Source: Diphasiastrum complanatum (taxonomy: Eukaryota; Streptophyta; Lycopodiopsida; Lycopodiales; Lycopodiaceae). Taken from it: a stretch of DNA of 64,000 nucleotides. Location of the stretch: the NCBI GenBank assembly GCA_029204225.1, contig CM055095.1, forward strand, positions 15,840,049 through 15,904,048, given 5' to 3'. How positions within the stretch are numbered: position 1 is the stretch's first letter; each line of letters opens with the position of its first letter. A program made the position numbers and the translations under genes. The notes beneath the pieces were generated by a model. That model had not been told where the DNA came from. It did not search any database and saw only the letters and a list, made by a program, of their open reading frames with translations. Of this stretch, positions 1 to 64,000 are shown piece by piece.

Positions 1-82
<82 letters not shown>
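1..82. repeat. (TC)n microsatellite
   Basis: Uninterrupted TC dinucleotide array that starts before the window edge, so its full length is unknown. It is the first of about a dozen long TC arrays here, suggesting a genome-wide expansion of this motif. The flank to the right runs into the end of a copia element. Confidence 0.98.
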
Positions 83-85
<3 letters not shown>

Positions 86-189
86 ATCCGAGATTTCATT
101 CCCAAAGCAAGAATATCGAAATCAAGAATCACTATTTAAGAGAGAAAGTGCAAAGCAAGGAAGTTTCACTAGTTTACTGCAGGACAGAT

Positions 190-286
190 CGGATGGCAGC
201 TAATTACTTCACAAAGGCTCTGTCAAAGGAGCACCATCTCAACGACATGTTGAATCTAAAAAACAAAATTTTTCAGGATCCACATT
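190..286 (+). pseudogene. Copia element A: 3' end of polyprotein
   Basis: The frame from about 196 reads AANYFTKALSKEHH and ends at TAA 284-286. This matches the end of copia RNase H, where LADxFTKxL precedes the C-terminus. The stop is followed at once by a polypurine tract AAGGGGGAG (about 287-295), which primes plus-strand synthesis in LTR retrotransposons, and then by TGTTGG at 296. Only this tail is visible; the rest is replaced on the left by the TC array and flanking DNA. Confidence 0.7.
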
Positions 287-295
287 AAGGGGGAG

Positions 296-1000
296 TGTTG
301 GAATTCGATGCTCAACCTCATATCCATTTATTAATGAGCATCCTGAAAGATGTATAAAACCAAAAATCGAAGGCTCGAATTTTGAGCAGCAGAGATTTTT
401 TGACCCTAGATTGGCGGATCGGATCGGATTGAGGCATAAATTATCCGGACGTCTTCAACCCTGGATCGAGGCAAATCGGGTCTGATTTATCCAACCTTGG
501 AAAATTCGATCCTATACATATTTTTTGACCTAGTGTACATTTTTTGATCCTTTGTATAAATTTGATACATTGTAAAATTTTGATATTGTCGGTCGGAAAT
601 CCGACCCGTTGACAGTCTGCCTACTTTGTACATGTATTTACAGTTACAAGGCGGTTGTAGTTTATATAGAAGATAGCATTCAATGCGAGTTAGTTGTAGA
701 TATTTTCAGTATATCTAATCCTAGAATCTTCATCAGAAAACTGCTTCTGATATATAGTTACTACTAAAAAAGTGTAATCAATAAGATAATTTTGTAGTGT
801 TATCACACACAACGATCAGCTGAAGTAATTACTTCATGCATTGTACTCACTATTTGATATTAGTCAGAGTGCAATTATCAGTCTCACTACTGTTATAGTT
901 CACTTGCATTTGTTGAATCGATTCACTTGGACATTCTGCTGCTAACTGTGGCGCTTCCGATCCACGCACCAAGCTCGCTCCCAGCTTTCTCTCATTCCTA
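296..1000 (+). mobile_element. Copia element A: 3' LTR, right end not defined
   Basis: The LTR start is set by the polypurine tract ending at 295 and the TGTTGG terminus typical of copia. The right end is a guess, because no second LTR or target duplication is present to compare. The sequence contains short AT-rich runs and a perfect ACGATCAGCTGA-like segment near 812 but no ORF of note. Confidence 0.45.
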
Positions 1001-1136
1001 TTGATTTTCGACACAAAGTATAGTGTGAACTAAGATCCTCCATTGTATGCTCTCTACATATGAATTTTGGAAGACAACGTTGAAATATATTGATATTTAT
1101 GAGAGCTTTTACAAATCTTGTATCATGATTGCTCTA

Positions 1137-2415
1137 TTATCTGAACAATTCCGTCCAAATCTTTGCATTTGATTTTCTCTTCATGTCGTTTACGTATCTG
1201 CACAAACATACATTAATCACATTACAATTAGTGATCCGGATATTGACAAAAAGGATAATGAATACAAATTCATAGATTTCACATACCAATTTTTCACCCA
1301 ATATAAAGCTGAAATATTCGGGGATATCTTGTTGTAAAAGTGTCAATTCCGTTCTAATGTAGAATAAGGTCCAGTCCTGCTCAACCTCAATACTAGTAAG
1401 TAACTCCCCATTTGCCATGATATTAATGCATATACGATCAGTGTGTCCAATGCGGTCTAGATCTTGATCTAATGGGACGCAATACTGTATGTAAATGATA
1501 TGGATGAATGTTTGATTCTACAAGAAATATCTGCAGTGGATCTTATATCCCAACCTTTGTCCATGAATTTGGATAAAAAATCATCTGATAGATTTTTGCA
1601 AACAAACAATGTGGGAGTTCGATGCACCTCCATGTTTGAAAAAGAGCTGACAAACAATGACATTGGAACAAACCAGCTTAAGTGCACATTTCTTGATCCA
1701 GTACTAGTTTTGAGTGACTTTTGTACATCATTATATAGCTTGGAACAAAAACATTTTATTATATTGTCGATGACTGCAATCCACCACATGTTATCTTGAA
1801 AATTAGGTAGAGGTATACACTCTAGTTTTCTCATTCCTCCATTTCTGTCTGAAATATACATAGCATCATAAAAAAATATTCTAGAATCTGCAAGTTCTTT
1901 TGCCGTTCGTCCTCTGTATTGCAATTTTGCCAATTTCTGAATGGATGACATCTATAATACCTGAAAGAGATGCCACAGGCTCCCATTCATGTATATTTGA
2001 AGGATATAGATCTGCAATACAAAATCATAATAAGCTCCAATTCATATATACGATTACGTTTTAAAAATGACAAGCAACCCAAAAAATTAAGATACTTACA
2101 ATTACACTTTCGAAAATCATGTGGATTTACAGCCTCCACATTAAGTTTTGAGTGCATATAAACATGTTGAATAAGCACTTCTGAAATGGTTTGTCCTCTT
2201 GAAGAAACTTTGAAATCAATAATCCGCCCTTTCCAATAAGATCTATATGTATACTTGGCCTTTTTCTCTTGGCGAAAAGCCCCTCTCGCCGATGGATGCA
2301 TCAGTACCCAAGAAGCCTTATGATATTCATGAGCAATCCATGTGCCATCGTCTTCCCTGTCAGTATAAAAAATTGCAGAGCATATCAAGGATCTCGGTCT
2401 TCTTCTCATCGCCAT
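1137..2415 (-). pseudogene. Unrecognised multi-exon gene remnant
   Basis: Three protein-like blocks lie in order on the minus strand. Block 1 (2415 to about 2092) begins MAMRRRPRSLICSAIFYTD, contains SYWKGRIIDF and ends at a good GTAAGT donor. Block 2 starts after a TTGCAG acceptor near 2013, reads YLYPSNIHEWEPVASLSG and then passes into the frame with LAKLQYRGRTAKELADSR and NMWWIAVIDN only after a frame change near 1950. Block 3 (about 1270-1418) reads EVEQDWTLFYIRTELTLLQ and ends at a GTATGT donor. Aromatic- and charge-rich composition and the splice signals argue for a real protein. The frame change, and a last block that simply runs into a donor, suggest a decayed or partial copy. I do not recognise the family. 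Confidence 0.45.
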
Positions 2416-3015
2416 AGCTTGAAGAGTTCACGTTTGAACTTGTCAATATGAGAGTCCAGAGTACAATAGGCGCCAAACCTATTTGTGAGTCCCAAGATAA
2501 TTTGAACTTGAGGTTAACCCAAGCAGTTTAGTCAACCAGTCATCGCGCACGCCAGCCAATAGTATGCTTCCAATCTACCGGACCGGAAATTCAAATTTGC
2601 CCAAACATGAATTGTGTTTTTCCTGGTCAGGCGAGTTATGTTACATAGAAGCCACTATGTCAAGAACCGATTGGGCCACATGGACATAAACAACGAGGAA
2701 AAAAAAAAACTTGTAACAAACGACGCTTCTAAGTTTGAGAACTCCTGTAATGCTCTTACGAATGGCCTTAGGATAAGATTTACAGGGTGCCTTAGCTTTA
2801 AGGACACATTCGGCATCCTGTAGGATAGTGCCCCCTTTTCGCCTGTCACCATAACCTGTGTAAAAACACAGTGTTCGCGATTCTTTCGCCCTTTATTCGT
2901 CTGTGCGAATTTGCGTGTAAATATGCAGGCTACGTGACAACGTTAGTAAATATGCAGCAAGAATGGAGGCAGATTAAAAATGAGATTTAGGAGAGTAGAA
3001 GGAGTAAATCCAACA
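2416..3015. other. Flanking DNA containing the LTR of copia element B
   Basis: On the minus strand, element B's polypurine tract (AAGAAGGG, ending at 3016) is followed by TGTTGGATTTACTCC, so one LTR end lies at 3015 and the LTR runs leftward. Its other boundary cannot be placed because the second LTR is not present. I see no convincing gene here. Confidence 0.4.
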
Positions 3016-4414
3016 CCCTTCTTAATTTGGATCCATGAATGCCTTGATCTTCAGACTGAGCAATACACAAAATTTGTTGTGTGCATTAATACTGAGTGCT
3101 TTCGTGAAAATGTCTGCAACCATGTCCTGCGTTTTGCAGTACGTTAAGCTTACCTCCCTTTGCCCCTAATGTAGTGATATCTGATCTCAATGTGCTTACT
3201 CCTAGAATGAAATCTAGGGTTGACCGATAAGGCAATATCACTCTGGTTATCACAAAACAAAATTGTGGGGCTATACTGATATAAATTGATGTCTGACAAC
3301 AAATTTCTCAACCAAAACGCTTTCTTAATAGATTGAGAAGCAGCAATGTATTATGCTTCAGTAGAAGAAAGTGCGATAGAGGTTTGCTTACGAATGTTCC
3401 ATGAAATAGGACCGCCGTTGAAGAAGAATGTAAATCCAGATGTGGATTTACGATTGTCTGCATCTCCTCCCCAGTTTGCATCAGAAATAGCCACTGAGCT
3501 GATGAAGATTGTCGTTGCTGACATCTCCATAGTAGATGCACTGGTCCATGGTAGCTCGAATATATCTCATGACTCGAATAAGAGCCTTCCAATGGGTAAT
3601 GCCAGGATTAGCCATATATTGGCTGAGTGAGTTTACATTAAAAGAGATATCTGGTCTTGTATAGACCATTGCGTACATGAGAGATCCAAGTATCAATCGA
3701 TACATATATTCTCTCATCTGCTCCTCTTCCTGCTTGGTCCGGGGACATTGGTCCTTTGACAGATGTAGGCCTGGATCCATTGGTGAGTGAGCTAATTTAC
3801 AATTCATCAAATTGTATCTCTTAAGAACATTGTGAAGATATATTTGTTGAGTGATGTAAATTAGTCGATTTGTTCTGTCTCTGTGGACTTGAATTCCAAG
3901 ACAGAAGTGAGCTTCGCCCAGATCAGTCATGTCAAATTCTGAGAACAACATCTGTTTTGCATCCTTGACCATTTTGGTATTGTTGCTGAACAGCAACGTA
4001 TCATCAACATACAAGGTGATGATAATGAAGGACTGCTGCACTGACCTTGAATAAACATTGCAATCAGCAGTGCTTGGTTTGAATCCTTGTTCAATGAGGA
4101 ATGTGTTGATCCTCTGAAACCAAGCTGTGGCAGACTGCTTCAAGCCGTATAGTGCTTTGTGGAGTTTACAGACATGATTCTTCATGCCTTCCAGAACGTA
4201 TCCTTCAGGCTGGATCATGTAGATATCTTCTTGTATTACTTCGTTCAGATAGGCTGTTTGTACATCAAGTTGATGTACTTTGAGGTCGGCAGCTGCAACA
4301 TAAGACAAGAGCATTCAGATCGACGAATGTTTGACGACTGGACTAAAAGTCTCACTGTAGTCGACATTCGAGATCTGGGTGAATCCTCGTGCTACTAGTC
4401 TAGCCTTCCTTCGA
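3016..4414 (-). pseudogene. Copia element B: reverse transcriptase and RNase H
   Basis: The open stretch 4314-3481 carries RVT_2 reverse-transcriptase signatures: LHKALYGLKQS, the catalytic LYVDDTLLF, FDMTDLGEAHFCLGIQV and YTRPDISFNVNSLSQYM. RNase H follows in another frame below 3592, with ANWGGD, ALSSTEAEY and SRSKHIEIRYHYIRGK-like strings. The frame is lost between about 4314 and 4414, at the start of the reverse transcriptase, and again at the RNase H junction near 3480. Reverse transcriptase copies the element RNA and RNase H degrades it. The breaks mean this copy cannot encode an intact polyprotein. Confidence 0.85.
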
Positions 4415-5870
4415 TCAATTGTTCCGTTGCTTAAAGATCCATTGGCAATCAATAATATTGCAGCCAATAGGAGCTTCGACTAATGACCATGTCTGATTCT
4501 TGATCAGAGAGGAATATTCTCTGTCCATGGATTCTCTCCAGAGATCAGAGTCTGGTTGGCTAAGTGCCTCTTCGACTGTCGTCGGTTCCTGCATTAAGAG
4601 ACAGACAGACTCAGGAGTATACCTTGTGGGCTGTGTGTGCACTCGGCTTGATCTTATGGGAGGATTCGACTGATGAACCGCTCCTGGGACTTGTTGCTGG
4701 GTAGCAACAACATCTTTGTTTGATTCGATGTCTCGAAGTGGGTCGACAATAGACACGCCTGAGCCAGAGGCTCGGACTGTCGTGTCAATGGCAGGAGATG
4801 TAGGTTCTTCTTGAGCAATATCCTTGCCTTTGAGGTCGACGAATTGATCCTCAATAAAGACTGTATCCCGGCTATACAAGATTTGCTGGGTATCAGGATC
4901 GTACAGCTTGTAGGTGTTATCAGACGAAGTATATCCGATCACTCTTGAGACCTTGGAAGTCCAATTTCTTCCTTGTGTCTTTTGGGATCTGCGCGTAGGC
5001 AATGCACCCGATCACTTTTAGGTTCTTCAAAGAAGGCTTAGATCCTGTCCACACCTCGTGGGGTGTCTTGTCTGAGAGGTCCTTGGTCGAACATCTGTTC
5101 TGGACGTAAGCTGCAGTGGAGACAGCTTCAGCCCAGAATCTCTTGGGCAACGATGCATGCGATAGCATACATTTAGCAGATTCGAGCAGAGTACGGTTCT
5201 TTCTCTCAGCTAAGCCATTAGACTGAGGACTGTAAGGAGTGATGAATTGCTGCTCAATGCCTTGGCTTTGGCAGTACTCCTTAAACTTGACAGAGATATA
5301 TTCTCCACCGTTGTCTGACCTTAGGGCCTTGATCGTCCTTCCAGTCTCCTTTTCTGCACGCTCCTTGAAGATTCTAAAGCAGTTGAAGGCTTCTGATTTC
5401 TTCTTTATGAAATACACCATCGTTCTTTTGGAGAATTCGTCAATAAAGGTTATAAAATATTTGGCATCCTTTAACAAAGGATTTTTCATCGGGCCACAAA
5501 TATCTGAATGTACAACATTTAGCAATCCTCTAGCAACATGTTGATGGCTTGACTTAAATGGTTTTCTAGTCTGTTTACCAACTAGACAGTCTTGACAGAC
5601 AGGTAACTCGACTTTTTTGCGAGGATAGTCGAGATCAAGAACAATAGATTGTCTAGACATTCGTTGTACAACAACATGATTTAAATGACCAAGTCTTCAA
5701 AGTAAACCTTTATTTGTATGAATTGAAGTACTAAGAGCCTGACTAGAGGCAGAAAAGCAATGACTTAATTTATACAAGTATCCATGCCTCTTTCTGAGTG
5801 CTAGGATCTTGCCAGTCCTATCAAGTACTTTACACTGATCACATTCTTACCATTTATGACCATTGAATTT
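4415..5870 (-). pseudogene. Copia element B: GAG-pre-integrase and integrase
   Basis: From right to left on the minus strand, the GAG-pre-integrase region (about 5850-5600) reads ILALRKRHGYLYKLSHCFSAS and contains a stop. It is followed by CQDCLVGKQTRKPF of the zinc-binding domain and an rve integrase core with HSDICGP, LRSDNGGEY and GLAERKNRTL supplying the D,D,E triad. The frame shifts near 4950, after which the region linking integrase to reverse transcriptase continues to WSLVEAPIG. No gag or protease is visible to the right of 5870, so the element is truncated at its 5' end. The same family is present at 22.05-22.29 kb, where the minus-strand bases are very similar. Confidence 0.85.
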
Positions 5871-6936
5871 GTACTAAATTTTATACATAATCAATGAAAT
5901 GGTTTACACCATAACATTGAATTTGTCATTAAGATATGAAACATACAAAATGGTGCAAATTGGATGAAGCATAGAAGTACTTTTTAATGTTTAAATAAAT
6001 TGTTTATATATAAATGATTTTATGTAATGCACCTCAATGTCAAATCCTATTTTTTGTTAGGATATTTTTTAAAAAACAATCCATTTAGAATTTCGCTTTT
6101 TGGTTCATGTCCCATAATCAAACACATTCATAACGCCGTTCATAATGAGTAGCACTTGGGAAGAGAGGACACATGGTTGGCCAAAAGCATCTTGAGCCAT
6201 GGCAAGGGCCTGCAAATAGTTTCAATCTAAATTGTAGATCTTTCAACTCATAACTCATAGGTATGTATGCTAGGTATGGGGCACTTGGAGTGCTGGCCCC
6301 CACTCCATTCAAGGGTAATGGATGGAGGTAAGGGAAAAAAATATATATATCCCCCATTAAATGGTGTGGGCCTGTGTAGCATGTGTGGTGCACTCTCTAA
6401 TGAGAGCTCTAGGTATGGTATACTCCTAAATTCTAAATCCTAAACCCATAACCCAGCCAACGGTAGGCTTGCATGTAGCTATCCTCTCAGCTACCTCGGC
6501 TTGGTGTGCTACAACATGCAACAGGTAGCCTTCCTGTGGATGACAGATACCCACTCATCCACATACCTAGTGGGTTTCAGTGGAGTTGAAATTGGGCCAC
6601 TATTTTGCAACAATTTTATCACTCAACTAAAAGTAACCAACAGTGATGAATCCTGAGAACATAAATTGTATTTTGTAAGATGTGAGTTTCTTGTTTGATA
6701 AATCTGATGTTAGCCCTCTTAAGATTAATAAATATCAATTATTTGGAAATCTGTTGTTCGCCATTAGTTTTAGCTCTATTCAGATATTCCAGAATGTAAT
6801 CTTGTAAGCTGTAATTGTTCAAGTGGTTCATCCAAAGTACAGAATTGGGATGCTTCTTACTATCATGATCTTCACGAAATGAATGGTGGGATCTGTTTAC
6901 TACATCAGGACTAAGAAAATTTTGGTTTGATTTCAG
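5871..6936. other. Noncoding DNA between element B and the dehydrogenase
   Basis: AT-rich sequence with no convincing ORF. If the dehydrogenase is a functional gene this is intron, because its first visible exon opens at an acceptor (TTTCAG, 6931-6936). A block near 6120-6420 has the look of a dispersed repeat, but I found no terminal repeats to define it. Confidence 0.4.
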
Positions 6937-8867
6937 CTAATATCAATTGCCTGAAATTACCCCCTGAGCTTGACGATGAACATACGGTGTTCCTATCTGA
7001 TATTCTGCCAACGGCATGGCACGCCAATGAGCTTGCTCATGTGGGCTCTGGGGACAATGTTGCAATATGGGGCTCTGGTCCAGGTACTTAAGTGAAGCAT
7101 TTCAGAATTTCAAAATCAGTCTAGAAAGTTGCATGGTGTTTTGAATCCATTTCGTAATGACATGCTATGGATGAAATTTGTCTATAAATTTGCAGTATGA
7201 ATCTATTTCTTAGTGACGGATGCTTTACAGCTGGTGTTGCCTTGTGTTCTGCAATTTTTTATATGAAGTGGAAGGAGCTTTTCTAGTCTTCAGAAAGAGC
7301 TATGTCTGAAAGGGAACACTGTCACTGTGGGGAACACTGTCACTGTGTTTAGTGGGGATTTTGGCTGCACGTTGTGCTTTTTTCCGTGGAGCTGCTCGTG
7401 TGGTCATCATTGATGAGGTCCAGTACCGGTTGGATCATGCCAAGGAGAAGGTGAAAGGCGTGGAGATCATTAACCGGTCACAGGAAGATCCTTTGAAGGA
7501 GGTGCGGGCACTCTTCCCACATGGCCCAGATGTGGGAATTGAAGCAGTGGGTTTTCATTATGTGAAGGTAGGTTCTGACTTTCAGGGTTTGAATATAGAA
7601 AAACCAGTGATTGAGAAGTGAGAAGAAAGTCAGCTTGTTTAATTGTCTCTACTTTTATGGTGCAGACTTTTTGTTTGCTTACATACAAAAAACTCTTTGG
7701 CATCATCAATGGCGTACAATTCAAATGGCAGCTTCCCGAATAGTGAATTCAAAGTTGCTCAAGATAATCTGATGCTCATGTTAAATGAGATATTTTTGGG
7801 TGTTCGAAAGGGAGATCGTATTGGTGTGGTCGGCGTCTACGTGGGTTATGTAAAGTAAGCTCTCAAATCTTTTATGCTCATTCTTTGTGTGCAAAGTATG
7901 AATGGTTTTTAATGCCTTTTTTAGTTTTTCTAGCTTACTTCGTGTTGTTCCTTGTAGCCATTTCAATATTGGTGCTTTTATGGAAAAGGAACTCAGCATG
8001 GGTGCTGGACAGACGCCAGTGCAGAAGTATTGGTAAGTATGATAATGTAAACAGATCAACTTTGAAAATGCTTATCACAACCCCGGGAATTGGATCAAGA
8101 AAAATGGTGATATTCAACTTCGAAAATATTGAGACACATCAGGGGTTGGAGGAATTAGAAATACTGCAACTTTTATTTTATAAGTCACTAGGAAAGTCGG
8201 TAACTGGTGACTAACTACCCTCTGTTTTAGGCCAACACTCTTTCCTCTTGTGCGGTCCGGGAAGCTAGATCCTACTATAGTCATAACTCATGTACTACCA
8301 CTTGCAGATGCACCAAGAGCATATAAAATCTTCAATGAGAAAACTGATAATTGTGTGAAGGTATGCTGTTTTTGTTTTTAAAATGGCTATTTACGTCGTT
8401 CTTATATATTTTCACAGATTCTGAACCAGTTATGATGCTCTGTCCATCAGTAGAGTAGGTGTTGAATCCTAATGTTCTAATTCTAGGACTTCAGTTATGT
8501 TGATATTGGTGTTTACATCACTAGATTACTTTTTCACCAGTTTCTGTTGTAAAGCATAGAACTTTTGGGCAATCCATTAGTTTAGTTGCCGTTATGCTAC
8601 CAATTACCATCTGATTCATTTCCAGGTGGTGCTGAAGCCTCAGATGGACTCCCGGAGTGCTAAATAATTAGTTTGGTTGCTGTATTTTGGTTTTATTCCC
8701 AGGTGGTTCTTAAGCCTCAGATGGATCCCGGAGTGCTAAGTTGTGAAGGGCCAGGCATCAAAGAACATGTTCGCAGCACAGTTTCTGGTGTTGCAACTGC
8801 TGCAGTGGGCTCTTTGCAGGCCATTACTAGAGGAATGGGAAAGATGTTGCATCAGAGTGACTCTTAG
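6937..8867 (+). CDS. Zinc-type (MDR) alcohol dehydrogenase-like, C-terminal half
   Basis: Exons read by eye: 6937-7083, 7353-7567, one ending at 7854, 7958-8032, 8231-8360 and 8703-8867 (stop). Codon phases join perfectly at most junctions (GP|VG, VN|HF, KY|WP). The product carries the Rossmann-fold NAD-binding segment VAIWGSGPVGILAARCA, then VVIIDEVQYRLDHAKE, GVVGVYVGY, the family-typical GQTPVQKYWP and VVLKPQMDPG. This is the cofactor half of a medium-chain dehydrogenase that would oxidise an alcohol or aldehyde with NAD. The N-terminal GroES-like zinc domain is not visible between 5870 and 6936. The exon ending at 7854 does not join the 7567 donor in frame by any acceptor I found, so a frameshift is possible. 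It is either the 3' part of a gene split by large introns or a truncated pseudogene. Confidence 0.7.
8577..8742 (+). repeat. Tandem duplication of the last dehydrogenase splice acceptor and exon start
   Basis: The acceptor and first codons of the terminal exon occur twice. The upstream copy (acceptor 8624-8625) reads VVLKPQMDSRSAK then TAA at about 8667. The downstream copy (acceptor 8701-8702) reads VVLKPQMDPGVLSCEG and continues. The intron bases before each copy (ATTAGTTTAGTTGCC against ATTAGTTTGGTTGCT) also match, so the duplicated unit is roughly 77 bp. Use of the first acceptor would end the protein about 41 residues early. Confidence 0.8.
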
Positions 8868-11849
<2,982 letters not shown>

Positions 11850-12560
11850 ACATGTGTGGGAATGCCCTCAAGTGTGAATATGATCTCCTAAGAAAAGCTT
11901 TTGCACTTTCAATCAACTATTGATTGAAAACCAAGATCAATGTCAAAATTTAAGGCAAAGAGGCAAATCTACATGCATACATTCATAACCAAAAGTGTTT
12001 CACACGTGTGGAAGATCATCATGAAAAAACTAAGGCAAATTAAGCTCCTCTCCTCGGGTAAAGAGAGAATAGACCAATTTTGCACTTTGGTAGAGAGAGA
12101 AAAGATACACACAAAATTGAGAGATCTCCAAATTGACTCAAAAGCTCACTTAAATTATGATTGGTAAAGAGAGTACATATAAAACTCATGGAGATCCAAG
12201 CTTTAATCCTATTGGACCCCTCAATCCTAGCCTCTCTAATCCTATTGGATGTGTGATGCAACATCCCTCACTTTTGATTGGACCCTTACAACACATCTCT
12301 CACTTATGATTGGACCCTTTGACTTTTGCCACCACATAGGGTGCATCACTCATCAAACCTAAACTTGACATGTGTAAGCAACCTAACTAGCTCAAGTTAT
12401 GTCACAATTGAATTTTGGCCTAATCATGACAAAACATGTGTACTTGACCATTTGACCTCTAAAGCCAAAATTGGCCCTATCACCTAGTGACACCAAGATG
12501 CTTGACTAGCAATCTTTTTGACACCCCTAAAGTCAACATTATAAACTAATTCTAACTATT
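11850..12560 (-). mobile_element. Old LTR related to that of copia element C
   Basis: This stretch shares landmark strings, in the same order, with the element C LTRs at 34.1 and 39.5 kb: CACACGTGTGG, CTCCTCTCCTCGGGTAAAGA (cf. CTGCTCTCCTAGGGTAGAGA), CTCCAAATTGA, repeated CCTATTGGACC, ACCAAGATGCTTGA and ACACCCCTAAAGTC. Spacing is similar but identity is clearly low, so it is an ancient copy or a sister family. No polyprotein lies beside it, so it may be a solo LTR. The boundaries are approximate. Confidence 0.5.
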
Positions 12561-14449
12561 TTACACACGTGGGAACATGCTCCACTCTGTGAAATGTACT
12601 CACAAACATAAAACATAGAATTGCCAAGCTAGATTTTTGCCAATTTTTCACAAAATTCACATACAAGAACATATGTGAGGCTTTGAATGAATGTGCAAAG
12701 TCTTCTCTTGGTTTAATCTAGATGAAAGGGTATTAATACAAAGAGGAAGAGACTTTCTACATTGAAAAAATTGAAAACAGCACAATTTTAAATCTTAGTG
12801 GCAAAATAGTCATGTAAGTTATAGTTTAAAAACCTAAATACAAAGGTAGTAGAAGTTAATCCTGTAGCAAATAAAAAACCAAACTTGAGACATCTTATCA
12901 CTTTTTTTGGGCAAATGCCACAAAATTTGCTAGGTCAAATTCAAACAAGCCTTTGAAGCACTTTATGTTTCACATGTCATATTAATATTAATAATGTAGA
13001 GACTTTAATTCTTTGGAGTTGATGAGAATCCTAGTATTTTAGAATATTTAAATGAGCATAACCACCAAGGAGTTTGAAAATGAGCAAGGAAAAGTTGTTC
13101 GTTATTCACTAGGGGGCTAAGTGAATCCATCCATTGATTTCTTCCAGCAATGGTCATAGTAGTTGCCCTGCTAGATCATTTTATTCTCTTTACTAGTATT
13201 GCAACGTAGCTTATTTTATAGTAAAAAAGGACCATATAGGATATATGAGCCTAGATACTTGTAATTTTATTCAAGCTTTGAACGTCATGAATAGGAAATA
13301 TAGGGCTTTCCAACTATGTTACTAACTTTTTGTTATACTACATAGATTTGTATTCTTAAATTTTATTCACACTCTATGTTATAGTTGTATGCAATTTTTT
13401 TTTGGATTTTTTTATAGCATTACATTGAGTGACATGCCCAAAATATTGTTTGTTGTCTTATGGCACAAATTTTTTGATGTTGACCCTAAGATTTGTCTTA
13501 CACAAAATTTAGCTTCATATGATAATGGGTTGTAAATGGTTGACAATTTTGATCAATTAAGCTTGTGCATATGTTTGAATCCATTAAATTAAGCTTGTAG
13601 ACATAGCAGCTCATGCTTTGATTATGTGACACTTGTAGAGCCTATGCTAACAATTTCATAAAGAATATAAGAGACATAGAAAAATAATGTATATGTATTT
13701 TCAAAATTCATACATAACTTTAAGTACTAAGTACATATATTTTATAAAAAGGCTGCAAACTTTCAATGTGTCATTTCAAATCAAGATAAATCTTAAAGAC
13801 AAGCCCAATATCACTTTAAGTATCTAGATGCAGATTTTGAAAGAGAATATGACATTGTTATTATTGAATAAATCTTAGTAATTGGACTTTTCAAAAGAAA
13901 AGAGCAAATATTTTGCTGTGTACGATGATTTGTAAATGATTCTGAAAAATTCTATTCCTTTTTCAAAAAGATGAATCTATAAAACACTGCATGTACATGT
14001 ACATAAGAAAATTGCTTGATCATTTATTACATTACAGTTTTTATGTACTAATGTAACCAAGATATTTTAGTATCATCATTGAGTATGAGTGATAATAGTA
14101 TGCAAACAATTCTAGAAAGTTCTCCCTCTAATGTTGATGGCCATAATATGAGGACTTGACTATTAGACATATTTGTCGTGAGTTCACCCATGTTTTGTAG
14201 TTTTTCACTTGACACTATTGATTTATACACAAAATGCATAAGTGAGAAAAATCATGTTCGTAAAAAAATTCAAGTCACTAATTAGTATGTAAGTAATAAG
14301 ATGGTCTTTAGATAACGCATCTCAAATAGGATTTTAGACTTTTAAAATTATCTCATCAAAACATACAAGCCATATTATATAGAAACTTGAAGGCCAAATA
14401 ATAAAATGTGAAACATTTTGTAGGGGGGCTATTCAATATGTAAATGTAG

Positions 14450-14450
<1 letters not shown>
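12561..14450. other. AT-rich intergenic DNA
   Basis: No ORF, RNA gene or repeat could be supported. Several long T- and A-rich runs are present. Confidence 0.4.

Positions 14451-14495
<45 letters not shown>
14451..14495. repeat. (TG)n microsatellite
   Basis: Perfect TG array of about 22 units. Confidence 0.97.
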
Positions 14496-14496
<1 letters not shown>

Positions 14497-14689
14497 CCAT
14501 GCTATAGTTATAGTGGTCTCACAATAAAATTGGAGTAAGTGATACGAAAGTAATGAGAATGTTGGAAGGAGCTAAGGGCTACAAATTTTTCTACACTTAC
14601 CTATGACACTCCAAAGATAATTGGACAAAAATCTCATCAACAAAGAGAAACTTTTGTTAGATTTCATTCTTGAAATCACGTTGTAATGT

Positions 14690-15045
14690 GGAACTACTTT
14701 GCCATTTCACTCTCATTGTCGAGACAATGTCGAAGGTGTCAAAGACCATATGCAAAAATACATGCATTGTCAAAACAGAGTCGAATCAATTGTCGAGGGT
14801 TATCAAATAACAACTGAATCAGATTTGATAGTGGAGTCTTATCCACTGCATATTTCGGGTCCAATCCCCTATCTCCACGTGGCACCTGCTAGGTGGATGA
14901 CAATGTATTCCATTAGGGTTGTGCCATCAAAAACTATAAATAGATCAGTAGATCAGTTCATTTCAATAAGCAACAATTTGTTATCAACAAGTTCAGTAGT
15001 TTTCATAAGAAGTATTCATTTTTTTTCTCTTATTCTGCCATAGGT
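14690..15045 (+). promoter_or_regulatory. Possible LTR promoter region with TATA box
   Basis: A TATAAATA box lies at 14935-14942, followed by a stretch rich in TTGTTATCAAC-type strings, and copia polyprotein debris begins about 440 bp downstream. A CACGTGG box sits near 14876. This layout resembles the U3 and R regions of an LTR, but no second copy is present to prove it. Confidence 0.3.
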
Positions 15046-15480
15046 GTAGACTGATCATTTATAAGCTATTGCGATTACAACTTATGTAAGAGTGAAATTT
15101 ATAGCAAAATTAGATGCGTGATTATTATAGTGCAATTAGAGTTGACAACAGATGTATTTTTCATGATTCAGCAATAAATACTGCATCCGACAATTCATCA
15201 CATGCTTTATTCTGTTCTATTGTTTCTATTATTCATGATATTATGATCTGAGTTCTAATAGTTGACAATGAGGTGATTTTTTTCTATCATTCATTTTGCA
15301 CACTTGTGAATGATAACAAGTTGTGTTTATCATAGTAGCTTCATCAAAATCAAAACTATTTTGTAGATATTGCAAATGAACCATAGAGTATTGTCTCAAC
15401 AATAGCAACCGCAACAATAGTATGCTAATACAAAAAAAAAAAAAAAAAAAAGCTTTAATAGATTTTGACAAAAAAGCTGA

Positions 15481-15970
15481 TGAAGCAACATTTATGGCAA
15501 ATGAGGACCAACAAGATGTTGATTCTTAATATTTAAATTCAAGTGCATGACAAGCCAGCGAAATTGGTTTCATGAGTATAGTCAAGCTATGACTCAGAAG
15601 TATGTCTCATTGGACAATAGAACTACTCACAGTATTGATGGTATTGGCATTATCAAATTGCAATTCTGGGATGGTACTACTTTCATTCCAACTATTCTTC
15701 ATGTTCCAGATCTTAACCAAAATCTACTTTCTATTAGTAGAATTGTTGATTTGGGCCATAAAGTCGAATTTGATTCTAATACTTTCGATATTAGACAAAA
15801 GTAGAAAGGTACTTGCACTCAAAATGAGAAAAGGCAATCTTTATAAGCTTAGTCATTGCAATACTTCGATTGTTCAAGCTCTATCTACTTCTACTTTGGA
15901 GGATAAAGATTTACTATGGCATTATAAAATGGGTCATGGCAATCATTCAACGAGACAAACACTATAAATG
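15481..15970 (+). pseudogene. Copia fragment: protease and GAG-pre-integrase
   Basis: The strand reads EATFMANEDQQDVDS, a stop, YLNSSA (a decayed YxDSGA protease site) and then FIPTILHVPDLNQNLLSISR and VLALKMRKGNLYKLSHC of the GAG-pre-integrase region, ending with LLWHYKMGHGNHS. At least three stops or frame changes interrupt it. It belongs to the same family as element B and the 22-kb fragment. It stops abruptly at about 15970 and is followed within about 60 bp by LTR-like sequence, so integrase, reverse transcriptase and RNase H are deleted. Confidence 0.75.
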
Positions 15971-16029
15971 CTTTTCATGCATCGATTCTTTCTTCAGACA
16001 GATTGTCAAAAATAAGTTCATAACTTTTA

Positions 16030-16510
16030 TAGATCGTAATTAGCTTTGTGAGCACGCGGTTCCGCCCGCTACTGTCTTGTGCTCACCTGCATTATCTGAC
16101 TTGTATATTTCATTATACTTAATCTGAATAAACTACTATTTGGCTCTGCGTTTAGATTCTTGTCGATATTGCAATTTTTTTTACATCCTGTCTGACTATC
16201 TGATTGACTTGTTTGATTTTCTGCACGTTGCTTCCGTTACCACCGTGCATTAAACCCTAACTTTATTTTGTGTTCGCCTACTTAGTTATCAGTAGTGCAC
16301 ACACCGAGGAAAATTCTCCATTCTCCAGCATATTATCAAAGCGTATCTGATTCCTTAAGCAAGCTCATGTCAGGGCTATTTCTATAGCTTGATAAGCTTC
16401 CCACAGAACCTGATCCTACTAGCCGATAGGATAACTGTTTTCTTGTTCTATAAGTTTGCACTATATTTTCATGCTTAAGTCACTGATAGTTACTACTATC
16501 ACTTAGACTA
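16030..16510 (+). mobile_element. LTR and leader of a copia element
   Basis: Bases 16040-16200 match, in inverse orientation, the stretch 21770-21935 (shared strings include GTCTTGTGCTCAC, TATACTTAATCTGA and CAATATTGCAA-like). A sequence repeated next to polyprotein pieces at both sites is most simply the family LTR. A degenerate primer-binding site, TATTATCAAAGCG near 16331, marks the end of the LTR before the gag start at 16520. Confidence 0.5.
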
Positions 16511-16519
16511 ATCTTCCAC

Positions 16520-17265
16520 ATGGCTTCCCAAGGGAAAGCCGGTCTTATCATGGACAAGCTTGATGGAGCCAACTACCATCTGTGGAAATTTAAGATGAGA
16601 ACTGTGCTAATGGCTAATGAGTTGTATGACGTTGTTATAGGTGCAGAGGCAAGACCCGAAGCCAATGATGCAGCAATCTCCTGATGGAAGCTGAAGGATG
16701 GCAAAGCATTCGCACTGATCATCCTCAATATTTTAGACACTCAAATTGGCCATGTGTCTGAAGCTCAAACATCCAAGGAAGTCTGGGACATCTTGAGCAC
16801 ATTATATGAAGTGCGAGATATAGCTTCCAAGCTACATCTCAGGAAGAAATTTTACTCCCTCAAGATGGCAAATGGTGATTCCTTGCAGAATCACATCAAC
16901 TAGTTCAAGAACCTGCTGAAGAAAATGGTCGATGTCAGATCTGCCATCAACGATCAAGACATAGTAATGACGCTGCTATCAAGCTTGCCAAGCTCATACG
17001 ACAGTTGGGTGATGATCATCACGACACACCCCAGAGCTAACTCTTTCAAGAGTCATTGCAATGTTGTTGCAGGAAGACACTCGAAGGAACGAAGCCTCCA
17101 GTTCCTCAACTACTGACTCTCATGCCTTGTACACCAACAGAGGCTCGAAAAAGCAGAAGAAAAAAGGCCCGAAGCCATCGAAGCAAAATCAGAAATCAAT
17201 ACAACATCAAGAGTAGTCGAACCCGCCAACAAAGAAGAAGCTATTTTGCAAATATTGCAAACTAA
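16520..17265 (+). pseudogene. Copia gag (UBN2-type) remnant
   Basis: The frame from ATG 16520 reads MASQGKAGLIMDKLDGANYH, a typical copia gag start where the element RNA-binding coat protein begins. LNILDTQIGHVSEAQTSKEV and LSTLYEVRD follow. In-frame stops occur near 16681 and 16902, and the tail frame (LSSLPSSYDSWVMIITTHP) loses the zinc knuckle. A related gag piece lies on the minus strand at 24.83-24.94 kb. Confidence 0.8.
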
Positions 17266-18623
17266 TTTTCAAAGGTTTGATACCCCTAATAGTGACCATT
17301 GTGTACCAAATTTTTTCACAGCCTTTGGATAACTTCAATACACAAGTGAATATGTGGATGCAAAGTTTCATTCAAATATATTGAGAAAATCTTCCAAAAT
17401 AGTGAGAAAACCATCAAAGAGCCTTTAATTTTACAACTTTTGACTTTTTCGGCAAGTTCTGATGGATCAAATTCACATGCAAGTGAAATCAAACCCTAAC
17501 TACTATAATTCTATGTTTTCTCATTTTAAAAATATGTCTTAACATTTCACATAGAAAACTCAAAATGCCCATATCTACTTCAATAGACTTTCAAGCTAAA
17601 AATCCTTGTTTATGAGATTGTTATGATCATTTAGACATATTTTAGAGTTGAAAATCATAGAAAGAAAATGATTACCCTCATGAACCACAATATATTTGCA
17701 ACTTTCTTCCTCAAATTGGCATCAATCAGCATGTCTTGAACTCCTCGTTTCCAACATGAAATGCTAAGCCTAAAAAGGAGATGTCAAAATCACCACAATG
17801 TCTAGAAAAAGGGAGACATGATATCCATCATAGTCAACATCACTCAAATCTCCTTCCACCCTTGAATCCAGTTCCAGTGTGAAACCATGTTAAGTGTGAC
17901 ATGCATGTGTATGTGGCCAAAAGTGTTATTTATAGCTCCTAGGCATTCTACCCTCATAGTATTATGTTATGTATGTACTCTTAAGCTAATTTTATAAGAT
18001 TAAGAGATTATTCTGGAGTAGAAGTTCTTTATGTGCAATGATAGCATATATCTTAGAGAAATTAAAGAATGTGATGTTATTTTGTTGGGAGATTGCAAAG
18101 TGTCATTGAGATCACCAACAAGTAATACATCGAGATGAATGTAAGAAAATACAAATGATGACTAGTGATGCTATTATCAATATTTTCTTGAAAAGATTCT
18201 GATTTACTTATTTGAACAGGTCAACCAAGTTTGATATTTTGTTAATCATTACTTAGTTCAAACAGAACTTGATAGTCCCTGGACATTATTACTAGATAAT
18301 TGCTTACATGCTATATGTAATAGCATAGATAAAAGTGTGCCAAATAAATAAATTGCACCACACAAGTTATATTTAAGGTCTTTGTATTTTTATGAAATGA
18401 TGTGCAAGAATAGTCCCATCTTGTTGACATCAACCATTGTGATCTTTGGGTGTTCAAATAGAACAATCTTGAGTCTATGTAAATAATTCAAAGTGAAATT
18501 GAATTTTAATTCATGAATCATAATGATTTGAGGAGAACATGAGCCATATATGATGTTCTCATAATACAAGCAACATCAATTTCTTGATAAATGAAAATTT
18601 TGACAACTTTAGCCAGGTACAAC

Positions 18624-18628
<5 letters not shown>
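17266..18628. other. AT-rich intergenic DNA
   Basis: No gene, RNA or repeat structure could be supported. Confidence 0.4.

Positions 18629-18673
<45 letters not shown>
18629..18673. repeat. (AC)n microsatellite
   Basis: Perfect AC array of about 22 units. Confidence 0.97.
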
Positions 18674-20433
<1,760 letters not shown>

Positions 20434-20835
20434 CTTGTATTCACACTATTGTGGCTTGGTAATGAAGTTGTTGTTGGACCGATCATAGGCTTTGACTTGG
20501 TTGAGTGGTTTGGCTCCATTGTCTCCTTTTGAGTGTTATGTAGGCTTGATCTCTAGGGATCATTTCATTGGCATCCATGAGTAACCATCCTTTGAATAAT
20601 TCATACTCACATTTAGAATCCATAGTCAAAGGATTTTTTTTGATAATATAAACACTAATAATTTTTCATGGAAATCATTTTGAAAGCCTCATTTGATTTA
20701 TCTTTACTAAGCCTAAGCAATGTGTTTATGAGTTTATCCGTAATATGTAAAATTCAAGTAAAGTTTTTTGGTGTTTGGCAAGGAGGATCTTGTAGCACTA
20801 GAGATTTTGCATGGAATGATTTAGGGCTTAGCGTT

Positions 20836-21380
20836 TGAGTGCATTTTTGACTAAGCTTATCTCACATTTGGTTTTGAACTATGCAGCTTTAACCACATCG
20901 GATTATAACGCATGTTACATTTGTGGACCGCTTTTGGAGGGTCGTCATAGCACAAATATGTTGAAAAAAGTGGTCTACAAAAATCATCGCAAATACTTGC
21001 CGCTTGATCATCCTTTTCAAAGGTTGAAGGGCAAAGATCCTTTAACTACACCACCACCCTCACACATGGGAGTAGTGGAATGGCATGGTGAATGGGTTAA
21101 ATATCATGATGTTAATTCTTCATGGAATGAATCCATTGATGGTATGAAACAGTTGTCTATTTTTCATAAATTACCCTGTTTAAAAAATTTATTGATAAAT
21201 CATCTATTGGATCCTATGCACATATTCAAAAACATAAGTGAATCACTATGGAACCACATCATTGGCATAAAAGACAACTCCCCAGCTCGTAAAGATCTAC
21301 AAGCGGCCGACATGAAAAGACCCTATTGGATTCAATACACTGAAGGTGTAGATTGTTGGAAAGAGGGGTGTGAAGAAAGA
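20836..21380 (+). pseudogene. CACTA (En/Spm) tnp2-type transposase fragment
   Basis: The frame reads NACYICGPLLEGRHS, HRKYLPLDHPFQRLKGKD, LSIFHKLPCLKNLLINHLLD, DPMHIFKNISESLWNHIIG and ARKDLQAADMKRPYW. This follows the order of tnp2 transposases (Transposase_21), whose hallmark is LDVMHIxKNxxxxLL. These proteins cut and paste CACTA elements. Only the central part remains; the end runs into lysine-rich repeat sequence after 21370. No CACTA terminal repeats were found nearby. Confidence 0.75.
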
Positions 21381-21559
21381 AAACTAAAAAAAAAAACAAA
21401 CACGAAAACGAAGCAAACTCGAAACTCGAAAAAGAAATAAACTCGAACGAAAATTGTTCGTGCGTAGCGGAATAAGCTATCTCACTCTTTTCTTAAGCAT
21501 GACTACGCCTATCAGACTCGAACAAAACATAAGTGATAGAAATCACGTTCGATCTGATT

Positions 21560-21745
21560 ACGTAGCCAAACATTAAGCATCAAATACATCAAAAAGATAA
21601 TTTGTCGTGAACAGCTAGACAAATTATTAGTCACAAATTATTCGCGAAGAGCTGGACTAATAATCAGTCGCAAATTAGTTGTGAAAAGCAATAAATATTA
21701 GTCGCGAATAGCTAGACTAATAATAATTCGCAAAGAGCAGACTAC
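21560..21745. repeat. Degenerate tandem repeat, about 40-45 bp unit
   Basis: Four imperfect copies of a unit containing ATTAGTCGCGAATAGCT and CTAATAATAATTCGC variants (the AATTAGTCGCAAATTA theme) lie side by side. The repeat sits between the CACTA fragment and the inverted copia LTR. Confidence 0.65.
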
Positions 21746-21769
21746 CAGATTAAGTAATAAGAAAGCCAG

Positions 21770-22330
21770 ACAGAATGTAGAAAGGCATTGCAATATTGAC
21801 ACAAATCTGAATGTAGAACAAACAGAGCTGTAATCAGATTAAGTATAGCAAAATATACAGGTCAATAATGCAAGTGAGCACAAGACAATAGCGGACGTAA
21901 ACGCGTGGTTCACAAAGTTAATCACACAATCTGTAAAGGTGATGAACCTATAACTAACAATACATCTGAAAGAAAAGAATCAATGTGCGAAAGCATCTAC
22001 AATGTCTGTCTCTAATTATCAGTGATGTTTCATTTTGATGCTCGACTTTATCACTAGGATAGTCTAGATCAAGAACAATAGAATGTTCAGACATTTGTTG
22101 TACAACAGCATGATTCAAGTGACTAAGTCTATAATGCCAAAGTAAACTTTTATTTGCTTGAATAGAAGTACTGAGATCCTCACTAGAGGCAGAAAAGCAA
22201 TGACCTAATCTATACAAGTATCCATGCCTCTTTCTGAGTGCTAGAATCTTGCTTGTCCTATCAACTACTTTGCACTGATCACATTCGAGTTCTACTTTAT
22301 GCATAGATCTGTGATTCTGTTGTAGGAAAA
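21770..22330 (-). pseudogene. Copia fragment: LTR-like end plus GAG-pre-integrase, inverted
   Basis: Minus-strand bases 22300-22050 read ILALRKRHGYLYRLGHCFSAS, LLWHYRLSHLNHAVVQQMS and IVLDLDYPSDKVE, nearly the same as element B at 5.6-5.85 kb. Bases 21770-21935 match the LTR-like stretch at 16.04-16.2 kb in inverse orientation. Integrase to RNase H are missing, so this is an internally deleted remnant. Confidence 0.75.
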
Positions 22331-22379
22331 ATAGTAATTCTTCTTCCACAGAGAACACGATGAAAGTTTGAATAAATCA

Positions 22380-22955
22380 AAAAAATATTAGTGTCTTCAA
22401 TTGGGTCTGTTTCTGATCTATGCACTAATAGAACAGTTTTGCCTTGATTGAATATAGCATGCGGAATTAATATGCAAAATTAAGAGACAACTTAAGACAA
22501 TTTTAGACAAACAAAAACTATTGATCAAAAACAAATTTTATAACTCTGAATTTCAATCACCAATATACATTTCTTGTTGTCTTATCTCGCTGTTGTGTCT
22601 CTGATTAAATGAGTCTGAGAGTCTCTTCAGTGTGAGAGTGTAGTTACAACGAGTAGTTCACATGTATTTATATTGCTACAGGAGAGGTCTTTTGGCCTTT
22701 TAATTACAGGTCTTTTGGCCTTTTAATTCTGCAACAGTATATCTAACCGTTTACAACGGTTGATATTTAAATAAACGCTCTGTTTCCAGGCTTGAATAAT
22801 TTCTGTTCGCGAATATTTTGCAACAGTCTGTCTCTTTGTCACAACTTCATATTTCGCGAATTCTTTGAGACAGTTGATAGATTTGAGCTTGAAGAAGAAT
22901 CCAGAATATTTCGCAAATTGTTCGTGACAGGGGACAATTTCGCGACAGGTACGAT
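22380..22955. other. Retroelement-derived noncoding DNA with a short tandem duplication
   Basis: AT-rich, with several TTCGCGAAT-type strings (for example near 22806, 22853 and 22938) suggesting old internal duplication. At 22685-22728 the 21-mer AGGTCTTTTGGCCTTTTAAT(T) occurs twice with a 23-bp period. No ORF is supported. Confidence 0.5.
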
Positions 22956-23665
22956 TTGAACTTGGATGAACAAGGTATTGTTTTCTGCCCAATCAGTGTT
23001 GTGCCACCCGCAGGTCTATGCTTAATGGAATCAGACCAGGTTACTACCCGTCAGAAAGGAAAGAAGCAAACTGCTCCATCACCGCCTCTTTTTGCCTCAT
23101 CTCCAGCTCTTGCTTCTATGAGTGCGCCACCTCTTTTCGGTCTGATGTCTCTCATAACTAGTATGCACACTGATCTCTTGGCTCTTCAAGAATGAGTAAC
23201 TACACTTGAAATGGAAAATGCAAGCCTCAAAGCTCAAATGGATGCATTTAGCAAAGCTCCAGAAGTGAACCCTGATCAGGTCAAGGCACTGGAGGAGAAA
23301 ATTCAGACCTCGACAAAAAGTTGGGCTGACATGCTCAAACATATCGAAGCAAAAAGTAATCAGATGGTTTCACAGGCGATGGAAGAACAAGCCATATGAG
23401 AATACAAATCTCAAAACGTCTGTGTTAGAGGTCTTTCCGAAATTGACCCCCTGCTTGCAGCCAAAGAACTTTTGGCCTCACTTTCCTATGAGGAAGAGGA
23501 AGGCGCCCTGGAAGCAGCTTGGCACAGTAAGTTCAACTCTTCAGTTGTCTTTATCTATTTCAAATACACTGATTATCGTAATGAAGTTCTTAGGCGTCGT
23601 AAATGTCTTAAAGGCAGTAACGTTTTTGTTTATGAGGATCTAACTGCCTTACAGTGGAAGGAATA
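22956..23665 (+). pseudogene. ORF1-type protein of a non-LTR-like repeat, copy 1
   Basis: Successive open stretches read ALASMSAPPLFGLMSLITS, a stop, LEMENASLKAQMDAFSKAPE (coiled-coil heptads), KSWADMLKHIEAKSNQ, a stop, VCVRGLSEIDPLLAAKELL and RRRKCLKGSNVFVYEDLTAL. The order coiled coil, SWADxL, RNA-binding-like core and K-x-LKGxxxFxxEDLT resembles ORF1 proteins of L1-type elements, which bind element RNA. A second copy at 54.0-54.9 kb keeps the same order. Stops make this copy non-functional. Family assignment is inference; no endonuclease or reverse transcriptase lies beside it. Confidence 0.55.
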
Positions 23666-24035
23666 GAAGCGCAGCTCGTTGAGGAAGCAAATGCAATAGG
23701 AAAAAGGGTTATTTTTTGGATGGTTGACATTTTCTAGTCACCCCATCCGGAACTCATCACTCAATGATGCCTCCTACGTGAGAGCTTTTAGTCCATATAG
23801 AATTTTCAGACTGTATTTAAAGTTGCCTCCTGCGTGAGAGCTATCATTGAAGCTTATTGTTTGAAGTTAGGTTGAGAGTTAGAGCATTGAAGAGATATTT
23901 TTCTCTTCTTAGTTAGTTTAGTTTTAGTTTTGTTGTTTTGACGACATTGCTCCGTCTTGGTGCCATCCATTTTGATGTACTTGTTTCGTCTTATATGCCT
24001 TTGGGCATGAAAAAAGATGTTAATAAAGATTTCTT

Positions 24036-24038
<3 letters not shown>

Positions 24039-24082
<44 letters not shown>
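24039..24082. repeat. (TC)n array at the 3' end of the ORF1-type repeat
   Basis: The array follows GATGTTAATAAAGATTTC, matching GATGTTAATAAAGCTTTC ahead of the array at 55.06 kb. The position directly behind an AATAAA-like signal suggests it is the tail of the repeat rather than a random microsatellite. Confidence 0.9.
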
Positions 24083-24087
<5 letters not shown>

Positions 24088-24830
24088 ACAAATCTAAGAT
24101 TCATTTACCATCAAACACTATCTTCATTTACTTTACACTTAACACTTAGCGCTATCTATTTAAACACTTAACATTGTCTATTCAAACACTTAACACAGCA
24201 CTATCTATTCAAACACTTATCTTTCATTTCTTCACTTTCTTTCACGAAAACAAACAAAACAAACTTTATCTTTAAAAAATAAAGCGAAACATAAACTCTA
24301 AACATCAATAGCATGAAATGATCTTCAAGATCCAAGCTCCAAATGCAAAAATCACTCCAAACTCGCCTTTAATCGCTCAAACCTACACAAAAAAAAAGAG
24401 TGAAAAGAAAGACGCTGGATCACGCGAAATGTCTAAAAATCATCAGACGTCAAAATCCGACGCCCTCCAGACACGTTAGATGTCCATGTCAGTCAGGACT
24501 CGGACATCAGAAGCCAGTGGTTGTAGACAGGCTTTTGGATTGCTGATGTGGACGTTAGATTTCGACGTCCGTCGGATTCCGATGTCCAAGTCCGATGACA
24601 TGTAATTTTGTTTTTTAAAAAAATATTTCATGCCATGCTGTCAGATTCCAACATGTCGGATTCCGACGTCCACTTTGAAAATTGGTTGCCGCCACAATTT
24701 TCTGATCACCAGACCGTCAGTTTTGAAAGTTTTGCCTGGATGTCGGATTTCGACGCGTCAAATTGTGACGAATTCTAAAATTTCCAAAAATCCATCCACA
24801 AAATATGTTATTGTGCTCATAGAATGTACT
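24083..24830. mobile_element. Dispersed repeat with GACGTC-type motifs, copy 1
   Basis: After the TC tail come repeated CTATCTATTCAAACACTTA strings, then a CG-containing block in which TCxGATTCxGACGTC variants recur (about 24440-24780). The same layout, in the same order and orientation, follows the TC array at 55.17-55.9 kb, including TTGGTTGCCGCCACAATTTT. No ORF is convincing. The two copies define one repeat family. Confidence 0.7.
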
Positions 24831-24945
24831 CAATATATTCCATGCCTCTTTTGAAGACTGCGCTTGTCTGATGTGGCCAATCTGTGTGTCAAAGATGTTA
24901 AGGGTGATCAAAAGGAAAAAGCCTTGCCATCCCTGAGCTTCCATG
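24830..24945 (-). pseudogene. Copia gag fragment (element E)
   Basis: The minus strand reads LITLNIFDTQIGHIRQAQSS and KEAWNILSTFYE, close to the gag at 16.7 kb (LNILDTQIGHVSEAQTSKEV). It is cut off at about 24830, where the GACGTC repeat begins. It lies about 290 bp from a primer-binding site on the same strand, so it is the start of element E. Confidence 0.7.
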
Positions 24946-25237
24946 TGAAAATGGCTTGCTCATCGACACTGGAAAGTAGTTCGGTTCCAATGACTATTTT
25001 TCAAAGCTCCTTGGCCATCAGTACACCCTCATCTTGAATATCCACAAATGGTAGTTCGAACCATCGAGTTTGTCTACCATTAGAGCAGATTATGATTGCA
25101 AATCCATTTCGAATTTCGGGATGAGTGTAATGCAAATAGTAGATTAATGTAACTGAAAACAATCATAGCAAATGTCTACACTATCAGAACTATTGTTCTG
25201 ATTATGCTCTAAGTCCGCTTCACAGAATCATAGACGA

Positions 25238-25352
25238 GGCTCTGATACCATGTTGGGATTTTGTCGGTGACAGCGCGGAGGAGTAGCGGAATCCTGGGTG
25301 CATGCAACTATGTCTATTGGATTCAGACAAACAACGATAAATCGAAGTCTGT
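25238..25352 (-). mobile_element. Primer-binding site and LTR start of copia element E
   Basis: Bases 25238-25250 are the complement of TGGTATCAGAGCC, the tRNA-Met primer site of plant copia elements. An LTR terminus (TGTTGGGATT on the plus strand) starts at 25251. The LTR is visible only to about 25352, where LINE sequence takes over. Confidence 0.65.
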
Positions 25353-25455
25353 CTTACTTGGGCCTTGGCATTTTGCAAGTAAGTTTGTTGCGAGTTTAGC
25401 GAGTTTTTGTTGCAAACAACTTTTCTAAAATGATAGCACATGGTGTGCTATTTTT
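25353..25455 (+). pseudogene. LINE reverse-transcriptase fragment
   Basis: The plus strand reads LGPWHFASKFVASL, matching LGPWHFVSKFFASFF on the minus strand at 33.7 kb, and both end with a TAGCACxxxGTGCTAT inverted repeat. This is a very short piece of LINE reverse transcriptase. Confidence 0.5.
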
Positions 25456-25833
25456 TTTGTGATGAAAAATAGTGTTTTGTACCAGGCTAATTCCATGTGT
25501 ACTAGTGTGTCCATTTGTAGTCAAATGTACATAAGTCAGCGAAATAAATTGCAGTCAATCAAAGAACACGATGGTATAGTATTTTTATAATCTCATTATG
25601 AGATTAGAACCACAGTGGAGTATGCATTATTTAAACAATTGTTTTGTTTGTAGAAGCAACATTGAATATGGCATTGAAAAATATAAAGAATGAATGAGGC
25701 TCATTTCTTATTTGAAAAAGTGAAAAAAAGATGTGAAGTTGAGCATTTAAGATTGGTACAAAGGCACATAATGATATATCAACAAGTAACAATGATGAGA
25801 TATATTTTTAAAACATCTGAATTCATGGGATGT

Positions 25834-26020
25834 CACTTAAATAAGGCCTACAACTAGCCACATAGGCACTCACAACAATGCTATGTTTCTCTCTCTCGAT
25901 AATACTTGGAACAATGTCATTCTAAGATCGTGTATTGCTACTTAAACAAGACCTACAACTAGCCACACAGGCACTCACAACAATACTATGTTTCTCTTTC
26001 TCGATAATACTTGAAATAAT
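25834..26020. repeat. Tandem duplication, about 82 bp, two copies
   Basis: Copy 1 (25834-25915) and copy 2 (about 25939-26020) share ACTTAAA, CCTACAACTAGCCACA, GGCACTCACAACAAT and TCGATAATACTTG in the same spacing, with about eight differences. They are separated by 23 bp. Confidence 0.8.
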
Positions 26021-26186
26021 TCAGAGATACTTTACTTGGGCTGATGCATAATCATGTTGTTGTCAATATCCATTCCCAGAATAACAATGTACACAAAGTA
26101 CATATGCTTGCATGGTATAAATTTTCCCCTAGATTTGTTTCTTTTGAAGTCTTCACAAGTACATTCCGGTGACTCACAAATTTCAA

Positions 26187-28609
26187 CTACGTAGGTATTC
26201 CTAGAAGGGTAATTGCAAAACTGTGGACCAAAAATTTAACATCACAATATTTTGTAAGCACTTCCTCTTTGATGACACTTGCTTTCAACTCAATTGCTTT
26301 TGTGATTCTTTCCTTTGCATCTACGGAAATAGAGTTCCTCCTCGTCGTGTTTCCTCTCTGCACGGGCGTGACAAAATCTTCCACATGTGTGCATGTGGGT
26401 TCCTCATTTATTGTGGTTGTGGATTCTATGCCAACTTCCTGCATGATTTCCATTATGTAGCCACCCTTGTTCAACATATCCACCTCCTCTTGGTTTTTTA
26501 TTTGTTCTAGAGCTAGCATACCATTGTCCTTCATTCTTTGATGGAGGTTTAATTATAGTCATGTTAAGTTGCCAGGTATGAGTAACATCTGAAGGGCAAA
26601 ATCACATATATTGCATATTTTCTCCCTTGATATTTTGGCGTCTCCCAAAAAAGCTGGGCACAACAATTGTTTCATTTGCTTTTCCTGAAGCAATAAGTTG
26701 ACTGCATTTTTTTCTACCGTCAATCATACCCATACAGACTATTCGGCTACCACTTGGTATACATCATAAAGCCCACATAGTCTTGTGAACCTCTCTCTCT
26801 CTAATACCACCTACTAATTGCAAGTGGCGTTTGAAATTGCATTCTTGATGAGGTACCTCTACCTAAGGAACACTTTGTCGAGGCATAGTTACGTACACAA
26901 TGTCGGGCCTATGTGACACTGTATCATCTTCCTTCCCCCATTCTGCAATTGGACGTCTCTTTGGAACACTTTGTTCATTTCCAACGATCATGGGAGAAGT
27001 TGTTGAAAGAGAGGCAAAATCGACTGCGTTACGAACAAGGTTCACAAATGGTTGTCCCTTGAATGTTTCTTTTCTTTGCCGATTTGGAGGAAGTACCTTT
27101 TTTGGTGGCTTTTCCCATTATTGTCAAGGCTTATAGTCTTAAGGGGTCGAAGAAGCTGTAGTTTCTCTATCTGACTACTGTCTGCTTCGTGAGCAACTAA
27201 ACCTTATCCTTGTATTATTTGAGGAAGAGTTCTTTCTTGTGTCCTTTGTCTACTGCTTTTGGGGCCTTTTCTATTGGAATCCACCTATCACTTTCATGTC
27301 CCAAATAATGATTAGTCAACTCTCCTGCGCTCAAACAGACAAGACAAGTCTGCTCTACTGCTACCTTTAATGGCTGTCTGTGGATTTGAACACTTTGATT
27401 TTTCAGCATCTGTGAACTCTGCTCGACGGATACGTTCGCTATTGTTGAGTTTAAGATCAATCTTCCACCGTAATCTTCATTCGCATCTCTTTGGTCAGTG
27501 TCCCTACTATATGGACTTCAATACTCGATTTCCGATACACTCTTCATTCATATAGGGTTTCTATGGAATCTGATTCTCCATTAGCACATTCTCTTCTATG
27601 ATAGTAATAGGGTTTTTGAGGCTTGCCATCTGCGAGAAAGTTATGTCCAGTGTTGCTTTTTTTTTATGGGTGACTATTTGAATATCAGAGGAAAGAGAGA
27701 AGCAAGAATACCCCACACAAGAGCAAGGAGAAGGGCTGAGGCAAGAATAGAAGAATGGAGGCAACGTATCAATGTGTATTGGTTGCTCGAAAAAAGAATC
27801 GCCATCGAAAATGTTAAGCTTAGAAGGAAGAGTGTCAGTCAAAGTTCAAAAAATACTAGCTCTTACATGAGAAGAGAACTGAGAATTAAAATCATCTTCG
27901 ATAAAAAGCACCTCTCCTAGGCTCGAAAGAAGACCAAAGAGAAGACATTTGAACTTGGCTGGAAATAAAGGAAGCGAGAGGTGAATCGGAAGAGAGATAG
28001 AAGAAAGCAACAAGAATTTCAAGAGCATCATAGGAAACAGCTTGAACCTAGGGATTCGAGATTAATAAAGCATTTAGCACGAGGGAAAATGAACTGATTG
28101 ACAAAACCTTTAATAGAAGTAGGATAAGGTGAATGAACACCAAAGAACAAGACCACAGAGGTGTCAAAAAGGGAAGCTCGAGAGACATTGAGGGCCTCAA
28201 GGTCTGAAATAAAAGAAAGGGTCAGTTTACCATCAATGATTTTTCTAGAATCTTTCGTGATTTTAACCTTTTTCAAAGCAGCTCATTTATACGAGTGAGA
28301 GGCAGGGGAAACTGCTTTATTAACAAGAGCTTCAGCAAAGCTAAGGGAAGGAGCCCCTCTATCTAGGATGGATAAGTTATTAGGGGCACTAATCAAAGAA
28401 GGAGCAGAGTCGTTCCTAGATCTCGAAGGAAGAAATTTGAATGAGCAAGGAGCAGCAAGATCACGCTTGCGGTTATTAAGACGATTGTGCATTTGATCAA
28501 AAGGAAAGATAGAGTCAAGAGCAAGCAAGAATCGAGGCTCCAAAAAACCATTAAATAATACTGGAGCCTTCAGCTTAGAATCTAGATGGATCATGGCCAC
28601 TGGCCCTAT

Positions 28610-28650
<41 letters not shown>

Positions 28651-28666
28651 AAATCTGAAAGTTCAC
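26187..28666 (-). pseudogene. LINE ORF1-like remnant
   Basis: Minus-strand blocks in order: FLEPRFLLALDSIFPFDQ and SLSFAEALVNKAVSPASHS (28666-28283), KLTLSFISDLEALNVSRASL and GVHSPYPTSIKGFVNQFIFP (28276-28028), a third at 27842-27561, then TCLVCLSAGELTNHYLGHES (27460-27215), which has the Cx2C...H...H spacing of a zinc knuckle. The order SFAExL, DUF4283-like region and knuckle is that of plant LINE ORF1, a nucleic-acid chaperone. Frames change several times. The downstream charged block at 26534-26187 may be its tail. Confidence 0.5.
28614..28648. repeat. (AC)n microsatellite inside the LINE remnant
   Basis: Perfect AC array; it creates an artefactual Cys-Val run on the minus strand. Confidence 0.95.
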
Positions 28667-29286
28667 TCACACACACATGAAATCGGAAAATTTGAGACTT
28701 TGAAAGTTGATAAGATGGAGTTAAATTGTAACATTTATAAAGAGTCTAAGTTGGAAGTTGCCCATTTTTCAAACTTCAAACTTTGGGCCAAGCTCTTCAA
28801 TAACCCATGCTAGAATGAAAAGACTTTGAAGTTTTTTTTAAAGAATTCTAAATTTGCCAGGCTTAATTCTATGGGTACGATGAAATATGGCCTTCCATAG
28901 ACGGGGGGGATCAGAAAGGTTCCACTTGGAGTTGAACCAAGAGATCTAAAGGTAAAGCCCCCTCTCTGATTGCTATGAAAATAGAAGAATAGAAAATCTA
29001 ATCCGTTTTATCCAAGGCCTTGAAGATCTACTTATTATCATAGTCAGAATCAAGGGAAATGGAGAGGGGTCCAACATCACCATGAGTGATGGCAAAGGAC
29101 AAGAAGCCGTATTCACAAGAGGAGAGACCAAGTTTAGTCCTAAGACGGGAGAGGCTAAGAGAGTAAATAGGCACCACTACTGAGTTCTCTGACATTGTTG
29201 ATTTTGAAACCAAAGACTTAGTGTCAGGCATTGACTATGATGGTGAGGAGGGAATTTTGACTATTGAGGAATGTTTGTCCTAGGAT
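28667..29286. other. Noncoding or LINE 5' flank
   Basis: No convincing gene. A minus-strand open stretch of 67 codons at 29028-29231 has ordinary composition and cannot be tied to a family. Confidence 0.35.
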
Positions 29287-29998
29287 ATGGCAAACGTTAG
29301 TGCTCATGGACGAAGTTTGCCTTCTGATGAAAAATTTATTACATTCCAAGCCCAGCTGGGATTCCTTCGTCCATCGGTTATGAAATTTGCTGATGACTCT
29401 TCTTCAATTGGTGGTCACAATATAGATCATCTCGATCTAGTTGCAGCAGATGATGATGAATGTGTAAGCTTAAAAGTTTTATTATACGTTTGTTTATCTG
29501 ACGTATGTGTTTTGCAGAATTCAATTTGTGCTAAAAATTCCAATTTTGTAATTGTAGAATACACTTTTTATCGATGACTTTGCTACTCGTTGAGGGGGCC
29601 TCAGACAACATTCATCATCTTTTCACAGGGATAGTGGCCTCGGCCACTACTTGAGACACTTTCAAAATAATGAAATTTGCATTGCTCTTTCCAAATTCAG
29701 TCCAGTTGGAGAGACAATGATAATGGTTATGAAAGCCTTATCTTATTATTTAGGTGGACATAAATTTGCGAGAGCACATAAAATAATTTTTGTGAAGAGA
29801 TCTTATGTTTTAAACATATTAGGATTTGTTGATGGGAATGTACCATTAAGGAGTTCCCATTATTCATTGTATGCAACATATATAGAATTGAGTGGTAACA
29901 AGGACAATGTGCATCTTCTGGATGCATATGCAAGTAGAGAATTATTGCATGACAGCACAACAATTGGACAAGAGGATGAATCGGATACCTCTGAATGA
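29287..29998 (+). CDS. Unrecognised plus-strand gene, two coding blocks
   Basis: Block 1 (29287 to about 29463) reads MANVSAHGRSLPSDEKFITF and ends DLVAADDDEC at a GTAAGC donor. Block 2 (from about 29690 to TGA 29998) reads SPVGETMIMVMKALSYYLGG, RAHKIIFVKRSYVLNILGFV and ends with an acidic tail QEDESDTSE. Ordinary amino-acid use and the acidic terminus look protein-like. The junction between the blocks contains stops in all the joins I tried. It converges on the minus-strand gene at 30.0-32.45 kb. I do not recognise it. Confidence 0.35.
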
Positions 29999-32450
29999 TG
30001 ATTTGTATATATTGAAAATTGTGAATACAATTTACATTTGTAGCAACTTTGTATCTCTGAATTTTTAGCTTCTATGTTGCTCAATAGATTTGCAAGCTTT
30101 TCTGAATTTGTCGTAATTTGAAGATTTTGTGATCTATCGAATTTGAACTCTATGGTAGAACCACTGAAATAATTGGCAAATATAGTTTCGTTTTTCATTG
30201 GTTCCTCCATGTTGTGTATTTCGATGAAATACTGCCCGTGCTTGCCAATGTGACTTCTCCATCCCTTGTGATGACCAGACACTTAGGCTTCCATATGTGT
30301 TTGCAAAAAATGTTGTATGATCTCTTAGTATGTGCGCCCCGAAACTTGCAAAACGTCGAAGTAGTATTAGAGAGATGCTGCACATGTCAAAATCGTAATG
30401 TCAGTCTTATGCTTGGATCAAAATATATAATTCAATTGATAGCTGCTTTGAGCATGCATATTAACCATGTAATGAGTGATGTGATCTTCTCCCCATGCTT
30501 TTGATACTGCATCAACAAAATCGACGCAAGTCTTTTGTAGAGCTCTCTTATCAGTATCATAAAATTTGTCTTTTCTTAATATCTTAATCATACTGTCAAG
30601 CTTTCTCCATACATCAACTTTCAATAATCTTGATTTGTCGATCACTCCTAAGTCTTCAGTGGCAGCAACAATTTCTTTCCAGACTGAGTATTGAATGTTT
30701 GAATCCTTACCAATATGGTTTGATAGGAATCGACGTGCTTTTGCTCCTCCGATGCTTGGCTTAGTTGGCATATTTCCTAACTTTCCAAAAAGCTTTTCAT
30801 CTTTTTGTATTTTGACATGTCCCTTATGCAGTCTTGCTTTTGATAGAACATCTTCTAACCGACAAATAGCTTCCTTCGCAACTGATGCTGACTTACTATT
30901 CCATGCAAAAACTATATGAAGATAAACGAGCTTTTCTATTATCCTAACTTCTGCATGAAGAGTGCAAACATGCACATTTTTCAAGGGAATAGGCAATACT
31001 GGCTTCCAGTTTGGATCTGCATTTTCTCTAGTAATTCCTGTACTTCTAGTTACATCTTTTGCCATTTTCATGCAGTATATTAGATGTAGCACCATGAGAG
31101 ACATTATACATGCATTTCAGTGTTTATAAATCACCTGTTAAGTGCCATTCAACTTGGAAGTCTCCAACTCCTGAAACTCTGAGAAATCCTCCTTCCATAT
31201 GGTCCTTGATAATCCGAGGGGAAGATGTCCTAGAGAATATCCATGATAATATATTGTGATTCTCCTTCAGTACCTATCCAATGCATAAAACCAATTTAGT
31301 TAAATATGAATTATGCAACATTGTATGAAATTAAACTTAGTTAATAAAGAAAATAATTACCTGAAAAGCTGCCAACCACCATATATCATTTTCGGACTAG
31401 ACACTAAATTTGAAGTCTCCTTGGTCCACTGTTTGAGATAGTGCACCACTCATGAGAGTTATACTAACTCTCTCCATCTTCTGCCCTTTCACAATCTCTG
31501 ACTCATCTAACTTAAGTACTATGATTATTTTACCATTCACCTTTTCTAAGGTTATATCATAAAATGTGACCATGTATGTTAACAAGTGATTTAGATCAAC
31601 AAAGAAGTTGTTTGATGAATTATATGACATGGATCTTCCATCAATTTCATACACTTCCTCTCTATATGAAATGGGATACCAATGATTTTATGCATACTTA
31701 AGTTCAATGTATTCCTCTCTGTCTTCAAGTGATATGACCTAGGGATGGGGACTTTTCTAATTCGAACTTGCTTAAAGGCATCCCTAATAAGTTGAAATAT
31801 TGTTGAATATGTTTCTCTGCTAATACCAGCAAAATCACAAACACCCTGAACTATAGTTTTATCTAAATTTTTTTGAATGTCTAACATCAAAGACTATGCA
31901 ATTTTGGACTTTGCATTGGAATTCCTATTGTTCATCATGATACACTCGGTGGATTTGCCTGTCAATATGGAGCCCAACAACATTCCAATTGATGCATTGA
32001 CCTTTATATTTTGATGAGATACTAATGCAGATCTACAAAAAAAAACCAGATAGTTAGTAGAACAACATAGTAGCAGAAATAAAACCATATGTCACTAATC
32101 AAGTTACAAAAAAATCAGAGTATGCTTACTTGAATGTTTGAATTCTTCTATTTCAATAATCTCCTTTTGAAAGGATCTGAATATCCTTGCAACTTTCCCA
32201 CTTTCGCTTCTTAGTCCTAGCCTCCTTCTTCTTAGCCTCTTCCACATCCTTCAGCAATTGCAAGTTTTCCATACGAATAGATTGTAAGATTGATTGCATT
32301 CGATCTAGTTCTGATTTGATATTGAACGCTATCTTCTGTAATGAATCATTACTCTTCTATAATGATTCATTATTCTTCTGTAATGATTTATTATTCTTAT
32401 GTAATGATTCATTATTTTTTTGAAGTTTTCATTTTCCTCTAAAGTCTTTT
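29999..32450 (-). pseudogene. Unclassified transposase-like multi-exon gene
   Basis: Minus-strand exons in order: a coiled-coil block (about 32440-32160) with KNNESL repeats; a block opening at TTGTAG near 32035 with NIKVNASIGMLLGSILTGKS and GVCDFAGISRETYSTIFQL; FFVDLNHLLTYMVTFYDITL to a CAG|GTAATT donor near 31361; VLKENHNILSW to GVGDFQVEWHL; then VHVCTLHAEVRIIEKLVYLH, KPSIGGAKARRFLSNHIG, HITHYM and WSSQGMEKSHWQARAV. Splice signals are good, but TAG stops lie near 31894 and 31400 and the frame slips near 31090. Layout, and a possible C-x2-C beside the slip, resemble transposon proteins of uncertain superfamily. Terminal repeats were not found. Confidence 0.5.
32330..32418. repeat. 21-bp tandem repeat, four copies
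   Basis: Copies of TTCTTCTGTAATGATTCATTA follow one another with small changes. On the minus strand each copy encodes a seven-residue unit NNESLxK, so the repeat extends a coiled coil at the N-terminus of the transposase-like gene. Confidence 0.85.
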
Positions 32451-33350
32451 GGACATGACCTTTTTTGATAAAAAGAGGATATGCGTATCAACTCACATTC
32501 CAAAAAGTGAATTTTTTTCATTGAAAACTAATTTCCATCCCTCATTAGAGGAGTTCTCAATATCAAAAAGACCCTTTAAGAAATGCCATGTAGGATGAGG
32601 AAAAATATCAAAATAAAAAAAAACAATATTGCTTATTTGCTTGCCCCCACCACTCCCGAGGCCACCCCAACTCCCAATGATCTAACCATAGTGTCTACAG
32701 ACACATTTAACAACTCTAAGCTGTTCACAGTCTAACTTGTCAAAATTTGAAAATATGACCGCCATCCACAAATTCAAATCAGGGAAAAAAGCATCCCTCC
32801 ACTAGAATGAAAATTTGAGCGCCATCTCCAAATATGAACGCCATCTTCACATTGGACTGAGATTATGAGTGCCATCTCCACATCGGACTGAAAATATGAG
32901 GGACAGAGTATATAATATAATTAAAGATAAGTATTTTGTTTTGTTTTGTACTGTTTTATTTTGTCTTGCTTTATCTGAGGACGACATTGTATCATCTACA
33001 TTTGGATATTTCTAATGATTTGGCACCCATACAGAGACGAGGAGGCAAATGAGTTCCAATATTTGCTACTGATCGTTCCTGTTATGGGCAGAAGGAAAAA
33101 AGAACTCGGATTTGTGGACTAACGGATCATTGTATCCTCAAGATCCTAGCACATTGACTCATCCCACATTCTCTTCAATAACTAATCTAGTAATATGGAT
33201 ATGCAATGGGCATAATGGATTATTAGGATATTGTGAGAGATTGAATTAAATTAAATAGATGAATCAATGGTAGACTAAACATTCAAGATGTTATCAAAAA
33301 GAGATTTGTCTTTAATAGAACGCGTTTTGACATTTTGCGATTTTTGCAAT
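32451..33350. other. Noncoding DNA
   Basis: No gene seen. A degenerate repeat of ATGAGxGCCATCTCCACATxxGACTGA runs at about 32750-32900 (three to four copies). Confidence 0.4.
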
Positions 33351-33359
33351 CTTTAAAGA

Positions 33360-33570
33360 TAGCACGCCGATGTGCTATATAAAAAAAGAAATTTTTTGCA
33401 GCCTCCAAACATAGCATGCCGACATGCTATATAAAATGAGAAAAAATTTGGCAGCCTCCAAACATAGCACATCAACGTGCCAGGCCACCTGTCTTTTTTT
33501 TTTTTTTTTTCGGGCGGTCTTGCCTACTAGCACATCGGCATGCTATGTTTGGAGGCTGCAAAAAAAATTT
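33360..33570. repeat. Direct and inverted repeats around GCAGCCTCCAAACATAGCA
   Basis: GCAGCCTCCAAACATAGCA-type units occur twice in direct orientation (near 33399 and 33451), each followed by a GCCGAxxTGCTATATA-type string. An inverted copy (TAGCACATCGGCATGCTATG then TTTGGAGGCTGC) ends near 33560 after a T-run. The arms could fold into a hairpin, as in a foldback element or MITE. The related string TAGCACACCATGTGCTAT recurs at 33.67 kb and, inverted, at 25.43 kb. Confidence 0.6.
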
Positions 33571-33608
33571 AATTTGAGTTTATATTTTTTACTTTGTGAG
33601 ATTTTTAA

Positions 33609-34100
33609 CTATGTACCAAACCACATTCTTAATAATAAACATTGAAGTAGTGGCATAAAAAAGGTAGCACACCATGTGCTATATTTTTGTTGAATCATGA
33701 CAAGAAAGAAACTCGCAAAAAATTTACTCACAAAATGCCAAGGCCCTAATACAACCAGATTGGCTTTTGGAGAAACGGGAATGAAGAAAAGAGAAAACCC
33801 TTCTAGCAATAGCTTTCACTACAATTTTCTAGGAAGTATTGAGCATTGTGAGCGACCGGAAATCAAAAAGCATGAAATAAACATTGTTTTGGGGATCGGT
33901 TTAATGAGGCCCTTCGAAAATGAGGAAGGGAAAGAATCCAAAACACATAGTTAATGGCAAGAAGGAGAGCAGGATTGACCAAATCTCATTGTGCTAGGAA
34001 AAAGTCAGAGGTGACCCCGTCAGAGCCATAGACTTTATCTCTATGAAGGGTTTTAAGCACATCCAGCTCTTCTTGGGAAAGAGGAGAAGAAATGAAAGTT
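33609..34100 (-). pseudogene. LINE reverse-transcriptase fragment
   Basis: The minus strand from 34095 reads SPLSQEELDVLKTLHRDKVY, GSDGVTSDFF and, after frame changes, FFIPVSPKANLVVLGPWHF and VSKFFASFF. This follows the order of plant LINE reverse transcriptase (E-x-x-x-x-LxxxxxDKxPGPDGxxxxFF, then IPKxxNP...RPIxL..I.SK). The conserved APGPDG is VYGSDG here. The fragment stops exactly where the element C LTR begins (34101), so C sits against it. Confidence 0.6.
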
Positions 34101-34654
34101 TGATTCTATGGCAAAAACACACTACTACATGCATTCAATCACTTTCAACTCTCACTCACACGTGTGGGAAGTATTAAAAAAGTATTCTAAGTAAAAACAA
34201 GCTGCTCTCCTAGGGTAGAGAGAGAAAATCATCATGAGCTCTCGAGTAGAGAGAGAAAGCTAAAAATCCAATAACACTCAAAATCCACTCAATCTCCAAA
34301 TCAATTAGATCCAAATGAGGAGTACAATGATACTAGTAGATCCACGAGCTATATTGTATTGGACCATTTTCAAGCAAACCTCAAATTCCTATTGGACCTC
34401 ACATGGTTCCACCTCTAAATCCTATTGGACCTCTTAGAACTCATCAAACAAAAGCATTACACTTGTCTACACTCTAATTGGCACGAGTTTAGCCTCTTAC
34501 TCTATTTTGGCTCAATAGTGGCATTACAAGTGGAAATGCATAATTTGTCATCTATGCCAAATTTGTTCCTATCAACATCCTACACCTAGATGCTTGATAT
34601 AAAAAACATAAGACCCCTATATCTAACATAGATAATCTTTTTCAATTCTTCACA
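34101..34654 (-). mobile_element. Copia element C: 3' LTR, truncated
   Basis: This matches 39532-40085 almost base for base over 554 bp; I counted about five substitutions by eye. In element orientation it starts TGTGAAGAATTG at 34654 directly after the polypurine tract (TTTTTTAGGAGGAG). The complete LTR is 658 bp (39428-40085), so this copy lacks the terminal 104 bp and its CA end. Confidence 0.9.
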
Positions 34655-34672
34655 CTCCTCCTAAAAAACTAT

Positions 34673-35332
34673 CTATGAAGATTTAAGTATTGATCTTGAT
34701 ATAACTCCAAGATTAGATCTATGCTTGATGAAAGCACTTTTGCTCAAAGGCTTGGTGAGTAGATCGGCAATACAAGAGGACGAGTTGACATGCTCCAAAT
34801 AGATTTCTCTTCCAATAAGCTTTTCTCTCACAAAATGGTGTGCCACTTCTATGTGCTTGCTTCTTGCATGAAATACGGGATTATTGGCAAGAGCTTGGGC
34901 CGAGATGTTATCACACTTGATCATTGGTAGATCATCTTCCTTGATGCACTTTAGCTCCATTAATAACCTCTTGATCCAAAGCACCTCTTTGGTAGTTGTA
35001 GTGAGTGCTTTGTACTCGGCCTCACATGAAGAGAGAGATATAGTATCTTGCTTTTTGGAAAGCCAAGATATTAGATTGCCTCCAAGAAAGATAGTTTATG
35101 CACTAATAGACTTTCGATCCATCTTGTCACCCATCTTGTCACTTGCAAAGTCCGAATCCGAGTAGCCAACAATGGATAGATCTTCACTTTGATAAAGTAG
35201 ACCATAATCACAAGATGAAGATACATATCTTAGAATCCTCTTGGCCATCTTCCAATGATGGATCTTAGGATCTTGCATAAAGTGACTCAATTTGTGCACA
35301 CAAAAACTTAGACCGGTCCTAGTAATGGTAAG
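34673..35332 (-). pseudogene. Copia element C: RNase H region
   Basis: Continuing the polyprotein past a TAG at 35333, the minus strand reads GLSFCVHKLSHFMQDPKIHH, LRYVSSSCDYGLLY and SDSDFASDK, then a TAG near 35095, then SLSSCEAEYKALTTTTKEVL, IKCDNISAQALANNP and ADLLTKPLSKSAF. These are the end of the reverse-transcriptase domain and RNase H. The frame is otherwise continuous: only nonsense codons interrupt it. A short DKMGDKM duplication is present near 35130. Confidence 0.85.
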
Positions 35333-37768
35333 CTAAATGAAGGAGCCTACAAGACTCCTAAAAAGTGTGATGTCCTCAAAGGATCTTTCATCACCTTTAT
35401 TAGGATCTTTTACAATTTGCTCCATTGGAGTATTTAGGCTCTTAGAATTTTCCATATGAAATTTTTTCAACATAGAGTGAGCATATCTAGATTGGCATAT
35501 AAAGACATGATCTTCATAAAAATCAATTTCTAGGCCTAGGATGTAATGTATCTCTCCTAGATCTTGCATTTTAAACTCACATCCAAGTGCTAGCTTAACT
35601 TCATCAACTAGCTTGATACAACTTCCACAAAGAATAATGTCATCAACATAAATTAGAAGAATGACAATAATGCTATTAATAAACTTTAGATACATGTAAG
35701 GATCATAGTCACTAAGAGTAAATCCTAGTGAGATAAGAAAAGCATTAAGTCTTGAATACCATGATCTTGGTGCTTGCTTGAGTCCATAAAGACTTTTGAA
35801 GAGCAAGCACACTTTGGACTCATCCTTGATGAATCCTTGAGGTTGTTCCATATAGATCTCCTCCTCAAGATAACCATTTAGAAAAGCATTGGATACATCT
35901 AATTGGAACACCTTCCACTTAAAGAAACAAGCAAGAGAAATAAGAATTCTTATTGTCACCATCTTTGCAACGGGTGCAAAGGTCTCCTCATAATCAAGGC
36001 CATGGATTTGAGCAAATCCTTTGGCACATAATCTTGCTTTATACTTGTTGATGGTGCCATCATGATTGAACTTGATTTGAAATACCCACTTGCAACCAAT
36101 CACATGCTTGTTGGATGGAGGATCCACAAGCTCCCAAGTATTGTTGGTGATCAATGCATCATACTCTTGCTTCATGGCATCATACCACTCCTTGGTATTG
36201 AATGTCTCTTGTACATTCTTTGGCTCTTCATGAGAGACATAAAAAACATAATTAGTGGAATCAAGATCCACTTGTTTGCCTTTGTCAACATATGAGAGCC
36301 TCTTAGGCTCGGATCTATCTCTCATGGATCTTCTTGGTGAGAAAATCCAAGGAGAGTCTTCTTCCATTCTCGACCCCATCACATCATAATTGTCTTCAAA
36401 ATCAATAATAGGTGATGCATCCATAGACTTCTTGATCTCAACCTCTTCAAAAGATGAGTGTTGATCTTCATGAAAGACAACATCTCTACTTTCAATAACT
36501 TGAGAAGTAGAGAGTACAAAGACTCGATAGGCCTTCTTGGTGGATGAGTATCCAACCATGATCCCTTTGCATGCACTAGGATCTTCCTTCTTCCTTGTTT
36601 CCAAGGGAATATGGGCAAAGCATATGCATCCAAAAACTCTAAGGTGATCAACCTTAGGCTTCTTCAAATATAAGATTTCATATGGTGACTTTCCTCCAAG
36701 AGCTATATGTGGGAGCCTATTGCAAAGATAATTTGCACAATTAATGGCTTCTCCCCAAAAATATTTGGGCAAAGATGCCTCAATTCTCATAGATTTTGCA
36801 CATTCACATAGAGATCTATTCTTTCTCTCGGCCACTCTATTCTGAGATGGAGAGTAGGCACAAGAGAACTCTCTTTTGATGCATTCAAGCTCACAAAAAT
36901 AATCAAATTCATTGGAGATATATTCAGCACCTCCATCACATCTAAGAGCTTTAATCTTGAATGAGAATCGCTTCTCTACATAAGCTTTAAAAATAAGGAA
37001 ATGATCAAACACCATAGATTTAGAAGCAAGAAGATATATCCAAGTGAATCTTGTGAAATCATCAATGAAAGTAACAAAACAAGTGGCTCCTCCCTTCCTT
37101 ATAGTTGATGAGAAATGCACATCCGAGTGGATTAACTCCAAAGGATGCTTGCTTTTGATAGAAGATCTTGTAAATGGCTTTTTGTGAGATTTAGCAATAG
37201 CACAAGCCTCACAAGGCTTGATCTTCTTGGAGAATGACTTTGTCAAGCCAATAGCTTTGGCCTCTTTGATCATAGAGAGCATGGATTTGTAGTTGGGATA
37301 TCCCAACCTCCTATGCCATAATTCCTCCATAGAGAGCTTGTTCACAAGAGCAACATTACAAGCATTCACATACTCATTTGGATCTAGTTTATAGATGCCT
37401 CCAAATCTAGATCCTAATGCAAGTATCTCATCATTCTTCTTGATAGTGCAAGTATCAACATTGAATTTTACATCAAGGCCATTATCAAGCAATTGGCCAA
37501 CACTAATGAGATTCTTAGTAAGCTTAGGTACATAGAGAACTTTAGAGAGAGAAAGAACTTTAGAGGATGCAAGCTTCAAGGGAATGTTCCCTATGCCTTC
37601 AATAGGACATTCAAAATCATTTGCAGTGTATGTTGATTTCTTGACTCCATCATAAGGTGCAATAGAAGAGAAAGAGTCCTTGGAGCTACACATATGTGAA
37701 GAGGCTCCACTATCAATATACCATAGGCCGTCCTTCTTGAAAGGAGTAGATGAGAAACTAGAGACCAT
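35333..37768 (-). pseudogene. Copia element C: protease, integrase and reverse transcriptase
   Basis: An 811-codon open stretch contains the aspartic protease site WYIDSGASSHM (about residue 16), the GAG-pre-integrase LWHRRLGYPN and CEACAIAKSHKK, an rve core with HSDVHF, LRCDGGAEY and RVAERKNRSL giving D,D,E, and RVT_2 with AFLNGYLEEEIYMEQPQGF, LYGLKQAPRSWY and catalytic IYVDDIIL. It ends at a TAG within LVGSFI. The integrase, reverse transcriptase and protease motifs look intact, but stops upstream and downstream prevent a full polyprotein. It acts, if at all, in cytoplasmic virus-like particles and the nucleus. Confidence 0.92.
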
Positions 37769-38725
37769 AAGAGATCCCTCTCCTTCACTTGCAATAGTGT
37801 CTTCCTTTTCATTGGTATTGTTGGCTTGCTTGAGTTGATTCTTCTTCTTGAAGCAATTGGTGGCATAATGGCCTTTCTTGCCACAATAAAAGCACTTGAT
37901 CTTCTTCTTCTTGAGCTTGGATGATGAAGCATTAAAGGAATCATATTCCTCCTCATCTTTGTCTTTGGATTTGGCTTTGTCCTTGCTTGAGGATTGTTGT
38001 TATTGGTTCTTGCTCCTCCCTTTGTGCTTGTCCTTGGCAAAGAGGGCTTTGCCATCATTATGAGTGAGAGAAAGCTTGTCCATCCTCAAGAGCTTGTACT
38101 CTTGTCTTGATTCTTCTGAAATTAGCACACTTTGGAGAGCCTCCAAACTTGGTAGCTCCTCCTTAATGGCATAGGATTGGACAAGGTTATCAAATTCACT
38201 TCTCAAGCCATTGAGAATGACTTGGACTAGCTCATTTTGATTGATGGAATCACCAATACAAGCAAGTTCTCTATGAATATCTTTTACTCTCAAAATATAA
38301 CTAGATGCACTCTCATCACTCTTTTGGCTACTTTGAAAGATTTGATTCCTAAGAGTGAGAAGCCTAGAGGTATTCTTAGCCTCATAGATAGTCTTGAGAC
38401 AATCCCAAGCTTCTTTGGCTGTTGTACAAGTACCTATCTCCCTCAATATCTCATTAGAGACATTCATCTCAATGTAGTGGAGAGCCATCCTAGCTCTCTT
38501 TTTGTATTTTTGAACCTCTTGAAGAACTTAAGGTTCTTCTTCAAGGCCAAGAACTATGTCCATCACGTCTTGAAGGATCAAGATGGACTCCATCCTCATC
38601 TTCCAAATTGAATAGTTTGAAGTGGACAATCTTTCACTTGGTTCCAACAAGGATGAACCCATTGAAGACATTTGAAGTGAAGAAAACTCAAATGATGAAC
38701 AATAAATGTTGCTAGACACTCCCAA
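37769..38725 (-). pseudogene. Copia element C: gag
   Basis: The frame begins MGVSSNIYCSSFEFSSLQ or at an internal Met (MSSMGSSLL), reads STSNYSIWKMRMESILILQD, then a TAA near 38528. It resumes with ALHYIEMNVSNEILREIGTC, EAWDCLKTIYEAKNTSRL and KSDESASSYILRVKDIHREL (UBN2 gag), meets a TAA at about 38000 and ends with the zinc knuckle CFYCGKKGHYATNC (CX2CX4HX4C). Gag packages the element RNA. Both interruptions are single nonsense codons. Confidence 0.88.
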
Positions 38726-39414
38726 TAGGATCCAATAATGGAGTACTATCTCCTCCTATGAAAGATCTTGCAACTATTTGTGAATTGATTCTCGCTAGCT
38801 ACACAAATCTCTCTAAAACAAGATCTATTTCACATCAAATGATGGAGTGTGGGCAAAGTTAGGATCAAACACTCTTAGCACGTGTGAAGTACACTAAGAA
38901 CCCAATTTTGACTCAAATACAATGATATTGCATGAAACAAAATGGCTAAGATCTCAAAACAGTGCCTAGATCACATATAGATGAGATTGGTAAGCATTCA
39001 ACCGTGATTTTGGATCAACCAAGAAATCTCTTGACCAAAACAAATGTGTCCACCCAGGTCTAGGTGCCCTACCTAACCCTCTTCAAAAGCTTATAACTTT
39101 TGATTGGCTCAACCAAATGGAATGAAACTGATTCCATAAAAAACTAGACAAAAATAGCTTCAAAACAAGCTATCAAGCAAGATAAATGGATCAAGCATGA
39201 GAGAGAACTTCCAAACTGAAGTTGGATGTTCCTCACACATGTCTGAGAATCTGATTCCATACAGTACTAGGTCAGACCAAATCAATGTCCTTTTGAACTC
39301 TTTTGATCCACAATTGGACAAGATAGCTAGGAAAATGGATCGTGACCATTTCTAGCTCAAGATTGATGAATAATTTTCACTTAAATGGATCAAAATGCAT
39401 GGTAACCTTAGGTA
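38726..39414 (-). other. Copia element C: 5' leader
   Basis: Untranslated stretch between the primer-binding site and gag. It contains no notable ORF. Confidence 0.7.
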
Positions 39415-39427
39415 GGCTCTGATACCA
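39415..39427 (-). other. Copia element C: tRNA-Met primer-binding site
   Basis: On the minus strand this reads TGGTATCAGAGCC, the complement of the 3' end of initiator tRNA-Met. It directly abuts the 5' LTR and fixes the LTR end at 39428. Confidence 0.92.
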
Positions 39428-40085
39428 TGTTGATTTCACACATGTGGACTATCCACAACATGTACTTGTGATCTCCTAAGGTGTGTAGATGCACCCAGAT
39501 CAAGACTAGACTGAGATTCAAGATCTATCTTTGATTCTATGGCAAAAACACACTACTACATGCATTCAATCACTTTCAACTCTCACTCACACGTGTGGGA
39601 AGTATTAAAAAATTATTCTAAGTAAAAACAAGCTGCTCTCCTAGGGTAGAGAGAGAAAATCATCATGAGCTCTCGGGTAGCGAGAGAAAGCTAGAAATCC
39701 AATAACACTCAAAATCCACTCAATCTCCAAATCAATTAGATCCAAATGAGGAGTACAATGATACTAGTAGATCCACGAGCTATATTGTATTGGACCATTT
39801 TCAAGCAAACCTCAAATTCCTATTGGACCTCACATGGTTCCACCTCTAAATCCTATTGGACCTCTTAGAACTCATCAAACAAAAGCATTACACTTGTCTA
39901 CACTCTAATTGGCACGAGTTTAGCCTCTTACTCTATTTTGGCTCAATAGTGGCATTACAAGTGGAAATGCATAATTTGCCATCTATGCCAAATTTGTTCC
40001 TATCAACATCCTACACCTAGATGCTTGATATAAAAAACATAAGACCCCTATATCTAACATAGATAATCTTTTTCAATTCTTCACA
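39428..40085 (-). mobile_element. Copia element C: 5' LTR, complete
   Basis: The element reads on the minus strand, so the LTR runs from 40085 (TGTGAAGAATTG) to 39428 (ATCAACA), bounded by TG and CA as in canonical copia LTRs. It contains repeated CCTATTGGACC strings and a CACACGTGTG palindrome. The base run after 40085 (GTACG) has no partner at 34096-34100 (AAGTT), so no target duplication is visible. Confidence 0.9.
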
Positions 40086-40913
40086 GTACGCAAACACCTA
40101 TATAGACTACAATCTATAGTAGAATACATTCCACTAAAGTAAACAAAACTCTCCATAAGTAAAAACAATTTACTTAATCAAGAAATGTCTGTGAGATCCA
40201 TAGGACTCAATAAAATGCTAGAGTCAAGATATTTAGACTTAAAAAATGCTAATTTGAAATCTCAACTCATTTAGTAGACTGAGAATCACTCAACATACTT
40301 AAGAATCAACACATTTTCTGACTATCCTCTAATTAAATATTAGTAAGAATTAGAGCAGTTCTGATTTGATTTAGATGTCAGAGTAGGTGTCGTAGACAAC
40401 TATAGAGAACGCGAACGATTTAGGCGTCTGAGACAGCCATGCTATTCTCTGTTTCTGACAGATAAGTTTTGATAATGGTGAGAAAGATTGAGAGGCATTC
40501 AAACATTCAACGTGAATACAACTAATTTGAAAAATAACACTTTTGTATAAAAGGGTAGTGTAGTAACAACGATATTAGATCACAAAACAATCACGCGAAG
40601 TGTGTGATCCTACTTACAAAAGCTAATGAATGCTATCTTTTATAATATTCTTTAATCTCTCTAAAATGATCACTAACTCTGAGGAGTCAGCTACTAGAAG
40701 ACCACTTTTGGTTGTTTGATCTCTGTGAATACATTGATCGATCATCTCCTCCTCTTTAAAAACTCAGATGTTTATATAGCTGTCAGAAGATCTTTAGTTA
40801 TTATAATTACAGTTTAAAAGATCATGAGCAGCTCTTGTACATGATCCGTAGATCGGTTATTGGTGCAACGTGAAGATGTGAAGAGGTACAACAAAAGAAT
40901 CTCCTTTGTACAT
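40086..40913. other. DNA between elements C and D
   Basis: No gene recognised. AT-rich, with a possible LTR-like look near 40600-40850, but no matching copy in the window. Confidence 0.4.
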
Positions 40914-40918
40914 GTGCT
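40914..40918. repeat. Target site duplication of element D, left copy
   Basis: GTGCT here and again at 46955-46959 directly outside the two LTRs. Five bases is the usual length for copia integration. Confidence 0.75.
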
Positions 40919-41194
40919 AGTTAGAATTAAAGTTAGAATCACTGTGTTACTATACTGTAGGTCCTATCAGTGGATAAGGATTAGTTGGCCTCGCCACGAG
41001 GCAAGTCGACGGGACACGCATCCCACCAATGGCAACCTGGGTCATACATGGGTTGCCTGAGTGAACAACTATATGTACAGCGTAATTTCATTTTGAGAAA
41101 TACAGTTGCTATGTGAGCTTGCTGAGAAGAGTGATTTTCTGTCTGTGTTACTGTGTAGCATGATCTGTGTTCCTGTGCAAAGCAAATTCTAAGT
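40919..41194 (+). mobile_element. Copia element D: 5' LTR
   Basis: 276 bp, matching 46679-46954 with 15 differences, mostly transitions. The ends are AGTTAGAATT and AATTCTAAGT, an imperfect inverted repeat, rather than TG and CA. It carries a perfect hairpin GCCTCG-CCA-CGAGGC at 40989-41003. Downstream is the primer-binding site. Confidence 0.9.
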
Positions 41195-41207
41195 TGGTAT
41201 CAGAGCC
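41195..41207 (+). other. Copia element D: tRNA-Met primer-binding site
   Basis: TGGTATCAGAGCC lies immediately after the 5' LTR. Confidence 0.93.
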
Positions 41208-42494
41208 GTACAGGGAGTGTACACAGTACAGTGTTGCCGTTGAAGAGAGCTTCGGGAGAACTGTCTTATGAGAGTTCGGGGTTTTATGGCGGGTTGAAGA
41301 ACGAAAGAGAAGCACTGGTGCACGGTTTCTAATATATAGAGCTTGCTAAGCTCAGCAAAGAGATTATTAGCCTGTGCATAGCATCAGACAGGGAAAAATT
41401 TGGTGAAAAATTGACAATTTTGAAGCCAGCTGAAAATTGAAACCGGACTTGGAGTTACGGTTTTTATACATAACTGGTGATTTCTTCGCTGTTTGTGCAC
41501 CATTTTGGATGCCCAAGAAGGAAGCTAATCACACTGTCAATCAGCCATGGAGAGATTTTGAGGTTTATGTCAGAGATTTGTCTCCAGACAGTTAACCTAG
41601 CAGATTTGCAGTAAAAAGGTGAAAAAAGCCACTTTGTCAAGTTGAGCTAAAATCACCGTTTCTCGACGGAATTTCTTGACTGAATACTCTATAGTCATGG
41701 ATTTAGTAGGGCGACCCTGCTCCAGGCCTCAGATCGTGCTCAAAACGATCCACAGGAGAGCTTGATCTGATGTTTTTGAGAGAAGGGAGGTGCGGTCGCA
41801 GGCAGGGAAGTCGCGGGTAGTTCACGCACCCAACGCGATAAAGAACTTAGTGTACCGAAGTTCTTAGCGTATGCAGGAGTTTGGTTCGATGCCCAGATGT
41901 ACTTTGAACCTTTAGATGAGGTGTCAAGTGAATCAACGGTCCAGAATCTGTGATGGGAGAGAAATTTGAACCACAAGATTTGGTTCAGCCATTGGATGAG
42001 CTTTAAATAGGGTCTTGAAGAATTGAAGTGCATTCTGGCCTTCAACTTCATTAAAAATTTTCATACTGAAAGTTGAGTCCCTTCACAAGTGAAGAGTGAA
42101 GTTTCTTCAAAGTGAAGAAACAGTTCAAAAGCTAGAAAAGTCCCTATTTTTGGGTCCTTTGCCCGTTTTGACCCAAACGAAAGGCTATAACCTCCAAACG
42201 AAGGGTACCCGGACTGTACCTGCAAGTACGGTACAGCAAAACAGAGCGGTTGCAGCGGATAAAGTGTTCGGAGTACGCCAGAAGTAGTTTCACCATTCCA
42301 CTGGGCACGTTGTTGGAAATTGACGACTGAGTGCATTTTGGAAGGCGACGCCGATTTAGCTTTCAAATTGGTGGAAAAGCGGCGAGTGGCCTGGTAAGAA
42401 AAAAAGTGCAGGTCATTATTTTCAACTTCTGACATCACTGTTGGCCTCGACATACTGTTCTTAGCCTAAGGCAGAAGTTTTAAGCAGTTTTGCG
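41208..42494 (+). other. Copia element D: long 5' leader
   Basis: Nearly 1.3 kb separates the primer-binding site from gag, which is long for a copia element. No plus-strand coding frame is convincing here; I could not assign a function. Confidence 0.6.
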
Positions 42495-43330
42495 ATGGCA
42501 AACATGGGAGAGTCCATTTTGAGTGAAAGTAGCAAATTGGACGAGATTTCCAACTATGCAGTGTGGAAATTCAAAATGAAAAACATACTGATGGAGAAAG
42601 ATGTGTGGGAAGTCATCACAGGTGATGAGAGAAGGCCGCCAAATGAAGCAGACATCAAAATGTTCGACAAAAAGATGAGGAAAGCTTTGACCTTCATTAA
42701 CGTGTCAGTGAAGGATCACATCATTACCCACATTTGTGATGCTATTACACCCAGACAGGCATGGGATGTGCTAAAGAAGCAGTTCGAGACGTCAAATCCG
42801 TCAAGAATCATGTTTCTGAAGTCAAAGTTGAATAGTGCCCGCATGGAGCAAGGAGAGCACATTCAGACGTACATGACCTAAATCAAGACAATGAGAGATG
42901 AACTGCATTCTATTGGAGAATGCATACGTGATGTGGAGCTGGTGCATAATGCATTATGCGGCATTGCAGAACCCTATCAGATGTTTGTGAGCGGAATAGC
43001 ATCAAGAGAAAGATTGCCAACCTTTGACGAGCTCACAGGAATCTTGATGCAGGAAGAGCAACGACGAGAAATGGTGAAAGCTAGACGTCAAAATACTGAT
43101 GATCAGGCACTTGCGACACGCCAAAAACAAGGCAAGGGCAAGGGCAAGAAGAAGACTAAACAGCAATTTGCCAAGTCTCAGGAGGATGAGGGATCTTTCA
43201 GCAAAACTAAGAAGAAAGGCAAGTGCTTCCATTGTGGTAAAAAGGGCCACTAGAAGAGTGAGTGTCGCAAATTCCTGGCGGAACAAGACAAGGGAAAACC
43301 AAAACAAGCAGGTAACCTTGTCGATGAGGG
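42495..43330 (+). pseudogene. Copia element D: gag
   Basis: ATG 42495 opens MANMGESILSESSKLDEISN and YAVWKFKMKNILMEKDVWEV, followed by DVLKKQFETSNPSRIMFLKS of the UBN2 domain. A TAA at about 42879 breaks the frame (AAA to TAA is the simplest origin). It continues MRDELHSIGECIRDVELVHN, and the zinc knuckle CFHCGKKGH is followed by TAG in place of the expected residue, then KSEC. The reading frame is otherwise continuous into the protease. Confidence 0.9.
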
Positions 43331-43364
43331 TGAGATTAAAGACTCTAGCATCTTCATATCTGCA

Positions 43365-46118
43365 TTGTCATCCAATCAAGATGATCAAGCATGGTATATT
43401 GACTCAGGAGCCACAAGACACATGACAGGTAACAAGAACTGGCTCAGTAGTTTGAAGGCATTGGATAATGGAACATCTATTTCACAAGCAAATGGTGAGG
43501 TGTGCATGATCAAGGGGATAGACACAATTTCAATCCAACTGCCTGACGACAAAAGCAGGATGATTAGGGAGGTACTTTACGTACCAGGTTTGAAGAAAAA
43601 TCTACTTTCTGTTGGAGTTATTACTGATCAAAAGTTGAAAGTAGAATTCGCCCATGATCGTTGCTTTGTGAAGGATGCGAACCAAAAGTTCAAAGTTATT
43701 GCGAATGGAGTAAGAGAGCCCAATACAAAATTGTACAGGTTGAATGCCACAATCAAGGGGCAACATGGACTTGTGTCATCCGTTCCTTCGCAAACTGAGT
43801 TGTGGCACAAGAGGCTTGGTCACTTGAACTTGGGAAGCCTCAGTTTGATGAGAAAATTGGAGATGGTAACAGGACTGCCTACAATAGAAAATCACCTGAA
43901 ATCGATGTGCGAATCTTGTATATATGGGAAGCAGCATCGAGAGAAGTTCAATAAAGGGGGTGTTGCAAGAGCAAAGAACATCCTGGATTTAATCCACAAA
44001 GATTTATGCGGGCCCATGAGGACCATGTCCTTAGGAAAAGACTTCTATTTCATGACCTTTATTCATGATATGTCACGTAAGACGTGGATCTACTTCTTGA
44101 AGAAGAAATCAGATGCTTTTGATAACTTCAAGAACTTCAAAAACTTGGTCAAAAATCAGACAGGTAAGAAGATCAAAGTCCTAAGATCAGATAGTGGAGG
44201 TGAGTATAAGTCTAATGACTTCAATGATCTTTGTGATCAATGTGCGATTAAAAGACAATTTACGCAAGCTCATACTCCTGCTCTCAATGGTGTAGCTGAG
44301 CGCAAAAATTGTACGATTGTGGAAAGTGCCAGATCTATGCTAGCTGAGATGAAATTACCAAAAGATTTTTGGTCAGAAGCATGTAGCACGGCAGTCTATC
44401 TTCAAAATAGAAGTCCTACCATTGCCATACCAAAAATTACACCTGAGGAAGCATTCACAAAGAAGAAGCCAAAGGTGAACCACTTGCGAATCTTTGGATG
44501 TAAGGCCTTTGTACATATTCCTAAGGAAGAAAGACGTAAACTTGATGTAAAAGCTATCAAGTGCATATTCCTAGGATATGATGATCGCGTGAAAGGCTAT
44601 AGATGTTTTGATCCAGTCGAAAACAAAATCCATATAAGCCGAGATGTTATCTTTGATGAATCCAAGATGTATGAAGACGAAGATGCTGAGAAGATAGACA
44701 CATCCAGTAGGAAAAATGGCATAGTGAGGATACCACCTGATGATGATCCATTCATTGACCTTCTGAGTGATGAACATGAGGATACATCTCAAGATACTAC
44801 TACTCAACCTCAAGAAACAGGTTGGAGAGGTAGGGACAAACCTCTTGGTGCAAGAAGGATTGAAATTGCAGGTGACAAACGCAAGGAGAAGGATGTATCG
44901 TGGGATACATTTTCACCAGGAAGCCGATCACAGCTTCCTAAGTGGTTTGAGAGATTGATGGAGAGCCGCGATATAGATGACTTTCCAAGATCATCTAACC
45001 AGGGAGAGCTACGAAGATCAACAAGAGAGAAGATACTACCTGAAAGGTATGAAACAAATTATGCTCTGTTATCCAGCATTATTCAAAGCAAAGAACCTTC
45101 GACTTATAGTGAAGCGAAGGATGATGACATTTGGATCAAGGCCATGGGAGAGGAGATGGAGTCAATTGCTAAGCATAGCACATGGGACTTAGTAGAACCA
45201 CCAGTTGGCAAGAAATCCATTGGTTGCAAATGGGTATATAGAACTAAGTACCATGCAGATGGAAGCATAGCAAAGCACAAAGCAAGATTGGTAATAAAAG
45301 GGTACGCACAAAATAAAGGCATTGACTATGAGGAGACCTTTGCGCCGGTGTGTAAGTGGAATACTCTACGTCTACTTATTGCTTTAGCTTCACATTTTGG
45401 TTGGCCTTTGCATCAGATGGATGTGAAATCTGCTTTTCTAAATGGTGAGTTAGAAGAAGAAGTGTTCATGGATCAACTTGAAGGCTTTGTAACGAAAGGA
45501 CAGGAAAATAAAGTATGTCGCTTGAAGAAAGCGCTTTATGGTCTTAAACAAGCACCACGTGCGTGGTATAGCAAGAGTGATGCCTACTTTCGTTCAAAGG
45601 GGATGGTGAGAACACATTCTGATCCAAATCTATATGTTTTATGCTTTGATGGTATGGTTGCTTTGATTGCTCTTTATGTTGATGACTTGATTATTACGGG
45701 AAATAATCAAGAGATGATAGACATAATCAAGAAAGACCTCATGGAACAATTTGAGATGACGGATCTCAGCCTGATGCATTACTGCCTTGGAGTAGAAGTG
45801 TGGCAAAAAGGACATGAAGTGGGTTTAACACAAGTGAAATATGTCAAAGAGTTACTACACAGGTTTAGGTTGCAGGATTGCAAACCAGTAAACACTCCTA
45901 TTGAACCAGGTAAAAAGCTTTCTAAGCTTGATGAATCACAGTCATTTGATGCTACGCTATATAGACAGTTAGTAGGGAGCTTGATTTACCTTACCACAAC
46001 TAGACCAAATATATGCTATGTTGTTGGCATTGTAAGTCAGTTTATGGCAGCACCTACGAAAACGCATTGGAAAGCAGCTAAACGCATTTTGCGTTATGTG
46101 AAAGGCACTTCAAAGTAA
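43365..46118 (+). pseudogene. Copia element D: protease, integrase and reverse transcriptase
   Basis: A 917-codon open stretch. In order: protease site WYIDSGATRHMTG (about residue 10), GAG-pre-integrase ELWHKRLGHLN and CESCIYGKQH, rve core with LIHKDLCGP, LRSDSGGEY and NGVAERKNCT (D,D,E), and RVT_2 with AFLNGELEEEVFMDQLEGF, LYGLKQAPRAWYSK and catalytic LYVDDLII. It ends at TAA after LRYVKGTSK. Frame is intact across all three enzymes, although the element is flanked by nonsense codons in gag and before RNase H. Confidence 0.93.
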
Positions 46119-46625
46119 GGCTTGATTTACAGGAAGCATGATGGTTTACCTGAGTTGTGTGGCTATGTCAATGCGGACTGGGGAGGTGACTATGATGATC
46201 ATAGATCCACCACAGGATACATATTCCAGTTTTGTGGTAATTGCTTTTCTTGGTCTAGTAAGAAGCAAAGTACAATTGCTCTTTCCACCACAGAAGCTGA
46301 GTATAAGACAATGTGTAGTGCTGCACAAGAAGCTATATGGTTGAGACAAATCTTGGAAGAGATTGGCATGAAACAGAAAAATCCCACAACTTTACATAGC
46401 GATAGTCAGAGTGGCATTCAGCTAGCAAAGAATCTAGTGTTCCATGCGAGAACTAAACATATTGAGATTCAATATCACTTCATACGTGAAAGGCTGCTAA
46501 GTCGTGAAATTCATGTTGTTCATTGTAGCACAGAAGAACAACTAGCTGATATTTTCACTAAGCCACTTACTGGAGAAAAGTTTGATAAGTTTAGATCAAA
46601 ACTTTCTGTATTCAAATTTTGTTGA
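46119..46625 (+). pseudogene. Copia element D: RNase H
   Basis: Directly after the TAA at 46116-46118 the same frame reads GLIYRKHDGLPELCGYVNAD, STTGYIFQFCGNCFSWSSKK, ALSTTEAEYKTM and LHSDSQSGIQLAKNL, ending LADIFTKPLTGEKFDKFRSK. These are copia RNase H signatures. It would be made only by read-through of the single stop. The TAA sits where most relatives have a residue before GLxY. Confidence 0.9.
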
Positions 46626-46678
46626 CTTTAAAGCTATGTATATGACTATATAAAAAGTGACTCTACTTTAAGGGAGAG

Positions 46679-46954
46679 AGTTACAATTAAAGTTAGAATC
46701 ACTGTGTTACTGTACTGTGGGTCCTATTAGTGGATAAGGATCAGTTGGCCTCGCCACGAGGCAAGTCGACGGGACACACGTCCCGTCAATGGCAACCTGG
46801 GTCATGCATGGGTTGCCTGAGTGAACAACTATATGTACAGTGTAATTTCATTTTGAGAAATATAGTTGCTATGTGAGCTTGCTGAGAAGAGTGTTTTTCT
46901 GTCTGTGTTACTATGTAGCATGATCTGTGTTCTTGTGCAAAGCAAATTCTAAGT
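46679..46954 (+). mobile_element. Copia element D: 3' LTR
   Basis: Preceded by the polypurine tract AAGGGAGAG (46670-46678) and followed by the right-hand target duplication GTGCT (46955-46959). It has the same length as the 5' LTR. The 15 differences out of 276 mean this element is several times older than element C by LTR divergence. Confidence 0.92.
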
Positions 46955-46959
46955 GTGCT

Positions 46960-48211
46960 AACGTGAAAATGTGGCACCGTTGCAACCGTAGCCTGCTGAC
47001 TGCAGGAGCATGACGTTGAAACCGTATGTCAACCACAATCGTTGACTTGGTGAGCTGCCATTCGTTCGCTTCGTAGGTGAACGTAAGTGATCACTTATGT
47101 AGTTTGGCGGTTGTTGGATGTCCACCCTCTAAATCCCTATTCTCTGCTAATCTAGATCCATTCATTAAGTTGTAAATATCTGTACAGTCGCATACTCTGC
47201 AGAATATACTTGTCTCTTGATAGTCTATAGAAATACAAAGGAATCGGTGACAGTGTTACGCGATAGTTCGGCCATCTCTTCCTTGTTGGCCACCTTCTCT
47301 TATTTGGCTATCATCGATTATTCAGCCATACCCGATTGGTTGGTCATCCTAGACCATCTAGGCAGAGTCTCTTATTCGGCCTTCCTCGAACAATCGGCCG
47401 TAATTTGACTATCGGCAAATCAGCAAGTACACACATCACGACCGGACAAAATCAAATATTGTCCGATGGTGATTGCCAACAGCACTAACCTAATTGTAAA
47501 TTATAGATTAAAATTAGTTAGCCATGTGTATATATCCAGCAACTTATCAGTTGTTCAGTTAGCTGAATCATCTAATTCATTGTGATCAATCAGTCATTCA
47601 CAACGCAATTGTATTGTTCTTTCATCTAACCGACCAAAAGGACGTAATCGTCATGAACCAACCCAACTGACCCTATCGCACCGACCCAACCCTATTGACC
47701 TATCCCAATTGACATAATCCAACGGACCGTCGACTTAATCCTACTATCTATCCCAACCGACTCAATTCAACTAATTAAACCTAGTTGTCGTATCTAAAAT
47801 GACCTAATTCAACTGACCCAACCCAACTATCATAATCGTCATGATCCAACGTGAATGACTCAACTTAACCCAACCGAACCAATCCCAAGTAACCAATCTC
47901 GCACACGACTGACCCAATCAATGCAACCAAACCTAACACAATTTGACATGACTGATGCTAGCACCACACCCAAGCCTAGAATACAAATACAAACCCAAAA
48001 CCGAGGCCACAATGTTGGGACTAAGTATAGAGCTTTCTAAACCAGCTACCCAACCCCAAGACAAAGGGTAGCCCTCGTCCTTAACTTAGGTTGTCCTATG
48101 GATTGGTAGTGGTGGATTTATGGTTCCAATGGAAAGAGCTACATAGGAGGCAGTTTGGCCAAGAAGGATAATGGAAGACATTGGCATCTTGTAGAGTTAG
48201 CCTACAACAAT

Positions 48212-48215
<4 letters not shown>
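46960..48215. other. Repeat-like DNA right of element D
   Basis: No intact gene. 47640-47960 is a low-complexity stretch of CCAACxxACCCAA variants, probably an old satellite. A tiny string GRHWHLVELAYNNQ near 48170-48212 recalls Ty3/gypsy integrase but is too short to call. 47250-47400 carries TCGGCCATC-type repeats. Confidence 0.4.

Positions 48216-48271
<56 letters not shown>
48216..48271. repeat. (CT)n followed by (GT)n
   Basis: CT array 48216-48264 passes directly into GTGTGTGT. Confidence 0.95.
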
Positions 48272-48272
<1 letters not shown>

Positions 48273-48464
48273 TGTGCAGTATATTTCTCTGCAATTTTAA
48301 AATCCAATCAATCAAACTAAACATTATTTGACCATCTATTGCACTCTTTGCATAAAAGATTTTGAAATTCACTCATGATCATAACAATAAAAATTCACAA
48401 AACATCCCAAAACAAGTACTATTATATATGTCATGCAATCTGAAACACAACACAACAAGTAGTC

Positions 48465-50936
48465 TCAGTCCTTAGAAGAGGCTTCGAATGCCTCATCGTC
48501 AACAAATACGCATCTCTTAGATGCTCTCCGTCCCAAATGACTGGAATGCTTGTCATTTAGCTGCTCCATTGACCTGGCCAAGGATTCTGCATAGCAAGGC
48601 AAAGCGCTACATCAAATGTAATTTGTTGAGAATCTCAAAAAGAAAATACATGCTAAAGAGCAAGAGCAAAAACCCACTTACTGTTGACCTGGAGAGCCAA
48701 TTTCGTATACTCTCGAATCCAACTCAGGGACAGTTGTGTCCTCATCCACAATGCATTTGGTCATTGTCTAACACTGCAAAAACAAATACGAGAATTAGAA
48801 ATTTGGAGACATAAAAAGAATGCACTTTCTATAAGTATGGATGATAAAACAAATAGTCACAAAATACATTACCTCTATTTGTTTTTAACCATGCCTCGTC
48901 ATTGTCCATGCCAAACAGATGGACACTCGCCATGCGTGTAGCCAACATTGAGGTCCTAGTGCGAATCATGAAGTCGACAATAATACCACCTTCTGGGCAA
49001 AATGCAGACATAAGAAAGAACATGAAGTACTCACTTTTTTCGGTGCTACCTCTTAATGGCTTGTCTGTCAAAATCAATGCATTATCTGGCGAAGCCTCCA
49101 AGACACTGACCGACCACCGATTCCACGTGGATTTGCTACCAACTACACCATCACACAAATATCCAGTCGACAAATCTATGATCACCAAATCAGCCTCGTA
49201 AGTAGTGACCTTGCCCTTTACTCTCTGTAATGTGCATCTTCTTTCTATGAACTGTCTCATCGTATGATATTCCAAACTATTTTTCCCATTTGCACATGCA
49301 TCCCGAATGGAATTCACATATGCACTTGTTCAAGACTTGATGGGCAATGCATCAACCTTCACAAACTTGTACTCTACTATTCTTCTGTTCACGGGAGTAT
49401 AGGATACAACCACCTAAAGAACCGAAATCCATTACACAAAAATGGCGCATCAAAGGAACAAATTGAAGAACAGTTATGTAAGTTACGGGATTCCATTGAT
49501 AAAAAATGTAGTTATGATCACCTCCTCCTCCTCTGGTTCATGTGGCACCTTTTTCTTGCCCTTGTTAATCGGAAAAATGTTGAGATTCTCTGGAACATTG
49601 GCAAGAACAGATTGTGATGCCATCTCTATGGCCATTGCCTCTCCACCCTCCTCATGCCATTGATATTGTGAAATCTCAGAAGGAGGGCATTCACCTTCTT
49701 TAAAATCAATCCACCAGGGACAGTACTTAACCTCCCACTGACTCATGCCATCTTTCCTATCCAAATTCGCCCTCTTGGAGTACATAGTGACTTCAAGTTT
49801 TATGGAAAGCTGATTCCACATCTCCATGAATGAAGGCTTTTCTTTAAGAATTTTCTTGACTTTCAGATGGAACAGATACCTAGCAATACAAGTATGTGAT
49901 TTTGAAGTAGGAGCTTATGATATTACAAAATCAAAAAGAAGTATGTGTTTCCGATTGAAAATGCAACACGTAGAATGATTACCTCCAAGTAACGCGTTTA
50001 GCTGCAAGTTTGACCTCCTGCTTTGTTTCAATTGAGAGTTGAGGCTCTATCAAGGAAGATAATGAAAAGAATAAGAAGTCACGATAGCATAGCTTTAGAG
50101 AAGCGAAGTATTTTGGAAAAGAGTCCGCATCACTTGAATCAAAGCCTGCATTTTTCATTTATTTGATTTGACATAAAAAAAACATAGTGGAAGGTAACAA
50201 GCCAGACAAAAAACTTTACTTTCAAGTTATTGCATACCTCCATATCCCTCACACAACTCAAAAATCTTCTGGGCCTCTATTTGCAAGGCTTCATAGAATA
50301 CTTCTTTCCCCACCCAAGCTTGAAAGAGCTTATCACCAATGGGAATAGAAAATTGGTCTCCAGCAACTGCACCACCAAGGCACATCGTCAACCATTGGCA
50401 CCTCTTCTCATTAGAAACATCTGAAAGTCTCAGGGTGTTCAACTTTTCCAAACCCATTGAGAATCCTTTCTCGTCAAGATGATCTTGGGAGAAAAGATTA
50501 CAGGCAAGAACAGAACTTTTAAAGACATATTGTTGTCGAACGGTCCACCAGAAAGTAGAGTATCTATTTCCATGTTGCGGAAAAGTCTTGACAATGGAAA
50601 CATGCAAAGTAAGCAAAGCTATAAAAAGGAGGCTTACTTTGATGAGCTTTCCTATGAAAGCTTACCTATCGAGAATTCAGTCCTCAACACTCAAGTATGG
50701 AGTACCCCTATGGAATTGGGACAGAATTAGCATAGCAAAATTTTAACTCACGGCTCACTTAAAGCGAATTGGAGGACGAAATTATAGAGCACCTGTTTTA
50801 TTACTGTAGCAAGGTGCTCTAGATAGAGTTTGTGCACCTCCTTCGCCATTGGGGATTCACCTTCACTCTTGGGCTTGATACCATGTTGTTGGGCGGCTCT
50901 CATGTCACAAATCACTCTTCTCTGAGTTTTTGTCAT
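48465..50936 (-). CDS. Unrecognised spliced gene with degenerate DNA-methyltransferase-like segment
   Basis: Minus-strand exons, with matching codon phases for the first four joins read: 50936-50793 (MTKTQRRVICDMRAAQQHGI), about 50616-50238 (CQWLTMCLGGAVAGDQF), 50145-49983 (FPKYFASLKLCYRDFLF), 49879-49522 (KPSFMEMWNQLSIKLE, acidic end), 49413-48873, about 48773-48682, and 48586-48465 (SLARSMEQLNDKHSSHLG; stop TGA 48465-48467). The fifth exon reads EADLVIIDLSTGY then GGIIVDFMIRTRTS and HLFGMDND. Order and spacing resemble beta-class N4/N6 DNA methyltransferases (DPPY motif, then DPFxGxGTT), but both motifs are degenerate. One TGA interrupts that exon at 49330-49332, and the last joins do not keep frame. 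Perhaps a recently decayed gene; the link to 50616 and beyond is not proven. I do not recognise a named family. Confidence 0.5.
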
Positions 50937-52179
50937 GTCTGCAGGTTAGCAGTCCTTTGGAAGATTTGGACGGCATGGAAATGTTGCAAGGAGATCCAAA
51001 GAGCAAAAAAAAATGTTTTGCCAAAAAATCTACCAAGGATTGATGAAAATCAAAGATTTGAATGTCATAAATGATTAAGCACAAAAATATAAGTGGATGT
51101 GCTTCCAAAAGAATCTACTTGGAGTCGAATTTTCAGTAGCTAGACAATTCCTAGCTTTCTAGGCAATGCAACACAAAATGAGAGATTTATTTGAACATTT
51201 GAAACCCAATCAAGTTCAAATTTTTATAGCACATAACCAAGTGTTAGTACACTCAATCTACCATAAAATTCATCAAGAAAAATGCTTCAAAACAATGCAA
51301 GATTGCTATCACAAAGCAATGTAGATTGGAAGATAGACATTATCTTGGAATTTTCTCATCGTGAGGGATCTGCTTCCTCCCCCACAAATTCTGAATCTTT
51401 CTAGTCCATATAGCCTTCACTTCTGATCTCAATTATTTTAGCAAGAAATCAGAGGAAGTTCCGTGCTACAGAGTCCTCAGTGAATTGGGAGAGCCAATTG
51501 ATGGAGCTTAGGTCTTAGCTTAACCGTCCCAACTCCCACCCTTATGTTTCACTCTCTTCACTTTGATTCTTTCGTTCGTGTACTGCCTGTTTTGGAGCTT
51601 AGTTTCATTCTGCTTCAGAAAAATGACAAGCGTGTTAGCAATTTGACGTGGGCACAAATAGCTGATGCAGTTGCTTTGAGGATCTATGAGAACATGATAA
51701 CACTGCAAGTTATTGGATTGCATCTTCAATAAAGCGCAAAGACAGGGCAGGTTTTCTTTCTACATGACATGTTTTGGAGGAAACTACAGCCTTGAAGCTG
51801 AAACCCTGAGCAACAAAGGCTCATGAAGAAACAATTGTCCTAAGCAACAAAGCCCTTTGAAGGAACCATGAGCGACCATCATTGAGCTCGTTGTAAAAAT
51901 CATGAGCAACGTAGTTGTTCGACCATTCTGTATTCAATGTAAAATTGTTGGAAAGCAGGGCCCGACAGCCAGAAGTTGGTTCGCGCCGGCGTGAGCTCTG
52001 GCGCTGGGCTCTGCTTGAACGGCTATCAACGACTATTTTGTTCAGCTGGTTTAAGAGCTCACAGTTTCTGCAGCTCATAGTTTGTCACAACTGGTTTAGT
52101 TTGAGTAGGTAATGATAATGCATATTAGAAAAAGACATCATATGAAATTAAATACAAACTATAAGAATAGTTTAGATTC
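50937..52179. other. DNA between the two minus-strand gene parts
   Basis: No coding exon is clear. A GC-richer block at 51930-52080 contains GCCAGAGCTCACGCCGGCG on the minus strand and interrupts otherwise AT-rich DNA. If the 52-kb ORF belongs to the methyltransferase-like gene, this is its intron. Confidence 0.35.
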
Positions 52180-52831
52180 ACTTACCATGCTGGCTTGCAA
52201 GCCCGCTTTTTCGCTCTGGCCCCAACCTAGGATTGCCCATTCCATGCATCCTAGCGGCCGCGACATCTCTTTGAATCTTTTACTTATTTGGTTTTCGTTC
52301 ATCGGCTTTCACAGTGTTCCAATCTGCCCTTGAACACTAGGAGGGTTTTGATTGCCCATCTCTATATGCTCGTCATACTGTATCACGACGATGTCTAATC
52401 CATAAACTCATATGTTTATAGATTTCCTTCGTCTCGAATTCCTCATCTTGTGGGAATTCGTTACGAAGGCTACCAACAACCTGCCGTTCTAGATCGCCAG
52501 ATTGGTCGGACCATTTCATGAACAATCTGTCGCCAAAATGGCGTTGGCATAAAGAATATAAGCGGTCCATAACTACCCGACCTTTGCGGTTGGCGATTAT
52601 GTTACCTTCAGGATCCACGTCGTAATACAGATTAGTGGATGACTCTTCGATAGGTGCGAGATCCGCGGCCGCTTGTGAGAGACCTGAACCCTCATCTTGA
52701 CAAAGCAAGCTTTGCAATTGTGCTTTTTGCTTGGAAGATAACGATGCATAGAAATTTGAGACATAGCCTCCCGAGCTCTCACCACTGCCAAATCCTAACA
52801 TGTTTTCTACATTCATAAACATACAAAACAT
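52180..52831 (-). CDS. Unrecognised minus-strand ORF, possible upstream exons of the 48-51 kb gene
   Basis: From 52831 the strand reads MNVENMLGFGSGESSGGYVS, SLSSKQKAQLQSLLCQDEGS, ANRKGRVVMDRLYSLCQRHF and GDLERQVVGSLRNEFPQDEE, ending HMSLWIRHRRDT. The order of a Gly/Ser-rich start, a charged core with HF-D-x-x-F and a basic WIRHRR end is reminiscent of transposon-borne N-terminal domains, but I cannot name it. After a frame change it goes on to EIHMGNQ-like text and, past a TGA, ISKRFKEMSRPLGCMEWAIL, ending at a GTAAGT donor near 52195. A decayed first part of the same gene is one reading. Confidence 0.4.
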
Positions 52832-53864
<1,033 letters not shown>

Positions 53865-54037
53865 TTATAAATCTAACAATCTATTAACCTAAATTATAAA
53901 TCAACGCAAAATTCAAAACACATACACCTCCTCTCAAACACACATACACACACTATCCTAAATAATTCTAACAATCTATTATAAACCCTATCCTAAATCA
54001 TTCTTCCATACATCGAAATCCGCTTACTCCTCGTTCT

Positions 54038-54887
54038 ATGCCTGTTGCAGTTCCTATCTCCCCATCAAACCCTATTCTTGAAAATAGTGAAACTACTATA
54101 GCTATTCCCTTGACTCCAAACACTCCAGAAGCACCTGTTTCTCTCCCTCCATATGCCTTCATCAAACTTCTTCGGGATGATCAACTCCGTCTATTTGAAT
54201 ACCTTAACAATCATAGAGAACAACTAGCTTCTCATGATTCTCTGCTTCTAGTGGCGCAACCGCATCTTCAGAAGTTGGACACTTCCATTCAAGAACTCAA
54301 GAACGAAGTTGCAGTTATAAAAAGTGAAGCTTCCTCTCAAATCTTTACTTCAACTAAAATCTAGCATCTCGAAAATCAGGTGGAACAGCACCATACGGCT
54401 ATCCACCATACGACTATCCAGTCATGGGCAGATGTGCTTAAAGGTTCGTCTACAGTTCCACCTTCATTTATCTCAGCCACGTTCACTGAGAGTCGTCTGC
54501 AAGAACATAAAGCTCTCAATGTTCGTGTTAGATGTATTTTGAACTCCCAAAATGTTGTCGAAGAAGCTGAAAAGTTTTTGGAAGGAAAGCAAAGGTATGG
54601 AAATTGCCTGACGACCTAAGAAGGACCTAGATACTCTTGTCATCCGATTCACATCAGTGTCTCACCGGCGTGAAGTTTTAGGGAAGAGATTTAAATTGCG
54701 AGATACCAAAATCTACTTGGACGAAGATCTTACCTTCATCCAAGTTCAAGAACATAAGAAGACAAGACAAGAAGCTCTATCAACTGGCAAGCGGCTTATC
54801 TATCGTGATGGTATTATCAGACTTGTCGATCAGAAGCCTACAGTTAATGAGAAGAATTCTGAGATAGAGTCTGAGATAGAGAAATGA
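54038..54887 (+). pseudogene. ORF1-type protein of a non-LTR-like repeat, copy 2
   Basis: ATG 54038 reads MPVAVPISPSNPILENSETT, IKLLRDDQLRLFEYLNNHRE and LDTSIQELKNEVAVIKSEAS (coiled coil), then a stop, then SWADVLKG, EHKALNVRVRCILNSQNVVE, a stop and frame change, and REVLGKRFKLRDTKIYLDED with LTFIQVQEHKKTRQEALSTG. It matches copy 1 at 22.96-23.67 kb in domain order (coiled coil, SWADxL, V-R-V core, LK-x-x-x-x-x-x-EDLT). RNA binding is inferred from the resemblance to L1-type ORF1. The TAG near 54362 and TAA near 54617 inactivate it. Confidence 0.6.
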
Positions 54888-55058
54888 AGAGATGTCCAGT
54901 TGAACATGTAAATGGTCTACACACCATATAATCTTGGCTATATGTATCTCTTCTTAGTTAGTTTTGTTATTTTGCTTTGACGGGACTGATCCGTCCAACT
55001 TTATCTGATGTACTCGTTCGTCTTATACGCCTTTTGGCATGGAAAAGATGTTAATAAA

Positions 55059-55920
<862 letters not shown>

Positions 55921-56754
55921 ACTTGGGTATGCAAAATTTTGATGTCAAGATGACATAGTGAATAGCAAATCATAGCTCGAATGGTGGGACAAGATCATGA
56001 AAGCTCAAAAACTCGGCATATTTGAAACACCAACGAGTAAATATGTCACTACTAAAATTGACATATACGTATTAGTATCTTGATAGCCCAACTCAATCGA
56101 GAAAATTCAATGAATAGTAGTCATATTTCGTTATGGAGTCCCTTGATAATACTTGACAACTCCACCTTATCATAAAGAGTGTTTCTTTTCTAAGAGGTCC
56201 TAAACTTAGTATGTTATACTCCCGATGATCTACTATGAATCAACAATGTCACACTCTTAAAGATGTTTACTAACTTATCTCAATTGCTAGAATTTAAAAT
56301 GCCTTCTTAAATAAACCTTTTTTTTTGTCCTTTTGCAAATATTGTTATTAGCATTCGCCCATCTTTGGAGTGGTGTGGGGTTTGTGGTGTGGGATTGACC
56401 ACCCAAGTTCAAACCTTGCCCACACATGATGTCCAATAACTAAATGGAATTTGTATTAGCCAAATTTGAGTTTAGTCTCAATTGGCTTGCTATTGTTGTT
56501 GAAGGACAACAACTATTGTTTTCTTGTGATTGCACTAAATAACCAAGTCTTTCCATCTATATAGAAGAATCTTTAAGAGAAACAATTGATGCCTTGATCT
56601 ATTGAAAGAATATGCTTTCATATCTTTAAAAGAGACAAATTTGTGACCTTTTTGGAGTTTGTAATTTGACTATTACAACACTTTTGTATATTTTTGGCTA
56701 GTAATGTTTGATATATGCAAGCATGATCTTGCCATCATCTCAAAATATTGTCCA
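55921..56754. other. AT-rich intergenic DNA
   Basis: No gene or structured repeat supported. Confidence 0.4.
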
Positions 56755-57085
56755 CATTTGAAGGAGGGTGGGCTTGGTTGCACCCTCACTCACAATGGAG
56801 AATTCATTGGTGAATTGATGGTGGGCCTGGGCCTCGGTTACACCCCCACTCACAATGGCTAACTCACAAGTCACAATGAAAAATTCGGGGGAATTGATGG
56901 TGGGCCTTGGTTGCACCCTCACTCACAATGGAGAATTCATTGGGGAATTCATGGTGGGGCTTGGTTACACCTGCACTCACAATGGCTCACTCAGCAGTCA
57001 CAATGAAAAATTCATGGGGAATTCATGGTGGGGCTTGGTTGCACCTCACTTACAATGGCTCACTGAGGACTCTCAGGAGTCACAA
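56755..57085. repeat. Minisatellite, alternating 54-74 bp units
   Basis: Five copies of CACCCTCACTCACAATGG (variants) begin near 56781, 56841, 56914, 56968 and 57042, so spacings are 60, 73, 54 and 74 bp. AGTCACAATGAAAAATTC and GGAGAATTCATTGG alternate between them, giving a higher-order unit of about 130 bp. The flank TTGGTTGGGCGGTTTGGCTC (about 57101-57120) resembles TTGGTTGAGTGGTTTGGCTC at about 20497-20516. Confidence 0.8.
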
Positions 57086-57499
57086 TGGAGAATTCGATCT
57101 AGGATTGGTTGGGCGGTTTGGCTCCATAGTCTCTCTTATTGTGTTCTCCTATCCTCATCTTAGGGGCAATCCTTTAGGGTCTTTACACTATGTAATTTAT
57201 GACTTGATGGAGGTTTTGATTTTCATTCATTGACATGGTCGTTAATATTAGTTTATAAAACTTAAAAGGATTTTATGTAGGTCGAAACAAATTACATCGT
57301 TGACAAATCAATAGAAAGGCAATAATTTGAAGTTTCAGGGTTCCTTCTTGGAAAGAAGCCTACGTTTTTACTTTCGCAATTTCAAGAGAAAAAGGTGGTT
57401 TCCGGGGAGACATTCGGAATGCGCCCTTCAAATTGCAACGCTGGCCGCCAAAGGCTGAGGCAGGGCCCCCGGCCACCCAAAAAGCCAACACTCAACCGG

Positions 57500-57665
57500 C
57501 AGTTACAAACTCATGTACATAATAATAATAATACTAGTAATAATTCCAATATTAATAATTCTAGTAATAATAATAATAATACACTCTCACTCATGCTTTT
57601 AATCATTTGCTTATTATTTTGGCCTTCAATTAAATGGCGAATAATTTGCGTATGTTTTAATTAAA
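57500..57665. repeat. Interrupted (AAT)n stretch
   Basis: AATAATAATAATACTAGTAA and related AAT units, some separated by short single-copy bases, lie upstream of the promoter. Confidence 0.7.
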
Positions 57666-57745
57666 TTGCATAATTTTGCATTAGTCTTTTTCGACCGAAA
57701 ACTACCCCGGACACGCGTCTCTTAAAACCACGTCTATTTTAATGG

Positions 57746-58009
57746 CACGTGGGCACAGCTCATTCTGAACCGTTAGATATGCGATGCACCATTCAGATCT
57801 CGCCACGTCAGTCCCAGCGACCTTGAATAGCTAGCGATCGCATCTTAGACACGTGGCGAGCATCTAGCGGCGAGTTAAGAATCTGGGCGTCTGAGGCACC
57901 GTCCTGCGGGGCCCGGTCCATGGCACAATACCTCTCACCAGTTGGATTCCTGACACGTGGTAAGATGGCCACATGGACGTTTTGGACCGGCTCGTTGTAT
58001 CGACGTGGC
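57746..58009 (+). promoter_or_regulatory. ACGT/ABRE-type box cluster of the trehalose-phosphate phosphatase promoter
   Basis: Three CACGTG cores at 57746-57751, 57850-57855 and 57954-57959 (the latter two as ACACGTGG), plus CCACGTCA at 57803-57810 and GACGTGGC at 58002-58009. In plants these G-box and ABRE forms bind bZIP factors such as the ABF/AREB group. Five within 265 bp, about 200-450 bp upstream of the pyrimidine-rich leader, suggests control by abscisic acid or stress. This is inferred from motif content; no transcription start was observed. Confidence 0.6.
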
Positions 58010-58149
58010 AGGATCTGACGACCATGGGAGAATCCAATGGTGGAGGCTCTAAGAATGGAGTAAGTGTGCCTAAGATATGTGGGGTCCACCGGCGAGAAAA
58101 GCAACCAGTCTTAAATATCACGTTCAGATTCATGGGATCCCCTCGCGAA

Positions 58150-58503
58150 TCGGGACGTTGTAGGGTGGTTGAAGATTGCTTTGCTTTTCCTTTAAAGCCC
58201 CGCCTTCAAATCTCTCCTCGATCTCTTTTCTTTGCTTTTTCTTCGTCTTCTCTCATTTTTCTCCTCCTCCCTCCGTGATCGTGGGTAGTGCGCTCGATCG
58301 ATCGGCGCTGCCTCTAAAGGCTTTCGTCGCCTCTGCTTTTGTTTCTGCTGCTCCGCTTGGGATTTTTCCTCACCTGGGGAGCAAACTTCTTACCGCTCTC
58401 GAGGCCTGATCATATTATAATCTTGTTCATATTGTCTGACTAACTGGCAACTGCTGTATTGGATCGCTTCATCTTAATTTATGGAAATGTATGTAACAAA
58501 CAG
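58150..58503 (+). other. Trehalose-phosphate phosphatase: noncoding first exon
   Basis: CT-rich leader (58150-58300) typical of plant 5' UTRs, ending at CAG|GTGAGG at about 58503. Small uORFs are possible in it. The start is not defined by sequence alone. I infer a UTR exon because no coding start for the downstream protein lies in it and the next acceptor (TCCTCAG, ending at 60679) precedes the ATG by 69 bp. Confidence 0.45.
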
Positions 58504-58562
58504 GTGAGGAAACGATCAATCAATATACTAGTTGTTTAGCAAGTGATCGTTAAAGAGTTATC

Positions 58563-58765
58563 GTGTTATAGACCGATTATGATCATTTTGTCATGAATGA
58601 ATTAAGACCCTGCATCATCTTGTCAACCCGTTTATAAGATCCATTATGTTTTGAACGGATTAAGATCCGTTTATATGTTGTTAAGATCCATCACGTCATG
58701 ATTCATGAATTGGTTAAGATCCATCATGTTATAGACCGGTTGAAATCTATCATGTTATGAACTGC
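58563..58765. repeat. Degenerate tandem repeat in the leader intron
   Basis: About five imperfect copies of AAGATCCATCATGTTATAGAC (unit about 40-45 bp) lie in the intron between the noncoding exon and the coding exon. Confidence 0.7.
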
Positions 58766-60683
58766 TGCTGGCTCACTTGACCTGGGACCTGTCTCAGGCT
58801 GTTTGAATTGGCACGAGTGGCGCGCTTTAGGCAAATCCAAGTCGTGTTGTTTGCAACGTTCGTATAAGTGCATCTGTATCGATATATTCGTACTGTTGAT
58901 TCCGGATATATTTCCGCATGGTCTTTCACGCATCATGATATTCAACACCTTACTTTGAGCTAAAAAATTAATCGCTCAGTCAAGCTGAAATCGAATTCTT
59001 GAAAGACATCCTATTCAAATCTTTAAGACTTATTGATGCGCCCAACTTTTTGCTTTGCCGTGTCTCTCACTAATCGTAAACTATGTAACAACAATTTGTC
59101 AAGGAACAACAAGCTCCATGTTTTGAACGGAAATCGATCTCACTGTAAGTTGATCTTTTGGAGGTTCTTTATCAAATGAAATGGATTGGCTTACCCTCGT
59201 ATTTGAAGTGAATTGTGACCAAGCAAGAGTGAGGAACGACTCACCTAGTTCACATCTGAGATTGTTATGTACAAGTTCGTCGTTTACAATAATGTTTATC
59301 GCGTTCATGTTCTCTAGCTCTATTTAGGTTTCAACTTTGTTTACTCATCTTCTTGGCGATTAAGATCTGTGTGTGTAAAGCAGGATTCGGTTCATCATCA
59401 ACCCAGAATTTGAGGATTAGTTAGATTTCTGTAGTTTGTTCTGAGAGATTCTAAAGCATTGCGTCGATTAAAATTTTTCCAAGACCGTGAACGCTGTTTC
59501 CCGAATGGGTTCTTGTAACAAAACATATCGTTATTAGAGTGAAACAAGGAATGGAATCTAGTTGCAAATGTTCTCAGCGGGACCGAAGGCTTCGAACCAT
59601 ATATATATAAGGTTCGTCGTTGAGCGAGGCTGTTAAGTTAAATACAATATTCGCTTGAGAATCTTTGTGATGAATTCCCAGAGTGAGTTTGATGTTGTTA
59701 TGCTTGATTATCTCCGTCTTTATTAGGTTTGATGGAAGATTATTAACTACGGTATGTTTTCATTAACTATGCGAATAATTGCTTCGTAGAAATCATTAAG
59801 AAAGTTTTTAACATATATGCATCAGCTCAGTTGCTTAGTATCATGACTACTGCTCGTTTGCTGCTTAGACGAGCTACTTGTTCTCAACTGCCTTCATGAC
59901 CAGAGAAACTTGGACCAGAAGTTTAACTGTGAGTTGGTGAAAAGGTGTTATTGTGGGAAATTCAAATTGAGATCTTCGATAGCGATCTAGATCCTAAAAT
60001 GGAGTGATACTTTGGAATATTGGAATCATATTTTGATGAGGCATGTATAGGGGCCTAACTGGTTCTCCGAGCATTTGCCTTGGCTTAGTCATATGCGAAT
60101 CATTCAGAATATGATTGTTGTGGCGCTTGCTCAAAACGGAAATTTAAAGACGCATTTGAGCAAAACGGTTGGTAGGAGTACCATCTATCAGTTTTTTATT
60201 CGTGTCCAGCATAATCCTTTGCGTGGGAAACAATCCTACCTTTTCTTGGTGACTGAAGTACTTACGAGGTTCTTTGTACCTTAGAACATCCCCTGTGCAA
60301 CTGTAAATCAGATCGGCCCCTGTTCAGATTTTCTTCCATCGAAATAGCAATTTGCAGCGTTGGAATTGTTGGGTTGCGGTCATTATATATTTCTGCAATG
60401 TTTATTTGTTGCTTTTTTATCAGCTAGGTGTTACTTTGCAAATGACAATATACCTAATTCTGCATATTATATATACAAAGCGCGATTAATTGAAACATCC
60501 AGTTCAGATCAAAATTATGTAAGTCTTTTCAATTTTACTTCGTTTAGTTTATGAAAAGTCAGATTTTTTGTTCGGATGGCTAGAAAATCAGGCATGTGAA
60601 TGATTTGTTAGGAGCCCACTATGCAAGATTTTCCCTCGACGTTAAGGATTGCATAGTAATCTACATTTTCGTTCCTCAGGTAA

Positions 60684-60707
60684 ATGATGGTGAGCAATTT
60701 TGACTAG
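60684..60707 (+). CDS. Seven-codon upstream ORF in the trehalose-phosphate phosphatase leader
   Basis: ATGATGGTGAGC... encodes MMVSNFD and stops at TAG 60705-60707, 40 bp before the main start at 60748. It would be in the mature leader if the TCCTCAG acceptor (ending at 60679) is used. Small uORFs of this kind often lower translation of the main frame. The short length makes independent confirmation of the peptide impossible from sequence. Confidence 0.45.
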   Translation: MMVSNFD

Positions 60708-60747
60708 ATTTTTCTGAAGGACATCAAGGTGTTCCAGTGAAGTCATA

Positions 60748-62821
60748 ATGGTGGGAGAAGGCGGCATGTCTTTAAGGTCGAAGCAAAGAGCAGCACCTTC
60801 AGACGGTTCACATTTACAGTTCTCCCAATATTCAGCCTCAGTAATGGCATCAAGTTCTGCTTTGTATTCATATCGTTCAGAAGTGATTCCATCGACAAGT
60901 CCAGTTGTGTCAGCCTCAATATCTGTGACTAGCTTGAGGAAAACATCACAGCGTGGCGAACATGGGCGCGTAAGTGGTTGGCTTGAGACAATGAAAGCAG
61001 CATCCCCCCCTCGGTCGGCAAGATCAAAAGTTGGAGACTTATTCCGATCAAAGCAACTTTTGGAGGCACAGTATATGGAATGGGCTGTGAGTACATTGTT
61101 TATACTTGTTGATGTTTTGAAATCTTTTTCTTGTTTGGGGATAGTAGTTCTAATATTTGCAGGCTTATCAATTGTTCATTATAACCTCAAATTTTGTGAA
61201 TGTCGTTTTACTAAAATATCAATAAACTTTTTGCTTTAGTTTTTTGACAATTATAATCTGGAATACAAAAGCATTCTATCAGATTTTCTAGTTGTAAATG
61301 ATGGGTCGGTGATGCTGCATAGGGTTTGCAAAATACCATGTCGTTAGGGGGAACATATTCCTGTGCCTTTTGACTTTATGGCTATCGGAAGAAATTCGAA
61401 CATTTTTTGTAAAAATTTGCAGACAAAACATCCGTCGGCACTCGCTATTTTTGACAAGCTGATGGAAGTTGCAAAAGGGAAGCAAATAGTTCTATTTCTT
61501 GACTATGATGGAACTCTAGCACCTATAGTTGAGGATCCTGACGAGGCATACATGTCTGATGCGGTATGGCTTTTTCTGTTTAGACTGATTTTCTGGGCCT
61601 TTTATGTGAATTCAACCTCACGCAAAATAAGATCAGAATTGTGTTGAAGTAGTATGCGTTTGGAGTGCGATTGTAGATGCGAGCTGCAGTTAAGAAAGTT
61701 GCTACACTGATCCCCACAGCTATTATAAGTGGTAGAAGAAGCGATAAGGTGAGCTTCCAACTTTCTTGCAAGTTACTTAACCAATTTTACAAGTTATGGC
61801 TTTATGTCTATTAGTTGACCAATTCCAGTGGATGAGTCTCGTCAGGAGTGCCGTAATGAGCTTCACAAAGTTGTATTTTTGTGAGACCTTTTAAACATCA
61901 ATGTTCGTTTACCAAAGAACTCTTATGTACTTACACAAGATAGATGCAGTTCTTTGAGGTAAGAAAAAAGGCGGTAAGGATAGTATTTTATTGTGCTTCG
62001 ACAAGCCTAGAAATGGCCTAGTGTATCTTTGGTGAGATTTAAGTTCTTTCTACATCTACCTTGCAGGTCTATGAGTTTGTGCAACTACCTGAGCTTTTTT
62101 ATGCAGGAAGTCATGGCATGGACATAGTGGGCCCTGCAGACGGTTTTACTGGGCTTGAAGCTGATGGTTTGAGATCAAGGGATGAGAAGGTGCAGAGCAC
62201 GCTTTTTGTTTATGTAGGCTCAGTTTGTGTTAAGCAACTGATCTGTCTTATTTGCTAACGAAGTGTGGAAAAATGTAAAACTTGAAGCAGTCATGAAGGG
62301 CGTAGCAAAAATTTTCCAGTTGTATTTGGCAAGTGTAAATAAAGGCCACTTAATTATCTGAGACGGCATTTTACTGGTTGCTCATAGGGCTTTTCTTATT
62401 ACTATCTTGTAGTAATAGACGATGAGGCACCGTTCTCCTGTACATATGTTAAATGGCAGCATTATCTTTGATGCAGAGGAAGGAAGCTGTGTGTTATCAG
62501 CCAGCTAGCGAGTTTTTACCTATGATCAATGAGGTGGTTTGTAGTGCTCTGATTCTTTTCTTTAATTTCTTAGGCAGCTTTTAAGGTAATTTAGGAATTC
62601 AGCTAATCAGTCTTCTCGTGGTGGATTCGAGAAATATTGTTTTGTTGTTTATGATGGCTTGAATTACAATAGCAACCTCTTATAATTGCCTCACTTTGCT
62701 ATTATGTTCTTGACATTAGGTTTATAAGGCACTGGAAGAGCATGCAAAGAACATTTTGGGGGCAAAAGTTGAGCACAACAAGTTTTGTGCTACTGTACAT
62801 TTCAGAAGAGTAGAGGAAGAG
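60748..62821 (+). CDS. TPP: Trehalose-6-phosphate phosphatase, 3' end beyond the window
   Basis: Exons with phase-0 joins: 60748-61086, 61423-61563, 61677-61748, 62067-62189, 62477-62533, 62720-62821. After a serine-rich, variable N-terminus (about 113 residues), exon 2 holds [20 protein letters not shown] and the HAD-superfamily nucleophile motif [15 protein letters not shown]. Exon 3 reads [12 protein letters not shown], exon 4 [15 protein letters not shown], exon 5 [13 protein letters not shown] and exon 6 [16 protein letters not shown]. These are conserved TPP signatures; the enzyme removes phosphate from trehalose-6-phosphate, a sugar-status signal. The expected remaining part with the GDDxTDED motif lies beyond 64000. 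The gene uses DYDGTLAP where many relatives have DYDGTLSP. The start is the first ATG in frame after the leader intron. Confidence 0.93.
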
Positions 62822-62908
62822 GTAGCATATGGCTTCAAACATATCTCAACAATCATTTACTCTTTGTCTATTTCTGATATTCACTACCTGATACATCGAT
62901 TGCATAGA

Positions 62909-63430
62909 ACCCACGGTTCCCAGAACCGTGGGTCCTGGAAACCGTGGAAGGAACCGTACCACGGTTCCTCTATTTAATTAAATAATTAATTAATTAATTA
63001 GTTAATTATCAAATTCAGAGATTTCACAGATGATTTCATAGATTTCACGGATGATACAGATTTCACATGATGTACAGATGATTTGACAGATGTGAAATCA
63101 TCCGAAATCATCTGAAATCATCACTGATTTGACAGATTTCACAGATTTCACATGATGTACAGATGATTTGACAGATAATACAGATGATTTCACTGATGAT
63201 ACAGATGATTTGAGTCATTTGACAGATGATACAGATGATTGAGAGATTTCACAGATGATTTCACAGATTTCACATATATTTTTGGCCCTTTTTTTGCATA
63301 TTTTTGGGTTATTTTTGGGGGGGGGGAAACTAAAAAAAAATTAATTAATCAATTAATCAGTACGGTTCACCACGGTTCTGGGCAAAAAATTTTAAGACCC
63401 GTACGGTTCACTGTACGGTTCTCAGAACCA
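62909..63430. mobile_element. Hairpin-ended insertion in a TPP intron
   Basis: The left edge is a perfect hairpin ACCCACGGTTC-CCA-GAACCGTGGGT (62909-62933), followed by CACGGTTCC repeats. The right edge (63361-63430) repeats TACGGTTCAC and CACGGTTCTG and ends GGTTC-TCA-GAACC (63417-63429). Between them lie an AATTAATTAATTAATTA stretch on each side and a minisatellite. The layout resembles a foldback element or MITE, but the class and boundaries are inferred; no target duplication is clear. Confidence 0.6.
63015..63290. repeat. ACAGATGATTTCACAG minisatellite
   Basis: Units of ACAGATGATTTCACAGATTT and variants (GATGATACAGATGATTTGAC) recur irregularly with a period of about 10-12 bases. They lie inside the hairpin-ended insertion. 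Confidence 0.85.
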
Positions 63431-63907
63431 TTGTGAACCAATAACATTTCATTAATTCTATGATCTATTGTATAGTTTCAATATTCTTTTCATTCCATTC
63501 TCAAGGCTTTAGCAAACCAGAAGATGTTCCATCCGGTAGACGGCATTGAGTTTTGTTTCTTGATTTGTGTGATTCCATTTGAATGTTTTATTGCCTCTGT
63601 GTCCATATTGGGGCATATCAAGAAGAATCTGCAAGAGGTAACTATTCATGCAGAACGGTGTGATCATATTCAAAAAAAATCTTCAAGAGGCAACTATTAG
63701 CATAGAACAAATCAAATGTGGGCAGACCTAAAGCTTGTTAAGTAAATTTCTTATCTTTTTTTCTGTGCAAAGCATCTAGCATTTTTGTTTTGTAGACTTG
63801 AACAATTTGTAATGCAATTAGGTACTTGAATGTTGAAGCAGTCCTGACAGTGTTTTAAACTTTTGGAATATGTTGCATTTTTTGGGTTTCATGCACATTA
63901 CCAAACC

Positions 63908-63909
<2 letters not shown>
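63431..63909. other. TPP intron sequence
   Basis: No coding exon is visible. AACTATT-CATGCAGAAC-type strings are duplicated near 63640 and 63690 (GAGGTAACTATTCATGCAGAAC against GAGGCAACTATTAGCATAGAAC). Confidence 0.4.

Positions 63910-63970
<61 letters not shown>
63910..63970. repeat. (CT)n array ending in a possible splice acceptor
   Basis: CT array 63910-63968, directly followed by AG (63969-63970) and ATGGGGAGCTTAGG. The array could serve as the polypyrimidine tract of the next TPP exon. Neither frame of the last 30 bp agrees cleanly with the expected continuation, so this is only a candidate. Confidence 0.6.
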
Positions 63971-64000
63971 ATGGGGAGCTTAGGAGCCGCTTCTTTCTAG

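Follow-up and report, generated by a model that had tools for sequence, protein, structure and literature searches.

The locus analysed here raised the question of whether a gene on the minus strand of a 64,000-nucleotide stretch of the Diphasiastrum complanatum genome (the window) belongs, or once belonged, to the beta class of DNA methyltransferases. The earlier note had read positions 48465–50936 as a spliced gene with a degenerate signature of this class, and the letters on which it relied were confirmed: the exon 49413-48873 encodes the peptides EADLVIIDLSTGY, GGIIVDFMIRTRTS and HLFGMDND in one frame, the joins 50238/50145, 49983/49879 and 49522/49413 have gt..ag boundaries and keep phase, and the TGA at 49330-49332 is real. 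The features of the window copy are given below, with L numbers denoting related copies.

50238–50586, minus strand: exon E2 (TFPQHGNRY...LCEGYG), a conserved region with an in-phase gt..ag join and 54-86% identical pieces in relatives
49983–50145, minus strand: exon E3, with an in-phase gt..ag join, recurring in relatives
49522–49879, minus strand: exon E4, with an acidic EEEE tract at its end and an in-phase gt..ag join, recurring in relatives
49072–49413, minus strand: remains of the motif-IV exon up to a deletion scar, from comparison with relatives
49330–49332, minus strand: in-frame TGA stop within the exon 49413-48873
49159–49176, minus strand: motif IV remnant DLSTGY (DLP[TSL]GY or similar in most relatives, DLSTGY also in L197)
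49071–49072, minus strand: deletion scar, where L197 has a further 423 bp and L198 a further 408 bp
48873–49071, minus strand: remains of the exon with the TxK-like motif and motif I (STEKSEYF...FGMDNDEAW), from the profile match and relatives
48949–48975, minus strand: motif I remnant DFMIRTRTS
48683–48773, minus strand: C-terminal exon 1, lacking 11 bases present in L197 and L198, with the frame broken if the usual splice sites are used
48465–48586, minus strand: C-terminal exon 2, ending in ...SSKD and a stop, the stop at 48465 being common to L197
47633–48102, minus strand: 3' flank beyond the gene, common to L197 at 82% identity

Because the 3' flank is common to L197, the repeated unit reaches past the gene. 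The strongest support for the gene structure comes from the conservation of the exons as separate blocks in relatives. Codon scores were mixed, with the expected frame being the best sense frame in six of seven pieces (the seventh, labelled C2, was scored with its register shifted by one base). For E3 an antisense frame scored higher (0.183 vs. 0.140), and the score of 0.076 for the exon 49413-48873 did not stand out from those of random 540-bp windows (95th percentile 0.154). Two points of the gene structure needed correction. The join 48873/48773 is out of frame in the window copy because 11 bases of L197 and L198 are absent from it, although splice sites of a less usual kind could keep the frame there. 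For the exon that a start at 50936 would place first (MTKTQRRV...), none of the 20 relatives fetched for exon comparison gave a match (E up to 0.01). The five introns downstream of 50586 had a G+C content of 27-36%, the supposed first intron 39% and the pooled exons 42%. No Pfam match was obtained for E2 (reading frame 50227-50661).

Several other features were recorded in the window. The minus-strand region 52200-52870 contains a frame of 165 amino acids (52373-52870) and its continuation with stops (GSGESSGGYVSNFYASL...); it has no Pfam match, pieces 71-85% identical to it are located near L192 (8095-8276, opposite strand), and it may be a second repeat gene. Two retroelements, Copia-like as judged by eye and with long frames between their direct end repeats, were identified at 34099-40085 (repeats of 556 bp, 99.1% identical) and at 40919-46954 (276 bp, 94.6%), the latter ending about 1.5 kb from the methyltransferase gene. 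A CACTA-type transposase remnant was detected at 20832-21440 (Transposase_21/tnp2, E 5.8e-4, below the cut-off); like the size of the assembly and repeats of plant type recognised by eye, it points to a plant genome. Several near-perfect inverted copies of ACGTCAGAATCTGACGT are clustered at 55517-55675 and 55821-55841, and CT-repeat tracts at 19588-20431 are broken by identical unique blocks with periods of 204 and 244 and 100% matches.

To compare the window copy alone with known enzymes, the exon 49413-48873 was searched against curated libraries, and no match was found in Pfam (0 families at E up to 10), PHROGs or PDB, with one meaningless match in NCBIfam. Methyltransferase profiles were then used, of which the first were built from E. 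coli YhdJ and viral relatives. A homemade HMMER profile matched the exon at E 2.3, with one of 500 shuffles scoring higher and one tied. In hhalign comparisons with a 19-sequence profile the exon was outscored by 1 of 400 shuffles and by none of 103 other reading frames of the window, and by none of 400 shuffles under another match-column setting. The second profile comprised 70 other viral enzymes, collected separately by a DNA pattern for DPFxGSGTT. Against this 70-member beta-class profile the exon scored 35.5, a value reached by none of 400 shuffles and by three of 165 pieces of E. coli proteins, two from YhdJ and one from PrmA, both of which are methyltransferases. The matched span aligned STEKSEYF...DFMIRTRTS...FGMDND with PTxKP...DPFxGSGTT...GIE. 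The front half of the exon did no better than shuffles, as 37, 26 and 15 of 150 reached its score. Read by itself, the window copy would thus back just half of the methyltransferase claim.

Structure models of the window exon added little. The first, a single-sequence AlphaFold model, was useless (pLDDT 42.8) and its Foldseek search returned nothing informative. For the second model the first 12 matches were beta-class structures (no E as low as 0.001, the best being 0.013), which is weak and biased evidence because the alignment behind this model was made of beta-class methyltransferases. The earlier note had placed the two motifs about 60 residues apart, a spacing that beta-class enzymes do not have: both motifs were present in 71 of 86 beta-class frames, and in these 71 they are at least 124 residues apart (124-306); in the first sequence set both were present in 37 of 51 sequences, at a distance of at least 135 residues. 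A motif IV at the start of the exon (SYTPVN), suggested by a MAFFT alignment, was ruled out, since the relatives place DLPxGY at the position of DLSTGY.

The relatives were identified by a search of the 1,744,706,496-base assembly with the window exon, in which the best 150 of 576 candidates were scored. The 150 matches listed for the motif-I exon represent at least 138 places more than 2 kb apart. A total of 120 of these places are on the 23 largest contigs (C1-C23), each of which has a match. Many copies carry stops, and many others are still open frames. Close relatives sought in other genome contigs and in viral contigs were not found. In the relatives, the sequence corresponding to the window exon 49413-48873 falls into two parts with several hundred bases between them, and in copies keeping several exons E2, E3, E4, both halves of E5 and the C-terminal exons follow in the same order. 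The exon complement is incomplete in some copies, and L197 has E2-E4 inverted downstream.

The motifs are better preserved in these copies. Motif IV precedes motif I, which follows a TxK-like motif. An exact DLPxxY was present in 13 of 18 own-genome rows; of the other five, L192 has a deletion, L185 has an insertion, and L194, L197 and L198 read GLPSGY, DLSTGY and DLLTGY, respectively. At motif I, 14 of the 19 rows conform to D-[LF]-x-x-G-x-G-T, while L184, L188, L189, L194 and L197 depart from it. The copies L202-L204 form a second subfamily with roughly one-third identity to the first; their motif I is DPF[LM]GCG, and the motif IV of L202 and of L204 is DFPxxF. Among the relatives as a whole, motif I takes forms such as LDLHVGVGTS and VVDPFMGCGRS. 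The distance from motif IV to motif I was 130 residues in L190 and L201 and 140 in L191, all three being lower bounds as the end of the first exon was omitted, and the shorter values of 118 (L188), 119 (L189) and 106 (L197) come from rows that are themselves incomplete. The catalytic motif IV of beta-class enzymes follows the pattern [DNS]-P-P-[YFW]; this pattern was absent from every copy read, relatives having D[LF]Pxx[YF] in its place. DPPY and the motif-I glycines are indeed gone from the window copy, as the earlier note had stated, but the absence of DPPY is shared by the relatives and is not specific to the window.

The comparison with relatives also revealed how the window copy decayed. 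It is 84-91% identical to the close relative L197 over most blocks. Relative to L197, the deletion at 49072/49071 runs from the last part of the motif-IV exon through the intron into the beginning of the motif-I exon and has fused the two exons in frame, so that the apparent exon 49413-48873 consists of two; the 67 residues between motif IV and motif I in the window copy result from the same 423-bp loss. The 11 bases missing relative to L197 and L198 lie just inside the exon following 48873 and their loss breaks the C-terminal frame with the usual splice sites. At motif I, the first glycine is replaced by arginine in the window copy and not in L197 or L198, and the second is arginine both in the window copy and in L197. 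A search of the window with three pieces from the N-terminal part of L192 gave no match (E up to 1), though a much diverged N-terminus is possible there; the second of these pieces was found in L183, L187 and L195 and partly in L184. Judged from the TGA, the 423-bp deletion, the frame-breaking 11-bp deletion, the lack of recognisable N-terminal exons and the arginines at both motif-I glycines, the window copy is dead and is predicted to make no working protein.

The identity of the domain was settled by the motifs of the relatives and by the PF01555 score of L203. This single open frame matched PF01555 with 37.4 bits (E 3.4e-9; curated cut-off 26.7 bits) and was the only one of five relatives tested to pass the cut-off. 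L202 (20.8 bits) and the joined exons of L182, L184 and L191 (17.2-22.6 bits; E 5.1e-3, 1.2e-4 and 5.3e-4, respectively) were below it, still with PF01555 as the best match. The PF01555 search proposed in the earlier note thus gave no match for the window copy and one above the cut-off for its relative L203. Searched against PDB, L203 gave seven matches at E up to 1, all of them methyltransferases of the beta-class group (E below 1e-4 for two of them, at best 1.9e-5); the two titled just 'Methyltransferase' are M.BceJIV. The top three PHROGs families matched by L203 were DNA methyltransferases (best E 3.1e-12). In NCBIfam, the best match of L203 was CcrM, far below the cut-off, and that of joined L182 was PrmA.

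Profile-profile comparisons agreed with these searches. Ten relatives compared with the 70-member profile gave a probability of 95.9% (E 5.6e-9), which became 97.2% (E 3e-11) with the second subfamily included. Over all nine comparisons, made between three sets of relatives and three beta-class profiles, one of which (profile S) is a subset of another, the probability was 88.1-97.3% and E ranged from 3e-6 to 2.5e-11. The extended alignment placed YSADIIIVDLPxGY on VDAVVTDPPY, i.e., DLPxGY on DPPY. The beta-class assignment made in the earlier note is thus upheld by the second-profile test, the motifs kept in relatives, the L203 score above the PF01555 cut-off and the profile E of 2.5e-11, and with it the description of the locus as a spliced eukaryotic gene with a decayed domain of the permuted, N6_N4_Mtase type. 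For the rest of the protein, a PDB search with the middle region of relatives gave no match and their N-terminal region had no credible Pfam match. A ParB-like domain in the N-terminal region, suggested by the pattern GNHRxxA, was unsupported: its score of 15.2 compares with a mean of 12.1 for column shuffles (s.d. 2.2, maximum 19.9, n=120), the ParB profile consisting of only 10 sequences recognised by eye.

A resemblance by chance, in which a decayed gene of another family merely reads like beta-class motifs, is highly improbable. The window copy by itself would have allowed it, with no match in the curated libraries, an HMMER E of 2.3 and a front half behaving like shuffles. It is countered by the score of 35.5 against the second profile, by the L203 matches in PF01555, PDB and PHROGs and by the profile E of 2.5e-11, and it was ruled out on the second-profile test together with the profile comparisons of the relatives.

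The selective history of the family was examined by a simple pairwise dN/dS method applied to short exons. Among the pairs listed between the subfamilies, seven had a computable dS (1.1-2.6) and a dN/dS of 0.05-0.25: the five pairs compared over the first exon gave 0.12-0.25, and the two compared over the second gave 0.05-0.08. In six further pairs dS was saturated. Such low values in deep pairs suggest that the ancestral protein was probably used. The ratios were 0.62 and 0.85 for the close pair L184-L190 and 0.78 for L202-L203, and the medians of computable family pairs were 0.29 (56 pairs) and 0.28 (26 pairs). The first exon of the window copy gave 0.69 against L198 and 0.32 against L197, the latter being lower than expected of a long-dead copy. 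Overall, the pattern would fit source genes under selection whose copies decay.

Within the largest subgroup, most copies share 90-95% identity along stretches of up to about 5 kb, in which introns are as well conserved, while their flanks differ; other copies, e.g., L184, are about 70% identical. The retention of introns favours spread at the DNA level over retroposition. Element termini sought around the copies were not detected, there being no common ends, target-site duplications or transposase. The suggestion in the earlier note that the gene may be transposon-borne is supported as far as the dispersed high copy number goes, with no element ends found. The near-identical trio L205-L207 is part of a longer duplicated segment:

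C10:8728500-8755499, C7:44349200-44376199 and C1:92771800-92780799: duplicated segment (L205-L211), 97-99.8% identical

The segment carries a decayed family copy. A comparison of 9 kb of it among C1, C7 and C10 showed 99.8% identity, and between C7 and C10 more than 20 kb were 97-99.8% identical. The segment represents a recent duplication or assembly redundancy, and as it occurs on three chromosomes, part of the copy count may be due to either.

Taken together, the window locus is very probably a dead, truncated copy of a high-copy dispersed family, whose better-kept members encode a multi-exon protein with a C-terminal, permuted, beta-class PF01555-like domain of a SAM-dependent amino-methyltransferase. 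In the less decayed members, this predicted domain would run from motif IV (DLPxGY/DFPxxF) through the TxK-like motif to the SAM-binding motif I (DLHVGVGTS/DPFMGCGRS). We infer that it came from a bacterial or phage enzyme, and it may then have been joined to the long N-terminal region and have acquired introns, its spread being due to duplication, at the DNA level, of a unit measuring some 5 kb or more. The ancestral protein would have bound SAM and nucleic acid, and may have methylated an exocyclic amino group in DNA, perhaps in the repeat itself, or helped as a catalytically altered partner. A non-catalytic SAM-binding role appears nearly as likely as a catalytic one, since the copies read have another residue where DPPY has its aromatic one.

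How far this family was mobile and active can be weighed against several readings. It could be an ordinary host family of amino-methyltransferase genes, spread by segmental and tandem duplication and never mobile, with the window locus as one of its pseudogenes. The missing termini and transposase would agree with this, as would the copy lying in the 97-99.8% identical segment on C1, C7 and C10, the three copies inside 80 kb on C2 and the many frames still open. We nevertheless regard it as rather unlikely in view of the at least 138 places on all 23 largest contigs, many with stops, and of copies that are mostly 90-95% identical up to about 5 kb including introns, yet have different flanks. 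A plant element, mobile now or formerly, that brought its own bacterial-type amino-methyltransferase would be a more far-reaching and, as a complete scenario, an unlikely one: the enzyme would write 4mC or 6mA with the altered DLPxGY site, would have been kept by selection during spread to more than 100 loci, and would perhaps mark the DNA of the element to escape or tune host 5mC silencing.

Compatible with either a mobile or a non-mobile family is a catalytically dead protein that would act as a structural subunit or as one that binds SAM or nucleic acid, much as METTL14 is the non-catalytic partner of METTL3. This seems quite possible, if not the expected outcome. T, S, L or K occupies the catalytic aromatic position wherever motif IV is readable, motif I is kept in most rows and the deep dN/dS is low, all of which a subunit of this kind would explain; on the other side, the aromatic residue found two positions later in most copies could substitute for the lost one.

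The dispersed family to which the window copy very probably belongs has the same order of motif IV, TxK(P) and motif I as the PF01555 enzymes of bacteria and phages (YhdJ, CcrM, M1.HpyAVI and M.BceJIV), and shares with them the acidic residue after the strand following motif I. It differs in having D[LF]Pxx[YF] where these enzymes have [DNS]PP[YFW], in the motif I of its larger subfamily (DLHVGVGTS) and in its introns, high copy number and N-terminal region. The nearest described eukaryotic cases found were N4CMT of bdelloid rotifers and DN4MT1a/b of Marchantia. N4CMT is described as an intron-containing eukaryotic gene with a bacterial-type PF01555 domain and a chromodomain, occurring as an allelic pair and absent from other sequenced eukaryotes (PMC8885841). 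On this description, the two are alike in carrying a PF01555-type domain in an intron-bearing eukaryotic gene, and N4CMT is, unlike the family described here, not a dispersed repeat. MpDN4MT1a/b of M. polymorpha are described as two sperm-specific genes for 4mC methyltransferases, said to have been acquired from bacteria and reported to make 4mC (PMC8566409, PMC12344493). These are likewise bacterial-type enzymes in a plant, compared here by description only, and on that description the view in the earlier note that plants are not known for such enzymes was wrong. A search of mainly open-access literature found no account of a dispersed plant N6_N4_Mtase repeat family, and none of the papers using the term N6_N4_Mtase concerned a land-plant gene by its title.

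Bacterial-type amino-methyltransferases appear to be rare in eukaryotes, and a bacterial-type methylating domain in more than 100 scattered copies is unusual for a plant-like genome. Bdelloid N4CMT and Marchantia DN4MT1 have shifted views on the DNA marks of eukaryotes, and the presence of 4mC and 6mA in plants is disputed. With its conserved SAM motif, its changed catalytic motif and its low dN/dS, the dispersed family provides a concrete set of genes for testing whether plant repeats write 4mC or 6mA.
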